From Leptotrichia wadei (GTDB taxonomy: Bacteria > Fusobacteriota > Fusobacteriia > Fusobacteriales > Leptotrichiaceae): a DNA stretch of 64,000 nt. Both the position numbers and the translations under genes were made by a program. The notes under the pieces were generated by a model. The model was not told the origin of the DNA. It made no database searches and saw nothing but the letters and a program-made list of their open reading frames with translations. Location of the stretch: NCBI RefSeq assembly GCF_007990445.1, contig NZ_AP019841.1:682001-746000 (forward strand), read 5' to 3'. The first letter of the stretch is position 1, and each line of letters starts with the position of its first letter. Below, piece after piece: positions 1-64,000 of this stretch.

Positions 1-425
1 CTTGTTTGACAAAAGGAAAAGCAAATGACGTGCTAGTTCCTGGCGACCACGGTTCAACTTACGGAGGAAATCCTTTGGTTTGTGCCGTTGCAAATGCTGT
101 TTTACATGAATTAATTGACAACAAATTAATTGAAAAAAATGTTGTGGAAAAAGGTCAGTATTCTGTGGAAAAATTGGAAAAATTAAAGGGAAAATTTGAT
201 TTTATCGAAGAAATTCGTGGAAAAGGACTTCTTTTGGGAATAAAATTTGATGAGAAAAAAGTTTTGGCAAAAGACGTTGTTTTAAAAGCACTAGAAAATG
301 GATTGTTACTAGTTGGAGCTGGAAATAATGTTGTGAGATTTTTTCCACCATTTAACGTAATAAACGATGAAATTAACAAAGCTGTTTCAATTTTGGAAAA
401 AGTTTTTGAAAAAATTTCTTTTTAG
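1..425 (+). CDS. argD: Acetylornithine aminotransferase, C-terminal part (cut by window edge)
   Basis: The reading frame is open from the left edge of the window and ends at the stop at 423-425. What remains is the C-terminal third of a class III PLP-dependent aminotransferase. The stretch GDHGSTYGGNPL matches the conserved GDHG(S/T)T(F/Y)GGNPL segment of acetylornithine and succinylornithine transaminases, which lies just after the PLP-binding lysine; that lysine is outside the window. The tail includes the usual IRGKGLLLGI segment. The enzyme makes N-acetylornithine from the semialdehyde in arginine synthesis. argF lies 730 bases downstream, which supports a biosynthetic role over other ornithine-type aminotransferases. 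Confidence 0.88.
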   Translation, partial: CLTKGKANDVLVPGDHGSTYGGNPLVCAVANAVLHELIDNKLIEKNVVEKGQYSVEKLEKLKGKFDFIEEIRGKGLLLGIKFDEKKVLAKDVVLKALENGLLLVGAGNNVVRFFPPFNVINDEINKAVSILEKVFEKISF

Positions 426-514
426 TAATTGCAAATTATAATTGTAAATTAAAAATTATTAAGGTAAAATTATACTGAAAGAACGAAAAAATTGAGAGTT
501 AAAGGGAGATTTTT

Positions 515-1057
515 ATGAAAACCTTTAGAAAAATTGTGATACTTTTTCTTTTGGTAAGTTTGATGAATTTTGGTGCGTCGAATATTGAAGGAAAAATTGC
601 TCAGATTAGGAAAGATTTTGCAAGTACTAATGCTGTGAAAAATTATGTTATTAAGGAAGTTGAAGATTCAGAGCAAAGTACAGATGGTGGCGTTGTGAAA
701 TATTTTTCGCAAAATGGAATTGTTAAAAAAATTGTGGTTGAACATTTTGGAGAAAGTTGGAATAGTTTGACAGAATATTATTTAAAAAATGGAAAAGTTT
801 ATTTTATTTTTGATAAAGCTGAAAAATATAATGTGCCATATTATGTGGATTCTAAATGGTATAAAGAAAATAAGCTAAAAAATGGAGAAGTTTTTGATAA
901 AAGAAAGTCAAAATTTTTTGAACAACGATATTATTTTGATGAAAATGAAAAATTAATTCGGTATATTGGTGAGAATAAAAAAATTGTTGAGAATGGACAA
1001 AAATTGAAGGAAATTGAGAAAGAAATATTGAAAGAATATTATAGAATAAAAAATTAA
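515..1057 (+). CDS. Small secreted protein of unknown function
   Basis: A 180-residue protein. Residues 1-21 form a typical signal peptide: basic MKTFRK, then a hydrophobic run, then small residues (FGAS). There is no lipobox cysteine, so the product is probably free in the periplasm. The mature part is rich in aromatic and charged residues and contains repeats resembling MORN/toxin_YwqK-like strands (YYLKNGKVYFIFDKAEKYN, then YYFDENEKLIRYIGENKK), which suggests a beta-rich fold. I do not recognise the family. The ribosome site AAAGGGAG lies about 9 bases before the ATG. It sits between argD and argF but has no evident link to arginine synthesis. Confidence 0.7.
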   Translation: MKTFRKIVILFLLVSLMNFGASNIEGKIAQIRKDFASTNAVKNYVIKEVEDSEQSTDGGVVKYFSQNGIVKKIVVEHFGESWNSLTEYYLKNGKVYFIFDKAEKYNVPYYVDSKWYKENKLKNGEVFDKRKSKFFEQRYYFDENEKLIRYIGENKKIVENGQKLKEIEKEILKEYYRIKN

Positions 1058-1094
1058 TATCGAGTTACAAATAAAAATTGGAAAAATTAAATAA

Positions 1095-1119
1095 TAGCAA
1101 GGGACAGAATCTCTTGCTA
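1095..1119 (+). promoter_or_regulatory. Hairpin in the argF leader
   Basis: TAGCAAGGGA (1095-1104) pairs with TCTCTTGCTA (1110-1119), giving a 10-bp stem with one G-U pair and a 5-base loop. No T-run follows on the plus strand, so it is not a standard terminator. It resembles the central hairpin of the dispersed repeat seen at 26271-26371 and may be a decayed copy rather than an arginine operator. Confidence 0.4.
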
Positions 1120-1153
1120 CAATATGATAAAAAATAAAAATTAAGGAGAAATT

Positions 1154-2140
1154 ATGTTAAAAGGAAAATCATTTTTAAAATTATTAGATTTTACGACGGA
1201 GGAATTGCAGTATTTACTAGATTTGGCGAAAAAATTGAAAATAGATAAGAAAAATGGGACTGAGAAGAAAACGATGGTTGGAAAAAATATTGCTTTGATT
1301 TTTGAGAAAACTTCTACTAGAACGAGATGTGCGTTTGAAGTGGGAGCTTATGACCAAGGGGCAAATGTCACTTACATTGGGCCTTCTGCATCACAAATTG
1401 GTGATAAGGAGTCTATGGAAGATACTGCGAAAGTTTTGGGAAGATTTTATGATGGAATCGAATATCGAGGATACGGTCAAGAATTGGTCGAAACTTTGGC
1501 TGAACATTCGGGAGTGCCTGTTTGGAATGGACTTACAACTGAGTTTCATCCGACACAGATTTTAGCGGATTTTTTGACAATTACAGAGAAAAAAGGTAAA
1601 TTGAAAGGAATAAAATTTGCATTTTTAGGCGATGGAAAAAATAATATGGCAAATTCCTTAATGATCGGTGCTGCCAAATTTGGAATGGATTTTAGAATTG
1701 TTTGTCCGAAAGAATATTTTCCTGAAGAAAAATTAGTTGAAGAAGCTAAAAAAATTGCCGAAAAAACTGGTGGAAAAATTTTGTTGACAGAAGATAAAAT
1801 CGAAGGAGTGAAAGATGCCGATGTCGTTTATACTGATGTTTGGGTGTCGATGGGAGAACCAAAAGAAATTTGGAAAGAAAGAATCGATAAATTGCTTCCA
1901 TACCAAGTAAATGCTGATTTAGTAAAGCATTGTGCAAACGATTACTTATTTATGCACTGTTTACCAGCATTTCATGATTTAAATACGAAAGTTGCGAAAA
2001 ATATTGAAAAAGAATATGGTTTGAAAGAAATGGAAGTTACTGACGAAGTTTTCAGAAGTAAAAATTCTGTTGTGTTTGATGAAGCGGAAAATCGTATGCA
2101 TACGATAAAGGCTGTGATGGTGGCGACTTTGGGAGAATAA
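1154..2140 (+). CDS. argF: Ornithine carbamoyltransferase
   Basis: A 328-residue cytoplasmic enzyme that makes citrulline from ornithine and carbamoyl phosphate. The carbamoyl-phosphate motif STRTR is at residues 54-58, the HPTQ motif at about 132-135, and the ornithine-side HCLP loop at 268-271. The length is normal for the family. The ATG is preceded by AAGGAG at 6-base spacing. The sequence alone cannot separate anabolic ArgF from catabolic ArcB. The argD fragment upstream favours the anabolic role; no arcA or arcC is present here. The gene ends shortly before an insertion-sequence relic, and no clear terminator is visible between them. Confidence 0.93.
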
Positions 2141-2239
2141 AGTAAGAGTTCTTTTAATAGACCTTTTTTTTCATTAAAAATAGACAGAGTAAAAAATATA
2201 GGGGCAAATAAATTTAATCAAATTTTTAATTAACAAAAA

Positions 2240-2294
2240 AGAGGAAACCAGTTACAATATAATCCCTCAATCCTATTGAAAGGTGGTTTCCTCT
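2240..2294 (+). promoter_or_regulatory. Inverted repeat masking the IS transposase start
   Basis: AGAGGAAACCA (2240-2250) is the exact reverse complement of TGGTTTCCTCT (2284-2294), which ends one base before the transposase ATG at 2295. In a transcript that reads in from argF, the 11-bp stem would trap the region just before the start codon. Such structures are known to limit transposase translation from outside promoters in several IS families. Confidence 0.6.
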
Positions 2295-3635
2295 ATGATT
2301 AGAATATCAGATTTTTATTCAATTGTAAAGACTTTTTTTAAAAATATTTTTTCCTTCAAACTTTCGTTTGAGCAACAATTTAAACTATTTATCATAAAGG
2401 CTTTTGAAATACTGTTTAGAGTTTATGTTAAAAAAGTTGATGACAACTTTTTTATTCCAATGAAAGAAAGAATAGATTTAAAAGTAAAGGGTTTGTCAAA
2501 AGAACTGTCACTACTGCTTTTGGATATGTAACTTTTGAACGTCGAAAATATGTAGATAAGAAAACAGGCGTTTACTACTACATTGATGAAAAATTGGACT
2601 TAAACGGTACAGACGGCTTTCTGAGGAGCTGATTTTTACCATACTTTTTGAATATCAGCATACTGCAGCTTCATTTGTTGCAAAGACTTATGCTGTTTCA
2701 AAAGCTACCGTGTATAATCTTGTCAATTCTTTTGAAATGCCAAAACTTGATATTGGAAGGTTTGAAAAGGATGATGATTCGCCAGTGTATATGGAAATTG
2801 ATGAAGACCATATGAAATGCAGAAGAAGCAGAAATACATATATGAGGATGGTTGCTATACATCGTGGAATTGAGAAAGTCTGCAAGGACAGGAACAAGCT
2901 CATTGACAAGCATACAGTAATGTTCCCTACATCTGTATCGCTTGAGGAAGTGTCGGAGTATGTGCTTAACTATCTTGAAAAAAGATACAGTATGGATAAG
3001 AAAAAACTGATTGTGAACTCTGATGGCGGAAAATGGATAGACAGCTTCGTAGGAGAGCTTAGAATTTACAAGCCGGTACATATTTATGACAAGTTTCATC
3101 TGGTAAAAGCCATAGGCGAGATTTCCAAAAGGGATAAGGAAATATCAAAAAACCTTTACAAATGGCTTGAGAAAGATAATTTTACAGAACTTGAAAACTT
3201 TTATGAAACTTTTAAGGAAAAGAAAATATAAGCCAGAGAAGAAAAGATCAAATGAAGATGCTGCTTAACCAGTATGAAAAGATAAGAAGAATCTATACAG
3301 AAAAAGATTACATAGGGTCAAGGACAGAACCTCTTGTATCCCATGAATGCTCAAGATTCCTTTCAAGCAGACCAAAAGCCTTTTCAAGAAAAAAGATAAA
3401 GAGAAGAGCAATATACCACACTTTCTTTGCAAACTACGGCAAGGACAGGGACAAGGCTCACAAACTGTATTTTAATGGGACAAGAGTGGGCTCAATGGAA
3501 AAAGTAATAGAAACAAGTTGTTTGCCAGATATTATTAGCGAAGCAGGAAAAGGGACAAATATTCCATATTTAAGAGGAGGAGAAAGTCTGATAAGGGAAG
3601 TTCTGAAGGAAATATCACAAAGCAGAATGATTTAA
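2295..3635 (+). pseudogene. ISLre2-type (UPF0236) transposase, frameshifted
   Basis: The family product is a single protein of roughly 450 residues. Here it is spread over at least four frame segments. The first runs 2295 to about 2505, beginning MIRISDFYSIVKTFFKNIFS. The next is about 2505-2620 (AFGYVTFERRKYVDKKTG). The third is about 2622-3231 (ELIFTILFEYQHTAASFVAKTYAVSK and the acidic MEIDEDHMKCRRS and VNSDGGKWI segments). The last is about 3250-3635 (LLNQYEKIRRIYTEKDYIGS to the end). The breaks lie near 2505, 2621 and 3228-3250. Acidic residues in MEIDEDHM and VNSDGG fit the conserved catalytic region of this family. With three separate shifts the gene should be inactive. Confidence 0.88.
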
Positions 3636-3712
3636 AAAAGACAGCCCAAAATTTTTATTATGTTATTTTGGCTGCCCCTATATTTTTTACTCTGTCCTTA
3701 AAAATAAAAAAT

Positions 3713-3741
3713 TTGAAATAAATAATTATATATGATATACT
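3713..3741 (+). promoter_or_regulatory. Promoter of the DUF4870 gene
   Basis: TTGAAA (3713-3718), a 17-base spacer and TATACT (3736-3741) lie 65 bases before the ATG at 3806. The promoter starts just outside the IS right end. Confidence 0.6.
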
Positions 3742-3805
3742 AAAAAAAATAAATCTGGAAGTAATTTAATAGTAATAAAAATAGAAAATATATTGGGAGG
3801 AGTTT

Positions 3806-4171
3806 ATGGATAATAATAGAATTAGTGAACAGAAGTCAATTGCAGGGCTGAGGGCTAATGCTGCCGCTTTTCTTGTAAATTTGAGTTTTTTTACAATAAT
3901 TGGAGGGCTGATAGTTCCGATTTTTGCTTTGATTTTGGAGGATAAAAATAGTTTTGTGAGATCGTATGCAAAACAGACTTTGGCTATATCAGTTTTGTTA
4001 ATTGTTTCAGGAGTGCTGAATTTTGTTATAATTGTTGGAAATATTCTGTATTTTGTAATTTTTGTCGTATTGGTTATAATGCAAATTGTCGCAGCTGTTT
4101 CATCAATTTTGGAAAAGGAATTTAAAATTCCTTATATTGAAAAATTAATAAATATTTTGTTTTTGCATTAA
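3806..4171 (+). CDS. DUF4870 family small membrane protein
   Basis: A 121-residue protein. After a polar start (MDNNRISEQKSIAGLRANAAAF) there are three hydrophobic segments at about 23-45, 58-80 and 82-100. The pattern with SFVRSYAKQTLAISV between segments 1 and 2 matches the DUF4870 (YcgR/Tic20-like) family, where a (F/V)xxxHAxQxL(N)-type stretch is typical. It should be an inner-membrane protein; its function is unknown. The ATG has a good GGGAGG site 6 bases upstream. It is flanked by its own promoter and a terminator, so it looks like a single-gene unit. Confidence 0.75.
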   Translation: MDNNRISEQKSIAGLRANAAAFLVNLSFFTIIGGLIVPIFALILEDKNSFVRSYAKQTLAISVLLIVSGVLNFVIIVGNILYFVIFVVLVIMQIVAAVSSILEKEFKIPYIEKLINILFLH

Positions 4172-4251
4172 TTATTATTATTTTTTATTATTAATTAAAT
4201 TTAAAGTAAAATTTTTTAGATTTGCATATCAATTATAGAATATAATAAAAG

Positions 4252-4286
4252 TACACCAAAGCATATTATTTAGGTGTATTTTTTTG
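4252..4286 (+). terminator. Rho-independent terminator after the DUF4870 gene
   Basis: TACACC (4252-4257) pairs with GGTGTA (4273-4278), followed by seven T (4279-4285). Confidence 0.75.
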
Positions 4287-4311
4287 TATGTTGAAAAAAG
4301 TTTTACAGCAG

Positions 4312-4340
4312 TTCACAAATTATAGTAAAAATGTTATAAT
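4312..4340 (+). promoter_or_regulatory. Promoter upstream of dnaX
   Basis: TTCACA (4312-4317), a 17-base spacer and TATAAT (4335-4340) with an extended TG at 4332-4333. It lies about 100 bases before the dnaX start and probably drives dnaX-rplI-dnaB. Confidence 0.65.
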
Positions 4341-4438
4341 ATCAAATGTATTCAAACTTATGTTTTGTTATGCTGATTATTAATGATGTCTGGTAATTGG
4401 AATTTTAGTCAATGTATTTATAAAAAAGGGAGAGAATA

Positions 4439-6031
4439 TTGAATATTACGTTATATAGAAAGTATCGGCCGCAGAATTTTGATGAAATTGCGGGGCAGGA
4501 ATTTGTGTTGAGGGCTATTAAAAATTCCCTTAGGGAGAACAAGCTGTCACATGCGTATTTATTTACAGGGCCACGTGGTGTTGGGAAAACTACTATTGCT
4601 AGGCTTATTGCTAAAGGTGTGAATTGCTTGAATAGTGAAGATGTGACGGATAATCCTTGTGGGAAATGTGAGAATTGCCGTGAAATTTCTTCTGGGATTT
4701 CAATGGATATGATTGAAATTGATGCAGCTTCTAATCGTGGGATTGATGAGATTCGTGAATTAAAGGAAAAGATAAATTATCAGCCTGTCAAGGGAAGAAA
4801 AAAAATATATATAATTGATGAAGTTCATATGCTTACAAAGGAGGCATTTAATGCGCTTTTAAAAACACTGGAAGAACCGCCGGCACATGTTATATTTATT
4901 CTTGCAACAACAGAAATTGATAAGATTCCAGATACGGTTATCTCCAGATGTCAGCGGTATGACTTTTTGCCAATTGATAAGAAGGATATAAAAAAACTGC
5001 TTCAAAATGTGGCACAAAAGGAGAACATTAAAATTGATGATGCGAGTCTGGATTTGATTTATCGTAAGTCTGAAGGAAGTGCAAGGGATAGTTTTTCTAT
5101 TTTTGAGCAGGTTGTGTCAAATTTTAATAATGAGGAAATTAATCTTGAAAAAACTCAGAAGGCTCTGGGAGTAGTGCCTGATGTGATTTTGGAGGAATTC
5201 CTGAATTTAATAAAAAAAAGTGACAAGGAAAGACTTGTTGATTTTATTGACAAGATTTGGGAAGATGGGCTTGTAATTGAAACTTTTTTAAAGGATTTTT
5301 CCTATTATTTGAAGGAGCAGTTTAAAAAGCAGACGGATTTATCGGTGGATTTTTTGCTGGATACAATAAGTGCGATTTTTTTTACTTTGAATGAATTTAA
5401 GTATGAAGAGGATAAAAGGCTGCTTGGATATGTGCTTGTTTATGAACTTTATAAAAATCAGAAGAAAAATTCAAATAAAAATAAAATTTTGGAAACTGAT
5501 GATTTTGCTTCAAATAAAGCGGTTGTTGACAAAAATTATATTAAAGATGTTTCGGATCACATTTATGAAAAAGTTATGAGTCAAATTTCAGAAAATTCCA
5601 AAATTATAAATTCAGATGTTACAGAAAAAATAGCTGAAACAGAAGAAGTAAAAAAAGTAGAAAATTTAGAAAAGATAGAAAAAGCTGCAAAAAATTATGA
5701 TATTTCAATTTTTTCTAAAAACTGGAGAAAAATTTTATCTGAAATAAAGAGAGAAAGTGTAATGCTAGGAGCATTATCGGTGAAAAGCAAGCCGGACAGG
5801 GTGGAAGAAGGATTGCTTTTTATAAGGTTTCCAAGTAATCATAAATTTCATAGCGAACAGCTTATGATACCTGAAAAGAAAGTGAAGGTTGAAAAAGTTA
5901 TTAATCAAATCTGTAATTCGGATATTGAAATAAAAACTTTTTTTGAAAGCGATGATGCTAAAAATGGAGAAGATAAGTTTTTGAAGGATGCAGTGAAGTT
6001 TTTTGATGGGGAAATTTTAGAAAAAAAATAA
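4439..6031 (+). CDS. dnaX: DNA polymerase III subunit gamma/tau
   Basis: A 530-residue AAA+ clamp-loader ATPase. The start is TTG at 4439, preceded by GGGAGAG; translation gives NITLYRKYRPQNFDEIAGQ, the standard DnaX N-terminus. Walker A GPRGVGKT is at 44-51. Four zinc cysteines are at C63, C74, C77 and C80, Walker B IIDEVH at 125-130, and an SRC arginine-finger motif follows ISRCQRY. The C-terminal part (after about 370) is low-complexity and charged, as in tau. I see no convincing frameshift signal that would make a separate gamma. It is the first gene of a replication cluster with rplI and dnaB. Confidence 0.95.
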   Translation: MNITLYRKYRPQNFDEIAGQEFVLRAIKNSLRENKLSHAYLFTGPRGVGKTTIARLIAKGVNCLNSEDVTDNPCGKCENCREISSGISMDMIEIDAASNRGIDEIRELKEKINYQPVKGRKKIYIIDEVHMLTKEAFNALLKTLEEPPAHVIFILATTEIDKIPDTVISRCQRYDFLPIDKKDIKKLLQNVAQKENIKIDDASLDLIYRKSEGSARDSFSIFEQVVSNFNNEEINLEKTQKALGVVPDVILEEFLNLIKKSDKERLVDFIDKIWEDGLVIETFLKDFSYYLKEQFKKQTDLSVDFLLDTISAIFFTLNEFKYEEDKRLLGYVLVYELYKNQKKNSNKNKILETDDFASNKAVVDKNYIKDVSDHIYEKVMSQISENSKIINSDVTEKIAETEEVKKVENLEKIEKAAKNYDISIFSKNWRKILSEIKRESVMLGALSVKSKPDRVEEGLLFIRFPSNHKFHSEQLMIPEKKVKVEKVINQICNSDIEIKTFFESDDAKNGEDKFLKDAVKFFDGEILEKK

Positions 6032-6091
6032 ATATATTAAATAAATTTATTGACAATTGGTTTATTAATAAAAAAGAAAGGTATGGTAGAT

Positions 6092-6544
6092 ATGAAAATT
6101 AAAGTAATTTTGAAGGAAAATATAAAAGGTGTAGGGAAAAAAGATGAAATTGTGGAAGTAAAGGATGGATATGCAAATAACTTTTTATTAAATCAAAATA
6201 AAGCGATACTTGCAACGCCTGAAAATATTAATAAATTAAAGGCAAGAAATGAAAAAATCCAAAAACATCATGATAGGGATGTGAAAAATGCTAAAGAATT
6301 GAAGGAAGTCTTGGCGACAAAGGAAATTGTGCTAAAAGTGAAGGCTGGGGAAAATAATAAGGTGTTTGGTTCAATTAACGCAAAGGAAATTGTGCAGGCT
6401 GTAAAGGATCAGTTAAATATTGATATTGATAAGAAGAAAGTTTCTGCAGATTCTAAAGTGAAGGAAATTGGAGTGCATAATGTGGAATTGAAACTTCATT
6501 CGGAAGTAAAGGCTAACTTAAAAGTTAGAGTTGAGGCTAAATAG
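6092..6544 (+). CDS. rplI: 50S ribosomal protein bL9
   Basis: A 150-residue ribosomal protein. The start at 6092 gives MKIKVILKENIKGVGKKDEI, the standard bL9 N-terminus, with AAGAAAGG about 10 bases before it. In-frame ATGs at 6050 and 6083 would add residues that the family lacks. The signature region GYANNFLLNQNKAILATPEN follows, then the long connecting helix (about 42-75) and the C-terminal domain. It lies between dnaX and dnaB; rplI-dnaB adjacency is common in bacteria. Confidence 0.95.
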   Translation: MKIKVILKENIKGVGKKDEIVEVKDGYANNFLLNQNKAILATPENINKLKARNEKIQKHHDRDVKNAKELKEVLATKEIVLKVKAGENNKVFGSINAKEIVQAVKDQLNIDIDKKKVSADSKVKEIGVHNVELKLHSEVKANLKVRVEAK

Positions 6545-6592
6545 CAGAATTTTTGCATAAAATTTAAAACTGGAAAGTGAGAAAATTGAAAA

Positions 6593-7545
6593 ATGGGGTT
6601 ATATGACGAAGATGGGAAAAATAGCGAGCCATATAGCATAGAGGCTGAAGAGGCACTTCTTGGGTCTGTCTTTATAAATCCTAATGTTATGGGAGATGTT
6701 GTTGATATTATAACAGCTGAAGATTTTTACAAAAGTAATTATAAATTGATTTTTTCTGAAATGATTAATGCCTATAATTCTGGAAAAATAATTGATGTGC
6801 TTTTGATAATTGAGGCTTTGAAAAAAAAGGAATTAATGGATGAAGTTGGAGATGAAGAAGTTATTTATGATTTGACTGAAGTTGTGCCAACTGCTGCAAA
6901 TGCTGTTAATTATGCCCAAATTATAAAGGATAAGTCTGTTCAGCGCCAATTAATAGCCATTGGGGAAAAAATTGTAAGAATGGCTACACGTGGGTATGAG
7001 GAAACAGATGCGATGCTTGATAAATCAGAAAGCATGATTTTTAAAATTGCAGAATCTAAGCAGAAAAAAGAAATTGTAAAATTATCTGAATTGGTTCAAT
7101 CTAAAGTAAAACGGCTAGATGATGGTTCGGAAGCTAAAGGAAAAATAACTGGCATTTCTTCAGGATTTAGCAGATATGACAGTATAACAAGCGGGTTTCA
7201 CGGGTCTGACTTAATAATTCTTGCGGCACGTCCTGCAATGGGAAAAACTGCATTTGCATTGAATCTCGCAATAAATGTTGCAAGGCAAGGTAAAGGAGTG
7301 CTTATATACAGTTTAGAAATGGGAAATGAGCAGCTGTTTGACAGGCTTGTGGCAAGTGAGTCGAGAGTTAGGTTAAAGGGAATAAAGGATGGAACTTTGA
7401 CTTCGGAAGAGCTTGTAACTTTGGGAGATGGGCTTGGGCGGCTTTCTGAGATGCCAATTTATATTTCAGATTCTGCAAGTGTAACAATGCTGGAAATAAA
7501 GGCTAATGCAAGACGGTTAAAGGCTGAAGGGAAGCTGGATTTTAT
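6593..7545 (+). CDS. dnaB: Replicative DNA helicase DnaB, exon 1
   Basis: This encodes residues 1-317 plus two bases of codon 318. It contains the N-terminal DnaB domain (SIEAEEALLGSVFINP at about 15-30), the linker, and the RecA-like helicase core with Walker A ARPAMGKT at 212-219. Coding stops at Walker B: without splicing the frame reads Ile-Lys and ends at TAG 7550-7552, giving a 319-residue protein that lacks Walker B and the rest of the core. Joining to 9436-9919 restores a 478-residue DnaB, normal for the family. DnaB is the hexameric helicase at the replication fork and should be essential. The start ATG at 6593 follows a weak GGAAAGTGAG site. Confidence 0.93.
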
Positions 7546-7608
7546 TAAATAGTGCAAGAACACTCGCAACTTTAGTCGTGAGGTGAATTGCACGAAAATT
7601 TTAGTAAG
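7541..7608 (+). other. Intron P1 helix and 5' splice site
   Basis: Exon bases UUUAU (7541-7545) pair with GUAAG (7604-7608), with the conserved-type U-G wobble U7545-G7604 at the splice site. The intron side continues the helix: UAAA (7546-7549) with UUUA (7600-7603), then GTGCAA (7552-7557) with TTGCAC (7588-7593). A left-end hairpin containing AGTCGTGAG caps it. The pairing fixes the likely 5' splice site after 7545. Confidence 0.65.
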
Positions 7609-8018
7609 CATATAGGGAAACTTGTATGTAGACACGGAGCAAAACCGTGCAACAAAGAAACTGAATTGCTAGGAACTCTTAAAGCTAGTATAACCACAAC
7701 ATAATGCTTAAGTGAGAATATGGTATAAGTGTGATGGTGGCGAAAGCAGAAAAAATATACTAGATGGTGCAAGGTTAAATCCTAAACATTATGATAATAG
7801 ACAATCAGCAGCTAAGCCTGAAAAGGAAAGTTCAACGACTATCCCTCGTGAGGGGAGTACAATACAAGCGATTGGTATTGGAAGTGGTTTCGCCTAAGTC
7901 CTTGAAATAGGATATGGATAAGATATAGTCTGTGCTTGTTAGAGATAACAAGAAGTTCATAAGAGAACTGCATAAATGGTAGCGTATTTATGTGAACGAC
8001 GCTTCCCACTGTTGTGGG
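7546..8018 (+). ncRNA. Group I intron ribozyme core
   Basis: Core elements are readable in order. There is a P/J segment with GGTTAAATCCTAAAC (about 7773-7787) and a Q-like element AATCAGCAGCTAAGCCT (7803-7819). The R element GTTCAACGACTA is at 7830-7841, a P7.1-like hairpin CCCTC/GAGGG at 7843-7854, and the S element AAGATATAGTC at 7920-7930. GACTA in R pairs with TAGTC in S to make P7. A P9-like stem CTTGTTA/TAACAAG (7935-7952) is closed by a GAGA (GNRA) tetraloop. The P7.1 insertion suggests subgroup IA. I did not fold P3-P8 fully by hand. Confidence 0.85.
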
Positions 8019-8071
8019 GTTTTAAAAACTTTAAAAATATTTAAAAATAAACAGATAAAATGTAGAATACA

Positions 8072-8080
8072 TGGTATAAT
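8072..8080 (+). promoter_or_regulatory. Promoter of tnpB inside the IStron
   Basis: An extended -10, TGGTATAAT (8072-8080), lies 28 bases before the tnpB ATG. The -35 region is weak. It would allow tnpB expression separate from dnaB transcription. Confidence 0.5.
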
Positions 8081-8108
8081 ATCTCTGATGAAAAGGAGGT
8101 GATTATAT

Positions 8109-9356
8109 ATGTATTTAACATTAAAACAACAGGTAAAACATCTTAGTAAAAAAGAGTTTAGGAATTTAAAACATTTATCTCATATAGCCAAGAACTTAAC
8201 TAATGAAGCTATATATAATATTAGACAATACTATTTTAAAAATAAAAAGTATTTAAGTTATAACGAAAACTATAAAATGCTTAAAAATAGTGAGAACTAT
8301 AAAAAATTAAATTCTAATATGGCTCAACAAATTCTAAAAGAAGTAGACGGAAGTTTTAAATCATTTTTTGGACTTTTGAAACTTGCTAAAAATGGTCAAT
8401 ATGATAATAAAAAAATAAAATTACCTAAATATCTTGCTAAAGATGGTTTTACAACTCTTGTTATAGGTTTTGTAAGATTAAAAGATGATATTCTGATAGT
8501 TCCTTATTCAAATTCATTTAGAAAGACACATAAGGAAATCGCAATAAAACTACCACCAGTATTAAAAGGCAAGAAGATAAAAGAGATTAGAATAATACCT
8601 AAACAACATTCTAGGTACTTTGAAATTCAATATACTTATGAGGTAGAAGAAGTTCAAAGGGAATTAAATAAAGAAAATGGACTAGGAATTGATTTAGGTA
8701 TAGACAATCTTTGTACTTGTGTAACTAATAATGGAGCATCATTCATAATAGATGGTAGGAAATTAAAATCTATTAATCAATACTATAATAAGACAAATGC
8801 AAAATTACAAAGCATAAAAGATAAGCAAAAGATAGAGCATATAACATTAAGGCAAAAGAGAATAGCTAGAAAGAGAAATAATCGTATAGAAGATTACCTT
8901 TCAAAAGCAGCAAGAATAATTATAAATTATTGTCTTAATAATGATATAGGAAAAATAGTTCTAGGATATAATGAAGATTTTCAAAGGAATTCAAATATTG
9001 GAAGTATAAATAATCAAAACTTTGTAAACATACCATATGGAAAATTAAGAGATAAATTAATATATCTATGTAAGCTATATGGAATAGAATTTAAGCTACA
9101 AGAAGAGAGTTATACATCAAAAGCAAGTTTCTTTGATGGAGATGAAATTCCAATATATGATAAAGAAAATCCGCAAGAATATGTATTCAGTGGAAAAAGA
9201 ATAAAAAGAGGACTATATCAAACAAGCAAAGGTAAACTCATAAATGCAGATTGTAATGGAGCATTAAACATATTAAGGAAAAGTAAAGTTGTGGACTTAA
9301 GTGTCCTATACAATAGAGGTGAGCTGAACACACCTAAAAGAATAAGGATAGTGTAA
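8109..9356 (+). CDS. tnpB: TnpB RNA-guided endonuclease (IS200/IS605 OrfB type)
   Basis: A full-length 415-residue protein with an excellent AAGGAGGTGAT site 8 bases before the ATG. The RuvC triad is intact: D195 in GIDLGI, E289 in GYNEDFQ and D381 in INADCNGALNILRK. The TSKASF segment at 336-341 precedes a region that in many TnpB proteins has zinc-knuckle cysteines. Here those cysteines are missing, as in a common clostridial and fusobacterial TnpB branch. The N-terminal half is the basic RNA/DNA-binding part. Family members use an RNA transcribed from the element's right end to cut DNA next to a short motif, which returns the element to empty sites. No tnpA accompanies it. Confidence 0.92.
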   Translation: MYLTLKQQVKHLSKKEFRNLKHLSHIAKNLTNEAIYNIRQYYFKNKKYLSYNENYKMLKNSENYKKLNSNMAQQILKEVDGSFKSFFGLLKLAKNGQYDNKKIKLPKYLAKDGFTTLVIGFVRLKDDILIVPYSNSFRKTHKEIAIKLPPVLKGKKIKEIRIIPKQHSRYFEIQYTYEVEEVQRELNKENGLGIDLGIDNLCTCVTNNGASFIIDGRKLKSINQYYNKTNAKLQSIKDKQKIEHITLRQKRIARKRNNRIEDYLSKAARIIINYCLNNDIGKIVLGYNEDFQRNSNIGSINNQNFVNIPYGKLRDKLIYLCKLYGIEFKLQEESYTSKASFFDGDEIPIYDKENPQEYVFSGKRIKRGLYQTSKGKLINADCNGALNILRKSKVVDLSVLYNRGELNTPKRIRIV

Positions 9357-9435
9357 AGCTATCAAACTTTTTAGAAAATTTTTGAATATTTTTAAAGATT
9401 TTAGAACCCTGCGACTTTAGTCGTGGGAGGTTCAG
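9357..9435 (+). ncRNA. Predicted TnpB guide-RNA scaffold / element right end
   Basis: After the tnpB stop comes an AU-rich stretch, then an imperfect hairpin: CCC (9407-9409) with GGG (9425-9427), a bulged T9410, and GCGACT (9411-9416) with AGTCGT (9419-9424), capped by TT. This is the usual shape of IS200/IS605 right ends, where TnpB guide RNAs terminate their scaffold. The guide would be the flanking dnaB exon 2 bases from 9436 on. The hairpin base overlaps the long-range helix (9404-9409), so the two folds compete. The 5' end of this RNA cannot be set from the sequence. Confidence 0.55.
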
Positions 9436-9919
9436 GCTAATTGACTATTTGCAGTTAATAAGCCCTTCAGCAAATTCAAGAAAGAGTCGTGAGCAGGAAA
9501 TATCTGAAATTTCACGTTCACTAAAAATACTTGCAAAAGAGCTGAATATACCAATTGTGACACTTTCACAGTTATCCCGTGGAGTGGAGCAGAGAGTTGA
9601 CAAAAGACCAATTTTATCAGATTTGCGGGAATCGGGAGCAATTGAGCAGGATGCGGATATGGTAATGTTTCTATATCGTGAAAGCTATTATAACAAAGAT
9701 ACTGCTACAGAAGTGAATAATGTGGATGTTCCAGATAAATATGTTAAAAAATCACAGGACTTGCCAAAAACTGGAGAAAAACAGGAAATGGAAAAAGTTG
9801 AACTGATAATCGGAAAGCACAGAAGTGGACCGACTGGTACGATAGAATTGGGATTTTTTCCTAATTATCAGCAATTTGTAAATGTTGTGGATGATGAATT
9901 TGCACCGTCTGCAGAATAA
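9436..9919 (+). CDS. dnaB: Replicative DNA helicase DnaB, exon 2
   Basis: The second exon begins with one base completing codon 318, then CTA-ATT-GAC encoding [20 protein letters not shown], which is the Walker B/H2 motif of DnaB. It continues with [40 protein letters not shown] (H3), the arginine-finger region [11 protein letters not shown], and the acidic tail. It has no ribosome site of its own, and the first possible start (TTG 9449) lies inside Walker B, so it makes sense only as part of spliced dnaB mRNA. Confidence 0.92.
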
Positions 9920-9928
9920 ATCAGATTT

Positions 9929-10024
9929 GCTTGAAAACTGTATTTATTTAAAATTTAATAAAACAAATGTTCTGAAGCAGAGGGTCTTGAACCCATGTTA
10001 AATAAAAAAATTAAGAAATCTAAC
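9929..10024 (+). repeat. Degenerate copy of dispersed hairpin repeat
   Basis: This part of the 311-base gap after dnaB matches the repeat at 26271-26371 along its length. Shared blocks include ATTTAATAAAA, TGAAGCA, GGGTCTTGA, CCC and ATAAAAAA. The terminal inverted repeats are decayed (GCTTGAAAAC and TCTAAC). The rest of the gap (10025-10230) holds no further feature that I can see beyond an AAGGAG-type ribosome site for the next gene. Confidence 0.6.
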
Positions 10025-10230
10025 TAAATAGAAAAGATAGGCAATTATAAAAAATAAAGGTGATAAAGATTAGATAACAGCAGTATTTATTATGATTACA
10101 AAGGGTCAATATCTTTTGTCAAGGAATTAAACAATAAAACTAAAAATTTAAAAATATTGCGGTTATTGAAATTTTTATATTTTTACAAATGGATATGAGA
10201 AGAAAAGAATTAAGGAGAAAAAATTAGAGA

Positions 10231-11499
10231 ATGGAAACAAAAAAAAGAGTAGAATTATTAGCACCAGCTGGAAATATGGAAAAGTTAAAGACAGCCTTTC
10301 ATTTTGGAGCTGATGCGTGTTTTGTTGGAGGAAGCGCATTTAATTTAAGGGGAATGTCTTCAAATTTTAAAAATAAGGAATTAAAGGAAGCTGTGGATTA
10401 TGTTCATAGTTTAGGGAAAAAAATATATGTAACTTTAAATATCTTTGCACATAATACGGAAATTGAATATATGCCGAGATTCATAAAAAAACTGGATGAA
10501 TTTGGCGTGGATGCAGTGATTGTCGCTGATCTGGGAGTTTTTCAGATGGTTAGGGAGCATGCTCCAAATATGAAGATTCATGTAAGTACGCAGGCGAACA
10601 ATACAAACTGGATGAGTGTAAAAACTTGGAAGGATATGGGAGCAAAAAGAGTTATTCTGGCTAGGGAAATGTCACTTAAAGAAATTAAGACTATACGTGA
10701 AAAAGTGCCTGATGTGGAAATAGAAGTGTTTATTCACGGGGCAATGTGCATGGCATATTCTGGAAGATGCTTATTGAGCAACTATTTTACAAATCGTGAT
10801 GCGAACCGTGGAATTTGTGCACAGGATTGCCGTTGGAACTATAAGGTTATTGCAGAGGGGCATGAGGAAACTGGAGCTCATGATATTGTGGAAAATGAAG
10901 AAGGAACATATATGTTTAATGCTAAGGACTTGTGTTCGATAGAGTTTATTGATAAAATAATTGAAACTGGAGTGGATTCGTTAAAAATTGAAGGAAGAAT
11001 GAAGAGCATTTATTATAACTCGACTGTTGTAAAACAATATAAGAGAGCATTAGACAATTATTATTCTGGAAATTATAAATATGACCCTGATTGGCTGGCT
11101 GAACTTAAAACGATCAGTCATAGACAATATTCAAATGGGTTTTATTTGGGGCCTACTTCTGAAAAGGATCAAAATTATGAAACTGGACTTTCTTATAGCC
11201 AGACTTATAGACTTGTTGCAAATGTGCTTGAAAAAGTTGATACAAATAAATACAAAATTCAAATAAGAAATAAAGTTTATGCAACTGAAACTTTGGAATT
11301 GGTTCGTCCAATTGGAGATGCAATTAAATTTAAAGTGGAAAACTTTTTCAATACAAAAAATGAAGAGTATCAAGAATATGTAAACCCAAATACAATCGCT
11401 ATTATTGAAACAGATGTGGAAATGGGGCCAATGGATCTTATTAGAATAAAATTGCCTGAAGGGCAATCGGATAGCGATATGGATACATCAGAGTTTTAA
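10231..11499 (+). CDS. U32 family peptidase, probable tRNA hydroxylation protein (TrhP-like)
   Basis: A 422-residue protein starting METKKRVELLAPAGNMEKLK. The U32 signature EVFIHGAMCMAYSGRC is at 165-180. Cysteines C173, C180, C196 and C200 (ICAQDCRWNY) form the likely iron-sulfur site. The domain order is an N-terminal TIM-barrel-like part followed by a C-terminal beta domain. The size and layout fit YegQ/YrrO-type members, which act in prephenate-dependent 5-hydroxyuridine formation at tRNA position 34; the older name is collagenase-like protease. The tRNA role is inferred from family knowledge. Start ATG 10231 has AAGGAG upstream. It appears to be a single gene. Confidence 0.85.
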   Translation: METKKRVELLAPAGNMEKLKTAFHFGADACFVGGSAFNLRGMSSNFKNKELKEAVDYVHSLGKKIYVTLNIFAHNTEIEYMPRFIKKLDEFGVDAVIVADLGVFQMVREHAPNMKIHVSTQANNTNWMSVKTWKDMGAKRVILAREMSLKEIKTIREKVPDVEIEVFIHGAMCMAYSGRCLLSNYFTNRDANRGICAQDCRWNYKVIAEGHEETGAHDIVENEEGTYMFNAKDLCSIEFIDKIIETGVDSLKIEGRMKSIYYNSTVVKQYKRALDNYYSGNYKYDPDWLAELKTISHRQYSNGFYLGPTSEKDQNYETGLSYSQTYRLVANVLEKVDTNKYKIQIRNKVYATETLELVRPIGDAIKFKVENFFNTKNEEYQEYVNPNTIAIIETDVEMGPMDLIRIKLPEGQSDSDMDTSEF

Positions 11500-11783
11500 T
11501 TATATTAAATAAAAAATTAATTATAATTTTAACATAAAAAAAGCAATATGGATAAAAAGCGTTGATTTTTAATCTTAAATAAATCTTTTGTTTATTGAAA
11601 ATTGTTGAAAAAAAAAGATAAAATACTATACAAATCAAAAAAAATGAGTTATAATGACTTGTAAGATTATAAACCTTTACTTTGTATCGAAATTTTAAAA
11701 TTAGTTTTTATAATAAATGGATATTTTAAAAGGTAGAAGATAATAAAGTGAGAAAAAATATTAGAACAGAAGTGGAGATAACT

Positions 11784-12464
11784 ATGAGAGAGAAAATATT
11801 AGTAATTGAAGATGATCCTAAAATTTCAAGACTTCTTGAAATTGAATTAAAATTTGAAGGATTTGACGTGTTTTTTGCATACGATGGTAAAGAAGGGCTT
11901 AATATGGCTAAATATGGTTCGTATGACATTATCCTTCTGGATGTAATGCTTCCTAAAATGAGTGGAATGGAAGTTTGCAAAAGAATAAGGGAAACTTCGC
12001 AAGTACCTATTATTATGCTTACAGCTAAGGATGAAATTAGTGATAAGGTAGTTGGATTTGATTATGGGGCAGATGACTATATGACAAAACCATTTTCAAA
12101 TGAAGAATTGCTTGCTAGAATAAAAGCGCTTCTTAGAAGAACTAAAAAATCTGTTGTTCACAAGGGAATATTTGAATTTGAAGATTTAACAATAAACTAT
12201 TCTACTTATGAAGTATTTAGAGATTATGGAAAAACTCTTATTCAACTTTCAAAAAGAGAATTTGAATTGCTTGACTTTTTAGTATTAAATAAAGGAATTG
12301 TTTTATCTAGAGATAAAATTTTAGAAGAAGTTTGGGGATTTGACTATATTGGAAACGATAATATCCTTGATTTGTATATTAAATATTTAAGAGATAAAAT
12401 TGACAAGCCTTATGAAAGAAAATTCATCCAAACTGTAAGAGGAATTGGATTTATTTTTAAATAA
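11784..12464 (+). CDS. OmpR/PhoB-type response regulator
   Basis: A 226-residue protein. The start at 11784 gives MREKILVIEDDPKISRLLEI, typical for the family; an in-frame GTG at 11748 would add 12 unlikely residues. The receiver domain has D10/D11, phospho-acceptor D53 (LLDVMLPKMSG), T80 and K102 (TKPF). A winged-helix DNA-binding domain begins at about 130 and contains the recognition stretch SKREFELLDFLVLNKGIVLS. The partner kinase gene begins 10 bases downstream, so the two are co-transcribed. A possible promoter is TTGAAA (11605-11610) - 16 - TATACA (11627-11632). Target genes are unknown. Confidence 0.9.
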   Translation: MREKILVIEDDPKISRLLEIELKFEGFDVFFAYDGKEGLNMAKYGSYDIILLDVMLPKMSGMEVCKRIRETSQVPIIMLTAKDEISDKVVGFDYGADDYMTKPFSNEELLARIKALLRRTKKSVVHKGIFEFEDLTINYSTYEVFRDYGKTLIQLSKREFELLDFLVLNKGIVLSRDKILEEVWGFDYIGNDNILDLYIKYLRDKIDKPYERKFIQTVRGIGFIFK

Positions 12465-12474
12465 GGAGTAAAAA

Positions 12475-14055
12475 ATGAAAAATTTGAAATTAGAAGATCG
12501 TATTTCGGCAAATTACGCTCTTCTATTTTTGGTATTAATATTAGTTTCCAATATTATTTTAGTTTATTCGTTGCAAAAGCAGTCAAATAAAGTGCTGGAA
12601 GTTTCGGCTAGTGACAAATTGAAGGAAATAAACAGTTTTTTGGACAAGGTTGGAATTTTTTCAGATAAGACAAATGTGCTTACGCTTGATTTCAATCCTG
12701 AAGTTGTGGAAGGAAAGAAGGTAATTCACGTAAAGCCGTTTAATCCAGGAGAAGACAATTATTTGTATGTTTTGGAAATAAAGCAAAACAAGGATTCAGT
12801 AATACCGATTAATACAATTGGAGATACAGATACTGAAGAGGCTTCGATGACTAATGAAAGCATGGTTGAGCTGCTTGAAAGTTATAATTTGAAAGATAAT
12901 GTTTCAAGTGGAAAGACAATAAATATTGAAAAAAATAAATATTTTGTATTTAAAGTTAGCCGTGTAATAAAAAATTATAAATTTAATATTTATACTTTGA
13001 AAAATGTTACAAATGAAAATAAAATTTATAAAAGACTGGAATATCTTGTTATTTTATTTACAATAATTGGAGTTGTCATAACAATCATTGTTTCAAAAAT
13101 AATGAGCCGAAGAATCTTAAAACCAATTAATAATGTAATAAAAACTGCTAAAAGCATTTCAACAGATGACTTGAGCAAGAGAATAGAAATACCAAAAGAG
13201 GAAGATGAATTGCAAAATCTGACACTTATTATAAATGAGATGTTAGACAGGCTGGAAACGTCATTTGAAAATCAGAAAAAATTTGTATCAGATGCTTCGC
13301 ATGAATTGCGGACACCGCTTGCTATAATAAAAGGTTATGCGGAAATTATACGTAAGCGTGGAACTACAGATATTGATATATTTGTAGAGTCAATTGATTC
13401 AATAATCAGTGAAACTGATAATATGCGTAATTTAATACAGAAATTGCTGTTTTTGGCTAAAGGTGAAATTACAAAAATTAATACAAAATTTGTAGATATT
13501 GATGCAAATGAAATGGTACATCAAATTCATTCTGATACAGTAGTTTCTACAAAAACTCATAAATTCCATCTGGAAATGGGGGAAGACTATAAAATTAAAG
13601 GTGATGAAACATTACTGCAGCAGGCAATTAGAGCCTTAATTGAAAATGCTGCAAAATATTCAGAGCCAAATACAAATATTTATATAAAATCTTTTATAAA
13701 AGATGGATTTGGGCGAATTTCAATTCGAGATGAGGGAGTTGGAATTTCTGATGAGGATGCAAAGAGAATTTTTGACAGATTTTACAGAGTGGATTTGTCG
13801 AGAACAAAGGCGACGGGTGGAACTGGACTTGGACTTGCGATAGTTAAACGAATCGTAGAAATTCATAATGGAAAAATCGAAGTTGATTCTAAAATGAATG
13901 AAGGAACAGAAATTTCAATTGTTTTACCTATTGGAGATGCGGTTGTAAATTCACAGAAAGAAATTAATAAAAATATAAATAAAGAAAAAATCGAAAAGAA
14001 AAAAAGTGTTTTTGGATTTTTAAAAAAGAAAAATAAGAAAAGTAAGAAAAAATAA
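12475..14055 (+). CDS. Sensor histidine kinase
   Basis: A 526-residue membrane kinase, partner of the regulator just upstream. A transmembrane helix at about 13-31 and a second at about 190-209 enclose an extracytoplasmic sensor domain of about 155 residues. A HAMP domain follows (about 209-261), then HisKA with the phosphorylated H276 in SHELRTPLAI. The HATPase part has an N box (ALIENAAKYS), G1 (DEGVGISD) and G2 (GGTGLGLAI). The C-terminus is an unusually lysine-rich tail of about 40 residues. The architecture resembles ArlS/CusS-type kinases. The signal sensed cannot be told from the sequence. Confidence 0.9.
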   Translation: MKNLKLEDRISANYALLFLVLILVSNIILVYSLQKQSNKVLEVSASDKLKEINSFLDKVGIFSDKTNVLTLDFNPEVVEGKKVIHVKPFNPGEDNYLYVLEIKQNKDSVIPINTIGDTDTEEASMTNESMVELLESYNLKDNVSSGKTINIEKNKYFVFKVSRVIKNYKFNIYTLKNVTNENKIYKRLEYLVILFTIIGVVITIIVSKIMSRRILKPINNVIKTAKSISTDDLSKRIEIPKEEDELQNLTLIINEMLDRLETSFENQKKFVSDASHELRTPLAIIKGYAEIIRKRGTTDIDIFVESIDSIISETDNMRNLIQKLLFLAKGEITKINTKFVDIDANEMVHQIHSDTVVSTKTHKFHLEMGEDYKIKGDETLLQQAIRALIENAAKYSEPNTNIYIKSFIKDGFGRISIRDEGVGISDEDAKRIFDRFYRVDLSRTKATGGTGLGLAIVKRIVEIHNGKIEVDSKMNEGTEISIVLPIGDAVVNSQKEINKNINKEKIEKKKSVFGFLKKKNKKSKKK

Positions 14056-14156
14056 AATTATAATTTATTTGTTCAGTAATAAATTTTACTAGATAAAAAT
14101 TAGCAAATTTATTTTTAAATTTAAAAATAGAAAATAAAAAATAGAGAGGGAAAATA

Positions 14157-15521
14157 ATGGCTAGAAAATATTTTGGAACTGATGGAATGAGAGGAGAAGC
14201 TAATAAGGACTTGACAATTGATTTAGTTACAAGTTTGGGGCTTGCTCTTGGGTATTATTTAAAAAAACATAGAAAAAAAGCTGGAAAGCCAAAAGTTATT
14301 CTTGGAACAGATACAAGAATTTCAGGGTATATGATTCGTTCAGCACTTACAGCGGGATTAAATTCTATGGGTGTAAATATTGACTTTGTTGGAGTGCTGC
14401 CTACTCCTGGAGTTTGTTACTTGACTAGAAAATTAAAGGCTGATGCGGGAATTATGATTTCAGCTTCACACAATCCTGTAAAGGACAATGGAATAAAAAT
14501 ATTTAGTCAAAATGGTTATAAATTGCCTGATGCAGTTGAGGAAAAATTGGAAGAGTTGATGGGTAAAAAGGATGAACTTCTTGAAAAACATCAAGTTGCA
14601 GGAGATGACCTTGGAACATTTAAATATGTGGAAGATGATATGAAAATCTATTTAGATTATTTAACTTCTACAGTAAAAACTAATTTTTCAAAATTAAGAA
14701 TTGTAATTGACACTGCAAACGGTGCGGCATATAGAGTGGCTTCAAAAGTATTTCAAAATCTAGGTGCAGATGTTATTGTAATTAATAATATTCCAAATGG
14801 AAAAAACATCAATGTAAATTGTGGATCAACACATCCAGAACTGCTTCAGGAAGTAGTTAAAGTTTACAAGGCTGATTTGGGACTTGCCTACGATGGAGAT
14901 GCCGACAGATTAATCGCTGTTGACAATACAGGAGCAATTATAAACGGAGATCTGATTATTGCAATTATCGCAGAATATATGCAAAGCAGAGGACTTTTAA
15001 ACGATAATAAAGTTGTAACTACAGTTCTAAGTAATATGGGATTTGAAAAATATCTGGATGAAAAGGGAATTGGATTAATTCGTGCAAATGTTGGAGATAG
15101 ATATGTTCTTGAAAAAATGAAGGAATATGGATTAAACATTGGTGGAGAACAGTCTGGGCATATTTTAATGCTTGACTACAATACAACTGGAGACGGAGTA
15201 TTGTCATCAATTCAGCTAGTTGCGGCTATTTTAGAAAGCGGAAAAACTTTGCATGAACTTGTAAAAGATATTAAATTATGGCCACAAGATTCTAAAAATA
15301 TTACAGTTGCAAAGGAGAAAAAGGCAACTTGGGAAACAAATAAGGAATTAATTGACTTTATCAAGGCAAAAGAGAAAGAAATCGCTGGAAAGGGAAGAAT
15401 CCTTGTAAGAGCTTCTGGAACAGAATCTTTAATAAGAGTAATGGTTGAGGCTGAAAGTCAGGAAACTGTGGATAAATATGTAGAAGAGCTGAGTAAAAAA
15501 GTGGAAGAAATTCTTTGTTAA
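14157..15521 (+). CDS. glmM: Phosphoglucosamine mutase
   Basis: A 454-residue cytoplasmic enzyme that converts glucosamine-6-phosphate to glucosamine-1-phosphate for peptidoglycan and LPS precursors. The N-terminus MARKYFGTDGMRGEAN is diagnostic of GlmM. The active phosphoserine loop ISASHNP is at 101-107, the metal loop DGDADR at about 243-248, and the C-terminal phosphate-binding RASGTES near the end. The length matches the family. The gene lies 101 bases after the kinase gene and ends before a strong terminator, so it may be the last gene of that unit or have its own promoter. GAGAGGG precedes the ATG. Confidence 0.95.
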   Translation: MARKYFGTDGMRGEANKDLTIDLVTSLGLALGYYLKKHRKKAGKPKVILGTDTRISGYMIRSALTAGLNSMGVNIDFVGVLPTPGVCYLTRKLKADAGIMISASHNPVKDNGIKIFSQNGYKLPDAVEEKLEELMGKKDELLEKHQVAGDDLGTFKYVEDDMKIYLDYLTSTVKTNFSKLRIVIDTANGAAYRVASKVFQNLGADVIVINNIPNGKNINVNCGSTHPELLQEVVKVYKADLGLAYDGDADRLIAVDNTGAIINGDLIIAIIAEYMQSRGLLNDNKVVTTVLSNMGFEKYLDEKGIGLIRANVGDRYVLEKMKEYGLNIGGEQSGHILMLDYNTTGDGVLSSIQLVAAILESGKTLHELVKDIKLWPQDSKNITVAKEKKATWETNKELIDFIKAKEKEIAGKGRILVRASGTESLIRVMVEAESQETVDKYVEELSKKVEEILC

Positions 15522-15560
15522 TGAAAGATAAAAAAGAAAAAAGAATAAAAAATAATTATG

Positions 15561-15589
15561 AAACTGGGTTTTTTCCCCAGTTTTTTTTG
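15561..15589 (+). terminator. Terminator after glmM
   Basis: AAACTGGG (15561-15568) pairs with CCCAGTTT (15576-15583), followed by a T-run to 15588. Confidence 0.88.
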
Positions 15590-15593
15590 TATG

Positions 15594-15632
15594 TAAAAAA
15601 AGACTATTTCAATACGAAATAGTCTAATTTTT
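15594..15632. terminator. Bidirectional terminator between glmM and glnN
   Basis: AGACTATTTC (15601-15610) pairs with GAAATAGTCT (15616-15625), a perfect 10-bp stem with a 5-base loop. A-runs on the left and T-runs on the right let it act in both directions; on the minus strand it terminates glnN. Confidence 0.82.
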
Positions 15633-15668
15633 TAAACCGCTTTGAGTTTTATAGTTATATTTATCTCA

Positions 15669-17774
15669 TTATAATTTAAATAATAAATCAGTATATGTTG
15701 GGAATTTCCATAAGTCTTTATCAATAATTTTTTCCAAATTATCGCAAGGAACTCTCAATGCTTCAAGTCCTGATACTAACTTTTCTTTTGCTAAATCAGT
15801 TTGTTTAGGTAAATCTTCTTCGTTTGAAACTCTTGCAATTTCTTTTTCAAGTGATTTTGTTTCTTTTCTCAATGCTGTCACATTTGATAAAACATCTTTT
15901 AGCAATTCTTCCTGTTCTTTTATGAAGGCTTTTCCGTATTTTGAATTTTTTTCAATGTGGTCTGCCAATAAGTTTGCAAATTTTAGAGCTGATGGCAAGA
16001 TGTTTTTGTTTACGATATCAATTAATGTTCTTGATTCAATGCTAATTTGTTTTACATATCTTTCAGCATAAGCATTGTATCTTGCTAATGATTCTTGTTC
16101 TGACAGCATTCCAATTCCATCTACTAATTCCAAAATTTCTGGCTCAACCATTTTTCTAAGTGCTGTGTTTGCAGAAACTTCGTTTGTAAGTCCTCTTCTT
16201 TTTGCTTCTTTAACCCATTCTTCGCTGTATCCATTACCGTTGAAAATAATTCTGTGGTGTTTTTTGTAAGCATTTGCGATGATTTCATTTATTACTTTTG
16301 GTAAAGTTTTTTCAGTCGCTTTTTCCAATTTGTCAGCATATTCAGATAATACTTTTCCAACTGCTGCATTGATTACTGCTGCTGTTGTTGCTGGAGTTGA
16401 ACTTGAACCTGGCATTCTAAATTCAAATTTGTTTCCTGTGAATGCGAAAGGTGAAGTTCTGTTTCTATCTCCTGCATCCATGCTGAATGTTGGAAGTACA
16501 TCAACTGACAAGTTTACTTCTGAAGCTTCTGACACAGGTGCATCTTTTTTGTTGGCAATATTGTCTAAAATTGTTGTCAATTCTTCACCTAGGAAGATTG
16601 AGATAATTGCTGGTGGTGCTTCGTGTCCTCCTAATCTGTGGTCATTTGTAGCAGTTGCAGTTGAATATCTCAACATTGGATAATATCTGTCAACAGCTTC
16701 AATTACTGCAGATGTAAAGATTAAGAAGTTTGTATTTGTTTTAGGGTCTTTTCCTGGACTGAATAAGTTATCTCCATCATCAGTTCCAAGTGACCAGTTG
16801 TTATGTTTTCCTGAACCGTTTACCCCATCAAAAGGTTTTTCATGAAGTAATGCAACTAATCCGTGTTTTAGTGCAGTTTTTTCAATTGTTTCCATTATAA
16901 TTTGATTTTGGTCTGAAGCCAAGTTTGCAACTGAGAATAATGGTGCAACTTCAAATTGGTTTGGTGCAACTTCATTATGTCTAGTTTTTGATGGAATTCC
17001 TAATTTCCATAATTCAACATCGACATCACTCATAAAGTTAATAACTTTATCTTTAATTTTTCCAAAGTAGTGGTCGTTCAATTCTTGACCTTTTGGTGCT
17101 GGAGCTCCAAATAATGTTCTTCCTGTAAGAAGTAAATCATCTCTTGCTTCAAACAATTCTTTTTTAACCAAGAAATATTCCTGTTCAACTCCAAGTGTGT
17201 TAAATACATGTTTTGAAGTTGTATTTCCCAATGCTCTTAATACTCTTAGCGATTGTTCGCTTATATATTTCATTGTTCTAAGTAAAGGAACTTTTTTATC
17301 CAATGCTTCTCCTGTAAATGAAATAAATGCAGTTGGAATATATAATGTAACTCCATTTTTATTTTTTCTTATAAATGGATATGAACTTGTATCCCAAATT
17401 GTGTATCCTCTTGCTTCAAATGTGCTACGAAGTCCTCCATTTGGAAATGATGAAGCATCAGGCTCACCTTTTATCAAATTGCTTCCTGAAAATTTGTAAA
17501 TTAATTCTTCACTTTCAGTTGGTTCCAAGAATGAATCGTGTTTTTCAGCTGTTAAATCTGTTAGCGGTTGAAACCAGTGGCAGTAGTGAGTTGCTCCTCT
17601 TTTAGTTGCCCAGTCTTTTATTGCATTTGCAATTACTTCTGCTGCTTCTTTTGATAATTCTGTTTTTCCTAATTGCGATGCTTTAAATTCTTTGAAAACT
17701 TCTTTAGAAACTCTTTTTTTAAGGTTGCTGTCTCTAAAGACATTTTCTCCAAAACTTTTCATAGCATTTTCCAT
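15669..17774 (-). CDS. glnN: Glutamine synthetase type III
   Basis: A 701-residue ATP-dependent ammonia-assimilating enzyme. The length and motifs (HYCHWFQPLT, EQEYFLV, NGSGKHNNWSLGT, GGHEAPPAIISIF, GDRNRTSPFAFTG) identify the type III (GlnN) group rather than GlnA types I/II. The protein acts in the cytoplasm as a dodecamer. It is transcribed away from gltB-gltD, so glutamine synthetase and glutamate synthase form a divergent GS-GOGAT block. ATG 17774 has AAGAGG at close spacing. The upstream region holds a strong promoter and a short ORF that repeats part of the glnN start. Confidence 0.95.
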   Translation of the reverse strand: MENAMKSFGENVFRDSNLKKRVSKEVFKEFKASQLGKTELSKEAAEVIANAIKDWATKRGATHYCHWFQPLTDLTAEKHDSFLEPTESEELIYKFSGSNLIKGEPDASSFPNGGLRSTFEARGYTIWDTSSYPFIRKNKNGVTLYIPTAFISFTGEALDKKVPLLRTMKYISEQSLRVLRALGNTTSKHVFNTLGVEQEYFLVKKELFEARDDLLLTGRTLFGAPAPKGQELNDHYFGKIKDKVINFMSDVDVELWKLGIPSKTRHNEVAPNQFEVAPLFSVANLASDQNQIIMETIEKTALKHGLVALLHEKPFDGVNGSGKHNNWSLGTDDGDNLFSPGKDPKTNTNFLIFTSAVIEAVDRYYPMLRYSTATATNDHRLGGHEAPPAIISIFLGEELTTILDNIANKKDAPVSEASEVNLSVDVLPTFSMDAGDRNRTSPFAFTGNKFEFRMPGSSSTPATTAAVINAAVGKVLSEYADKLEKATEKTLPKVINEIIANAYKKHHRIIFNGNGYSEEWVKEAKRRGLTNEVSANTALRKMVEPEILELVDGIGMLSEQESLARYNAYAERYVKQISIESRTLIDIVNKNILPSALKFANLLADHIEKNSKYGKAFIKEQEELLKDVLSNVTALRKETKSLEKEIARVSNEEDLPKQTDLAKEKLVSGLEALRVPCDNLEKIIDKDLWKFPTYTDLLFKL

Positions 17775-17778
17775 AAAT

Positions 17779-17874
17779 TTACCTCTTTTCTAATTTTCTA
17801 AATTTTACATTTTTTAAAGATTGAAAATGTGGTAATAAACTACACTTTTTCAAAACTCTTCCAAAACTTTTCAT
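17779..17874 (-). other. Possible 31-codon upstream ORF in the glnN leader
   Basis: On the minus strand an ATG at 17874 opens a frame for MKSFGRVLKKCSLLPHFQSL and 11 more residues, ending at TAA 17779-17781 inside the glnN ribosome-site region. The promoter's expected start point is at about 17874, so this mRNA could be leaderless. The first 16 bases (CTATGAAAAGTTTTGG, 17861-17876) recur exactly at glnN codons 4-8 (17749-17764). It could be a regulatory leader peptide or a chance by-product of a duplication. Confidence 0.35.
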
Positions 17875-17880
17875 AGGCTT

Positions 17881-17909
17881 ATTATACAATGTGTAAAATT
17901 ATAAGTCAA
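17881..17909 (-). promoter_or_regulatory. Promoter of glnN
   Basis: Reading the minus strand: TTGACT (17904-17909), a 17-base spacer, TATAAT (17881-17886). A near-consensus sigma-70 promoter, giving a leader of about 100 bases. Confidence 0.8.
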
Positions 17910-18227
17910 ATAAAAATTTTGATAATATTATATTTTAAAAAATCTTTTTAAGTTTAGTGTTTATCGTGTTTTTATCCATTTTTTTTAAACGGATATTTTG
18001 GTTATCAAATTTTTTTTTATGTTTGCAAAATGATTTTGTGAAATGTATAATTGGTTCATAGTATATAATAAGGTTAAAATATTTTATTAATATTACTTAA
18101 TATTTCTTATTCTTATGTTAATATATATTTTTTAACTAGTATATTAATATATTGATATTCAATTATTAAATTACTTAATATAATAAAATATTTTATGAGA
18201 AAATCTAAAACATTGGAGGTACAGACT
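17910..18227. other. AT-rich gap between glnN promoter and gltB
   Basis: About 310 bases, extremely AT-rich, with many TATAAT-like strings (for example near 18045 and 18064) but no single convincing -35/-10 pair. It must contain the gltB promoter. I see no riboswitch or terminator-like hairpin in it. Confidence 0.4.
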
Positions 18228-21200
18228 TTGGATAATAACATTCAAAATGTAAAATCACAAAAATATGAGCTTTCTAAAAATTCACTTTATGAGCCGTATT
18301 TTGAAAAAGACAACTGCGGTATGGGATTTATCGCAAATATTGACAATAAAAAAACTAATCAAGTTGTAAAAGATGGAATAAGAATTTTAGCTGGATTGGA
18401 ACACCGTGGAGCTGAAGGATATGACAGTGAAACTGGAGATGGAGCTGGACTTTTATTTGAAGTGCCACACAAATTTTTTGCAGAAATAGTTCCAAATCTT
18501 CCAGAATTTGGAGATTATGGAGTTGCTAACATATTTTTCCCAACTGTAAAAGAAGAATTTGAAAAAATAAAGGAAATTGTCGAAGAAACTGTAAAAAATT
18601 CAAAAGATGAAATCCTAACTTGGAGAGAAGTTCCTATAAAAAAAGATGCCGTTGGAGTTCAAGCACAATCTACAATGCCATCTGTCTGGCAACTTTTCAT
18701 AAAAAGAGTAAATTCATCAAAAGAAGATTTTGAAAAAAATCTTTATATTTTGAGAAGAAAAATTGAAAATGCCGTAAAAAAAGCAAACTGCGACACTGAA
18801 GATAAATTTTACATAACAAAATTATCTTCAAAATCAATAGTTTATAAAGGTTTAGTAAAACCTGATCAAATCGAGAACTTCTATATCGACTTGCAATCAG
18901 ACAAACTTGTAAGTTCTTATTGCCTAGTTCACCAAAGATTTAGTACGAACACTTTCCCATCTTGGAAACTTGCTCACCCATTCAGATTTTTGGCACACAA
19001 TGGGGAAATTAATACTGTAAAAGGAAATGTAAACTGGATGAAAGCCAGAGAAATTGCACTAGCTTCGCCTAATTACGAAGATATTAAAGAATTATTCCCA
19101 ATAAATGATGAAGAATGGTCAGATTCGGCTAATCTTGATGCAGTTATTGAACTACTTGTATTTTCTGGAAAAACTTTGATGGAAGCGATTTCAATTTTAG
19201 TTCCTGCAGCTTGGGAAAAGGATCATACTAAATCTGAAGATTTAAAAGCATTTTATGACTATTATTCAGGATTAATGGAAGCTTGGGATGGACCTGCGGC
19301 TATGATTATGACTGATTCCAGATATTTGGTTGCAAAACTTGATAGAAATGGACTTAGACCGCTTAGATATATTTTGACTGATGATAATCAGATGCTTGTC
19401 GGTTCTGAAGTTGGAACTTTGCCAATAAAACCTGAAAATATTGTTCAAAGTGGAAGAGTTAAACCTGGAAAAGTTTTTGTAATTGATCTAGAAAAGAAAA
19501 AATTGTATAACGATGATGAAGTTACTGAAAAAGTCTTGAACGGAACTGACTTCAAAAAATTAATTAAAGATAAGAAAAATGTAAACGATTTAATGAAAGA
19601 AGCTAATTTTGATTACAATAGAACTAGCGATTTAGATGACATTTACAACAAATTAAAATTATTTAGTTATTCAAGAGAAGATTTACACATCTTGATTTCA
19701 AGAATGGCTATAACTGGACAAGAACCTCTTGGTTCAATGGGAAATGACGCAGCACTTGCTATTTTTGCCGAAAAGCCAAAATTGCTTTACAGCTACTTTA
19801 AACAATTGTTTGCACAAGTAACAAATCCTCCAATTGACCCAATTAGAGAAAATTTTGTTATGTCGCTTAGAACACAGCTTTATAGAAAAGCAAATATTTT
19901 AGAAGAAATTCCTGAAGCTGGAGAAACTGTAGTTTTGGATTCTCCAATTATGGACAACAAGACTATGGAATTTTTGAAAAATTATGAAAGAAATGGGAAA
20001 AAACCTGCTATTTTAGATATAACTTTCAAACCAACTGAAAACTTGGAAGAAAGACTGGATAAAATATTTAAGCTTGCTGAAGATGCAATTGATAGCGGAG
20101 TAAAATCTATTATTTTATCTGACAGAAATGCTGATACTGAAAATGTGGCAATTCCAGCTTTGCTTGCTGTTGCTGGACTTCATCACTATTTAATTAGAAA
20201 TAAAAAAAGAAATGAAATTGATATTTTAGTGGAAACTGGGGAAGCTAGAGAAATTATGCATTTTGCATTGCTGATCGGATACGGTGCAACTGCAATTAAC
20301 CCTTACTTGGCACTTGATTCAATCGAATATATGGTAAAAAATAAACTTTACTTGAATGCTGATGAATCTGAAATAAAAGATTTGCAATACAACTATTTGA
20401 AAGCTCAGAAAAAATCAATTTTGAAAACTATGTCAAAAATGGGAATTTCAACTGTTGACAGTTACAGAGGAGCACAAATTTTTGAAGCTGTTGGATTATC
20501 AACTGAATTAGTTAAAAAATATTTCACAGGAACTGTTTCAAGAATCGAAGGGCTTACAATTAAAACGTTGGAAGATGAAGTGCTAAATAACTTTGACGAT
20601 GCAATTGATTCAATTAATCTTGGTGCTGAAACACTTTATGTGGATGGAGAATATTCTTGGATGAAGGAAGGAACAAATAGAATCTTAACTCCTGATGCGA
20701 TTGCAAAAGTTCAAGATGCCGCAAATAGAGATGATTACAACACTTATAAGGAATTTGCGAAAATTGTAAATGACCAAAGTCAGCATTTGCTTACAATAAG
20801 AGGAATGCTAAAATTCCATTCTGACAGAAAACCTGTTTCAATTGATGAAGTTGAGCCTGTTGAAGCAATTATGAGAAGATTTGTTACTGGAGCTATGTCA
20901 TTCGGTTCAATTTCAAAAGAAGCTCACGAAGCGATTGCAAGAGCACTAAATACGATTGGTGGTCGTTCTAATTCTGGAGAAGGTGGAGAAAATCCTGAAA
21001 GATTTTTAGACAACAGAAGAAGTGCCACAAAACAAATTGCATCTGGAAGATTTGGAGTTACAACTGATTATTTGGTAAATGCCGATGAGTTACAAATTAA
21101 GATGGCTCAAGGGGCAAAACCTGGAGAAGGTGGACAATTACCTGGATTTAAAGTTAATAAGGAAATTGGTGCTACTCGTCATACAACGCCTGGAATTAGC

Positions 21201-22739
21201 TTAATTTCTCCACCACCACACCACGATATTTACTCAATCGAAGATTTGGCACAGCTAATTTTTGATTTAAAAAATGTAAATGAAAAAGCTAGAATTAGTG
21301 TTAAATTAGTATCTGAAGCTGGAGTTGGAGTCGTTGCTTCTGGAGTTGCTAAAGCAAAATCTGAAATGATCTTAATTTCTGGACATGACGGAGGAACTGG
21401 AGCATCACCACTATCTTCAATTAAACATGCTGGATTGCCTTGGGAATTAGGACTTTCTGAAGCTCACCAAATTTTAAAAGAACACAAATTGAGAAGTAGA
21501 GTTACTCTTCAAGTTGATGGAAAATTAAAAACAGGTAGAGATTTAGTAATTGGAGCGATTTTAGGAGCTGAAGAATTTGGATTTGCGACAATGCCGCTTG
21601 TAATTTTAGGATGTATTATGATGAGAAAATGTCATACAAATATGTGTCCAGTTGGAGTTGCAACTCAATCTGAAGAACTTCGTAAGAAATTTACTGGACA
21701 ATATGAAAATATTATTAGATACTTTAGATTTATCTCACAAGAAGCAAGAGAAATTATGGCTGAACTTGGAGTTACAAAACTTGATGAATTAATTGGAAAA
21801 GCTGATGAATTCTTGGAAGTTTCTAAAACTTCAAAATTAGAAAAAGTTAAAAATGTAGACTTAGGAAAAATTCTTTACACTAACAAGAATAGCGACAGTC
21901 CAAATGTAAAAACTCAAAATCAAGACTTCAAAATGGAAAATATCATCGATAGAAAATTAATTAAACTTGCTAAAGCAACTTTTGAAAGCGATAAAAATAA
22001 TGTTCAAAAAACTGTAATTAATGAAAAAATTGAAAACTTTGATAGAAGTTTTGGAGCGATGTTAAGTGGAGAAGTTGCTAGAACATTTGGTGGATATAAA
22101 CTTGAAGATGATACAATTACACTAAACTTGGAAGGAATCGGTGGACAAAGTTTTGGTGTGTTTGGAGCAAAAGGAATTACATATAATTTGACTGGACAAT
22201 CAAACGATTATATTGGAAAAGGATTATTCGGTGCAAAAATTATTATTAAAAAACCTGAAGTTTCTAAATACGAAGCAGATGAAAATATAATTGGAGGAAA
22301 TGCCATTTTATACGGTGCAATCAGAGGAGAAGCTTATTTAAATGGAGTTGCTGGAGAAAGATTCTGTGTTAGAAACTCTGGAGCGGTTGCTGTTGTAGAA
22401 GGTGTTGGAGATCACGGTTGTGAATACATGACTGGTGGACGTGCTGTTATTTTAGGAGAAACTGGTAAAAACTTCGCTGCTGGTATGAGTGGTGGAATTG
22501 CTTATGTTTATGATAAAAACAATACTTTTGAGCAAAACTTGAATAAAGAAATGGTTGAATTTGATGAACTTAACGAAGTTTATGAAAATGAGATAAAAAC
22601 TTATGTGGAAAAACACTTTAATTATACAGGAAGTGTCGTTGCAAAAGAAATTTTAAACAATTGGAAAACTGAAAAACAAAACTTTAAAGTTGTTATTGCA
22701 CCTGAATTTAAAGAAATATTTGAGAGAGGTGAGGCTTAG
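18228..22739 (+). CDS. gltB: Glutamate synthase (NADPH) large subunit
   Basis: About 1,500 residues; with GltD it makes glutamate from glutamine and 2-oxoglutarate. I chose TTG 18228 because TTGGAGGT (18213-18220) lies 7 bases before it. The in-frame ATG at 18195 lacks any ribosome site and would add 11 residues. The catalytic Cys of the class II amidotransferase domain is in DNCGMGFIAN, 30th from the TTG, so a 29-residue propeptide must be removed. The N-terminal amidotransferase is followed by the central domain and the FMN-binding synthase domain (PGEGGQLPG, GHDGGTGASPL). The 3Fe-4S cysteines are in CIMMRKCHTNMCPVG, and the C-terminal GXGXG beta-helix follows. The start of gltD is 2 bases after the stop. 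Confidence 0.95.
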   Translation: MDNNIQNVKSQKYELSKNSLYEPYFEKDNCGMGFIANIDNKKTNQVVKDGIRILAGLEHRGAEGYDSETGDGAGLLFEVPHKFFAEIVPNLPEFGDYGVANIFFPTVKEEFEKIKEIVEETVKNSKDEILTWREVPIKKDAVGVQAQSTMPSVWQLFIKRVNSSKEDFEKNLYILRRKIENAVKKANCDTEDKFYITKLSSKSIVYKGLVKPDQIENFYIDLQSDKLVSSYCLVHQRFSTNTFPSWKLAHPFRFLAHNGEINTVKGNVNWMKAREIALASPNYEDIKELFPINDEEWSDSANLDAVIELLVFSGKTLMEAISILVPAAWEKDHTKSEDLKAFYDYYSGLMEAWDGPAAMIMTDSRYLVAKLDRNGLRPLRYILTDDNQMLVGSEVGTLPIKPENIVQSGRVKPGKVFVIDLEKKKLYNDDEVTEKVLNGTDFKKLIKDKKNVNDLMKEANFDYNRTSDLDDIYNKLKLFSYSREDLHILISRMAITGQEPLGSMGNDAALAIFAEKPKLLYSYFKQLFAQVTNPPIDPIRENFVMSLRTQLYRKANILEEIPEAGETVVLDSPIMDNKTMEFLKNYERNGKKPAILDITFKPTENLEERLDKIFKLAEDAIDSGVKSIILSDRNADTENVAIPALLAVAGLHHYLIRNKKRNEIDILVETGEAREIMHFALLIGYGATAINPYLALDSIEYMVKNKLYLNADESEIKDLQYNYLKAQKKSILKTMSKMGISTVDSYRGAQIFEAVGLSTELVKKYFTGTVSRIEGLTIKTLEDEVLNNFDDAIDSINLGAETLYVDGEYSWMKEGTNRILTPDAIAKVQDAANRDDYNTYKEFAKIVNDQSQHLLTIRGMLKFHSDRKPVSIDEVEPVEAIMRRFVTGAMSFGSISKEAHEAIARALNTIGGRSNSGEGGENPERFLDNRRSATKQIASGRFGVTTDYLVNADELQIKMAQGAKPGEGGQLPGFKVNKEIGATRHTTPGISLISPPPHHDIYSIEDLAQLIFDLKNVNEKARISVKLVSEAGVGVVASGVAKAKSEMILISGHDGGTGASPLSSIKHAGLPWELGLSEAHQILKEHKLRSRVTLQVDGKLKTGRDLVIGAILGAEEFGFATMPLVILGCIMMRKCHTNMCPVGVATQSEELRKKFTGQYENIIRYFRFISQEAREIMAELGVTKLDELIGKADEFLEVSKTSKLEKVKNVDLGKILYTNKNSDSPNVKTQNQDFKMENIIDRKLIKLAKATFESDKNNVQKTVINEKIENFDRSFGAMLSGEVARTFGGYKLEDDTITLNLEGIGGQSFGVFGAKGITYNLTGQSNDYIGKGLFGAKIIIKKPEVSKYEADENIIGGNAILYGAIRGEAYLNGVAGERFCVRNSGAVAVVEGVGDHGCEYMTGGRAVILGETGKNFAAGMSGGIAYVYDKNNTFEQNLNKEMVEFDELNEVYENEIKTYVEKHFNYTGSVVAKEILNNWKTEKQNFKVVIAPEFKEIFERGEA

Positions 22740-22741
22740 AA

Positions 22742-24193
22742 ATGGGAAAACTAGGTGGATTTTTAGAAATTGAAAGAGAAGAAAAAAAAATTAGGGAAAT
22801 TTCTGACAGAATTAAAGATTTTAATGAAATTGATGTCCCTTTAAACGATGAATATATAAAAACACAAGCGGCTAGATGTATGGACTGCGGAGTACCTTTT
22901 TGCCACTGGGCCTGTCCTGTCGACAACCACTGTCCTGAATGGCAAGATTTAGTTTATAACGGTGAATGGAAAAAGGCTTTGGACTTGCTTTTGTCAACAA
23001 ATCCATTTCCTGAATTTACTGGGCGAATTTGTCCAGCACTCTGTGAAGGAAGCTGTACTTTAGGAAAAAATGATAAACCTGTAACTACTAAAAATATTGA
23101 ACTTGCTCTTATTGAAAAAGGTTGGGAAAATGGATGGGTAAAACCAAAAACTCCTAAAAAAAGATTTGATAAAAAAATTGCAGTAATTGGAAGTGGACCA
23201 TCTGGACTTGCTGCTGCTCAAACTTTAAATAGATACGGTTATAATGTAACAGTTTATGAAAGAGATGAAAAACCAGGTGGACTTCTTGCTTTAGGAATTC
23301 CTGATTTCAAATTGGATAAAAAAATCATCGATAGAAGAGTTAAATTAATGGAAGATGAAGGTGTTAAATTTATTTACAATGTTGAAGCTGGAAAAGATAT
23401 TTCTACTGAAGAATTAGAAAGCAAATATGATATTATTGTTATGGCTTGTGGTTCTAAACAAGGTAGAGATTTAAAAATAAAAGGAAGAGAAGCTAAAGGT
23501 GTTCATTTGGCTATGGAATTCTTAACTCAACAAAATAGAAAAGTTAGCAATGTTCCTTTATATGACGAAGAAATCAATGTAAAAGGTAAACATGTGCTTG
23601 TAATTGGTGGTGGAGATACTGGTTCTGACTGTGTTGGGACTTCTGTAAGACAGGGTGCTGCAAGTGTAAAACAAATTGAAATTTTAAACAGACCGTCTGA
23701 AACTCGTACATCAAAAAACCCTTGGCCACAATTTCCAATGTATCTAAAAACTTCGACTTCTCACAAGGAAGCAACTGAAGTTTATGGAAATGACCCAAGA
23801 GAATGGAATGTTACAACAAAAAAATTTATTAAAGATGAAAATGGAAATCTTTGTGGAGTAAAAATTGCAAAAGTTGAAAGTTTTGTAAATGAAGATGGAA
23901 GACTTGGATTTAGAGAAGTTGAAGGTTCTGAAGAAATAATAAAAGTTGACTTTGTCTTTTTAGCAATCGGATTTTTACATCCATATTTTGAAGGACTTTT
24001 GGAAAACTCAAAAGTTGAATTAGATGGGCGTGGAAATGTAAGTGCAAATGTCATCGACTTTAAAACTTCTGCTCCAAAATATTTTGCCGCAGGAGATGTA
24101 AGACGAGGGCAATCGCTTGTTGTCTGGGCAATTAGTGAAGGTAGAAATGCTGCTAAGGCTATTCATGAATATTTGAGAAAAAATAAAAACTAA
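22742..24193 (+). CDS. gltD: Glutamate synthase (NADPH) small subunit
   Basis: A 483-residue flavoprotein that feeds electrons from NAD(P)H to GltB. The N-terminal 4Fe-4S cysteine clusters are CMDCGVPFCHWACPVDNHC (about 48-66) and CPALCEGSC (about 98-106). The FAD-binding GSGPSGLAAAQ and the nucleotide-binding GGGDTGSDCVG follow, and the C-terminal GDVRRGQSLVVWAI closes the FAD site. The length is typical. It is translationally coupled to gltB: GAGAGGTGAGG overlaps the end of gltB. A bidirectional terminator follows. Confidence 0.95.
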   Translation: MGKLGGFLEIEREEKKIREISDRIKDFNEIDVPLNDEYIKTQAARCMDCGVPFCHWACPVDNHCPEWQDLVYNGEWKKALDLLLSTNPFPEFTGRICPALCEGSCTLGKNDKPVTTKNIELALIEKGWENGWVKPKTPKKRFDKKIAVIGSGPSGLAAAQTLNRYGYNVTVYERDEKPGGLLALGIPDFKLDKKIIDRRVKLMEDEGVKFIYNVEAGKDISTEELESKYDIIVMACGSKQGRDLKIKGREAKGVHLAMEFLTQQNRKVSNVPLYDEEINVKGKHVLVIGGGDTGSDCVGTSVRQGAASVKQIEILNRPSETRTSKNPWPQFPMYLKTSTSHKEATEVYGNDPREWNVTTKKFIKDENGNLCGVKIAKVESFVNEDGRLGFREVEGSEEIIKVDFVFLAIGFLHPYFEGLLENSKVELDGRGNVSANVIDFKTSAPKYFAAGDVRRGQSLVVWAISEGRNAAKAIHEYLRKNKN

Positions 24194-24255
24194 TATTATT
24201 AGCCTGAATAATAGAATTTAAAATCATATATTTAATTTAAATTAATATGATAATA

Positions 24256-24306
24256 AAAAAAGGACTGTTTTATAAAAACAATTTTGTAAAGCAGTCTTTT
24301 CTTAAT
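24256..24306. terminator. Bidirectional terminator between gltD and the C26 hydrolase gene
   Basis: AAAAGGACTG...TTTTATA pairs with TGTAAAGCAGTCTTTT (about 24259-24300). T-runs occur on both sides, serving the convergent genes. Confidence 0.78.
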
Positions 24307-24325
24307 TTTATAAAAAAATCGTAAA

Positions 24326-25069
24326 TTAATCTTTTTTTCTTAAACTTACTTCATTTACAAATTTTTTAAATAGTTTTTGTGCCAGTTCATCATTAATAGC
24401 CATCATTTCTGGATGCCATTGAACTCCAATGATAAAAGTTTCATTTGAAATATTTTCAATTGCCTCGATTACATCATCTGTACTTTTTGCTATTACAGAA
24501 AATCCAGGTGCCAGCTGATTTATCGTTTGATGATGGTAACTATTTATAAATCCAATCCCTTCAGGATAAATGTCGCTTAAAAAGCAGTTTGTCGCTACGG
24601 AAATAGAATGGGTTGGAGTATGAGCCCTAGCCTTCTGGAAATGCTTTATTTTAACATTTTCATCATAGGAAAGATCCTGATAAAGTGATCCGCCACATTC
24701 AACATTAATTATCTGCATTCCACGGCAAATTCCGAAGATTGGCTTCTCATAGGTAATTGCATAACGGATAAGAAGTGAGTCAAATTTATCACGCTCAGGA
24801 AATATTTCTCCCAGCTTTTCTTTTGGTTCTTCCCCATAAAGAAGCGGAAAAACATCATTTCCTCCAGTTAAAATTATTCCATCCACACTTTTTACAAATT
24901 CCTCAATGATGTCTTCGTGCTCATTCAAAGGTAGAATATGTGGCACTCCACCAGCATTTATCACGGCATTAATATAGGAAACATCCACATAAGATCGTTT
25001 ATATCCAGCAAATAGCCCTTTTTCCAGTCCAAGTATATTACTTGAGATTCCAATAATAGGTTTTTTCAT
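24326..25069 (-). CDS. Gamma-glutamyl-gamma-aminobutyrate hydrolase family protein (peptidase C26)
   Basis: A 247-residue class I glutamine-amidotransferase-like hydrolase. The start at 25069 gives MKKPIIGISSNILGLEKGLF with TTGGAGG upstream; the frame is open 14 codons further but without a ribosome site. The catalytic Cys is in FGICRGMQIINVECGG, and the His-Glu pair is in VQWHPEM. Relatives such as PuuD cleave gamma-glutamyl-GABA in putrescine breakdown, but no other puu gene is nearby, so the substrate is open. The LysR gene reads divergently from the same 290-base gap and may control it. Confidence 0.85.
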   Translation of the reverse strand: MKKPIIGISSNILGLEKGLFAGYKRSYVDVSYINAVINAGGVPHILPLNEHEDIIEEFVKSVDGIILTGGNDVFPLLYGEEPKEKLGEIFPERDKFDSLLIRYAITYEKPIFGICRGMQIINVECGGSLYQDLSYDENVKIKHFQKARAHTPTHSISVATNCFLSDIYPEGIGFINSYHHQTINQLAPGFSVIAKSTDDVIEAIENISNETFIIGVQWHPEMMAINDELAQKLFKKFVNEVSLRKKD

Positions 25070-25209
25070 AGTTTTCCTCCAAGTTGTAAAAATATATATA
25101 GATTTAATCATATATTTTTCTGTTAGTCAATTGTTTTACAGAATTTTTTTATTTTATTTATTGAAAAAATAACGGGAGTTCTAAACTTTATAAGTAAAAA
25201 TGTTCACTA

Positions 25210-25239
25210 TTTACATATACAATATAAAAATGTTATAAT
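25210..25239 (+). promoter_or_regulatory. Promoter of the LysR gene
   Basis: TTTACA (25210-25215), an 18-base spacer and TATAAT (25234-25239) with TG at 25231-25232. It lies in the divergent gap 25070-25360, where the regulator would be expected to bind; no obvious T-N11-A palindrome was settled by eye. Confidence 0.6.
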
Positions 25240-25360
25240 ATGATAAAATAATTTTAAAACTAACTTAAAAATTATAACTGATGAAATTATGTGATTTTAG
25301 CAAGTTTGATTTTAAGGTTTGAGTATGATATAAAAAATATATGATTGGAGAGAAATAAGT

Positions 25361-26254
25361 GTGGATGTACATCATTTAAAAATTTTCTTTGAGGCATGCA
25401 AGGAAAAAAGTTTTACTAAAGCTGCAAAAAATTTATTTATAAGTCAATCTGCGGTGTCAATACAAATAAAAAAACTGGAAACAAAATTGGGAATCCAGCT
25501 TATTGAAAGAAATTCTAAAAATTTTAGGCTAACTTTTGCAGGAAAAGAACTTTATCGAATGTCAAAGGATGTTTTTGATAAGATTTTACGGGTAGAAAAG
25601 GAAATGGAGAAAATCTCGCATTATGGCAAGGGGAAGATTTGCATAGGGGCGACTCATAATATTGGTGAGCCTGTATTGCCGAGGATCATGGTGGAATTTA
25701 AGAAAAATAACCCCGAAATTGAATTTGATTTGTATATTAAGAATCGGGAATCACTTGTGAGGCATTTAAAGGAAGGAACAGTTGATATTGCCCTAATGGA
25801 GGAATATTTTATTGAGGATAAGGAAATAAAAGTGATTGAAACGGAAGAATACCCATTTGTTGTTGTGGCTGGAAGAGAAATATCAGATTACAGGGAATTG
25901 AAGGGAATGCAGCTGTTAAAGCGGGATACGCTTTTGACAAGTAAATATCTTGACTTATTTGAAAAAATAATTGGATTTAATTTGGAAAACCGTATTGTAA
26001 TAAACGGAAGTATTGAAACTATGAAAAATTTTATAAAAAGTGGGCTTGGTTTTGCTGTTTTGCCATATTATAGTGTTTATGAGGAAATTGAAAAGGGCGC
26101 TTTGAAAGTTATTCATAATTTTGAAAAATCAGAAGATAAATTTCAAATTGCCTATATTCGTGAAAATGGAGAAAAGCCGGGAATTTCAAAGTTTTTAAAA
26201 TTTGTAAAAAATTATAAAATTACGCCTGCTTTATTTTCGATAAAAAATAAATAA
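25361..26254 (+). CDS. LysR-family transcriptional regulator
   Basis: A 297-residue regulator starting at GTG 25361 (TTGGAGAG before it). The winged helix-turn-helix is at about 3-60: FFEACKEKSFTKAAKNLFIS then QSAVSIQIKKLETKLG. A linker helix and the two-lobed inducer-binding domain follow (about 88-290). It resembles CysB/CbbR-like LysR proteins in general only. It reads divergently from the C26 hydrolase gene, a layout often seen between a LysR gene and its target. The effector is unknown. Confidence 0.88.
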   Translation: MDVHHLKIFFEACKEKSFTKAAKNLFISQSAVSIQIKKLETKLGIQLIERNSKNFRLTFAGKELYRMSKDVFDKILRVEKEMEKISHYGKGKICIGATHNIGEPVLPRIMVEFKKNNPEIEFDLYIKNRESLVRHLKEGTVDIALMEEYFIEDKEIKVIETEEYPFVVVAGREISDYRELKGMQLLKRDTLLTSKYLDLFEKIIGFNLENRIVINGSIETMKNFIKSGLGFAVLPYYSVYEEIEKGALKVIHNFEKSEDKFQIAYIRENGEKPGISKFLKFVKNYKITPALFSIKNK

Positions 26255-26270
26255 TAATTTATATTAGACC

Positions 26271-26371
26271 TGTTCGATAACTATACAAACTTAGAATTTA
26301 ATAAAATAAATATCTTGAAGCAAGGGGTCTTGACCCCTTGTTATAGATAAAAAAGTTTAGGTTATCGAACA
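26271..26371. repeat. Dispersed hairpin repeat (MITE-like), best copy
   Basis: About 101 bases, with 11-bp terminal inverted repeats TGTTCGATAAC (26271-26281) and GTTATCGAACA (26361-26371). The centre is a perfect 9-bp hairpin, CAAGGGGTC (26321-26329) with GACCCCTTG (26332-26340). It has no coding capacity. Related copies are at 38155-38253 and 9929-10024, with decayed pieces elsewhere. It lies between the LysR gene and gmhA. Confidence 0.78.
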
Positions 26372-26409
26372 TATCTATTAAATAAATATTTTTTATATGG
26401 AGGGAAATT

Positions 26410-26994
26410 ATGTTAAAGGAAAATATTAGAAATTCGTATTTGACTGCTTTTGAAACTGTAAAGGCATTTGTAGAAAATGACGAAAATATTGAAAAAACAG
26501 AAAAAATTTCACAGGAATTGGCATTGGCTTATAAAAATGGGAAAAAGTCGCTAATTGCTGGAAATGGTGGAAGCAACTGTGATGCGATGCACTTTGCAGA
26601 AGAATTTACAGGAAGATTTAGAAAGGACAGAAGAGCGCTGCCATCAATAAGTATAAGTGATTCTTCACATATTACTTGTGTTGGGAATGACTATGGATTT
26701 GATTTTATCTTTGCAAAAGGTGTAGAGGCATTTGGGCAGGAAGGGGATTTTTTCTTTGGAATATCGACTTCGGGAAATTCTAAAAATGTGATTGAGGCTG
26801 TAAAAATGGCAAAGAAAAAAAATCTTAAAACTGTGGCATTGCTTGGAAAAGATGGTGGGAAATTAAAGGGAGAATGTGATTATGAATTTATAATTCCTGG
26901 TAAAACATCAGACAGGATTCAGGAAGTTCACATGATGATTTTACATATTATAATTGAAGGCGTAGAAAGAGTTTTATTTCCTGAAAATTATTAA
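26410..26994 (+). CDS. gmhA: Phosphoheptose isomerase
   Basis: A 194-residue SIS-domain enzyme that isomerises sedoheptulose-7-phosphate to heptose-7-phosphate, the first step to ADP-heptose for the LPS core. The family motifs AGNGGSNCDAMHFAEEFTGR and the phosphate-binding STSGNSKNVIEA are present, and the metal-site-type EVHMMILHIIIEGVE is near the end. ATG 26410 follows TGGAGGG at 6 bases. It stands alone; the other heptose genes (hldE, gmhB) are not in the window. It supports an LPS-containing Gram-negative host. Confidence 0.92.
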   Translation: MLKENIRNSYLTAFETVKAFVENDENIEKTEKISQELALAYKNGKKSLIAGNGGSNCDAMHFAEEFTGRFRKDRRALPSISISDSSHITCVGNDYGFDFIFAKGVEAFGQEGDFFFGISTSGNSKNVIEAVKMAKKKNLKTVALLGKDGGKLKGECDYEFIIPGKTSDRIQEVHMMILHIIIEGVERVLFPENY

Positions 26995-27048
26995 AATAAT
27001 GTAATTTTACCATAATTCTATTATAAATTAATGGAAATTTATAAGGAT

Positions 27049-27077
27049 TTTAACAGTTTAAAGTGGTATATTATATT
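27049..27077 (+). promoter_or_regulatory. Promoter of the MliC-like gene
   Basis: TTTAAC (27049-27054), a 17-base spacer and TATATT (27072-27077), about 50 bases before the start codon. Confidence 0.5.
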
Positions 27078-27128
27078 ACAGTAAATTTAAATAAATTTAC
27101 AAAATTTTGAAGAAAAGAGATGGTAAAG

Positions 27129-27485
27129 ATGAAATTATTAAAAAAATCTATGTTAGTATTATCTGTAATGACATTAATTGGAGGAATGAGCTTTGCTGCT
27201 GCAACTAAGACTAGAAAAAAAGCAGTTGCTAAAAAAACAGTAGCTAAAAAAGTTGCTTCAGAATCATATACTTGCGGTTCTGAAAAAATAACAGTTGCTT
27301 ATCCAACAACAAAAACTGCAAGATTAACAACTAAAGCAGGAAAAGTTTATAACTTAAATATTGCAGTATCAGGTAGTGGATCAAGATATGTTTCTAAAAA
27401 TGGAAATATTGAATTTTTTAAAGGTGGAAAAGATGCCATTTATAGAGGACCTAATGGTATTGAAAAATCTTGTACAAAAAGATAA
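27129..27485 (+). CDS. MliC-family lysozyme inhibitor (C-type lysozyme), secreted
   Basis: A 118-residue protein. The signal peptide MKLLKKSMLVLSVMTLIGGM ends at about SFA-A (residues 21-24). A lysine-rich linker (KTRKKAVAKKTVAKK) follows. The remaining about 75 residues match the MliC/PliC fold: YTCGSEKITVAYP, a beta-barrel pattern, the SGSGSRYVSKNGNIEFF segment (family SGxxY motif), and a final Cys that would form a disulfide with the first (C in YTCG and C in KSCTK). These proteins block host C-type lysozyme. There is no lipobox, so this one is likely soluble in the periplasm. ATG 27129 is preferred over ATG 27120 because of the ribosome-site spacing. Confidence 0.78.
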   Translation: MKLLKKSMLVLSVMTLIGGMSFAAATKTRKKAVAKKTVAKKVASESYTCGSEKITVAYPTTKTARLTTKAGKVYNLNIAVSGSGSRYVSKNGNIEFFKGGKDAIYRGPNGIEKSCTKR

Positions 27486-27536
27486 CTCTTAAAATAAAAA
27501 GTAGAATAAAGGAATTTTAATTTTAACTGAGTTTTA

Positions 27537-27600
27537 GAAAGTGCAGCTGGCGGATTTAGTGAGTGAAATCATTGAATTTGTTGGTTGTACTTTTTTATTT
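27537..27600 (+). terminator. Terminator after the MliC-like gene
   Basis: AAAGTGCAGC pairs with GGTTGTACTTT through a large imperfect hairpin, followed by a T-run at about 27592-27597. The rest of the gap to 27852 includes a decayed end of the dispersed repeat (TTAGTTATCGAAT near 27686-27698). Confidence 0.6.
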
Positions 27601-27852
27601 TGCTTTTTTATAAAATTCAATATTATACTATTTTCCATTAAAACAGCAGGCTGGTTATGAATTTCTTTGCAAGAGATCAAGATTTTTAGTTATCGAATAA
27701 TATAATTTCCATTTTTAAATAAAGTTTAACATTATTTAGTATTAAATTTTTTTATTCATTGAAATAGAATGATTGAAAATCTTTGTTAAAAGTGATAAAA
27801 TTATAGAGTATAAGTAGAAAAATAAATTCAATAATTAAGAGAGGAAATTATA

Positions 27853-29460
27853 ATGCACGAATTGGCTATAATCATTTCAACTTGGGTAATTCCGTTTGAG
27901 AGAATACATTATTTGATAATTATTATTTTAGCTGTATCAATACTGCTGTCTGATAGATCACCAAATGCGATGCTCTCTTGGATTTTTACAATTTTTACAT
28001 TTCCGCTTGGTGGGGCAATATTGTATCTCCTGTTTGGAATTAACTGGAGAAAGAATAAGATAATTTCAAAGAGAATGAAGGGTGAAGAAAAAAAACTGTT
28101 TTCAAGACTTTTTAACTTTATGCAGCGGGATGTATCGGATATTTTCAGGTCACGGGACTTTTTTTATTATAATCGGCTAAAAAATATAGATGGAAATGCT
28201 GATAAAATGTCTGAATCTGAAATAAAGAAAAAAATTCAAGGTCAAATTGATACGATGATAACAAATATTGGACTTCCTGCTCAGCAAAGGGAAATTGTGA
28301 AAATGCTTTACAGGGCTGAAGGGACCTTTTTGACTAATAATGATTCCTATAAGCTGTTTTACGGCGGTAAAGAGGCTTTTGACTCTATTTTGGAGGATAT
28401 TGGAAATGCGAAAAATACGATTTATATGGAATATTTTATATGGAAGGCTGATGAATTAGGAGAAAGAATAAAAAATGCACTTATAAAAAAGGCAAAGGAA
28501 GGTGTCAAGATAAAACTGCTTTTTGATGGGGTAGGGACATGGAAATTACCGAAAAAGTATAAAAGGGAGCTTAGAAATGCCGGAATTGAAATAAGATGGT
28601 TTTTGGATGTAAAATTTTTTATTTCCAAGATGAATTATAGAAATCATCGTAAAATAGCCTTAATTGACAATAAAATAGTTCATACTGGCGGAATGAATGT
28701 GGGTCAGGAATATATAGACGGCGGAAAGCGATTTGAAAGCTGGAGGGATACGAATATTAGAATTACTGGGGAAATAATAGGGCAGTATCTTGCGATTTTT
28801 GTAACAGATTGGCTAAATAGTGGAGGTAAATACAGTTTTGGTGAAGATGTAAAGGGGGAAGCGGTTCACGAATTGGAAGAGCAGAAGCCGATTGACAAAC
28901 AGGAAAAGCTGGAATATTTAATGCAGGTTTCTTCAAGCGGGCCTGACACAGAGTGGACGACTTTAAAATATTTGTATTCTAAAATGATTGCAACTGCAAA
29001 AAATGAAGTTTTGATTCAAAGCCCTTATTTTGTGCCTGATACAGATTTGGTTTCCCAGCTGAAAATGGCAGCCCTTTCGGGAGTAAAAATAAAAATAATG
29101 ATTACAGGAGTACCTGATAAAAAGATGCCATATTGGATTGCAGAAACTTATTTTGCAGAATTGATAGAGGCTGGAATTGAGATTTTTAGATATAAGGCAG
29201 GATTTTTGCACAGTAAAAATATAATAGTGGATGAAAAAATATCTACGATGGGAACGTGTAACTTTGATATGAGAAGTTTTGAAATAAATTATGAAGTAAA
29301 TTCGGTATTTTATAGTGTAGAAATTAGTAAAGATTTAAAGACACAGTTTTTGAAAGATTTGGAAGTGTGTGAAAGATTTGATGAGGCAAGATTGAAGAAG
29401 GTGACTTTTAGAAAACGGCTGAGAAATTCTGTATTCAAGTTAATTTCACCAATAATGTAA
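27853..29460 (+). CDS. cls: Cardiolipin synthase
   Basis: A 535-residue inner-membrane phospholipase-D-type transferase that joins two phosphatidylglycerols. Two N-terminal transmembrane helices lie at about 17-35 and 43-62. PLD motif 1 is HRKIALIDNKIVHTGGMN (about 265) and motif 2 is HSKNIIVDEKISTMGTCN (about 455). The C-terminus FKLISPIM is typical of the family. ATG 27853 has GAGAGG upstream. The next gene, truB, begins 32 bases later. Confidence 0.93.
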   Translation: MHELAIIISTWVIPFERIHYLIIIILAVSILLSDRSPNAMLSWIFTIFTFPLGGAILYLLFGINWRKNKIISKRMKGEEKKLFSRLFNFMQRDVSDIFRSRDFFYYNRLKNIDGNADKMSESEIKKKIQGQIDTMITNIGLPAQQREIVKMLYRAEGTFLTNNDSYKLFYGGKEAFDSILEDIGNAKNTIYMEYFIWKADELGERIKNALIKKAKEGVKIKLLFDGVGTWKLPKKYKRELRNAGIEIRWFLDVKFFISKMNYRNHRKIALIDNKIVHTGGMNVGQEYIDGGKRFESWRDTNIRITGEIIGQYLAIFVTDWLNSGGKYSFGEDVKGEAVHELEEQKPIDKQEKLEYLMQVSSSGPDTEWTTLKYLYSKMIATAKNEVLIQSPYFVPDTDLVSQLKMAALSGVKIKIMITGVPDKKMPYWIAETYFAELIEAGIEIFRYKAGFLHSKNIIVDEKISTMGTCNFDMRSFEINYEVNSVFYSVEISKDLKTQFLKDLEVCERFDEARLKKVTFRKRLRNSVFKLISPIM

Positions 29461-29492
29461 AAAAATTATAATAATTGTGGGAAGGAAGACGA

Positions 29493-30569
29493 ATGGAAAA
29501 AAATTTCACGAAAGATGGACTTATTCTATTGAATAAAAGTAAAGGGATAAGCTCGTTTGCGGCAATTAATGAGCTGAAAAGAAAAATAAAGGCTAAAAAA
29601 GTCGGGCATGCAGGGACGCTGGATCCAATGGCTGAAGGGCTTATGATTGTTATGGTTAATGATGCTACAAAATTTTCTGATGACCTGATGAAAAAGGAAA
29701 AGGAATATTATGTTGAAATGGAACTTGGATACAAAACTGATACTTATGATCTGGAAGGGACGGTTATTGAAAGATATGAGGCTGAAATAAATATAGGCAA
29801 TGCCCAAATAATAAAAGCTGTAAATAGTTTTAAAGGAAAAATAAAGCAGATTCCGCCAATGTATTCTGCAATAAAGGTAGATGGGAAAAAACTTTATGAT
29901 TTAGCTAGAAAAGGTGTAGAAGTTGAAAGAGCTGAAAGAAATGTGGAAATTTCAGAAATTAGAAAAATCAAAATCTCTAGGCCAGATAAAAATTCAAAAG
30001 TCAATGAAAATATCAAAATTTCATTTTATGCAAAAGTCAGCAGTGGAACTTATATCCGTTCTCTAGTTTACGATATTGGGGAAAAATTGGGAGTTTTTGC
30101 TACGATGACAAGGCTTGTGAGAACTAAAATTGGAAGATTTGAAATTGAAGATGCGATTGATTTGGAAAAGGCTGAAGCTGAAATTGATAAATTGAAGGAA
30201 TTGGTGGAGGCTAAAAGGGAAAATGAATCGTTTTGGGCTACAAAAAGTGATGCTGTGATTAGGGCTGAAAAGATTCGGGAAATAGTGTGTTTTGTAGAAA
30301 TAGAATATGTGCTTGACTATTTTGGGATAAATGTTTCCAATGAGAAATATGGAAAATTGAAAAATGGAATGACAGTTATCGACACATTTAAAAAATTTGA
30401 AAATATAAGTAAAGAAGTTAATATGAGAAAAAAAATCAAGGAAAATCAGAAATTTAAGATTTATGTGAGAAATAGAGACACAAATGAACGGGAATTTCGT
30501 GGAATTGTGAAAATTGTAAATATTAAGGGAGATAGAATTTATTTAAAGAGAGATAAATACTTTTTGTAA
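29493..30569 (+). CDS. truB: tRNA pseudouridine(55) synthase
   Basis: A 358-residue enzyme that makes pseudouridine 55 in the T-loop of tRNAs. The start at 29493 (GGAAGGAAG upstream) gives MEKNFTKDGLILLNKSKGIS; an earlier in-frame TTG/GTG-type start at 29475 is less likely. The catalytic Asp is D44 in HAGTLDPMAEGL, with the KEYYVEMELGYKTDTYD and SGTYIRSLVYDIG motifs following. It is some 50 residues longer than E. coli TruB; the extra length is in the C-terminal PUA-like part (about 225-358). It probably forms an operon with cls and the exonuclease-like gene. Confidence 0.92.
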   Translation: MEKNFTKDGLILLNKSKGISSFAAINELKRKIKAKKVGHAGTLDPMAEGLMIVMVNDATKFSDDLMKKEKEYYVEMELGYKTDTYDLEGTVIERYEAEINIGNAQIIKAVNSFKGKIKQIPPMYSAIKVDGKKLYDLARKGVEVERAERNVEISEIRKIKISRPDKNSKVNENIKISFYAKVSSGTYIRSLVYDIGEKLGVFATMTRLVRTKIGRFEIEDAIDLEKAEAEIDKLKELVEAKRENESFWATKSDAVIRAEKIREIVCFVEIEYVLDYFGINVSNEKYGKLKNGMTVIDTFKKFENISKEVNMRKKIKENQKFKIYVRNRDTNEREFRGIVKIVNIKGDRIYLKRDKYFL

Positions 30570-30601
30570 CTTTCAGAATTGAAAAGTGGTGATAATAATA
30601 T

Positions 30602-32185
30602 ATGAAGAAGTCAAATAAATATGTATTTGATATCGAAGTTTTTCCAAATTACTTTTGTATTGTGTTAAAAAAGTTGAATGATGATAAAATATTAATTATT
30701 GATTCGGATAATTTTAACCGTCAAAAGAAACTTCTGTATGGAGTCATTTCAAAAAATGTGCTAATTTCCTATGCGGGGCATAGTTTTGATGACATTGTGA
30801 TTAATGATCTTTTAAAATACAGAAATTCAAATGTAAATAGGAATAAATTAAACAGCGAAATAAAAATAATAAGAAATATTCCAAAAAATGGATATAAAAG
30901 CGAGAATCACGAATTTAATTCGTATGATCTGGCTTATGAATATAACTTGAATCTTGGGGTAAAAGGGTTTGAGTTTAATTGTGGAGATAATATTGAAGAG
31001 CAGGATTTTGCCAACTTTAATTATGTAATTAAAAAAAATATATATGATAAAACTGTTGACAAGGTAATTGACTACTGCCTTCAGGATGTTTTAGCAACTG
31101 AAAAAATGTATAATTTTATAATTTCAGAAGAAAGTAACTGGGATGAAAAGGAAAATCTGTTAAATATACTTACAAATGGCAATTACAGCAACAATATGAA
31201 ACTTAAGGGAAAGATAAAATACTTAAATTATAGTAATGACAAACTTGTGACTATGCTTCTTAAACAAAATTCTGATAACACCAGCCAGGCTAAAATAAAT
31301 TATTCAAAAAGAATAAAAATGGATGATTATGATAATTATCTTCAGAAAAAAGTGTATAAATTGTCAATAAAAAAAGATCATCTGTATAAATGGCTTCTTG
31401 AAAACAAAATTTTTCTTGAAAAAGATAGAAGCATAGTAAACAAAATACCAAGGGATCTGCTTTTAAAGTCATCATTTGTAAAGGATGTTTTAAACAGATA
31501 CAGAATAAGTATTGTGAAAAGAATAAAAAGAGTCTTTGCAAGGGAAGGCATTGAAATGGTTGGGGCATCAGAAAATGATATTTTTATAACAAATGTAACC
31601 GATGAACTTTTAAGTAAAATAAGAAATAAAATAAATCATCAGTATCAGGATATTTTCTCAATAGAAGATATTGATAAATTTTTGAAAAATAAATGTTCAA
31701 TTTTATATAAAATAGGTGACAAAGTCAGAGGAATTAATGAATATCATTACAGCAAGCTAATTATGCCAAGAAATCATAGATGGATTTCAGAAATTTTAAA
31801 ATTATATTTTTGGGAAAAAAAGGAAATAGGAACGGCGGTAAGAGAAGTTTTTTCAGAAAATCCTGACATATTTTTTATGTATGCTTCTGTTTATGAAGAT
31901 ATTTATGCCTGTGATGAAAATGGAAAAATGAAATTTGAAAGCAGTGAAGTGCTGGATAAATTTAGGAAATATCGGCTATATTTTTCAAGAACAGGATTAT
32001 ATAAGGCTGTTATCCGTAAAGATGAAAAATATTATGAAAAATATGGTTTTGGAGATATTAACGACAACTTGTATAAAGTGAGGAATGTTGAAACAAGCGT
32101 AAGCGAATTTGAAAATTATGAGGATATTGACTTGGAAAGTTATATTGACTATATTCAAAATTATATAGAAAAATATTTTGGATAG
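30602..32185 (+). CDS. Phage DNA-polymerase-like protein with 3'-5' exonuclease domain
   Basis: A 527-residue protein that I do not recognise as a named family. Its first about 175 residues look like a DnaQ/PolB 3'-5' exonuclease as found in phage polymerases. ExoI is D10/E12 in FDIEVFPNYF, ExoII D63 or D64 in AGHSFDDIVI, and ExoIII Y158 and D162 in DYCLQDVLAT. A later segment, GIEMVGASENDIFIT (about 316-330) followed by FLKNKCSILYKIGDKVRG, resembles the polymerase palm motif C region. The catalytic acids of that motif are not conserved, and motifs A and B are missing. It may be a domesticated polymerase kept as a nuclease. It sits 32 bases after truB and before ruvC. Confidence 0.6.
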   Translation: MKKSNKYVFDIEVFPNYFCIVLKKLNDDKILIIDSDNFNRQKKLLYGVISKNVLISYAGHSFDDIVINDLLKYRNSNVNRNKLNSEIKIIRNIPKNGYKSENHEFNSYDLAYEYNLNLGVKGFEFNCGDNIEEQDFANFNYVIKKNIYDKTVDKVIDYCLQDVLATEKMYNFIISEESNWDEKENLLNILTNGNYSNNMKLKGKIKYLNYSNDKLVTMLLKQNSDNTSQAKINYSKRIKMDDYDNYLQKKVYKLSIKKDHLYKWLLENKIFLEKDRSIVNKIPRDLLLKSSFVKDVLNRYRISIVKRIKRVFAREGIEMVGASENDIFITNVTDELLSKIRNKINHQYQDIFSIEDIDKFLKNKCSILYKIGDKVRGINEYHYSKLIMPRNHRWISEILKLYFWEKKEIGTAVREVFSENPDIFFMYASVYEDIYACDENGKMKFESSEVLDKFRKYRLYFSRTGLYKAVIRKDEKYYEKYGFGDINDNLYKVRNVETSVSEFENYEDIDLESYIDYIQNYIEKYFG

Positions 32186-32199
32186 CATATACGGATACC

Positions 32200-32228
32200 T
32201 TGCATACAGTCTTTAGGTGTGATATAAT
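32200..32228 (+). promoter_or_regulatory. Promoter of ruvC
   Basis: TTGCAT (32200-32205), a 17-base spacer and TATAAT (32223-32228), 38 bases before the ruvC ATG. Confidence 0.72.
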
Positions 32229-32265
32229 AAAAAAATAAGGAAGTAGAGGAAAAATAAAAGAAAAT

Positions 32266-32835
32266 ATGAGAATTTTAGGGATAGATCCTGGAACAGCGAT
32301 AGTGGGATATGCTATTGTAGATTATGAAAATGGCAAGTATAATCCGCTTGACTATGGCTGTATTTTTACAGATAAGGATGAAGATATGCCAATCAGGCTG
32401 GAAAAAATTTATGATGGGCTGGAAAACATTATAAAGCTATGGAAGCCAGCAGATATGGCTATTGAAGACTTATTTTTCTTTAAGAATCAAAAAACAGTAA
32501 TAAAAGTAGGACAGGCTCGTGGAGTAATAACTTTAGCAGGGCAAAAAAATAAGCTGAATTTATACAGTTACACTCCGCTTCAAGTAAAAATGGGAATTGC
32601 AAGTTATGGAAGAGCTGATAAAAAGCAAATTCAGGAAATGGTAAAGTTAATATTAAAGTTAGATGAGATTCCAAAGCCTGATGATGCTGCAGATGCCCTT
32701 GCCATCGCAATTACTCACATAAATTCTAAAATAGGATTTGGCGGGTTTGACAGGGGAGATAATATTACAAAAAAATTGAGTAAAATTACTTCCAATCGAA
32801 TAAAACTGGAAGATTACAAAAAATTAATAAAATAA
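32266..32835 (+). CDS. ruvC: Crossover junction endodeoxyribonuclease RuvC
   Basis: A 189-residue Holliday-junction resolvase. The catalytic acids are D7 (GIDPGTAIVGYA), E67 (MAIEDLFFFKN) and the aspartates in PDDAADALAIAI (about 138-146). The family basic segment VGQARGVITLAG follows E67, and the ASYGRADKKQIQEMV stretch is conserved. The length is slightly over the usual 165-175 because of a basic C-terminal tail. A strong promoter precedes it, and trmL begins 43 bases after. ruvA and ruvB are not in the window. Confidence 0.95.
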   Translation: MRILGIDPGTAIVGYAIVDYENGKYNPLDYGCIFTDKDEDMPIRLEKIYDGLENIIKLWKPADMAIEDLFFFKNQKTVIKVGQARGVITLAGQKNKLNLYSYTPLQVKMGIASYGRADKKQIQEMVKLILKLDEIPKPDDAADALAIAITHINSKIGFGGFDRGDNITKKLSKITSNRIKLEDYKKLIK

Positions 32836-32878
32836 GATTATATATTAAAAATTTAGATAGAAAGAATGGTAGATAAAA

Positions 32879-33343
32879 ATGAACATAGTTCTATTAAATC
32901 CAGAAATACATGTAAACACAGGAAATATCGGAAGAACCTGTGTTTTAACAAATACAAGGCTGCATTTAATAAAACCTCTAGGTTTTGAACTGGATGACAA
33001 GAAAATAAGACGTGCAGGGCTAGATTACTGGAAAAACGTACAGCTTTTTGTATGGGAAAACTTGGAACACTTTTGGAAGGAAAATATTGAAAATAACGAA
33101 AATGCAAAAATTTATTTTGCAACGACAAAAACGGATCAAAGATATACAGATGTAAAATTTAATCATGATGACTATATAATGTTTGGGCCTGAATCTCGTG
33201 GAATTCCTGAAGAAATATTGAATAAATATAAGGAAAATAATATTACGATTCCAATGCTGCCGCTTGGGAGATCACTGAATTTGTCAAATGCGGTGGCAAT
33301 TGTGCTGTTTGAGGCTTTAAGACAAAATAATTTTGAATATTAG
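32879..33343 (+). CDS. trmL: tRNA (cytidine(34)-2'-O)-methyltransferase
   Basis: A 154-residue SPOUT-fold, SAM-dependent enzyme acting on wobble position 34. The N-terminus MNIVLLNPEIHVNTGNIGRT is diagnostic. The trefoil-knot SAM site is formed by FGPESRGIPEEIL, IPMLPLGRSLNLSNAVAIVL and the closing helix. The length matches TrmL exactly. It follows ruvC by 43 bases and precedes thyA by 70 bases; the three may form one transcript. Confidence 0.93.
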   Translation: MNIVLLNPEIHVNTGNIGRTCVLTNTRLHLIKPLGFELDDKKIRRAGLDYWKNVQLFVWENLEHFWKENIENNENAKIYFATTKTDQRYTDVKFNHDDYIMFGPESRGIPEEILNKYKENNITIPMLPLGRSLNLSNAVAIVLFEALRQNNFEY

Positions 33344-33413
33344 TAAAGTTAAATAGCGTAGCAGGAGTATTTATATTTAAAAATTAAAAGTTTTTGGGAA
33401 AAGTGGAGGGAAA

Positions 33414-34283
33414 ATGAAACAATATTTGGATATGGTCAAGCATGTGCTTGACAATGGAGTAAAAAAGGAAAATAGAACAGGAGTTGATACGATTTCAACT
33501 TTTGCCTATTCGTATAAGGTTGACTTGAGTGAAGGATATCCACTTCTGACAACTAAAAAAATGTATTTTAATTCGATGCTGCATGAACTGTTCTGGTATT
33601 TGTCTGGGGAAGAGCATATTAAGAATTTACGTAAAAAGACAAAGATATGGGATGCCTGGGCGGATGAGGAAGGAAGGCTGGAAACGGCTTATGGAAGATT
33701 CTGGAGAAGATATCCTGTTCCAGAAATTGCTTTGGATGGGGAAGTTTTTGCAGATGAAAATAATCCCTGGACAACAAGAGAAGAAAATGGACAGTTAGTA
33801 TTCGATCAAATTCAGTATATTATTGATACTTTGAAGGAGTTAAAAACAAATCCTAATCATAAAAATGGGAGAAGAATGATAGTTTTGGCCTGGAATCCAG
33901 GAAATGCGACAATTAGTAAATTACCGCCGTGTCATTATACTTTTGCATTCAATGTTTTAGGAAATAAATTGAATTGCCATTTGACTCAGAGAAGTGGAGA
34001 TATTGCACTTGGGATACCATTTAATCTGGCTTGCTATTCGTTACTTACAATGATGATTGCAAAAGAGTGCGGCTATGAAGCTGGAGAATTTGCTCATACA
34101 ATAATAGATGCTCATATTTATGAAAATCATATCGAAGGATTGAAGGAGCAGCTGACAAGAAAACCGCTAAAACTTGCCAAAATCAAGATTGCGGATAAGC
34201 CATTTAATGAATTGACATTTGAAGATATTATGCTGGAAGATTATGAAAGCTATCCGGCTATTAAATTTGAAGTTGCGGTTTAA
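33414..34283 (+). CDS. thyA: Thymidylate synthase
   Basis: A 289-residue enzyme that methylates dUMP to dTMP using methylene-tetrahydrofolate. The nucleophile is C173 in LPPCHYTFAFNV, with QRSGDIALGIPFNLACYS and HIYENHIEGL as further substrate motifs. RTGVDT near the start is the phosphate-binding arginine segment. The insert FADENNPWTTREENGQ (about 112-127) is longer than in E. coli ThyA. folA follows 36 bases later, a logical pairing because ThyA makes the dihydrofolate that FolA reduces. GTGGAGGG precedes the ATG. Confidence 0.95.
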   Translation: MKQYLDMVKHVLDNGVKKENRTGVDTISTFAYSYKVDLSEGYPLLTTKKMYFNSMLHELFWYLSGEEHIKNLRKKTKIWDAWADEEGRLETAYGRFWRRYPVPEIALDGEVFADENNPWTTREENGQLVFDQIQYIIDTLKELKTNPNHKNGRRMIVLAWNPGNATISKLPPCHYTFAFNVLGNKLNCHLTQRSGDIALGIPFNLACYSLLTMMIAKECGYEAGEFAHTIIDAHIYENHIEGLKEQLTRKPLKLAKIKIADKPFNELTFEDIMLEDYESYPAIKFEVAV

Positions 34284-34319
34284 TAATTTAAGAAAATAAA
34301 AATAAAAAAAGGAGCTATG

Positions 34320-34838
34320 ATGTTCAGTTTAATAGTTGCTGTTGGGAAAAATAATGAAATTGGGAAAAATAATCAGCTTTTGTGGCATATTCCTGAAGAT
34401 TTGAAGAATTTTAAAAGGATAACTACTGGGAAAACGGTTATTATGGGGAGAAATACCTATGAGAGCATAGGTAGGCCTTTGCCTAATCGTGTGAATATTG
34501 TTTTATCGAGAAATTTTTTAGAAACAGAAAAAAAAATAAATAAAGACAGAAAAAAATATGAAAACGAAACTACAAAGCTGGAATTTTTTGATGATTTTCA
34601 GAAGGTTGCTGAAAAATATAAAGATTTGCCAGAGGAAGTTTTTATTATTGGGGGAGGCGAGATTTATAAAAAGTCGCTTGAACTTGGGATTATAAAAAGA
34701 ATTTATATGAGCCATATTGATTTTTCCGATAGTGAGGCGGATGCTTATTTTCCAGAAATAGATTGGGGAAAATGGGTGACTTTGACAGAAGAAAATTATG
34801 ATGGCTGGAAATTTTGCATTTATGAAAAAATAAAATAA
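34320..34838 (+). CDS. folA: Dihydrofolate reductase
   Basis: A 172-residue NADPH-dependent enzyme. The N-terminus MFSLIVAVGKNNEIGKNNQL is typical, with the catalytic acid D27 in IPEDLKNFKRIT, then GKTVIMGRNTYESIGRPLPN and FIIGGGEIYKKSL. Two adjacent ATGs exist (34317 and 34320); 34320 is at a better distance from AAAGGAG. It is the second gene of the thyA-folA pair. An insertion of charged residues (about 67-84) is longer than in E. coli FolA. Confidence 0.94.
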   Translation: MFSLIVAVGKNNEIGKNNQLLWHIPEDLKNFKRITTGKTVIMGRNTYESIGRPLPNRVNIVLSRNFLETEKKINKDRKKYENETTKLEFFDDFQKVAEKYKDLPEEVFIIGGGEIYKKSLELGIIKRIYMSHIDFSDSEADAYFPEIDWGKWVTLTEENYDGWKFCIYEKIK

Positions 34839-34859
34839 ATATCTAAAGAGGAGAAGACA

Positions 34860-35414
34860 ATGCCTAGGCTTAAATTTACAAAGGAAATAGTGGTTGAGGC
34901 TGGATACGAATTGATGAAAAAAGAAGGCTTTCAAAATGTGAGTGTCAGAAAAATTGCAAATTATTTAAAATGTTCCACGGCGCCGATTTATTTTAATTTT
35001 AGGACGATAGATGAATTAAAGGAAGAAATTATAAATGTATGCAAGGAAAAATTAAAAAAATATCTTTATGGGAATTATTCAGAAAGAAAAATTTTAAGTG
35101 GAGCTATTGGATTTGTAATTTTCGCTAGAGAGGAAAAAGAATTGTTTAGAACAATTTTCCTTGATACTACTGAAAGATTTGAAAAACTTTATGAAATGAC
35201 GCTTAATGAACTTTTGACAAAAGAAAACTTGCATGAAAGTTTTCCTTCATTGGAAATGGAAGAAGCTAGAGATGTCGTAGATAAATTATGGTATTTTTTA
35301 TTTGGATATGCAACTATGCTTTGTACAAGACTTGATGAAGATTATAGAAAAAATGAAACGAATGAAATCATAAAAAATAAAATATTAGAAGTAGTAAAAT
35401 ATTTTCAGATGTAA
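34860..35414 (+). CDS. TetR/AcrR-family transcriptional regulator
   Basis: A 184-residue regulator. The helix-turn-helix is at about 8-50 (TKEIVVEAGYELMKKEGFQN then VSVRKIANYLKCSTAPIYFN), followed by a variable helical ligand domain. It starts at ATG 34860 with GAGGAGA before it, 21 bases after folA. It may be carried in the folate or DUF374 transcript. The ligand and targets are unknown; the neighbouring acyltransferase gene is a candidate target only by position. Confidence 0.85.
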   Translation: MPRLKFTKEIVVEAGYELMKKEGFQNVSVRKIANYLKCSTAPIYFNFRTIDELKEEIINVCKEKLKKYLYGNYSERKILSGAIGFVIFAREEKELFRTIFLDTTERFEKLYEMTLNELLTKENLHESFPSLEMEEARDVVDKLWYFLFGYATMLCTRLDEDYRKNETNEIIKNKILEVVKYFQM

Positions 35415-35447
35415 ATCTAAAAAATGATGAAATAAATAGGAGAAAAA

Positions 35448-36125
35448 ATGAATAAATACAAATTTTTAGGAGCATTCCTTCATTTTGTATACAGAATGCT
35501 TAGTTTTATGACAAGAAAAGAATATTTTTTCGCAGATGGAGTGGAAATGAATGATCCAAATATCATTGTTTTTTGGCATAGAAAAATTTTTACAGTTTGT
35601 AATGCTACACGAATTATTAAAAAAAAAGCTTCCATCGTAAGCGCCTCAAAGGATGGGGAGATATTGGCAGAATTGCTTAAAAGGGAAGGAAATAAGCTAA
35701 TTCGAGGATCTTCAAACAAAGATAATATAAAAAGTTTAAAAGAAGCTATGAAATATGCTAAAAATAAATATACTCTTGGTATTGCAATAGATGGCCCGGG
35801 AGGACCTGTTTTTGAGCCGAAGTCTGGTGCAATCTTTATAGCGAAAAAGACAGGAATGCCAATTGTGCCAGTCAGTTCCTATTGCAGTAAGAAGTGGATT
35901 TTTAAGAATATGTGGGATAAACTTGAAATACCAATGCCATTTTCAAGGTGTGTTCATTATGTTGCAGAGCCGTTTTACTTGACTCGGGAAAGTTCTATGG
36001 AGGAATCAATAGAATTGGTAAAAAAGAGAATACATGAAGCTGGATACAAGGCATTTGAGATTTATAACAAAAAATATAACGAAAATAAAAAGATTGAATT
36101 TAACGAAGAAAGTTTTGGAAGATAA
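35448..36125 (+). CDS. DUF374 lysophospholipid-acyltransferase-like protein
   Basis: A 225-residue protein with an N-terminal hydrophobic segment (about 5-20). The DUF374 hallmarks are IIVFWHRKIF (about 39-48), SASKDGEILAELLKREG, RGSSNKDNIKSLKEA and the AIDGPGGPVFEPKSGAIFIA loop. The family is related to LpxL/LpxM acyltransferases and is often found with LPS genes; it is thought to act at the inner membrane on a lipid. The exact reaction is not known. It lies 33 bases after the TetR gene and 43 before metG. Confidence 0.83.
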   Translation: MNKYKFLGAFLHFVYRMLSFMTRKEYFFADGVEMNDPNIIVFWHRKIFTVCNATRIIKKKASIVSASKDGEILAELLKREGNKLIRGSSNKDNIKSLKEAMKYAKNKYTLGIAIDGPGGPVFEPKSGAIFIAKKTGMPIVPVSSYCSKKWIFKNMWDKLEIPMPFSRCVHYVAEPFYLTRESSMEESIELVKKRIHEAGYKAFEIYNKKYNENKKIEFNEESFGR

Positions 36126-36168
36126 AGAAATATAAATATTTATATAAATTATAAGGAGGAATTAAAAT

Positions 36169-38070
36169 ATGTCAAAATCATTTTATATAACAACACCAAT
36201 TTATTATCCTAATGCGGCACCGCACGTGGGAACAGCTTACACAACAATAATTTGTGATATGGTAGCGAGATATAAAAGATTAACAGGATATGACGTTAAG
36301 TTTTTGACTGGAGTGGATGAGCACGGGCAAAAAATTCAAGAAGCAGCAGAAAAAAACGGATATACACCTCAACAATGGGTTAACAAAATGTCATTAAATT
36401 TTACAACTTTATGGGAAAAATTAAATATTTCAAACACTGATTTTATGAGAACCACTCAAGAAAGACATATTAACAGCGTTAGGGAAATTGTGAAAAGAGT
36501 TAATGAAAATGGCGATATTTATAAAGGTGAATACTGGGGTAAATATTGTGTTTCAGAAGAAACATTTGTTCCTGAAAATCAGTTAGTTGATGGGAAATAT
36601 ATGGGAAAAGAAGTTATTGACGTAAAGGAAATTTCATACTTTTTCAGATTGTCAAAATATGAAGATGCATTATTAAAATATATTGAGGAAAATCCTGAAT
36701 TTATCAAGCCGGAAGGTAAAAAAAATGAAGTGGTTGCATTTATAAAACAAGGATTGCAGGATTTATCAATTTCAAGAACGACTTTTGATTGGGGAATACC
36801 TTTGGAGCTGGAAGAAGGACACGTAATTTATGTCTGGTTTGATGCCTTGACAAATTATTTGACTGGAGCGGGATTTGCTAAAGATCCTGAAGAATTTGCA
36901 AATGTCTGGACAAATGGTACGGTAAATCACGTTGTTGGAAAGGATATTTTGAGATTTCACGCTATTATTTGGCCTGCTATGCTTATGTCAGCTGGAATAA
37001 AATTGCCTGATACGGTTGCAGCGCATGGATGGTGGACTGTTGAAGGTGAAAAGATGTCTAAGTCGCTTGGAAATGTCGTTAATCCTGAAGAAGAAGTGGA
37101 AAAATATGGACTTGACGCCTTTAGATATTATTTGATGAGGGAGGCGACTTTTGGACAGGATGCAGATTATTCTAAAAAGGCGATGATTCAGAGAATAAAT
37201 GCAGACCTTGCAAATGATTTGGGAAATTTGCTTAATAGAACAATTGGAATGCAAAAGAAATATTTTAATTCGGAAGTTGTATTAAATGAAACTGAAGAAA
37301 GTTTTGATGCTGAAATTAAGGAATTTTGGGAAAATACATTGGCGGACTTGGATAAGCATATAAATAATTATCAATTTTCTGAAGGATTAAAGGATATTTG
37401 GAAATTTATTTCAAGAATGAACAAATATATTGATGAATGTGAACCTTGGAAACTTTCAAAAGATGAAAATCAAAAGGACAGATTGTCGACAGTTATGTAT
37501 AATTTAGTGGATTCACTTTATAAGATTGCTGTAGTAATTTCGCCATTTATGCCTGAAACTGGACAAAAAATGATAGATCAGCTAGGACTGGACAAGGATG
37601 TTACTAAATTGCTTCTGGATGATGTGAGAGAATGGAAAAGCTATCCTGTTGGGAATAAATTAGGCGCAGCAGTTCCGTTATTTCCTAGAATTGAACTGGA
37701 AGAGGAGCCTGAAAAAGAATACAATGAGAATTTAAAAATTGAAAATCCAATTACGATAGATGACTTTAATAAAATTGAAATAAAAGTTGTTCAGATTGAA
37801 AAAGTGCAAAAAGTTGAAAATGCTGATAAATTGTTAAAATTCATTGTAAATACAGGAAAAGAAAAAAGGCAGATTATTTCAGGAATTGCAAAATGGTATC
37901 CAAATGAGCAGGAATTAACTGGTAAAAAAGTGCAGGCTGTGCTAAATTTAAAACCAGTTGAATTAAAAGGGGAACTTTCACAAGGAATGCTTTTAACAAC
38001 GACAGAAAAGAAAAAAACTAAACTAATAATTATAAATGATGAAGTAAAGGTTGGAACAACTGTAAAATAA
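36169..38070 (+). CDS. metG: Methionine--tRNA ligase
   Basis: A 633-residue class I synthetase. The HIGH-type motif is PHVGT near residue 18, and KMSKS is in EGEKMSKSLGNVVNPEEE at about 297-301. The connective peptide (about 120-155) lacks the zinc cysteines seen in some MetRS, so this is the metal-free subclass. A C-terminal EMAP/Trbp111-like tRNA-binding domain (about 523-633: IDDFNKIEIKVVQIEKVQKV) supports dimerisation. AAGGAGG precedes the ATG at 36169. No T-box leader fits in the short 43-base gap. Confidence 0.95.
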   Translation: MSKSFYITTPIYYPNAAPHVGTAYTTIICDMVARYKRLTGYDVKFLTGVDEHGQKIQEAAEKNGYTPQQWVNKMSLNFTTLWEKLNISNTDFMRTTQERHINSVREIVKRVNENGDIYKGEYWGKYCVSEETFVPENQLVDGKYMGKEVIDVKEISYFFRLSKYEDALLKYIEENPEFIKPEGKKNEVVAFIKQGLQDLSISRTTFDWGIPLELEEGHVIYVWFDALTNYLTGAGFAKDPEEFANVWTNGTVNHVVGKDILRFHAIIWPAMLMSAGIKLPDTVAAHGWWTVEGEKMSKSLGNVVNPEEEVEKYGLDAFRYYLMREATFGQDADYSKKAMIQRINADLANDLGNLLNRTIGMQKKYFNSEVVLNETEESFDAEIKEFWENTLADLDKHINNYQFSEGLKDIWKFISRMNKYIDECEPWKLSKDENQKDRLSTVMYNLVDSLYKIAVVISPFMPETGQKMIDQLGLDKDVTKLLLDDVREWKSYPVGNKLGAAVPLFPRIELEEEPEKEYNENLKIENPITIDDFNKIEIKVVQIEKVQKVENADKLLKFIVNTGKEKRQIISGIAKWYPNEQELTGKKVQAVLNLKPVELKGELSQGMLLTTTEKKKTKLIIINDEVKVGTTVK

Positions 38071-38154
38071 ATAATTTTAAATTATGATTTATTTTAGGCA
38101 GAGTTTATTATGAATTTATATTTAATAGGGTAATTTGTTACCTTTTTATTAAAC

Positions 38155-38253
38155 TGTTTCGATAACTGTATAAACTAGAATTTAATAAAATGAATATTCT
38201 GAAGCAAAGGGTCTTGATTCCTTATATAGATAAAAAAACTCAGGTTATCGAAT
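38155..38253. repeat. Dispersed hairpin repeat, second copy
   Basis: This is similar to 26271-26371 along its whole length. It has the ends TGTTTCGATAAC and GTTATCGAATA, then AGAATTTAATAAAATGAATAT, GAAGCAAAGGGTCTTGATTC, ATAGATAAAAAAA. The central hairpin is weakened by changes on the right arm. It lies in the 251-base gap between metG and the Sel1 gene. Confidence 0.72.
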
Positions 38254-38321
38254 ATATGTGTTGAGTAAAAGAGAAAAAAAGCGGGGGTAATTTTTTAACG
38301 AATAGGAAATGTGATAAAAAT

Positions 38322-39716
38322 ATGAAAAAATGTATATATATATTATTTGTGTTATTATTTTTAGTATCTTGCTCAAAGAATAATGCTGGTTATGATGCGC
38401 TTGAAAGAGGGCTTATTGGCATTTTGGAAAAGAAAGACTATGAATATATAATGAAAAATATCAATGAATCGGCAAAGGCCGGGAATGAAGATGTTTATGG
38501 ACTTGCCTATACCTATCTTGCTGAAAATGGAAGCATGTTTTTTAATAAATATATGAAAAAAAGTAAAGGACTTGCCGAATACTATCAGGCTCTTTTGTTA
38601 CAGCAAACTAATGGAGATGAACTTCAAATTCTAGATCTTTTGGAAAGTTCAGCAAAGCAGGGGAATGTAAAGGCATATTACGTGATTGGAAATATATATG
38701 AAAACAAGCTGCAGTTTACAAAGGCACAGGAATACTTGAAGAAGGGCAGAGATGCCGGAGAAATTTATTCGCTTTATTCTTACGAATATAATAAGAAATT
38801 AATGAAATTTTATAAACGGATAGAAGAGCTTAATCAGAAATTAAATGATGGAACAATTACAATGGAGGAAAAAAAAGAGCTTGGAACTTTGGTTTTGGAA
38901 AAAGTTTCAAATCCAGAAAAGGCTTACGATATTTTAAAGGATTTTCTGTCTGAAAATTATTCTCCTGCACTTTATGCAAAAGCAAAATTACTGGAAAATG
39001 ATGACAAGGAAGAAGAAGCGGTGCAAATTTATAATCAGATATTTGCACAGAATAAATATTATTTGGCGGCATTTGAGCTGGCTTCACGGCTTGTAAAGGA
39101 TCAAAAGAACTATAATTTGGCATTGAAAATATTAGATGATACAAATTCTGATGAAGTTCTTATTTTGGGATATAAAGGATTTATCTATGAAAACTTGAAG
39201 GATTATTCAAAAGCTGAAGAGTTTTATCAAAAGGCTGCAGATAAAGATGATATTGATGCAATGAATTATCTTGGACGTCTGTATGAAACTCAGAAAGAAA
39301 TGAAAAAGGCTAAAAATATTTATAACAGGGCATATATGCTAGGTTCGGTTTCAGCTGGATACAAACTTGCCTATATTCTTGAAGATGAGGAAAAAGAAAA
39401 AAATCCTGCAGACAGCAATGACAATGAGCCAGCAAAACGAAACAAGGAAGCTAAAAAAATACTTGAAAGACTTGCAAATAGCGGAGATGACTATTCGATG
39501 GTAGATTTGAGCCTGTATTATCCTGAAAATGATAAAATGGTTAGAATTTTGAATCTGGAAGCGGCTGCAAAGCTGAATACAACTGCATTTTACAATTTAG
39601 GAGTTTATTATTATACCAAAAAAAATAAAGATAAGGCAAAATTTTATTTCAAAGTTGCTAAAGAAAATGGATACGATATTGGAGATGTCTTTAGCGCTTA
39701 TATAACTGAACAATAA
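38322..39716 (+). CDS. TPR/Sel1-repeat lipoprotein
   Basis: A 464-residue predicted outer-membrane or periplasmic lipoprotein. The signal peptide is MKKCIYILFVLLFLVSC with the lipobox LVSC and lipidated C17. The rest is built of helical repeats of Sel1/TPR type. Clear units include AEEFYQKAADKDDIDAMNYLGRLYETQ and NLGVYYYTKKNKDKAKFYFKVAKENGYD-like stretches. Such proteins usually act as protein-binding scaffolds. The gene has its own upstream gap holding the dispersed repeat. I cannot name a partner. Confidence 0.82.
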   Translation: MKKCIYILFVLLFLVSCSKNNAGYDALERGLIGILEKKDYEYIMKNINESAKAGNEDVYGLAYTYLAENGSMFFNKYMKKSKGLAEYYQALLLQQTNGDELQILDLLESSAKQGNVKAYYVIGNIYENKLQFTKAQEYLKKGRDAGEIYSLYSYEYNKKLMKFYKRIEELNQKLNDGTITMEEKKELGTLVLEKVSNPEKAYDILKDFLSENYSPALYAKAKLLENDDKEEEAVQIYNQIFAQNKYYLAAFELASRLVKDQKNYNLALKILDDTNSDEVLILGYKGFIYENLKDYSKAEEFYQKAADKDDIDAMNYLGRLYETQKEMKKAKNIYNRAYMLGSVSAGYKLAYILEDEEKEKNPADSNDNEPAKRNKEAKKILERLANSGDDYSMVDLSLYYPENDKMVRILNLEAAAKLNTTAFYNLGVYYYTKKNKDKAKFYFKVAKENGYDIGDVFSAYITEQ

Positions 39717-39844
39717 TGTTTGTCAGCAATACTAAAATTTTTATGTACAAAAATAAATATTTTCATGGAAAATTCTAATAGATATGATGTATAATTACTA
39801 AATTATTATAATAATAAAATTTATGAAAAGGAGAAAACTTTAAA

Positions 39845-40339
39845 ATGAAAAAGATAATTTTAATGATGTCGATGCTCTTATTATTTGTAGTATCGTGTGG
39901 AACTAAGGAATTTAGTGTTGATGTGGATGGAAAAGGAAAAGTTCCTAACTTTGAATTGAAGGATCTTAACGGAAAAAGTGCTGATCTTGGTAAAATTATG
40001 AAAAATGGGAAAAAGACTTTGTTTATTGTAGCGGCTGAATGGTGTCCGCACTGCAGGGAAGAACTTCCTGAAGTTCAAAAATTTTATAATGCAAATAAAG
40101 ACAAGGTAAATGTGATTGTAGTATTTACAAATAATAATACTAATCTTGGAAAAACACAAACTTATGTAAAGGATAACGAATACACTTTCCCTGCTTATTA
40201 TGATGAAAATGGTACAGTTACTCGTGGATTTGCAGTTGATGGATTTCCATTTAACTTAAAGATAAATAACGGAAAAGTTGAGGAAAAACTTGAATTGCCA
40301 GTTGATTTTGATTCATTGACAGCTTCTTTCGGGAAATAA
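39845..40339 (+). CDS. TlpA-like thiol-disulfide oxidoreductase, lipoprotein
   Basis: A 164-residue protein. The lipoprotein signal MKKIILMMSMLLLFVVSC ends in the lipobox VVSC (C18). A thioredoxin/AhpC-TSA-like domain follows, with active-site AEWCPHCREELPEVQ (WCPHC) and the cis-proline region GFPFNLKI. It should reduce or exchange disulfides of extracytoplasmic proteins, as TlpA and ResA do. The reductant (DsbD/CcdA) is not in the window. AAGGAGAA precedes the start. Confidence 0.86.
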   Translation: MKKIILMMSMLLLFVVSCGTKEFSVDVDGKGKVPNFELKDLNGKSADLGKIMKNGKKTLFIVAAEWCPHCREELPEVQKFYNANKDKVNVIVVFTNNNTNLGKTQTYVKDNEYTFPAYYDENGTVTRGFAVDGFPFNLKINNGKVEEKLELPVDFDSLTASFGK

Positions 40340-40417
40340 TTTTATTTTAGTTTATTTTGTTTAAAATAGGAAGTTTTGGTGACAGAGATTTTGCAAAAAT
40401 AATTTAAAATAAAAATC

Positions 40418-40446
40418 TTTACAAATCTAAAAATATATGATAGAAT
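40418..40446 (+). promoter_or_regulatory. Promoter of rpsO
   Basis: TTTACA (40418-40423), a 17-base spacer and TAGAAT (40441-40446). It leaves a leader of about 70 bases before the rpsO ATG, in which S15 autoregulation would be expected; I could not confirm a pseudoknot. Confidence 0.65.
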
Positions 40447-40524
40447 TACACTTGAATTTATACTATGAATATAAGTTTGCCGCTATATTCTTGGTTTAAA
40501 TAATAAATATTAGGAGGAAATAAA

Positions 40525-40788
40525 ATGGCATTAAAACCAAAAAAAGAAATTATTGAAGCATTCGGAAAAAATGCTCAAGATACAGGATCTGCAGAAGTTC
40601 AAGTTGCACTTCTTACAGACAGAATCAGTCATTTGACTGCTCACTTGAAAACACATCCTAAAGATGTTCACTCAAGAGTAGGATTATTGAAAATGGTTGG
40701 TAAAAGAAGAAGATTATTAAACTATATTAAAAATAGAAACGTTGATGATTATAGATCATTAATCGAAAAATTAGGAATCAGAAAATAG
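40525..40788 (+). CDS. rpsO: 30S ribosomal protein uS15
   Basis: An 87-residue ribosomal protein that binds 16S rRNA. It contains the family signature [40 protein letters not shown] and [15 protein letters not shown] lies 7 bases before the ATG. It has its own promoter and a strong terminator, so it is a single-gene unit. pnp, its usual neighbour, is absent. Confidence 0.97.
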
Positions 40789-40800
40789 TAATTAAGATGA

Positions 40801-40830
40801 AAGAGCGTATTTATGTATGCTCTTTTTTTA
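40801..40830 (+). terminator. Terminator after rpsO
   Basis: AAGAGC (40801-40806) with further pairing of TA/TA inside, and GCTCTT (40819-40824), then a T-run to 40829. Confidence 0.85.
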
Positions 40831-40858
40831 AAAATTTTAAAGGAGTTAAGATAAATAG

Positions 40859-41740
40859 ATGAAATATAAAGTAAGCGAAAAAATAGCTGGAATTTTTGTG
40901 ATTTTTCTAAAAAAGGTACTGTCATTTTTTTCTCTTAAAATTAGATATAAAATTTTTGAAGGTTTTGGAATTCTTGCATACCATCTTATAAAAAAAAGAC
41001 GGTTACTTACGATAAATAATATAAAAAATGCTTTTCCTGAAAAAGATGAAAAGGAAGTTGTGAAAATTGCAAAAGAATCATATAAGACAATGGGAAAAAT
41101 GATAATGACTTCGATTTTTCTGGAGGAAATTACGAAAGATGGGAATACTGTTGTAGAAAATGAAGAATTAATGAAGAAGGCTTGTGAAAATAATGAAAAG
41201 GCGGTTTTAATTGTGTCGCTTCATTTGGGAGGATTTGAAGCGGGGAGTAAAATGCGTGATATTAGAAAATTTTATGCAGTTTTTAGAAATCAGAAAAATA
41301 AAAAAATTAATGATCTGATGACAAAATGGCGTGAAGAAGGGGGATTGAATTCATTGCCTTTGCATAATAATGAGGCGCTTAGTGCGGCGATAAACGAAAA
41401 ATCTATTATTGCACTTGCTTCGGATCATTATGGGAAAGATGTGAATGTAACGTTTTTTGGACGTGAAACGACAGGGGTTGCAGGGCCTGTACTGCTTTCG
41501 ATGAAGCATAAAATACCGATAGTTTTGGCTTATGCGATATTTGATGGCGATGTTGTGCGGGTTGTAAATAAAAAACTTATTCAAATTGAAAAGCAAAAGA
41601 AATTGAAGGAAACAATGCAGTTTAATATGCAGAAAATTTATAATGAATTTGAAGAAATTATAAGGGAGTACCCTGAGCAGTATATGTGGCAGCATAATAG
41701 ATGGAGAAATAAGAAAAAAAATAAATTAAGAAAGAAATAG
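40859..41740 (+). CDS. LpxL/HtrB-like lipid A biosynthesis acyltransferase
   Basis: A 293-residue inner-membrane protein of the LpxL/LpxM family, which adds secondary acyl chains to lipid A precursors. It has an N-terminal membrane-associated helix (about 10-30), the NNIKNAFPEKDEKE motif, the catalytic HLGGFE (Hx4E, about 122-127) and ASDHYGKDVNVTFFGRETTG. The closing QYMWQHNRWR matches the family YxWxHRRxK/R motif. The tail is strongly basic. Together with gmhA and waaA it indicates an LPS-bearing host. The acyl chain and exact acceptor cannot be set here. Confidence 0.88.
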   Translation: MKYKVSEKIAGIFVIFLKKVLSFFSLKIRYKIFEGFGILAYHLIKKRRLLTINNIKNAFPEKDEKEVVKIAKESYKTMGKMIMTSIFLEEITKDGNTVVENEELMKKACENNEKAVLIVSLHLGGFEAGSKMRDIRKFYAVFRNQKNKKINDLMTKWREEGGLNSLPLHNNEALSAAINEKSIIALASDHYGKDVNVTFFGRETTGVAGPVLLSMKHKIPIVLAYAIFDGDVVRVVNKKLIQIEKQKKLKETMQFNMQKIYNEFEEIIREYPEQYMWQHNRWRNKKKNKLRKK

Positions 41741-41845
41741 ATAAGAAGAAAATAAGTCGAGGAAAAAAGTAAAAATTTATCTTTCTAACTTGAATATGTG
41801 AAAAAATTATGATAAAATTAAATGACGAAGTTTTTGGAGGAAAAT

Positions 41846-42247
41846 ATGAAAAAATATTTATGTCTATTTATTTTGTTAATTCTAACAAGCTGTACAACTT
41901 TAAGTCCTGCAGTAAATAGCATATCTCAAGTTGAGGCAAGTGAAATCAGTGCAGAGATAGGAAAAGTTACTGAAGGTTTAAAAAATGCTGCCAGCTTAAA
42001 TGAATATGATAAATTAAAAGAAGTTTTTTTACCTACATTTAAAAATAATATTATTGTAAAAAAAATACAAGAATACGATCTTTCAGGATTGACATTTGTT
42101 TTTTCCGATGTGAATGTCGTATCAAAAAATAAGGCAAATAGTGTGATGGTAATTAATTTTGCCACAGCGAGCAATTATTACAAATTAACTTGGAAAAAGA
42201 CAGATGACAATGTGTGGAAGATTTCAAATGTAGCTGAAAAAAAATAG
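41846..42247 (+). CDS. Small lipoprotein of unknown function
   Basis: A 133-residue protein. The start at 41846 (TTGGAGGA 7 bases before) gives MKKYLCLFILLILTSC with the lipobox LTSC and C16; an in-frame ATG 24 bases upstream has no ribosome site. The mature domain (about 95 residues) has a helix then strands (FVFSDVNVVSKNKANSVMVI, NYYKLTWKKTDDNVWKIS) that look like a small NTF2-like or DUF4878-like fold, but I cannot assign a family. The rny gene starts 12 bases after its stop, so they are probably co-transcribed. Confidence 0.72.
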   Translation: MKKYLCLFILLILTSCTTLSPAVNSISQVEASEISAEIGKVTEGLKNAASLNEYDKLKEVFLPTFKNNIIVKKIQEYDLSGLTFVFSDVNVVSKNKANSVMVINFATASNYYKLTWKKTDDNVWKISNVAEKK

Positions 42248-42259
42248 GAAGGGAGAAAA

Positions 42260-43834
42260 ATGAGCATATCAATAGCAATTTTGTTGATTGTTATTTTTTC
42301 TTTTTTAACTTTTTTTATAGCTTATTTTTTTGGAAGTTCAATTTTTAAAAAGAAATATGGAGATTTGAATGAACTGGAACTAAAAATCGTTGATGCTAAA
42401 AGAAGACTTGAGACATCAAAAAAAGAAGTTGAAAGAGAAATTGAATCGTTTAGGAAAGAAGAAACATTAAAAGTCAAAGAAGAATTGTTAAATGAGAAAA
42501 AAATAGCAGACGATGAAATAAAAAAAATGAAATCAGAGCTTGCCATTAAGGAAGAAAGAATTGCCAAAAAAGAGGAAACGTTGGAAACAAAAATGGAACG
42601 TTTGGAAGAAAAGGAAGCTAAAAGCGATAAACATCGTGAAAAATTATTCCGAAGAGAAAAAGAACTGGAAGAAATGATTGCAAGTGAGGAAAAGGAACTG
42701 GAAAGAATTTCAGAATTGACACAGGAGGATGCCAGAAAAATCATTTTGACTAGACTGGAAAATGAGCTGGATCACGATAAGGCTGTGTTAATTAGGGATT
42801 ATGAGTATAATTTAGACAGGGAGAAGGACAGAATTGCCAAGAGAATTATTTCTACTGCAATTGGAAAAGCTTCTGCTGATTATGTTGTAGATTCAACAAT
42901 TTCAGTTATTCAGCTGCCAAGTGAAGAAATGAAAGGTAGAATTATTGGACGTGAAGGAAGAAATATAAGAGCTATTGAAGCGGCGACTGGAGTTGACCTG
43001 ATAATTGACGATACTCCTGAAGCGGTTGTATTATCTTCGTTTGACGGCGTGAGAAGAGAAGTGGCTAAAATTGCACTTGAAAAATTAATTTCAGATGGAC
43101 GTATTCATCCGACAAAAATAGAAGAAGTTGTGGCAAAGGCACAGCATGAAGTGGATGAAAGCATAATGGACGCAGCAGAACAGGCAATTCTTGAAGTTGG
43201 AATTCCAACATTGCCACGTGAAGTCCTAAAAGTATTTGGACGTTTAAAATTCAGAACATCTTTTGGGCAAAATATTTTGCAGCATTCAATTGAAGTTGCA
43301 CATATAGCAGCGACATTAGCGGCAGAAATTGGAGCAAATGTGGATATAGCCAAAAGAGCGGCATTACTGCACGATATAGGGAAGGCTTTTTCACATGAAC
43401 AGGAAGGTTCACATGCTTTAAATGGTGGAGAGTTTTTGAGAAAATTTTCTAAAGAAAATGAAATTGTGATAAATGCGGTGGAAGCACATCATAATGAAGT
43501 TGAGCAGTTAAGTATTGAAGCAGTAATAGTGCAGGCTGCAGATTCGATTTCGGCTTCAAGACCAGGAGCAAGACGTGAAACATTATCAAATTACTTAAAA
43601 CGTTTGGAACAACTGGAAGAAATTGCCAACAGCCATGAAGGAATTGAAAGTTCGTATGCAATTCAAGCGGGAAGAGAACTAAGGTTAATTGTTCATCCAG
43701 ATAATATTGATGATGACAAGGCTACAATATTAGCTAGAGATGTAGCTAAAGAAATTGAAGAAAAAATGCAGTATCCAGGGCAAATAAAAGTTACAGTTAT
43801 TAGGGAAACCAGAGCTGTGGAATATGCAAAATAA
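42260..43834 (+). CDS. rny: Ribonuclease Y
   Basis: A 524-residue membrane-anchored endoribonuclease that starts mRNA decay. The N-terminal transmembrane helix is at about 3-25. A long charged coiled coil follows (about 30-190). The KH domain contains KGRIIGREGRNIRAIEAATG (about 226-245), and the HD domain has the metal-binding LLHDIGKAF (about 370-378) and EAHHNEVEQ. The length and order are standard for RNase Y. The ymdB-type gene lies downstream as in Firmicutes, but a terminator and a 417-base gap separate them here. Confidence 0.95.
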   Translation: MSISIAILLIVIFSFLTFFIAYFFGSSIFKKKYGDLNELELKIVDAKRRLETSKKEVEREIESFRKEETLKVKEELLNEKKIADDEIKKMKSELAIKEERIAKKEETLETKMERLEEKEAKSDKHREKLFRREKELEEMIASEEKELERISELTQEDARKIILTRLENELDHDKAVLIRDYEYNLDREKDRIAKRIISTAIGKASADYVVDSTISVIQLPSEEMKGRIIGREGRNIRAIEAATGVDLIIDDTPEAVVLSSFDGVRREVAKIALEKLISDGRIHPTKIEEVVAKAQHEVDESIMDAAEQAILEVGIPTLPREVLKVFGRLKFRTSFGQNILQHSIEVAHIAATLAAEIGANVDIAKRAALLHDIGKAFSHEQEGSHALNGGEFLRKFSKENEIVINAVEAHHNEVEQLSIEAVIVQAADSISASRPGARRETLSNYLKRLEQLEEIANSHEGIESSYAIQAGRELRLIVHPDNIDDDKATILARDVAKEIEEKMQYPGQIKVTVIRETRAVEYAK

Positions 43835-44251
43835 CAATAAAGAAATAATAAATATAGATTAAAAATAGAGCTAATCCATTAAAAATATCTTTTTAGAGTG
43901 TGTTTAAATTTTATGTAAACTAAAAAGAGATAATTTTATTTTGGAGGCTCTTTTTTGTTATAACTATTTAACAAATATTTTTTATTTATTTTCATAAGAT
44001 TGCTTATTGCCGTAAATTAAGTTGTTTAAATTAATAGAGAGCAAAATTTATGGAAAAATAAATTAAGAAAAACTATAAAAAAATAAGGATATGTAGTATA
44101 ATAAATATTATAAAGTAAAATTATTTTTAAACTAATCTTAAAAATCTTTTTTGGTTTAGATTAGTGTAAATATTGAAACTGCTTGATAGCTATGTAAATT
44201 TGTTATTTGGCAAGGAATCAAAAAAATGAAGATGTAAAGGAATGATTTTAG
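43835..44251 (+). other. Gap between rny and the ymdB-like gene, with rny terminator
   Basis: The 417 bases contain a terminator: AAAAAGAG (43922-43929) with CTCTTTTT (43948-43955), an 8-bp stem ending in a T-run to 43956. Near 44184-44215, CTTGATAGCTATGTAAA and GGCAAGGAATCAA look like fragments of the dispersed hairpin repeat. No gene or riboswitch is evident in the rest. Confidence 0.5.
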
Positions 44252-45031
44252 ATGAAATTTTTAATAATTGGGGATGTTGTTGGAAGACCTGGCAGAAATA
44301 CGCTGTTTAAATATTTGGAAAAAAGACGGCAAAATTATGATTTTATTATTGTAAATGGAGAAAATTCTGCTGGCGGATTTGGAATAAATGTGAAAATTGC
44401 GAAGGAAATGTTTGAAAGAGGCGTAAATGTCATAACTTTGGGAAATCATAGCTGGGATAAGAGAGAAATTTATTCTTATATTAATGAGCAGAAAAATTTG
44501 ATTAGACCTATTAATTTTACAAAGGAAGCACCTGGAAACGGATACACAATTGTAGAGAAAAATGGGGTAAAAGTGGCAGTTATAAATGCACAATGCAAAG
44601 TGTTCATGCCGCCAATTGCTTGTCCGTTTTTGGCAGTTGAGGAGGTTTTGCCTAAAATAAAGGAAGAAACAGATATTATTATACTTGATTTTCACGGAGA
44701 AGCTACTTCAGAAAAGCAGGCTATGGGATGGAATTTAACTGGAAGAGTATCGGCAGTTTATGGAACTCATACGCATACTCAAACGGCTGATGAAAGAATA
44801 TTGCCTGGAGGAACAGCTTATATTTCAGATATTGGAATGACTGGAGGACATGACGGTATTTTGGGAATGAATAGGAGGGAAAGTATTCAAAGATTTAAAG
44901 ATGGAATGCCGACAAGATATTCTGTATGCGAAGAAAATTTAAGAATTAATGGAATTGAACTGGAAGTAAATGAAAAGACAGGAAAAGCAGTTTCTATAAA
45001 ACGTGTAAACATGGGATATGATGAAATATAA
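44252..45031 (+). CDS. YmdB-type metallophosphoesterase (TIGR00282 family)
   Basis: A 259-residue calcineurin-like phosphoesterase. The metal-site motifs are D8 in MKFLIIGDVVGRPGRN, NGENSAGGFG (about 36-45), GNHSWDKRE (about 68-76), LDFHGEATSEK and YGTHTHTQTADERIL. In Bacillus the relative YmdB cleaves cyclic nucleotides (2',3'-cNMP) and affects biofilm formation; here only the chemistry class is inferred. prmA begins 21 bases after its stop, so they likely share an mRNA. Confidence 0.9.
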   Translation: MKFLIIGDVVGRPGRNTLFKYLEKRRQNYDFIIVNGENSAGGFGINVKIAKEMFERGVNVITLGNHSWDKREIYSYINEQKNLIRPINFTKEAPGNGYTIVEKNGVKVAVINAQCKVFMPPIACPFLAVEEVLPKIKEETDIIILDFHGEATSEKQAMGWNLTGRVSAVYGTHTHTQTADERILPGGTAYISDIGMTGGHDGILGMNRRESIQRFKDGMPTRYSVCEENLRINGIELEVNEKTGKAVSIKRVNMGYDEI

Positions 45032-45052
45032 AAAATAGGGGAAAATTTAAGA

Positions 45053-45976
45053 ATGAAGTGGATAAAAGTAAGAGTAGATTATTTTTCAGATAATTTAGAA
45101 GAAACTAAAGCAAAATTAGTAAATATGTTTAATGAAATTGGAATTAATCAAGTTGAAGTAATTGATTACTTTTCAGAAAATGAACTTGACTATAATGCAA
45201 ATTTTTCTAGTAAAAATGATGTTTGGAGCATTATTGGATATGTTGTGGATAATAGATTTGCAAATACAAAGTTAAATATTATTTTTAATAATTTAAAAGA
45301 ATTTACGGAAAATGAAAATGAATTTATGTATGAAATTTTTACAGCCAAATGTAACGATGAAGACTGGCAAGATGAATGGAAAAAGTATTTCCATACTGTA
45401 AATATAACTGACAATATTGTGATAAAGCCTAGCTGGGATGAATATGAGCCATCTGATAACGAAATTGTAGTTGAAATTGACCCTGGACTTGCCTTTGGGA
45501 CTGGAACACATGAAACAACTTCGCTTTGTGTGGAATTTTTGGAAAAATATGCCCAAAATAAGAAAAAACTGCTTGATATTGGATGTGGTTCCGGGATTTT
45601 GATGCTGATTGGGAAGAAATTAGGTGTAGAAAAGGTTGTTGGAATTGACATTGATGAGAAAGTAAATGATGTTGTGCTGGAAAATTTTTCTAAAAATGGA
45701 ATAAACGAGAATTTTCAAGTAATAATTGGAAATCTTGTGGATGATGTAAATGAAAAATATGATTTGGTTGTCTCGAATATTCTGGTGGATGTTTTGGAAA
45801 AACTGCTTGAAGATATAGAAAAGATTTTGGAAAAGGATGCAACAGTTATTTTTTCTGGAATTTTGAATGAAAAGGAAGAGGCATTTTTAAAGAAGGCTAA
45901 AAATTATAATTTGAAGCAGATTGACAGGAAAGAGAAAAATAATTGGGTGTCACTTGTTTTTAAATATGAAAATTAA
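45053..45976 (+). CDS. prmA: Ribosomal protein L11 methyltransferase
   Basis: A 307-residue SAM-dependent enzyme that trimethylates ribosomal protein uL11. The N-terminal substrate domain includes WQDEWKKYFHTVNITDNIVI and the PrmA signature DPGLAFGTGTHETTSLC. SAM-binding motif I is LLDIGCGSGILMLIGKKLG, and NPPY-like SNILVDVLEKLL follows. The length is normal. It lies 21 bases after the phosphoesterase gene. Confidence 0.93.
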   Translation: MKWIKVRVDYFSDNLEETKAKLVNMFNEIGINQVEVIDYFSENELDYNANFSSKNDVWSIIGYVVDNRFANTKLNIIFNNLKEFTENENEFMYEIFTAKCNDEDWQDEWKKYFHTVNITDNIVIKPSWDEYEPSDNEIVVEIDPGLAFGTGTHETTSLCVEFLEKYAQNKKKLLDIGCGSGILMLIGKKLGVEKVVGIDIDEKVNDVVLENFSKNGINENFQVIIGNLVDDVNEKYDLVVSNILVDVLEKLLEDIEKILEKDATVIFSGILNEKEEAFLKKAKNYNLKQIDRKEKNNWVSLVFKYEN

Positions 45977-46079
45977 CTGTTTTTAAAGAATAACTAAGTG
46001 CTATTTAGATTAATAAAATAATTTTGATATTTAAGTTTGGTAAAAAAATTTTCATTATATAGAGAACAGAATAAATTTG

Positions 46080-46165
46080 TTTAGTTATATGGATTTAAGT
46101 TGCAATATTATAAATAAGGAATTTTGATTCCTTGATAAAATAAAAAAAATTGAATATATTTAGCA
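46080..46165. repeat. Possible decayed copy of the dispersed repeat before cmk
   Basis: AAGGAAT (46116-46122) and ATTCCTT (46127-46133) form a short hairpin followed by GATAAAATAAAAAAA, similar to the centre of the repeat. The ends are lost. Weak. Confidence 0.3.
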
Positions 46166-46201
46166 AATAAATAGTATGTGAAATAAGAAAGTAGGAAAAT
46201 T

Positions 46202-46861
46202 ATGATAATCGCTATTGATGGTCCAGCAGGAAGCGGTAAAAGCACTATTGCAAAGCTGGTTGCAAAGGATATGGGGCTTGTTTATCTTGATACTGGAGCT
46301 ATGTACAGGCTTGTTACGTTAAAGGCTTTAAATGAGGGAATATTGGGGAATGATGGATTGAATGAATTGGAGAAAATAAAAAAACTGCTTGATAATCTTA
46401 ATATTGATATTAGAGAGAATGGATTTTATCTTGATGATGTTGATGTAAGTGAAGAGATTAGAAAGCCTGTTGTTTCAGAGAATGTATCAGATGTTGCGGC
46501 AATTCGTGAGGTTCGGGAAAAAATGGTAGATTTGCAGAGAAAATTTTCAGAATCTAAAAATGTCATTTTGGATGGACGTGATATTGGAACGGTTGTTTTT
46601 CCAAATGCGGATTTGAAAATTTTTTTGGTTGCTGATGCTAAGGAAAGGGCTAAAAGACGTTATAGGGAACTTATTGAAAAAGGTGAAAATGTTGAGATTG
46701 AAGAAATTTATGAGAATATTTTGAAAAGAGACAAGATTGACTCGACACGGAAGGAAAGTCCATTAAAAAAGGCAAAGGATGCAGTTGAAGTTGATACTAC
46801 TTCTAAAAGTATTGAAGAAGTGAAAAATGAGATTTTGAGAATGGTAAATTCAAATATTTAA
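46202..46861 (+). CDS. cmk: Cytidylate kinase
   Basis: A 219-residue nucleoside monophosphate kinase that phosphorylates CMP and dCMP. The P-loop GPAGSGKST is at 7-15, followed by YLDTGAMYRLVTLKA. The CMP-binding insert holds VSEEIRKPVVSENVSDVAAI, and LDGRDIGTVVFPNADLKIFL and AKRRYREL are conserved. The length matches the family. AGTAGGA lies before the ATG. In many bacteria rpsA follows cmk; here HU follows after a 390-base gap. Confidence 0.95.
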   Translation: MIIAIDGPAGSGKSTIAKLVAKDMGLVYLDTGAMYRLVTLKALNEGILGNDGLNELEKIKKLLDNLNIDIRENGFYLDDVDVSEEIRKPVVSENVSDVAAIREVREKMVDLQRKFSESKNVILDGRDIGTVVFPNADLKIFLVADAKERAKRRYRELIEKGENVEIEEIYENILKRDKIDSTRKESPLKKAKDAVEVDTTSKSIEEVKNEILRMVNSNI

Positions 46862-47254
46862 CGTTATTTACATTTAAACAATGGGATGGCTATAAATTCT
46901 ACTGTTAGTAAATAGTATAAAATATAACTTCTATTTTTAAATGGGGTTTAGTATAATATTATTTTAGAAAATTTATTACGAAATTTTTATTAAGGAATTA
47001 AGATTTTTTATTAGAAGTTTAGAGATCTTTTACTTTTTTTGACAGAATTTTAAATTAGTTTAGACTTATAAATTTTTTTAAAAATACTAATAATTATTTT
47101 AGATTTTATTTTTTTTGAATTATAAAATATAGAGAATATAATAAAAAAGGGAAAAAATCAAAAAAATTTGAAAAAATACTAGACAAATACTGAAAATAGT
47201 GTATAATAATCTAGTAATTTAATAATTAAAAAATAAAGCGGAGGTTTGATTAAT
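46862..47254 (+). other. AT-rich gap between cmk and HU gene
   Basis: About 390 bases, very AT-rich, with no ORF of note. The HU promoter lies at its right end. A TTGACA at 47039-47044 has no good -10 partner. I see no repeat copy or RNA gene in it. Confidence 0.4.
47180..47207 (+). promoter_or_regulatory. Promoter of the HU gene
   Basis: TAGACA (47180-47185), a 16-base spacer and TATAAT (47202-47207). ACTAGA (47178-47183) and TCTAGT (47210-47215) form an inverted repeat flanking the promoter. Confidence 0.55.
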
Positions 47255-47536
47255 ATGTCAAAAAAAGAATTTGTAGATGCTTATGCAAAAGCTACAGGAG
47301 AAACTAAAAAAAGAGCAGAAGAATTGGTAAACCAATTTTTAGATACTGTGGAAGAAGTATTATTAAATGGAGATTCAGTTCAATTTGTTGGATGGGGAAC
47401 ATTTGAAGTGAAAGAAAGAGCGGCAAGAACTGGAATTAATCCACAAACTAAAGAAGAAATTCAAATACCTGCAAAAAAAGTTGTTAAATTTAAAGTTGGT
47501 AAAAAATTAGCTGATAACGTAGCTGAAGGAAAATAA
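47255..47536 (+). CDS. hup: DNA-binding protein HU
   Basis: A 93-residue nucleoid protein. The start at 47255 gives MSKKEFVDAYAKATGETKKR with GCGGAGG 10 bases upstream; TTG 47246 is too close to that site. It has the two N-terminal helices, the GTFEVKERAARTGINPQTKE DNA-binding arm segment and IPAKKVVKFKVGKKL at the end. The length is standard. It acts as a dimer that bends DNA. HU versus IHF cannot be fully told apart by eye, but a single homodimeric HU is most likely. Confidence 0.93.
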   Translation: MSKKEFVDAYAKATGETKKRAEELVNQFLDTVEEVLLNGDSVQFVGWGTFEVKERAARTGINPQTKEEIQIPAKKVVKFKVGKKLADNVAEGK

Positions 47537-47545
47537 TCTTTAAAT

Positions 47546-47590
47546 TAGCACAAGAATACTTATGACTGCAGTCGTGAGAGTTTCGGGTAA
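47546..47590 (+). repeat. Solitary IS200/IS605-like right-end hairpin
   Basis: CTTATGACT (47556-47564) pairs with AGTCGTGAG around a GC loop, within AAGAATACTTATGACTGCAG continuing TCGTGAGAGTTTCGGG. It lines up with the right end of the dnaB IStron (9402-9436): AGAA, GACT, AGTCGTG, GAG, TTC, GG are shared. No transposase or tnpB is nearby. It looks like a scar or solo end. Confidence 0.5.
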
Positions 47591-47596
47591 ACTGAT

Positions 47597-47641
47597 AAAA
47601 GGCTATTTCTAAATGGAAAATCATTGGGAGATAGTCTTTTT
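47597..47641 (+). terminator. Terminator after the HU gene
   Basis: AAAAGGCTAT (47597-47606) pairs with ATAGTCTTTT (47631-47640), 10 bp with one G-U pair. Confidence 0.78.
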
Positions 47642-47682
47642 GCTTAAAGATAAGTAGAAGAAAGTTAAAAGATAGGTGGAAT

Positions 47683-48942
47683 ATGATTTTATATAATTTA
47701 TTAAGAAATTTACTGTATTTTGTAATAATGATTTTAGCAATATTTAATGGCAAATTACTAAAATTTTTTAAATCACGATTATTTCAGAAAATAGAGAATG
47801 ATGATTTTTTAAATAGTGGTGAGGAGGCAATTTTTATTCACTTTTCATCAGTTGGAGAATTTAATTTGACAAAGGAACTTATTTCAGAAATATTAGAGGG
47901 AAAAAAGACTGGAAAAAAAGAGAAGGTTATTCTTTCTGTTATGACAAATACTGGATTTGAGGCAGTTAGTAAAGAATATTCTGAAAATAGGAATGTAAAA
48001 ATATTTTATTTTCCACTTGATGATTTTCTTGCAATTCGTAAAATTTATAAAAAATATAAAATAAAAAAAACATTGATTATAGAAACCGAAATTTGGCCGA
48101 ATTTATATTATTTTGCCGCTAAAAATGGAGAATTATTTATTGTCAATGGGAGACTTACTGAAAAAAAATTAAAGTCATATCTAAAATTTGGCTGGATCGT
48201 CAAAAAAACTGTAAATCGTGCAAAAAAAATAATGGTGCAGAGTGTTTCTGACAGGGAAAGATATGAAAAACTTGGAATTAAAAGGGATAAAATTAAGGTT
48301 TATAAAAATTTGAAATATTCAATTAAATATAATAAAATTTCAGAAGATCAAAAAAAAGAATACTATGATACAGTTGTAGATAGAAATAAAAAAGCAATTG
48401 TATGTGGAAGTACACGTCCAGATGAGGAAAAAATTTGGCTGGATGTTTTTGAAAAAATAAATATAAATAATGAATATCAGCTGATTATTGTGCCACGGCA
48501 TTTGAAACGGGTTTATGAAATTGAAAAGATGATTTTGGAAAAATTTTCGAGAAATGATTATTCTTTGTTTACCAAAATTGAAAAGAATAAAAAAAATAGT
48601 GAAACTGGGAAATATAAAAAAATAGTTATAGTTGATAAAATGGGAATTTTGACTGATTTTTATCAGATGTCGGATTTTGCATTTGTTGGCGGAACACTTG
48701 TAGATATTGGCGGACATTCGATTTTAGAGCCGCTTTATTATGGGAAAAAGCCAATTATTGGGAAGTATTTTCAAAATATTGAAGAAATTGTGAAGGATGC
48801 TAAAGAACTTGGATTTATTGAAATTGTGGAAAATGAAGATGAGATTGTCGAGTATTTGAAAAAATTTGAAAATGTTGATACGAGGGAGTTTTTTGAGAAA
48901 AATAATGAAATAAATAAAATACTGGATGAAATTTTATATTAA
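47683..48942 (+). CDS. waaA: 3-deoxy-D-manno-octulosonic acid (Kdo) transferase
   Basis: A 419-residue inner-membrane glycosyltransferase that adds Kdo to lipid A precursor. It has an N-terminal membrane anchor (about 5-25), then SSVGEFNLTKELI, LSVMTNTGFEAV, FYFPLDDFLAIRKIYKKYK, the acceptor-site IETEIWPNLYYFAAKNG (about 145-160) and VNGRLTEKKLKSYLKF. The C-terminal nucleotide-sugar domain has CGSTRPDEEK, VPRHLKR and FVGGTLVDIGGHSILEPLYYGK. It is weaker in conservation than E. coli WaaA but the motif order is intact. trmB follows 46 bases later. Confidence 0.9.
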   Translation: MILYNLLRNLLYFVIMILAIFNGKLLKFFKSRLFQKIENDDFLNSGEEAIFIHFSSVGEFNLTKELISEILEGKKTGKKEKVILSVMTNTGFEAVSKEYSENRNVKIFYFPLDDFLAIRKIYKKYKIKKTLIIETEIWPNLYYFAAKNGELFIVNGRLTEKKLKSYLKFGWIVKKTVNRAKKIMVQSVSDRERYEKLGIKRDKIKVYKNLKYSIKYNKISEDQKKEYYDTVVDRNKKAIVCGSTRPDEEKIWLDVFEKININNEYQLIIVPRHLKRVYEIEKMILEKFSRNDYSLFTKIEKNKKNSETGKYKKIVIVDKMGILTDFYQMSDFAFVGGTLVDIGGHSILEPLYYGKKPIIGKYFQNIEEIVKDAKELGFIEIVENEDEIVEYLKKFENVDTREFFEKNNEINKILDEILY

Positions 48943-48988
48943 AATTTTTGAAAATAATTAAAAAAAAGAAAAGGAAAACAAATAAAAA

Positions 48989-49825
48989 ATGGAAAATAAA
49001 AATAAGGATAAGATTGAAATTATTGGGAAAAATGGGCAGAAAATTGAAATTACTGAAGCCGAGCAGGAAAGAAGGGCTAAAATAAAGAAAGTTAATGATG
49101 AATTTAAAGTAGCAAATGCGGAAAAAAGCAGAATTATAAATGAAAAAGAAATTTGGAAATATTTCTTTGAAAAGCCTAAAAAAAATTATAATAAATATAT
49201 GTATGAAATGCTTGAATTTCCTGAGCATTTGATGTATAATAATGAAAGTGTTGATGAATATCGTGGAAAATGGAATGAATTTTTTGGAAATAAAAATGAC
49301 ATTTATTTGGAAATAGGTTGTGGAAGCGGAAATTTTACGGTTCAAAATGCAGAGAAATTTAAAGATAGAAATTATATCGCATTGGAATTACGATTTAAAA
49401 GACTTGTCTTGGGAGCAAAAAAATCTAAAAAAAGAAACTTAGATAATATTTTATTTGTAAGAAAAAGAGCGGAAACAATACTGGATTTTTTGGGAAAAGA
49501 TGAAATTTCAGGAGTGTATATTAATTTTCCTGATCCTTGGGAAGGTGAGGAGAAAAAAAGAGTTATAAGCAATGCTCTGTTTTCTAAATTAGATATTATT
49601 TTAAGAACAAATGGGAAATTATTTTTTAAAACTGATCATGATCAATATTATGAAGATGTTTTGGAATTGGTAAAGAAACTTGATAATTATGAAATTATTT
49701 ACCATACAAATGATTTGCATAATTCAGAAAAGGCAAGTGAAAATATTAAAACTGAATTTGAACAAATGTTTTTGAGTAAACATAATATGAATATTAAATA
49801 TATAGAAATTGAAAAAATTAAATAG
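48989..49825 (+). CDS. trmB: tRNA (guanosine(46)-N7)-methyltransferase
   Basis: A 278-residue SAM-dependent enzyme. SAM motif I is YLEIGCGSGNFTVQNAEKF (about 104-122), then NYIALELRFKRLVLGAKKSK and the TrmB signature INFPDPWEGEEKKRVISN (about 174-190), with FKTDHDQYYEDVLEL after it. An N-terminal extension of about 75 charged residues precedes the usual domain, making it longer than E. coli TrmB. It lies between waaA and a second methyltransferase gene. Confidence 0.92.
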   Translation: MENKNKDKIEIIGKNGQKIEITEAEQERRAKIKKVNDEFKVANAEKSRIINEKEIWKYFFEKPKKNYNKYMYEMLEFPEHLMYNNESVDEYRGKWNEFFGNKNDIYLEIGCGSGNFTVQNAEKFKDRNYIALELRFKRLVLGAKKSKKRNLDNILFVRKRAETILDFLGKDEISGVYINFPDPWEGEEKKRVISNALFSKLDIILRTNGKLFFKTDHDQYYEDVLELVKKLDNYEIIYHTNDLHNSEKASENIKTEFEQMFLSKHNMNIKYIEIEKIK

Positions 49826-49901
49826 CATAAGATTAAAGTATTGAAAGGAGTGAGAAGATAAGAAAATTTGGAAAAATAAATCCAAATTTTTATAAAAGGT
49901 T

Positions 49902-51443
49902 ATGGAAAATAAAAATACATACAGTGAACTGCTTTACAAGTCAAATCCATTTAATTATACTATACCGGCATTACTGGAGGCACATGGAAGATTATATGGA
50001 CTGACTCCGAAAGATTCAAGAAAGGCTAAAGTGCTGGAATTAGGATCATCATTTGGAGGGAATATTATTACACAGGCACTTTATAATCCTGAAGCTGAAT
50101 TTGTTGGAATTGATTTGACGGCTGAACAAGTTAAAAAAGGAAATGAAGTTATTAAAAAAATAGGTTTAAAAAATATAAAATTAATTGAAAAAAATATTTT
50201 GGATATAAATGAAGATTTTGGAAAATTTGATTATATTATTGTTCATGGTGTATTTTCTTGGGTTCCAAAAGAAGTGCAGGATAAAATTATTAAAATTTGC
50301 AATGAAAATTTGACTGAGGAAGGAATTGCCTATATTTCATATAATACTTATCCAGGATGGAAGGAACCTGATAAAATACGTGAAATGATGATTTATGCAA
50401 ATAAATATTTCCCAGAAATTTCATTAGGGGATAAAAATCAGCGTGGAAAAGCTTTTATTTCAATTGTTGCAGAACAAATGAAAATATACGAGGATATTTC
50501 TAAGAAAAAAGGAGATTTTATTAAGCAGATAGAAGAAGTTGTAGGTATGCAAGATTATTATGTGGCTCACGAATATTGTGAAGATCTTAATAATCCGTTA
50601 TATTTAAATGAATTTGTAGACTTAATAAAAAAGGGAAATTTAGAATATATATCAGATGTTGCCTTGAGATTATCCATTATCAGCACTTATAATAAGGATA
50701 CTGTGGATAAGTTGCAGCAGTTGTCACAAGGAGATCATGTAATAAAGGAACAATGTCTTGATTATATACTTGACACTAAATTTAGAAGATCGCTAGTTTG
50801 TAAAAATAGTCAAGCTAAAAAACTTAATTTTAGCGAAAGCTTTCCTAATGAAGTATTGGATTCATTCCTGTTATCATTGAGATATACGAAGGAAGAACTG
50901 AAAACGTTGAATGAAGATAATGTTAAGGAAATTATGCTTCATCTGGCAGAAACACCGAATAAAAGTTTTGTTGTTAAGGATGCCATAACATATTGGGAAA
51001 AAAATATTGCTAAAGATAAAAATGAGGAAAAGAAAAATGAAGTGCTTTCTAATTTGAGAAAATTTATTTTGAACAGCATGATTAATGGTAAAATCAAATT
51101 TTACTGTTCTGAAAATGAGATAGTTCCTTATGAAGAAAATAAAGTTTATATTCCTGAAAAATTCAGAAATTACATAAGAACTTTGATTATTGGAGAAGGT
51201 GCTGGAGTAGTAGGAATAGCAAATTCGAGAAATGAAATTATTAATGACTTAAATGATGTTGATGTAATAGTTGCAGATATTTTATCAGAACCAAAGACAG
51301 AAAAAGAAATAATTGAAAAATTATCAAAAACTGCCATTTATAGAACAATGCCAGATGGAGAGAGAAAAGAAGTGGAAGCTTCTGAATATTTGCCTGAAAG
51401 CATAAGAAAATTTGAGTTTTTAGGTTATTTTTCAAAAAGATAA
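49902..51443 (+). CDS. Class I methyltransferase with regulatory domain (protein-lysine methyltransferase-like)
   Basis: A 513-residue protein. SAM motif I is KVLELGSSFGGNIITQALYN (about 44-63), then FVGIDLTAEQVKKGNEVIKK and FDYIIVHGVFSWVPKEVQDK. A middle section, AYISYNTYPGWKEPDKIREMM to YYVAHEYCEDLNNPLYLNEF, and a long C-terminal part fit the methyltransferase regulatory domain type. Rickettsial PKMT enzymes that methylate lysines of surface proteins share this layout. A surface-protein substrate is an inference. The final about 60 residues form a winged-helix-like end (EKEIIEKLSKTAIYRTMPDG). A strong terminator follows. Confidence 0.75.
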   Translation: MENKNTYSELLYKSNPFNYTIPALLEAHGRLYGLTPKDSRKAKVLELGSSFGGNIITQALYNPEAEFVGIDLTAEQVKKGNEVIKKIGLKNIKLIEKNILDINEDFGKFDYIIVHGVFSWVPKEVQDKIIKICNENLTEEGIAYISYNTYPGWKEPDKIREMMIYANKYFPEISLGDKNQRGKAFISIVAEQMKIYEDISKKKGDFIKQIEEVVGMQDYYVAHEYCEDLNNPLYLNEFVDLIKKGNLEYISDVALRLSIISTYNKDTVDKLQQLSQGDHVIKEQCLDYILDTKFRRSLVCKNSQAKKLNFSESFPNEVLDSFLLSLRYTKEELKTLNEDNVKEIMLHLAETPNKSFVVKDAITYWEKNIAKDKNEEKKNEVLSNLRKFILNSMINGKIKFYCSENEIVPYEENKVYIPEKFRNYIRTLIIGEGAGVVGIANSRNEIINDLNDVDVIVADILSEPKTEKEIIEKLSKTAIYRTMPDGERKEVEASEYLPESIRKFEFLGYFSKR

Positions 51444-51457
51444 AATTGGTGCAAATT

Positions 51458-51490
51458 AGTGATAGGCGAAATATACTTATCACTTTTTTT
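51458..51490 (+). terminator. Terminator after the methyltransferase gene
   Basis: AGTGATA (51458-51464) pairs with TATCACT (51478-51484), then T-run to 51490. Confidence 0.85.
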
Positions 51491-51578
51491 GCATAGTTAT
51501 TTATATAACTTTCTGTTTAAATAAGTAATCATAAATTTTAAAAACAAAAAATTTTAATTGAGAGGAGGAAAATAAATA

Positions 51579-52634
51579 GTGAAAGGATTGGAAAAATTTT
51601 TAGAGCTGGATACTATAATTAGATTTTTAAAAACTAATCTTTTTAAATTATTTATAATTTATTTAATCGTAAAAATTGGGAAAATATTTAAGAATAGAAT
51701 TGAAAAAATATTGAAAATTATACTTGATAAATCAAATGTCGATAAAAGTGTGGCTTCATTTTTGCTTTCAATTTATTCGATTTTATATTATTTTATCCTA
51801 ATTTATTCTTCAGTAGGAATCCTTGGGATTAATACAACTTCGATTACGACATTTTTAGGAGCGGCTGGGATCGTTTTAGGGATCGCCTTTAAGGAAACTT
51901 TGGGAAATTTTTGCGGAGGGCTTATAATTCTTACGTTTAAGCCGTTCAGTGTTGGAGATACGATAGAATACAATAATTATATTGGGACTGTAAAGAAAAT
52001 AGAATTATTTTATACAAAAATGTTAAATCCGCAAAATGAGGTTGTAATAATTCCAAATGGAATAGTTACTAATACTGAAATAAGAAATATTAAGCAAAAT
52101 GGAGAACGTAGACTTGATTTGGAAGTTGGAGTTTCATATAATAGCAATATTCAGGAGGTAAAAAGTGTTTTAGAGAGAATTGTTAAAGAGGAAACAATGA
52201 ATGAAGTCGAGGAAACACAGATTAAAAATAATTTGCTTATAAAACTTCAAAATACAATTTTAGAAAAACGTGAAAAAAGTAAAATTAATTTATTTGCAAC
52301 AATTTTTTCTAGAAAAAAAATGAAGGAAGCTGAAGATGAGGCAACCCAAAAATCTGAAGAGGAAATTTATGAAAATGATAAAAATACAGAAGATACATCA
52401 AGTATTTCAAAAGTTATCAATGATGATGAAAAAATGATTCTGGCTTCAAAGCCATCTATTATAGGAGTTGGTCAGCTGGCAGAGTCTGCGATAATATTTT
52501 ATGTTTATGTTTACACACGTTCAGAAAATTATTTGAATTTAAAGATGAAGTTGAATGAAAAAATAAAAACTGAATTTGATAAGGCAGGAATTGAAATACC
52601 ATATCCACAAATGGATGTGCATGTATCAAAATAA
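51579..52634 (+). CDS. Small-conductance mechanosensitive channel family protein
   Basis: A 351-residue inner-membrane channel of the MscS family, which opens under osmotic down-shock. The GTG start at 51579 follows GAGAGGAGG. Transmembrane segments lie at about 18-33, 60-80 and 85-110. The pore-lining TM3 has the Gly/Ala pattern TFLGAAGIVLGIAFKETLGN, followed by the beta-domain GGLIILTFKPFSVGDTIE. The cytoplasmic part contains an unusual acidic insertion (about 225-290, with EDEATQKSEEEIYENDKNTE) absent from the minimal family. Confidence 0.88.
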   Translation: MKGLEKFLELDTIIRFLKTNLFKLFIIYLIVKIGKIFKNRIEKILKIILDKSNVDKSVASFLLSIYSILYYFILIYSSVGILGINTTSITTFLGAAGIVLGIAFKETLGNFCGGLIILTFKPFSVGDTIEYNNYIGTVKKIELFYTKMLNPQNEVVIIPNGIVTNTEIRNIKQNGERRLDLEVGVSYNSNIQEVKSVLERIVKEETMNEVEETQIKNNLLIKLQNTILEKREKSKINLFATIFSRKKMKEAEDEATQKSEEEIYENDKNTEDTSSISKVINDDEKMILASKPSIIGVGQLAESAIIFYVYVYTRSENYLNLKMKLNEKIKTEFDKAGIEIPYPQMDVHVSK

Positions 52635-52670
52635 AAATAATAAATAGTTATATAAATAAAAGGAGGAAAA

Positions 52671-53321
52671 ATGGAATTAAAAAGATTTTTGAACGACAAT
52701 GCAGTTCAAAGTAACTGTTACATTATTTCTTATGGGAAAAACTGCTATGTTATGGATCCTGGACAAGAGAAAATGACAGAAGTTGTTGATTATATTGAGA
52801 AAAATGAGTTGAATTTACTGGGAGTTCTTTTGACGCATGGGCATTGGGATCATATTTTGGGAATACCATCTATGTTAGAATATAAAAAAGTACCTGTTTA
52901 TGTGAGTGAAGGCGGGTATGAATTTTTATTTAATCCTGAATTGTCGCTTTTTGCTTGGAGAGAAGGGGATTTTGAACTAAATAAGGAAGATGTCCAAATT
53001 ATAACTTTAAAGGAAAATGATAAAATTGGTGAAAATGGGAAAATTTCTGGAAATGCTGATGATGTGGAAGTTTACTTTGAAATAATTGAAACTCCAGGGC
53101 ATAGCAGAGGGGATATTTGCTATTATGATAAAAAAAATAAAGTATTATTTTCTGGAGATACATTGTTTGCTGGGACTTATGGAAGAGTGGATTTACCAAC
53201 GAGTGATCCGATCCAAATGGGAAAATCGTTGAAAAAATTGTTTGCTTTGAATCCAGATATTAAAGTTTATCCAGGACATGGATTTGATACTACTATTGAA
53301 GTAGAAAAAAGATATTATTAA
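52671..53321 (+). CDS. MBL-fold metallohydrolase (glyoxalase II-like)
   Basis: A 216-residue cytoplasmic hydrolase. The metal-binding motif THGHWDHILG is at about 55-64, with further ligands in TPGHSRGDICYY, FSGDTLFAGTYGRVDLP and the terminal PGHGFDTT. The layout fits the YcbL/glyoxalase II-like group. The true substrate is not set: it could be a thioester such as lactoylglutathione or a general hydrolase. AGGAGG precedes the ATG; dtd follows 21 bases later, so they are co-transcribed. Confidence 0.88.
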   Translation: MELKRFLNDNAVQSNCYIISYGKNCYVMDPGQEKMTEVVDYIEKNELNLLGVLLTHGHWDHILGIPSMLEYKKVPVYVSEGGYEFLFNPELSLFAWREGDFELNKEDVQIITLKENDKIGENGKISGNADDVEVYFEIIETPGHSRGDICYYDKKNKVLFSGDTLFAGTYGRVDLPTSDPIQMGKSLKKLFALNPDIKVYPGHGFDTTIEVEKRYY

Positions 53322-53342
53322 AATTAGAGAATAAGGGAAAAA

Positions 53343-53786
53343 ATGAAAATAATAATTCAAAGAGTGAATTTTGCAAAAATATTTGTAAATAATGAATTTA
53401 AAGGAGAAATTCAAAAGGGAATAGTTGCTTATGTTGGAGTTGCCAATGGAGATTGTGAGAAGGATATTGACTTTTGTATTGACAAATTAATTAATCTTAG
53501 AATTTTTGATGATGAAAATGGGAAATTAAATTTGTCGGTAAAAGATATAAAAGGAGAATTATTAATTGTAAGCAATTTTACAATTTATGGAAATACCAAA
53601 AAAGGAAGAAGACCAAGCTACACAGATTCTGCAAAAGCTAACGAAGCTCAAGAGATCTATAACCTTTTTTTACAAAAATTGAAGGATACGAATATTAGAT
53701 TTGAAACAGGGGAATTTGGGCAATATATGAGAACTATCTCTGAAAATGATGGACCTGTAAATTTAATATTATCTTCAGATTTGTAA
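53343..53786 (+). CDS. dtd: D-aminoacyl-tRNA deacylase
   Basis: A 147-residue editing enzyme that removes D-amino acids (and glycine on tRNA-Ala) from tRNA. The family motifs are slightly changed. The SQFTLYG-type motif reads SNFTIYGN (about 78-85) followed by KKGRRPSYTDSA. The NxGPV(T)-type cis-proline motif reads NDGPVNLIL (about 137-145), with Asn where Thr is usual. The N-terminus MKIIIQRV fits. The changes are mild and the gene is full-length. Gap 53787-54016 holds no other gene that I can support. Confidence 0.9.
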   Translation: MKIIIQRVNFAKIFVNNEFKGEIQKGIVAYVGVANGDCEKDIDFCIDKLINLRIFDDENGKLNLSVKDIKGELLIVSNFTIYGNTKKGRRPSYTDSAKANEAQEIYNLFLQKLKDTNIRFETGEFGQYMRTISENDGPVNLILSSDL

Positions 53787-54016
53787 TGAGAACAATCTAA
53801 TTTTAGAATTAAATTATTTATTTTTAAAGGGGAAATTGTAAAAATAAGAAATCATAAAAATAGGGATGTTTAAATTAAATTAAATTAAAAGAAATGAGAT
53901 TCAGAAGTATTTTATTTTCAATAAAGGAGTAGGCAAAGAAATAAAAATTCTTTGTTAAATGATAAAAAAATTAAATTAAAAATTAATATTTTAAAATGAA
54001 GGGAGAAAAAAGTAAA

Positions 54017-54850
54017 ATGGCAAAAAAATCAACTTTGACAATGGCTTGCATGCTGCTGACAGTGGGATGTACAGGATTGCAGACAAATAGCGAAAATAGC
54101 TCTAAAGCAGGGAAAAATAACAATGATCTTTTATCTAATAGTGACGGGAATGATAAAGATGATGATATTGTTGTTGAAATAGCAAGAGAAAGAGATAATA
54201 GGCAGGAGGATATAAAGGATTCGCATGCCAATAGAATAGAGAAAAATCATAGTCATCATAGCAGCAGTAATGATGAATCTGAAGTTTCAAGAGCATCTGA
54301 AAAGAATCAGTTAAATGAAGATATAGATAATATTAAGATTACAAAATTATTTGATGAAAATAGTCTGGTCGATCGTTCAATGCCAAATTCCCAGTTAGTG
54401 CTGCAAAAATTATCTGAACTAAAGAGAAAGCAGCAGGAAATATTAAAGCATGGCACAGTTAGCCAGAAAAAGACTGTAAAATTGCAAAATGACCTATTAA
54501 AGTCATATAGTCATTGGAAAGGTACAAAATATGAACTTGGAGGAGATTCACCAAGCGGAATGGACTGTTCAGCACTGACACGTAGAGTTTATCGGGAAGT
54601 ATATGGATACGAGCTACCAAGACAGACAGTACAGCAAATTAAAGTAGGGGCTCATATTCCTAGGGAAAATTTAAAACCAGGAGATATTGTATTTTTTAAG
54701 CCGGAAGATACAAACAACCATACGGCAGTTTATTTGGGGGATTCTCTTTTTATTAATGCATCTTCATCTAAAGGAGTTGTGATTTCAACATTGGAGAATA
54801 CTTACTGGAATAAATATTTTAAATATGGCGTAAGAGTTAGAATGGCTTAG
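54017..54850 (+). CDS. NlpC/P60 family lipoprotein (probable murein peptidase)
   Basis: A 277-residue protein. The start at 54017 gives MAKKSTLTMACMLLTVGC with the lipobox TVGC (C18); GGGAG lies before it. A long low-complexity polar region (about 20-150; Ser, Asn, Asp, His-rich) acts as a spacer. The C-terminal about 120 residues are an NlpC/P60 domain with catalytic Cys in SPSGMDCSALTRRVYREVYG, the PRQTVQQ segment and catalytic His in NHTAVYLGD. Such enzymes cleave peptide bonds in the stem peptides of peptidoglycan. The closest types are Spr/MepS-like. Confidence 0.88.
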   Translation: MAKKSTLTMACMLLTVGCTGLQTNSENSSKAGKNNNDLLSNSDGNDKDDDIVVEIARERDNRQEDIKDSHANRIEKNHSHHSSSNDESEVSRASEKNQLNEDIDNIKITKLFDENSLVDRSMPNSQLVLQKLSELKRKQQEILKHGTVSQKKTVKLQNDLLKSYSHWKGTKYELGGDSPSGMDCSALTRRVYREVYGYELPRQTVQQIKVGAHIPRENLKPGDIVFFKPEDTNNHTAVYLGDSLFINASSSKGVVISTLENTYWNKYFKYGVRVRMA

Positions 54851-54867
54851 AAAATCCCGATTGAAAC

Positions 54868-54896
54868 TTGTAATTTTAAAAGTTTTAGAGTATAAT
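54868..54896 (+). promoter_or_regulatory. Promoter of asd
   Basis: TTGTAA (54868-54873), a 17-base spacer and TATAAT (54891-54896), 72 bases before the asd start. The leader is too short for a lysine riboswitch. Confidence 0.68.
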
Positions 54897-54968
54897 ATAC
54901 CCATAACATTTGAAATTGAATATTAGAGGGTAAAACCTTAATTGAAAAAAATTTTAGGAGGACAAATA

Positions 54969-55967
54969 ATGAAAAATTACAAAGTGGCGATTATAGGAGC
55001 TACAGGACTTGTTGGAAGAACATTTTTAAAAGTATTAAAGGAAAGAAATTTTCCAGTGGAAAAATTGTATCTTTATGCTTCAGCTAATTCAGCAGGTAAA
55101 AAGATTGAATTTAATGGTACAGAATATACTGTTATGGAATTAAAGGATGAAACTATAGCTAATGATATTGATGTAGCTTTATTTTCAGCTGGAGGAGGGG
55201 TATCACTTGAATATGCTCCAAAATTTAAAGCTAAAGGTGCAGTTGTTATAGATAACAGCAGTGCTTGGAGAATGGATAAAAATATTCCATTGGTAGTTCC
55301 TGAAGCTAATCCAGAAGCATTGAAAAATCATCCTGGAATTATTGCAAATCCAAATTGCTCTACAATTCAAGTAATGCCTGTATTAAAGGTATTGCAAGAA
55401 AAATACGGATTGAAAAGAGTAATTTATTCTACTTATCAGGCTGTTGCAGGTTCTGGGCAAAAGGGACTTAACGACTTAGAAGCTAATTTAAAAGGAGAAC
55501 CATCAAAAGGGTATCCACATCAAATTGCATTTAATGCATTGCCTCATATTGATGTATTTTTAGATAATGGATATACAAAAGAAGAAGAAAAAATGATTAA
55601 TGAAACTAGAAAAATATTAAACTTGCCAGATTTAAAAGTAACTGCAACTTGTGTAAGAGTTCCAATTAGATTTGGACATGCAGTATCTGTAAATGTGGAA
55701 TTGGAAAAACCTTTTGAATTGGAAGATGTAATTCGTGCATTTGAAGAAAAAGAAGGAGTTATTGTGCAAAACGATGGTAAGAATAATGTTTATCCAATGC
55801 CTATAAATGCACAAGATACTGATGAAGTTTATGTTGGAAGAATTAGAAAAGACTTTTCAGCTGATAATGCTCTAAATTTATGGGTTGTGGCAGACAACAT
55901 CAGAAAAGGTGCAGCTACAAATACAATTCAAATTGCTGAAACTTTAATAAAAGAAGGAGCACTATAA
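54969..55967 (+). CDS. asd: Aspartate-semialdehyde dehydrogenase
   Basis: A 332-residue NADP-dependent enzyme of the lysine/threonine/methionine and diaminopimelate pathway. The start at 54969 (TTAGGAGG before it) gives MKNYKVAIIGATGLVGRTFL. The nucleophilic Cys is in IANPNCSTIQVMPVL (about 122-136). The conserved TYQAVAGSGQKGLNDLE and CVRVPIRFGHAVSVNVE (active-site His) follow. The length is typical of the bacterial Gram-positive-like branch. A transporter gene begins 6 bases after its stop, suggesting co-transcription with amino-acid uptake. Confidence 0.94.
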   Translation: MKNYKVAIIGATGLVGRTFLKVLKERNFPVEKLYLYASANSAGKKIEFNGTEYTVMELKDETIANDIDVALFSAGGGVSLEYAPKFKAKGAVVIDNSSAWRMDKNIPLVVPEANPEALKNHPGIIANPNCSTIQVMPVLKVLQEKYGLKRVIYSTYQAVAGSGQKGLNDLEANLKGEPSKGYPHQIAFNALPHIDVFLDNGYTKEEEKMINETRKILNLPDLKVTATCVRVPIRFGHAVSVNVELEKPFELEDVIRAFEEKEGVIVQNDGKNNVYPMPINAQDTDEVYVGRIRKDFSADNALNLWVVADNIRKGAATNTIQIAETLIKEGAL

Positions 55968-55973
55968 TAGAAA

Positions 55974-57539
55974 ATGAAAGTTAGTACGATAAAAAATAAA
56001 ATATTAGTATTACTAGTTTTTATGGCAACTTTCATAGCAGGATATAGTGATGATATAAAGGTTGGAATGGAGTGTGGATATGCTCCTTTCAACTGGTTTC
56101 AAAACGATAGTAAAAATGGTGCAGTGAAAGTAGATGGAGGTTATTGTGGCGGATATGATGTTGAAATAGCCAAAGTTATTGCTAAAAAGTTAAATAAAAA
56201 ATTAGTAGTTGTAAAAACAAAATGGGATGCATTGCTTGGGCCTGCTTTGACTTCTGGAAAAGTTGATTTGGTTATAGCAGGAATGTCGGCAACGCCTGAA
56301 AGACGGCAAAGTTTAAAATTTTCAAAACCATATTATGAATCAGATTTAGTAGTTGTTGTGAAAAAAAATGGAAAATATGCTAACGCTAAAACAATTAATG
56401 ATTTTGCGGGAGCAAAGATTACAGGGCAGTTAAATACACTTCATTATGATGTTATTGATCAAATAAAGGGTGTGAAAAAGCAAACTGCGATGGAAAGTTT
56501 TCCTGCGATGATAGTAGCCCTAAATTCTGGGAAAATAGATGGTTATATATCTGAACGGCCAGGAGCGATGGCAGCTCAATTTTCAAATCCCAATTTAAAG
56601 TTCATTTCATTCGATAAAAAAGATGGATTTAAATACGATACTGAAGAAGTAAATGTTGCAGTTGGAATGAAACTGGGAAATACAGAACTGGAAGAGAAAG
56701 TTAATAAAATTCTAGATGAAGACTTGACTCCTAAAGTGCGACAGCAAATTATGGAAAAAGCCATACAAAATCAGCCAAATGAAACATCTCGTTCATTTTT
56801 TGGATGGGTTGCATTTTTTATTCAAAATAACTGGAAGACATTTTTAAAAGGTACAGTTGTAACACTATTTATTTCAGTTACTGGTACAATTGTAGGATTT
56901 TTCATTGGATTAGTAGTTGCATTATTTAGATATTCAGAAGCAGAAATTGATGGGCAGGCTAAAAAATATAAAAAAGGTGGATTAAAAGCCCTAAACTGGC
57001 TTTTTTCAGTTTACATTGCAGTATTTAGAGGAACTCCGATGATAGTTCAGTCAATGGTAATTTATTATGGACTTTCTCAAGTATTTAATTTAAATTTATC
57101 TCCATTGATAGCGGCTTTATTTATTGTATCAATAAATACGGGAGCATATATGAGTGAAATTATCCGTGGTGGAATTGACTCGATTGATACAGGACAGTTT
57201 GAAGCGGCAAAGGCGATTGGAATGACAAATTTTCAATTAATGAAAAGTATTATTTTTCCGCAAATGTTTAGAAATATTTTGCCAATGATAGGAAATGAAC
57301 TTATTGTCAATATAAAAGATACATCTGTGTTAAATGTAATAAGTGTTACAGAGTTATTCTTCATTTCAAATTCTGTTGCAGGAACTTATTCACGTTATTA
57401 TGAAGTATTTATTATAACAAGTGTAATTTATTTCTTCTTGACATTTACGTTATCATTAATTTTAAAACAAATTGAAAAGAGAATTGATGGACCTCAAAAC
57501 TTTGAATTTTTAGATGATGTTAATGGGGAGGAAAAATAA
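55974..57539 (+). CDS. Amino-acid ABC transporter, fused substrate-binding protein and permease
   Basis: A 521-residue fusion. After a signal/anchor segment (about 10-25) comes a periplasmic binding domain of family 3 (about 27-265: [52 protein letters not shown]). The HisM/GlnP-type permease follows (about 290-510), with several membrane helices. Its EAA loop reads [21 protein letters not shown]. Fusions of this kind (GlnP type) are known; the binding motifs suggest polar or basic amino acids. The ATPase gene overlaps by one base. Confidence 0.92.
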
Positions 57540-58279
57540 TGGGGAAAAAAGTTATTGAAATAAAAAATATTAGAAAAGATTTTGGAAAAAGAACAGTATT
57601 AAAGGATGTAAATTTTGATGTTCACGAAAAGGAAGTTGTAAGTATAATTGGTTCATCTGGAAGTGGAAAGTCTACTCTTTTACGATGTATAAACTTACTT
57701 GAAAAGCCTACAAGCGGACAAGTTTTAATCCATGGAAAAGATGCGATGGCAGGAGATATATCGCTTGTAACATTGCGTGAAAAAGTAGGAATGGTGTTTC
57801 AGCAGTTTAACTTATTTAATAATTTAAGCGTTTTGGAAAACTGTGTAATTGGACAAATGAAAGTTTTGAAAAAATCACGGGAAGAAGCTGAAAAAATTGC
57901 AAAGGAATTTTTGGCAAAAGTGGGAATGGAACGTTTTATTCATGCAAAGCCAAATCAAATTTCAGGTGGACAAAAGCAAAGGGTGGCAATAGCAAGAGCG
58001 CTGGCAATGCAGCCTGAAGTTCTGTTATTTGATGAGCCTACGAGTGCTTTAGATCCTGAAATGGTTGGGGAAGTTTTAAAGGTAATGAAGGATTTGGCAA
58101 AAAGCGGACTTACAATGATTGTCGTGACACATGAAATGGATTTTGCACATGATGTTTCAAGTAGAGTCGTGTTTATGGATCAAGGTGTAATTGTGGAAGA
58201 TGACAAGCCTGAAAATATTTTTGGAAATCCAAAACATGAAAGAACTAAGGAATTTTTGAGTAGAATGTTAAGTAAATAA
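57539..58279 (+). CDS. Amino-acid ABC transporter ATP-binding protein
   Basis: A 246-residue GlnQ/HisP-type ATPase. Walker [21 protein letters not shown] is at about 38-57, the Q-loop [17 protein letters not shown], the ABC signature [16 protein letters not shown], Walker [21 protein letters not shown] and the H-loop [18 protein letters not shown]. It pairs with the fused binding-protein/permease whose stop codon it overlaps (TAATG). Confidence 0.95.
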
Positions 58280-58414
58280 TATGCTATTACTTATAATTTC
58301 TAATTAAAATCAAATTAAATCTAAAAATATTCCTTGAAATTTTTTAAAAAATAGTGTAAAATAGTAAAAGTTGAAAATACTAAAGTAAAATTTATTAAAA
58401 TTAAAGGAGAAAAA

Positions 58415-59215
58415 ATGGCAAAGAAAAAAGCTGAAGATATTAAATTAACTTTAACTGATGAAGAAAGAGAAGGATTGGATAACGAAGGGATAAAAAGAGT
58501 TTTAACTAGTAAAGCTATATTAAAAGTAGTAAAAGAATATAAATTTTCTGATGAAGAAAAAGAAGAATTTGAATATTTATTCACAAATGAAAAACATAAA
58601 TTCTTTATTGCAAAACTTATTGAAGATAAAATATCTGTAAATGAAAATGATGTTACAAAATTATATACAGATAATAAGGCAAACTTTGATGCACAAAATA
58701 TTCCTTTTTCTCAAGCTAGGGAAATTATCCAAAGAGACTTGTTAAATCAGCAAGTTGCTGTCTTAGAAGCAGAAGAATTGAACAAATTAGTAGAAGAAAT
58801 GGAAGATAAATTAGAAATTTCTAAAAAGGAAATTTTATTTTCAAAAGGTGATTCTGAAGTATTAAAAACTTTACTTGTTGGTAAAATAATTTCTAAAAAA
58901 ATGGCTGATGAAAAATTTGAAGATCAAGAACAAAACAAAAAAGATTTGGAAGTTATAAGAGATAACGTATATATCAACTATTACTTAGATTTAGAAGTTA
59001 GAAAAAATGTGAAAGTTACTCAAGAAGAAGTTGCTGAAATTTATGAAAAAGAAAAAGCAAAACTTGGAAATGTGACTCCAAACAGCGCTTATCAGCAAAT
59101 TGCTAATAGTTTGTTAAATAATAGAGCAATTGAAGAAAGAAACAATTTAATAAATAAAATTGTAGAAGAATATAAAGTTGAAGAAGTGGCTAAAGAATAC
59201 ACTGAAGCTGAATAA
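58415..59215 (+). CDS. SurA-like cytoplasmic protein of unknown function
   Basis: A 266-residue, highly charged helical protein without signal peptide or membrane segment. Two stretches resemble each other and the SurA/PrsA N-terminal chaperone fold: VNENDVTKLYTDNKANFDAQ to AREIIQRDLLNQQVAVLEAE (about 75-130), and VTQEEVAEIYEKEKAKLGNV to YQQIANSLLNNRAIEERNNL (about 205-250). No PPIase domain follows. A cytoplasmic chaperone-like role is only an inference. AAAGGAG precedes the ATG, and a terminator follows, so it forms its own unit. Confidence 0.6.
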   Translation: MAKKKAEDIKLTLTDEEREGLDNEGIKRVLTSKAILKVVKEYKFSDEEKEEFEYLFTNEKHKFFIAKLIEDKISVNENDVTKLYTDNKANFDAQNIPFSQAREIIQRDLLNQQVAVLEAEELNKLVEEMEDKLEISKKEILFSKGDSEVLKTLLVGKIISKKMADEKFEDQEQNKKDLEVIRDNVYINYYLDLEVRKNVKVTQEEVAEIYEKEKAKLGNVTPNSAYQQIANSLLNNRAIEERNNLINKIVEEYKVEEVAKEYTEAE

Positions 59216-59236
59216 ATGTTGGTTAAACAATAATAT

Positions 59237-59283
59237 AAAACTTGGAAAGTAATAATAAATTTATGAAATCCAAGTTTTTTTAT
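59237..59283 (+). terminator. Terminator after the SurA-like gene
   Basis: AAACTTGGA (59238-59246) pairs with TCCAAGTTT (59269-59277), then a T-run to 59281. Between it and the gldA terminator (59284-59465) I see nothing notable. Confidence 0.82.
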
Positions 59284-59463
59284 TTATTAATTATATTGAT
59301 ACATTAAAATAATAAAGTTAGTATTTTCTGTTACAGTGAAACCCTATTTAAAATTAAACTACTAAAAATTATATAAATTTAGGATTTGAGTAAAATAGTC
59401 ATAACTTTTGAGTCCAGTTTTAAGGTGATTTTACTATAGATTTATTTCCGATGAAGAAAAGTT

Positions 59464-59500
59464 AATAAAAAAAATAAGGAGTACGCTATGAGTACTCCAA
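59464..59500 (-). terminator. Terminator of gldA
   Basis: GGAGTAC (59478-59484) pairs with GTACTCC (59492-59498). On the minus strand it is followed by a T-run (A-run 59467-59474 on plus). Confidence 0.8.
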
Positions 59501-59533
59501 ATTATCTAAAACTTTAGATCAAATTATTAAAAA

Positions 59534-60622
59534 TTAGTTTTTACCAAGTTCATCCGCTACTAATATTGCTGCAAAAACATCATCTGCAGTAACTTTAAAT
59601 GGCATATTATGGATTGTTTCACCTTCGGCTGTACTTGCTTTTGCCACTTCATATAATCTTTCTTTTGAAACATTTCCCATTCCTAGTTCAGCCAATGTTG
59701 TTGGAAGTCCTAAAATTTTGCAGAAGTCAATAACTTTTTTGATTTCACATAAACATCTGTTTTCTAAAACTAGCTGTGTAATTGTTCCAAATGCTACTTT
59801 TTCTCCATGATACATGTGGTGTCCTTCTTCCAAAATTGTAAGTCCATTGTGAATAGCATGAGCTGCAGCAAGTCCTCCACTTTCAAATCCAATTCCACTT
59901 AAATAAGTATTTGCTTCAATTATGTTTTCCAAAGCCTTTGTGATTACTTTATTTTCTACTGAAATTTTAGCTTTTAAACCATCTTCAAACAATGTATCTT
60001 TACATAGTTCTGCGATTGCAATAGCGGCTTTTGTAATTCCTCCGCCAGCAATTGAAGTGGCATTTGCATCGACACAGGCTTTAGCTTCATAATAAGTGGC
60101 AAGTGCATCACCAATTCCAGCCACAAGAAGTCTTACAGGCGCATTTACGATTATATTTGTATCCATTATTACCATGTCAGGATTTGCCTTTAAGAATAAA
60201 TATTCTTCAAACTCTCCGCTTGGAGTATAAATTACTGACAATGCGCTGCATGGTGCATCAGTTGAAGCAATTGTAGGTACGATAAATACAGGAATATTTT
60301 CATAATATGATATTGCTTTTGCTGCATCAAGAGTTTTTCCTCCACCAATTCCAAATACTGCATCACATTTTTTTTCTTTTAAAATATCAATATTTCGGTT
60401 AATTTCAATTTTTGAACATTCTCCGCCAAAAACTTCAATATGATAATTTATACCTTCGTTTTTAAAACTTTCAACAATTTTATCTTTAAAATTATCAAAA
60501 ATAAATTTGTCTACTAGCAGATATGCGCCACTATTACCACGTAATTTGTAATAAGTTGCTAAATTAGTAATTTCATTTTTTCCTTGAATATATTTTGAGG
60601 GTGAATTAATAATTTTTACCAT
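59534..60622 (-). CDS. gldA: Glycerol dehydrogenase
   Basis: A 362-residue iron/zinc-type alcohol dehydrogenase that oxidises glycerol to dihydroxyacetone with NAD. The cofactor segments are GIGGGKTLDAAKAISYY and PTIASTDAPCSALSVIY. The metal ligands lie in GIGDALATYYEAKAC (Asp), AAHAIHNGLT (His) and YHGEKVAFGT (His). The length is as in the family. On the minus strand AGGAGATG lies before the ATG. It has its own promoter and terminator; no dha genes are adjacent. Confidence 0.93.
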   Translation of the reverse strand: MVKIINSPSKYIQGKNEITNLATYYKLRGNSGAYLLVDKFIFDNFKDKIVESFKNEGINYHIEVFGGECSKIEINRNIDILKEKKCDAVFGIGGGKTLDAAKAISYYENIPVFIVPTIASTDAPCSALSVIYTPSGEFEEYLFLKANPDMVIMDTNIIVNAPVRLLVAGIGDALATYYEAKACVDANATSIAGGGITKAAIAIAELCKDTLFEDGLKAKISVENKVITKALENIIEANTYLSGIGFESGGLAAAHAIHNGLTILEEGHHMYHGEKVAFGTITQLVLENRCLCEIKKVIDFCKILGLPTTLAELGMGNVSKERLYEVAKASTAEGETIHNMPFKVTADDVFAAILVADELGKN

Positions 60623-60664
60623 AAAAAATCATCTCCTGAAAGTTTATTTTTATTTATTAATATT

Positions 60665-60692
60665 GTTATAACATATTTTTTAATAAAGTCAA
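60665..60692 (-). promoter_or_regulatory. Promoter of gldA
   Basis: On the minus strand: TTGACT (60687-60692), a 16-base spacer, TATAAC (60665-60670) with an extended TG. Confidence 0.65.
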
Positions 60693-60705
60693 TAGAAGTT
60701 TTGAA

Positions 60706-60765
60706 ATAAAAAATCAGAAAATTATTCAGATTTGATATTTTATATAATTTCCTGATTTTTGAATT
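60706..60765. terminator. Terminator between ribBA and gldA
   Basis: AAAAATCAGAAAATTAT pairs with ATAATTTCCTGATTTTT (about 60708-60724 and 60744-60760) with one mismatch; T-runs on both strands. It should end ribD-ribE-ribBA transcription. Confidence 0.7.
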
Positions 60766-60822
60766 TTATTAAGTTGATTCTAAAGTTAAGTTTTCTTTTT
60801 GGATAATATAAATTTAAAATTT

Positions 60823-62043
60823 TTATAAATCCTGTTTTAATAAATGTCCCATTTTTTCCTTTTTTACCTTTAAATAATTTTTATCCACATCGTTGGCGGC
60901 AATTTCAATTTCCTTGCGTCCAGCAATTTTAATTCCATATTTTTCCAATCCTTCGATTTTTTTGGGATTATTAGTTTTTAAAATAATAGATTTAATTCCT
61001 AAATCCTTTATAATCTGTGCAGCTACGGCATAATCCCTCAAGTCATCTGAAAATCCTAGTTTATGATTGGCTTCCACAGTATCATATCCTTCGTCTTGAA
61101 ATTTGTAAGCCTTTAGTTTATTCAGAATTCCAATTCCACGCCCTTCCTGACGTAAATAAATCAGAAGCCCTTCCCCGCTTTCTTCCAGCTCGTGCAAAGC
61201 TCTATGAAGCTGTTCTTGGCAATCGCATCGTTTTGAACCGAAGACATCGCCTGTCAGACATTCAGAGTGAAGTCTGACTGTGACATTTTCTTTATTTTTT
61301 ATTTCGCCCTTCATAACTGCGATATATTCCTTATGTTCGATTTTATCACTATAACCTGCAAAAGTAAAATTTCCAAATTGTGTCGGAATATCAACAGTTG
61401 CTTCATTTTTAACTAATTTTTCGTTTTTTTTTATATAAACAATCAAATCATCAACTGTAATAATTTTCAAATTATGTTTTTGACAAAATGTGAACAAATC
61501 GTCTCTTCTAGCCATTGTTCCATCATGATTCAACATTTCCATAATAACTGCAACTGGCTCAAATCCAGCAAGTCTAGCCAGGTCAACTGCTGCTTCCGTA
61601 TGTCCTCTTCTCTCCAAAACCCCATTTTCCTTAGCAATCAAAGGAAACATGTGTCCAGGTCTTAAAAAATCTTCTGGCTTTTTATTCGGATTTGCCAAAT
61701 CCAAAACAGTTTTTAATCTGTCAGCTACTGAAATTCCAGTTGTTGTCCCTTCAGCCGCATCTACTGAAATTGTAAAAGCTGTCCCGTGATGATCGGTATT
61801 GTGATGAGTCATTGGATCCAACATAAGTCTTTTAGCTACTTCGTGGGAAACAGGAACACACATAAGTCCTCTTGCTTCATTTATAATAAAGTTCATCCAT
61901 TCGTAAGTTGCAACCTGTGCTGGAATTATCAAATCCCCTTCATTTTCCCTATCTTCATCGTCAACAACCACAACTGGAATACCTTTTTTCAAGTCTTCAA
62001 TCGCAGCTTCGACAGTATCAAATTTTGCTTTATTTTCTGCCAT
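60823..62043 (-). CDS. ribBA: Riboflavin synthesis RibBA (DHBP synthase / GTP cyclohydrolase II)
   Basis: A 406-residue bifunctional enzyme. The N-terminal half (about 1-203) makes 3,4-dihydroxy-2-butanone 4-phosphate, with VVVDDEDRENEGDLIIPA and THHNTDHHGTAFTISVDA. The C-terminal half (about 205-400) opens GTP, with the zinc site LHSECLTGDVFGSKRCDCQE and the RQEGRGIGILNKL loop. Both sets of motifs are intact. It is the last gene of ribD-ribE-ribBA here; ribH, which usually follows, is not next to it. A GAAAG-rich repeat fills its ribosome-site region. Confidence 0.95.
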   Translation of the reverse strand: MAENKAKFDTVEAAIEDLKKGIPVVVVDDEDRENEGDLIIPAQVATYEWMNFIINEARGLMCVPVSHEVAKRLMLDPMTHHNTDHHGTAFTISVDAAEGTTTGISVADRLKTVLDLANPNKKPEDFLRPGHMFPLIAKENGVLERRGHTEAAVDLARLAGFEPVAVIMEMLNHDGTMARRDDLFTFCQKHNLKIITVDDLIVYIKKNEKLVKNEATVDIPTQFGNFTFAGYSDKIEHKEYIAVMKGEIKNKENVTVRLHSECLTGDVFGSKRCDCQEQLHRALHELEESGEGLLIYLRQEGRGIGILNKLKAYKFQDEGYDTVEANHKLGFSDDLRDYAVAAQIIKDLGIKSIILKTNNPKKIEGLEKYGIKIAGRKEIEIAANDVDKNYLKVKKEKMGHLLKQDL

Positions 62044-62052
62044 TTAAACCAC

Positions 62053-62088
62053 TTCTTTCTTTTCTTTCTTTTCTTTCTTTTTTTCCTT
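62053..62088 (-). repeat. Simple purine repeat in the ribBA ribosome-site region
   Basis: On the plus strand the unit TTTTCTTTC is repeated twice in full (62060-62068, 62069-62077) with partial copies on both sides; on the transcript it reads GAAAGAAAA repeats. It ends about 10 bases before the ribBA ATG. Confidence 0.6.
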
Positions 62089-62094
62089 TTTTTA

Positions 62095-62772
62095 TTAAAA
62101 TCCATTTTTTTGTAAAAATTCCATTGTCAATTTTGATTTTTTTTCTTTATTTTTTAAATTATCAAAATTATCAAATTTCAATATTTTTTCTACATATTTT
62201 CCAAATAAATCTGTTTCAATATTCACAAAATCCCCAGTTTTCTTCATTCCAATCGTAATATTTTCAATCGTGTGCGGAATAAGTGAAACCGAGAAAATTC
62301 CATTTTCATCATTTACATCAATTACCGTAAGACTCGCCCCATCAATGGTTATACGCCCTTTTTCAACGATATATTTCATATTATTTCTATGATTTTCATC
62401 CAGCTGAAACTCATAAACTTTCGCAATTCCCTTATCCGTAATTGACAAAATTTTAGCCTCGCAGTCAACATCTCCCATAACAAGATGTCCGCCTAAAAAA
62501 GTTGCAAGCGTAAGCGACTTTTCAAGATTGACAATATCCCCCGCTTTAGCCCGTTTCAAGCCACTTCTCTCAATAGTTTCAAACATCACATCTGCCGTAA
62601 AGTCACTTCCCTTTAATTTTGTAACAGTCAAGCAAACTCCGTTTACAGCGATACTATCCCCAATTTGTGCCTTTTCTACAACCTTTTTTCCTCTTATTGT
62701 AATTTCAATACTTGCATTTTTTTTTGCAAGATTAATAATTTTTCCAGTTTCTTCAACTAAACCAGTAAACAT
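62095..62772 (-). CDS. ribE: Riboflavin synthase alpha chain
   Basis: A 225-residue enzyme that joins two dimethylribityllumazine molecules to riboflavin. The two-repeat structure is clear. The N-terminal barrel starts MFTGLVEETGKI and includes IAVNGVCLTVTKL and GGHLVMGDVD. The second barrel includes KGRITIDGASLTVIDV and SLIPHTIENITIG. A lysine-rich C-terminal extension follows. It lies 33 bases downstream of ribD and 51 upstream of ribBA. Confidence 0.94.
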   Translation of the reverse strand: MFTGLVEETGKIINLAKKNASIEITIRGKKVVEKAQIGDSIAVNGVCLTVTKLKGSDFTADVMFETIERSGLKRAKAGDIVNLEKSLTLATFLGGHLVMGDVDCEAKILSITDKGIAKVYEFQLDENHRNNMKYIVEKGRITIDGASLTVIDVNDENGIFSVSLIPHTIENITIGMKKTGDFVNIETDLFGKYVEKILKFDNFDNLKNKEKKSKLTMEFLQKNGF

Positions 62773-62805
62773 GACTTTCTCCTGATTTTTAATTTTTTAT
62801 TTAAA

Positions 62806-63933
62806 TTAATTATAATTTTTTTGCAAAAATTCTATTCCCACATTTTCGCCATAAACATTATATTTCACATTTTTCAAAATTACAGCTTCATCCATTTTTT
62901 CCCTATCAAATCCCGCAATAAAAGACTTTCCTTTTTCATCGCCCAAAATTTTATTGGCAATAAAAATTTCTCCAGCGTCAATTACATTTTCTTCAAATGC
63001 CTGTGAAATAAGTGATTGTCCACCTTCCAGCAAAATTGAATCAATTCCAATTTCTCCAATTTTACGAAGAATTTCTTTAAAGCTAAATTTTGTGCCATTT
63101 AAAAATACAAATTTAACTTTATTATTTTTAGAAAAATCCAGCTGCTTTTCAGAATTTTCATTATTTTTTGATGTGACAATTATTGTCTTTTCATCGCTAT
63201 TTTCTTTAATAATATTGTGATTCTTTCCAGTTTTAAAATGTGGGTCAATAATGATTCTATATGGATTTATACCGTTTCCAACTCTTGCAGTAAGACTTGG
63301 ATTGTCAGCTAAAACCGTATTTATTCCAACCATAATTCCCATAAATTTATTTCGATAAAACTGAACTTTTTCACGAGCAGTTTCATTTGTAATCCATTTG
63401 GAATTTCCTGTCTTTGTAGCAATTTTCCCATCTAAAGTTATCGCACATTTTAAAAACAAATACGGAATTTTTGTCATAATATATTTAAAAAATACTTGAT
63501 TAATTTTATCGCATTCACTTTTCAAAACATTTTCACGCACTTCAATCCCAGCATTTCTTAATATTTGCACACCTTTTCCAGCCACTTTCGGATTTGGGTC
63601 AGATGAGCCAATAACACATCTTTTTAGTCCCATTTTCACAATTTTTTCAGAACAAGGCGGTGTTTTTCCATAATGCGAACACGGTTCCAATGTGACATAA
63701 ATCGTTGCATTTGACAAATCGTTTGAATTTTGAGCAGCTTCTTCCAAAGCGTAAACTTCAGCATGAGGCCCTCCAAAATATTTATGATAGCCAGTTCCAA
63801 TAACTTTTCCATCTTGAACAACAACCGCTCCGACCATTGGATTAGGATTTACCGCTCCAGCTCCTTTTTTTGCCAATTCGATTGCCGTTTGCATATATTT
63901 TTCATCAATTTCATTATTTTTATTTGTAGACAT
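62806..63933 (-). CDS. ribD: Riboflavin synthesis RibD (deaminase / reductase)
   Basis: A 375-residue bifunctional enzyme. The N-terminal zinc deaminase has GGPHAEVYALEEA and VTLEPCSHYGKTPPCSEKIV. The C-terminal reductase (about 150-370) has FLKCAITLDGKIATKTGNSK, WITNE and ILLEGGQSLISQAFEENVID. It is the first rib gene in the window. ATG 63933 is preceded on the minus strand by AAAAGGAAA. Confidence 0.94.
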   Translation of the reverse strand: MSTNKNNEIDEKYMQTAIELAKKGAGAVNPNPMVGAVVVQDGKVIGTGYHKYFGGPHAEVYALEEAAQNSNDLSNATIYVTLEPCSHYGKTPPCSEKIVKMGLKRCVIGSSDPNPKVAGKGVQILRNAGIEVRENVLKSECDKINQVFFKYIMTKIPYLFLKCAITLDGKIATKTGNSKWITNETAREKVQFYRNKFMGIMVGINTVLADNPSLTARVGNGINPYRIIIDPHFKTGKNHNIIKENSDEKTIIVTSKNNENSEKQLDFSKNNKVKFVFLNGTKFSFKEILRKIGEIGIDSILLEGGQSLISQAFEENVIDAGEIFIANKILGDEKGKSFIAGFDREKMDEAVILKNVKYNVYGENVGIEFLQKNYN

Positions 63934-64000
63934 AATTTTAATTTTCCTTTTTATAAATAAAATTATTAGATGTGTTTGATAATCTAATGTTTTTTATTTT
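63934..64000 (-). promoter_or_regulatory. ribD leader with hairpin (cut by window edge)
   Basis: On the minus strand ATTAGAT and ATCTAAT (about 63969-63990) form a 7-bp hairpin followed by AATTTTATTT. It could be the expression platform of an upstream FMN riboswitch, which is common before rib genes, but the aptamer would lie beyond the window and cannot be seen. Confidence 0.3.

What the first reader, a model, noticed from the sequence alone, without database searches (positions are those of the whole stretch)
7546..9435. A TnpB-bearing group I intron (IStron) splits the essential helicase gene dnaB at Walker B
Seen directly: dnaB stops at 7552 inside the sequence for Walker B and resumes in frame at 9436-9439 with LIDYLQL. 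Removing 1,890 bases gives a 478-residue DnaB. The insertion has group I Q/R/S elements, P1 and a GNRA-capped hairpin, plus an intact tnpB. Known: IStrons combine a self-splicing intron with an IS605-type element so that insertions in genes stay silent. Inferred: every functional helicase in this cell comes from spliced mRNA, so the element cannot lose its ribozyme. I know of no described IStron in a Fusobacteriota dnaB, but I could not search.
Basis: partly seen in the sequence, partly recalled or inferred. Interest (0 to 1): 0.92.

Follow-up and report, generated by a model that had tools for sequence, protein, structure and literature searches.

The report
Self-splicing transposon inside helicase gene dnaB
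A jumping gene that carries its own self-removing RNA sits in the middle of what looks like this bacterium's only copy of the replication helicase gene, so the cell can probably copy its DNA only if that RNA cuts itself out of the helicase message.

Summary
dnaB (6593-7545, 9436-9919) is split by a 1,890-base element at 7546-9435. Relatives' uninterrupted dnaB shows the exact empty site (TTTAT|GCTAATTGAC); removal restores a 478-aa DnaB. The element is a group A IStron: a group IA2-type intron (Rfam RF00028, 7604-7952, 50.8 bits, cut-off 50) joined to an intact IS605-type TnpB (8109-9356). Compensatory changes in 28 of 72 pairs support the fold. The ribozyme's guide pairs with the transposon's target motif, and the two differ together between IStron families (TTTAT/GUAAG; TTGAT/GUCAG). 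No second DnaB was found in the genome, and 0 of 32 other family genomes has the insertion. Natural controls favour splicing: of 56 (near) full-length copies in seven genomes, 34 lie mid-gene in sense against at most one doubtful antisense case; 0 of 11 ribozyme-less derivatives lie mid-gene; the copy with a deleted ribozyme core sits two codons before a stop. No RNA data were available, so splicing is inferred. IStrons, including one in Leptotrichia buccalis, are known: the news is place, copy number and natural controls, not a new kind. If TnpB is active, its guide would also destroy intron-free dnaB alleles, an untested second lock.

The parts
6593..7545 (+). dnaB 5' exon (residues 1-317 and two bases of codon 318)
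   Evidence: ORF; Pfam DnaB and DnaB_C; empty-site comparison
7541..7545 (+). TTTAT: insertion target motif (inferred TAM) and 5' splice-site recognition sequence
   Evidence: 55 of 56 copies have TTTAT (one with an extra T) plus the GTAAG guide; the exception, L026, keeps the target but lost the guide in its deletion
7546..9435 (+). IStron (group I intron plus IS605-type element), 1,890 bases, T...TTCAG
   Evidence: empty sites; 15 near full-length copies in the genome; boundaries
7563..7582 (+). left-end hairpin CTCGCAACTTTAGTCGTGAG inside extended P1 (stem 7552-7557 with 7588-7593)
   Evidence: sequence; RNA fold
7604..7608 (+). internal guide sequence GTAAG, pairs with exon TTTAT (U7545.G7604)
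   Evidence: of 8 TTGAT introns 7 carry GTCAG and 1 GTCAA, which also pair
7604..7952 (+). group I catalytic core (Rfam RF00028)
   Evidence: 50.8 bits, gathering 50, model 1-253/253
7609..7628 (+). P2 with GAAA loop
7657..7662 (+). P3 5' strand (3' strand 7886-7891)
   Evidence: 100% of cells paired, 4 pairs with changes on both sides
7666..7670 (+). P4 5' strand (3' strand 7807-7811)
   Evidence: no pair with changes on both sides
7685..7763 (+). P5 (7685-7691 with 7757-7763)
   Evidence: 100% of cells paired, 4 pairs with changes on both sides
7837..7842 (+). P7 5' strand GACTAT (3' strand 7925-7930), guanosine-binding helix (function recalled)
   Evidence: invariant in 17 of 17 aligned sequences, so no covariation evidence for or against
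7843..7880 (+). P7.1 and P7.2, the two extra hairpins of class IA2
7899..7912 (+). P8
   Evidence: 4 of 4 pairs with changes on both sides, 85.3% of cells paired
7935..7999 (+). P9, P9.1, P9.2 and GAACGA, after which the IS part starts
   Evidence: position as described in PMC4227781
8017..8048 (+). AT-rich inverted repeat, left arm (right arm 9378-9409, 91% complementary)
   Evidence: self-match on the minus strand
8109..9356 (+). tnpB, 415 aa, RNA-guided endonuclease family
   Evidence: predicted fold matches Cas12f and TnpB
9245..9435 (+). probable omega RNA scaffold (3' end of tnpB plus right end); start approximate
   Evidence: inferred; kept at 88-89% in 312-base minis that have lost tnpB and the ribozyme
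9407..9427 (+). right-end hairpin CCCTGCGACTTTAGTCGTGGG
   Evidence: sequence; fold
9436..9451 (+). predicted guide of the omega RNA = start of dnaB 3' exon
   Evidence: inferred from position; no TTTAT-preceded empty target within 2 mismatches, one 3-mismatch chance-like match elsewhere
9436..9919 (+). dnaB 3' exon (last base of codon 318 to stop), starts at Walker B

Best explanation
This is a group A IStron inserted after TTTAT in the only dnaB found in a Leptotrichia-like bacterium. Transcribed with dnaB, its group IA2 ribozyme recognises the transposon's own target motif as the 5' splice site (UUUAU with guide GUAAG), cuts after U7545 and after G9435, and joins the exons to give normal DnaB mRNA. 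Shown: position, empty site in relatives, no second DnaB by search, intact ribozyme sequence and conserved fold, intact tnpB. Inferred: splicing in the cell, dependence of DnaB on it, and that TnpB with an omega RNA ending in dnaB sequence can cut intron-free dnaB, so that splicing and guide RNA are alternative fates of the transcript.
For: Exact empty site in G011 and G016; 32 of 32 other family genomes with unsplit dnaB; no second DnaB found in a genome scored 100% complete. RF00028 above cut-off. Covariation: 28 of 72 pairs change on both sides, score 0.322 against 0.137 shuffled (0/500) and at most 0.082 when slid. Guide and target differ together: TTTAT/GTAAG in 55 of 56 IStrons, TTGAT with GTCAG in 7 and GTCAA in 1 of 8 related introns. 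Sense only: with one rule for both strands (same frame open on both sides), 25 sense and 0 antisense at 60 codons, 34 and 1 at 35 codons, although antisense TTTAT sites are commoner in 40 window ORFs (279 against 194); p 2e-10 and 1.5e-12. Ribozyme-less derivatives: 0 of 11 mid-gene (Fisher p 1.5e-4). The copy with a deleted ribozyme core, L026, lies two codons before a stop. Both dnaB exons look constrained: own-branch codon changes 14 synonymous / 2 nonsynonymous and 9 / 3.
Against: No RNA evidence. RF00028 score is only 0.8 bits over its cut-off, and three wider cmscan runs missed it. One of five covariation measures does not favour the structure: 49 further pair types against 52.0 shuffled, 487 of 500 shuffles as high. 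Nine of 56 copies lack at least one of six strict core motifs, six of them mid-gene; in five of those six the change is one substituted or inserted base; the sixth, L119, was not inspected. P2.1 as drawn does not hold in the divergent introns (63.5% paired), and a fifth P7.1 pair cannot form over a two-base loop. Sense bias in the own genome may partly reflect replication direction (own copies: + strand at 82-969 kb, - strand at 1,682-2,305 kb). The copies are not all independent (a nagB site is shared by three genomes). At the 35-codon rule one copy, L021, counts as antisense, though its sense frame opens into a 273-codon agmatinase-like gene. Site frequencies come from window ORFs only.
Confidence: 0.9

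Rival explanations
1. The ribozyme is dead or weak and DnaB works as two separately translated halves (1-319 and a piece started inside exon 2).
For: Exon 1 ends in an in-frame stop within the first seven bases of the element, and exon 2 has a TTG-started 156-aa ORF.
Against: The split falls at Walker B, inside the ATPase fold; the core motifs are intact in this copy and RF00028 fits; the TTG lies inside the Walker B coding region, so the half would lack part of it. No dedicated ribosome-site search was made.
Confidence: 0.03
2. The insertion is a recent or heterogeneous event: part of the population keeps an empty dnaB and the assembly shows one state.
For: Only 1 of 33 family genomes has it; the closest relative, 98% identical in DnaB, is empty.
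Against: The assembly shows no empty site: the TTTAT-plus-guide pattern occurs nowhere within 2 mismatches except at the element's own right junction, where TTCAG precedes it. Read data were not available. It would not change the nature of the element.
Confidence: 0.05
3. DnaB is supplied by another helicase (phage- or plasmid-type), so this dnaB is dispensable.
For: A weak DnaB_C match, 32.6 bits, exists at C1:1305796.
Against: That match covers profile positions 4-108 in a 457-aa frame and looks like RadA (recalled, not tested); no other match; both dnaB exons look constrained on the own branch.
Confidence: 0.03

Closest known systems
LbISt1 of Leptotrichia buccalis and FnISt1/FnISt2 of Fusobacterium nucleatum (group A IStrons; PMC4227781 Table 1 read)
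   Same: Group IA2 intron plus IS200/IS605 ORF B without full ORF A, T-rich target, TCAG end; 1,760-2,045 bp
   Different: Listed with 1 (LbISt1) to 6 copies per strain; here 15 copies, one in dnaB. A TTGAT-targeting IStron with a different TnpB, possibly LbISt1 itself (a guess, not tested), is present in G005 and a similar one in G016; ours targets TTTAT.
CdISt1 of Clostridioides difficile (founder of group A; splicing as stated in PMC4227781 and PMC1924603)
   Same: Target, end, ribozyme class, TnpB downstream of P9.2; up to 24 copies per genome
   Different: No TnpA in our element; long AT-rich inverted repeat, which that survey describes for group B rather than A
IStrons with active TnpB and omega RNA (Zedaveinyte 2024, Science; not held; seen only in reference lists, content recalled)
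   Same: Splice site and guide-scaffold boundary coincide, so splicing and guide RNA compete
   Different: Activity of this TnpB is untested; its RuvC-II glutamate is at the alternative position
Intron-like stretches of plasmids and of Staphylococcus, Clostridioides and other phages (20 of 34 and 20 of 110 records listed)
   Same: The listed intron-only matches are 69-75% identical over parts of the core
   Different: No gene is annotated under them where the record has annotation; several records have none

Membership tests
Group A IStron (PMC4227781) | Group I intron of class IA2 with P7.1, P7.2 and extended P9 (P9.0, P9.1, P9.2) | tested here: met
   RF00028; helices and covariation. P9.0 itself not modelled.
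Group A IStron (PMC4227781) | IS part downstream of P9.2 after GAACGA or similar | tested here: met
   GAACGA at 7994-7999, tnpB at 8109
Group A IStron (PMC4227781) | Insertion after TTGAT, ATTAT or TTTAT; 3' end TCAG; no target duplication | tested here: met
   TTTAT in 56 of 56 (one followed by an extra T), with the guide in 55 of 56, TTCAG end in 56 of 56; empty site shows no duplication
Group A IStron (PMC4227781) | U.G at the 5' splice site within a paired P1 | tested here: met
   UUUAU/GUAAG; TTGAT with GTCAG in 7 and GTCAA in 1 of 8 related introns
Group A IStron (PMC4227781) | IS200/IS605-type ORF B | tested here: met
Group A IStron (PMC4227781) | Short (6-10 bp), compositionally balanced inverted repeat around the ORF region | tested here: inconclusive
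   A 32-base, 91% complementary, AT-rich inverted repeat is present, as that survey describes for group B; a short CCCAC/GTGGG hairpin at the start of the IS part is also there. A descriptive trait in the survey, not a defining one.
Group A IStron (PMC4227781) | Self-splicing | not testable with these tools
   Needs RNA
TnpB RNA-guided endonuclease | TnpB fold and curated family score | tested here: met
   NF040570 211.5 bits; Foldseek hits to Cas12f (best E 3.6e-18) and TnpB 8h1j (E 1.2e-12); model pLDDT 79.6, pTM 0.61 from 6 sequences. A sequence search of solved structures found nothing.
TnpB RNA-guided endonuclease | D-E-D RuvC triad | tested here: inconclusive
   D195, E332/E333 and D381 invariant in 6 of 6; canonical Glu position reads G-Y-N (assignment by eye), alternative Glu placed as in PMC10711439 (passages read); residues 331-340 have mean pLDDT 54

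The most novel reading that the evidence does not exclude
A mobile element has made itself indispensable through two locks on the single-copy replicative helicase: DnaB can be made only through its ribozyme, and its TnpB, guided by the dnaB sequence next to it, destroys any intron-free dnaB that arises or arrives. Replication would then depend on how each transcript divides between splicing and guide RNA.
Probability: 0.35. Interest if true: 0.78.

Novelty: new member of a known kind. Interest (0 to 1): 0.56.

Why it matters
IStrons are held to be harmless because they splice. A copy in what appears to be the sole dnaB, with a genus-wide set of intact and ribozyme-less copies as controls, makes that claim strictly testable: here splicing failure should be lethal. 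It also offers a natural case for asking whether an RNA-guided nuclease can fix an element in an essential gene. The matched difference of transposon target and ribozyme guide (TTTAT/GUAAG, TTGAT/GUCAG) suggests how one short motif serves DNA insertion and RNA splicing at once.

Tried and rejected
Rfam cmscan of the window, of 7450-9500 and of four loci gave no group I hit. I did not take this as absence, because searching 7590-7970 alone and the genome scan gave 50.8 bits; the wider runs probably lost it in the speed filters (not proved).

A TnpA working in trans was looked for. The one Y1 transposase found in this genome belongs to another IS605 element whose left end does not match. A TnpA-bearing element with a similar left end and a TTTAT target is in G014 and G012 (blastn match of the left end only in G012, 78% over 36 bases; in G014 by eye); no TnpA of that kind was found in the own genome. 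How the 15 copies spread here is open.

phmmer against solved structures found nothing; fold comparison did. Naming the organism from genome contigs failed, since near records may be left out; 'Leptotrichia-like' is inferred (best named relative there a Leptotrichiaceae MAG, 61%).

Replication direction as a cause of sense bias was not excluded in the own genome, but it does not explain why ribozyme-less derivatives are not found mid-gene. My first count of antisense copies used a stricter length rule for antisense (60 codons) than for sense (35); one search repeats it with one rule, which adds one doubtful antisense copy at 35 codons. G014's 24 copies may be a lower bound, because one search scored only 24 candidates per genome.

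Full report
WHAT IS THERE. dnaB starts at 6593 and reads 319 codons to a TAG at 7550-7552 that belongs to the inserted element; the gene resumes at 9436. Joining 7545 to 9436 gives 478 residues with [13 protein letters not shown] at the junction. The element of 1,890 bases lies between TTTAT and GCTAATTG. Two close relatives (G011, DnaB 98% identical; G016, 94%) carry the uninterrupted sequence with the identical junction. In 32 of 32 other genomes of the family searched the best DnaB match is unsplit. The genome (2.40 Mb, 4 contigs, completeness 100 in the tool's table) shows no second DnaB by Pfam search, only a weak partial match elsewhere. On the branch to this genome exon 1 shows 14 synonymous and 2 nonsynonymous changed codons and exon 2 shows 9 and 3, as expected of a working gene, though changes before and after the insertion cannot be separated.

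THE RIBOZYME. Rfam's group I model fits 7604-7952 over its whole length at 50.8 bits (cut-off 50); wider cmscan runs missed it. In the whole-genome scan 11 places matched, 6 over the cut-off. I aligned 17 sequences (8 IStron copies of this genome, the window's included, and 9 related introns, one of them an IStron copy without IS part in G016), named 13 helices from the class IA2 plan (P2 to P9.2; helix names recalled) and counted pairs: 94.4% of 1,164 cells pair, 28 of 72 pairs change on both sides, covariation score 0.322 against 0.137 +/- 0.008 shuffled and at most 0.082 with slid partners; against this, the number of further pair types (49) is not above shuffles (52.0). P3, a pseudoknot helix that RNAalifold partly found on its own, pairs in 102 of 102 cells with four pairs changed on both sides. 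P7 is invariant and so says nothing either way. P2.1 is not supported in the divergent introns (63.5%), and the fifth P7.1 pair is impossible over a two-base loop.

TARGET MOTIF AND SPLICE SITE ARE ONE. The last five exon bases UUUAU pair with GUAAG at 7604-7608, with U.G at the splice site. 55 of 56 copies keep TTTAT and this guide; the exception, L026, lost the guide in a deletion. Eight related introns in the genus have TTGAT followed by TAAA before them; the guide is GTCAG in seven and GTCAA in one (L123b), and both pair with UUGAU (L122 read by eye from the printed sequence; four of the eight have another T-rich pentamer nearby, and TTGAT was taken because all eight share it). The U-A to G-C exchange keeps the pairing. 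This is comparative evidence that the transposon's insertion motif is read by the ribozyme.

NATURAL CONTROLS. The own genome holds 15 near full-length copies (L026 of these is internally deleted), and 41 full-length copies were taken from six other genomes of the genus (G014's 24 may be a lower bound). Of these 56, 34 lie mid-gene in sense, with the same frame open for at least 35 codons on both sides; 10 are at a gene's 5' end or leader, 7 within a gene's last codons, 5 unclear (classes set by simple length rules; one of the unclear, L025, is cobK, see the list of things noticed). With one rule for both strands the counts are 34 sense and 1 antisense-only (L021, whose sense frame is agmatinase-like) at 35 codons, and 25 and 0 at 60 codons. 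In 40 window ORFs antisense TTTAT sites outnumber sense sites 279 to 194, so p is 1.5e-12 and 2e-10; three of the copies are one shared nagB site, and replication direction may contribute. The reading phase is skewed: observed 9/3/22 (leftover 0/1/2) against expected 17/6/11, p 2e-4; the commoner phases stop the ribosome within two codons of the element, the rarest lets it run 13 codons in. This agrees with the in-frame preference reported in PMC4227781 (discussion, part 1, read). Eleven derivatives without ribozyme (six of 45-47 bases, five of about 312 bases) were classed by the same rule: none mid-gene, 2 at a 5' end or leader, 1 at the end of a 125-codon frame, 8 intergenic or unclear (0 of 11 against 34 of 56, Fisher p 1.5e-4; with four more truncated pieces 0 of 15, p 1.2e-5). 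The copy L026, whose ribozyme lacks about 170 bases, lies two codons before the stop of a binding-protein gene. Two copies split a start codon (AT|G): one before a methyltransferase-like gene (L022, own genome) and one before a guanylate-kinase-like gene (L086, G014) (gene names read by eye).

TNPB. 415 codons, PF01385, PF07282, guided_TnpB 211.5 bits. A model from six sequences (pLDDT 79.6, pTM 0.61) matches Cas12f and TnpB structures. RuvC residues D195 and D381 are invariant in 6 of 6; the canonical glutamate position reads GYN, and E332/E333 sit where PMC10711439 (passages read) places the alternative glutamate, in a low-confidence part of the model. Activity is likely but not shown. Fifty of 56 copies keep a frame of at least 405 codons. 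The 3' 191 bases are kept at 88-89% in the two own minis that no longer code for TnpB, which suggests a functional omega RNA. Its guide would be dnaB sequence from 9436; no target with the TTTAT motif remains in the genome within two mismatches, whereas the two closest relatives' alleles still carry it.

HOW IT WORKS. Shown by sequence: place, boundaries, target, conserved fold, intact protein. Inferred: transcription through dnaB, splicing by two transesterifications, DnaB made from spliced mRNA only. A further inference: guide-RNA use and splicing are alternatives because the 3' splice site is the boundary between scaffold and guide (antagonism reported by Zedaveinyte 2024, seen only as a reference in PMC12558985 and PMC11870625; content recalled).

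WHAT IS KNOWN. PMC4227781 (abstract, two results sections, first part of the discussion and found passages read) describes 294 full-length IStrons in Firmicutes and Fusobacteria, including LbISt1 in Leptotrichia buccalis, and names 'DNA helicase' among host genes; whether that is a dnaB could not be checked (supplements not available). PMC1924603 (passages read) describes five in F. nucleatum. My searches for 'group I intron' with 'dnaB' (28 papers, 15 listed; listing only), 'IStron' with 'Leptotrichia' (1 paper) and 'Leptotrichia' with 'group I intron' (4 papers) showed no report of an IStron in dnaB in what I saw; the library is open-access only and 13 of the 28 papers were not listed. So this is a new member of a known kind in a striking place. 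One trait, a 32-base AT-rich inverted repeat, is described there for group B, not A.

LIMITS. No RNA data; organism not named by any tool; essentiality of dnaB rests on general knowledge; host genes other than dnaB, cobK and tnpB were named by eye from translations.

Noticed in passing
L025:2780-6660 (G000:C1 about 224.8-228.7 kb): A precorrin-6A reductase (cobK) gene split by three group I introns: two without IS part after TTGAT and one IStron after TTTAT. NCBIfam exon matches run 1-65, 68-199 and 199-240 of the profile, below the whole-protein cut-off as expected for pieces. Two further genomes (L123, L124) have two introns with matching flanks.
   Followed up: partly
L031:1723-1767, L126, L127, L128, L129, L130 (own genome): Six micro-elements of 45-47 bases made of the left-end hairpin fused to the right end, TTTAT|(T/G)AAATAG...; none mid-gene, one (L130) at the end of a 125-codon frame.
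   Followed up: partly
L027:2001-2312, L028:1884-2195, L131, L132, L133: Mini-elements of about 312 bases in four genomes that lack ribozyme core and tnpB but keep both ends and the omega RNA region.
   Followed up: partly
L022, L086: IStrons that split start codons (AT|G) of a methyltransferase-like and a guanylate-kinase-like gene: without splicing that start codon does not exist.
   Followed up: no
L024, L107, L119: The same nagB-like insertion in three genomes, so probably an IStron kept by descent.
   Followed up: no
L015, L088, L101, L108, L110, L116 and the window: Several host genes look like DNA replication or repair genes (recG twice at different sites, sbcC, recJ, mutL, ruvB, dnaB), by eye; not tested against chance.
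   Followed up: no
L122:about 1250-2740 and L121:about 390-1760: A second IStron family with TTGAT target and TnpB-like frames that have the usual RuvC-II motif (ENLQVKNM, EDLQVKNM): in G005 near the start of a lipoyl-domain-like gene beside a pyruvate-dehydrogenase E2-like gene, and in G016 in a LysR-like gene.
   Followed up: partly
L124:8565-9095: An IStron copy that has lost its IS part and remains as a roughly 530-base intron, between genes.
   Followed up: partly
L247, L248, L251: An IS605-type element with TnpA, TTTAT target and a left end resembling the IStron's in G014 and G012, a candidate source of transposase in trans; no TnpA of that kind found in the own genome.
   Followed up: partly
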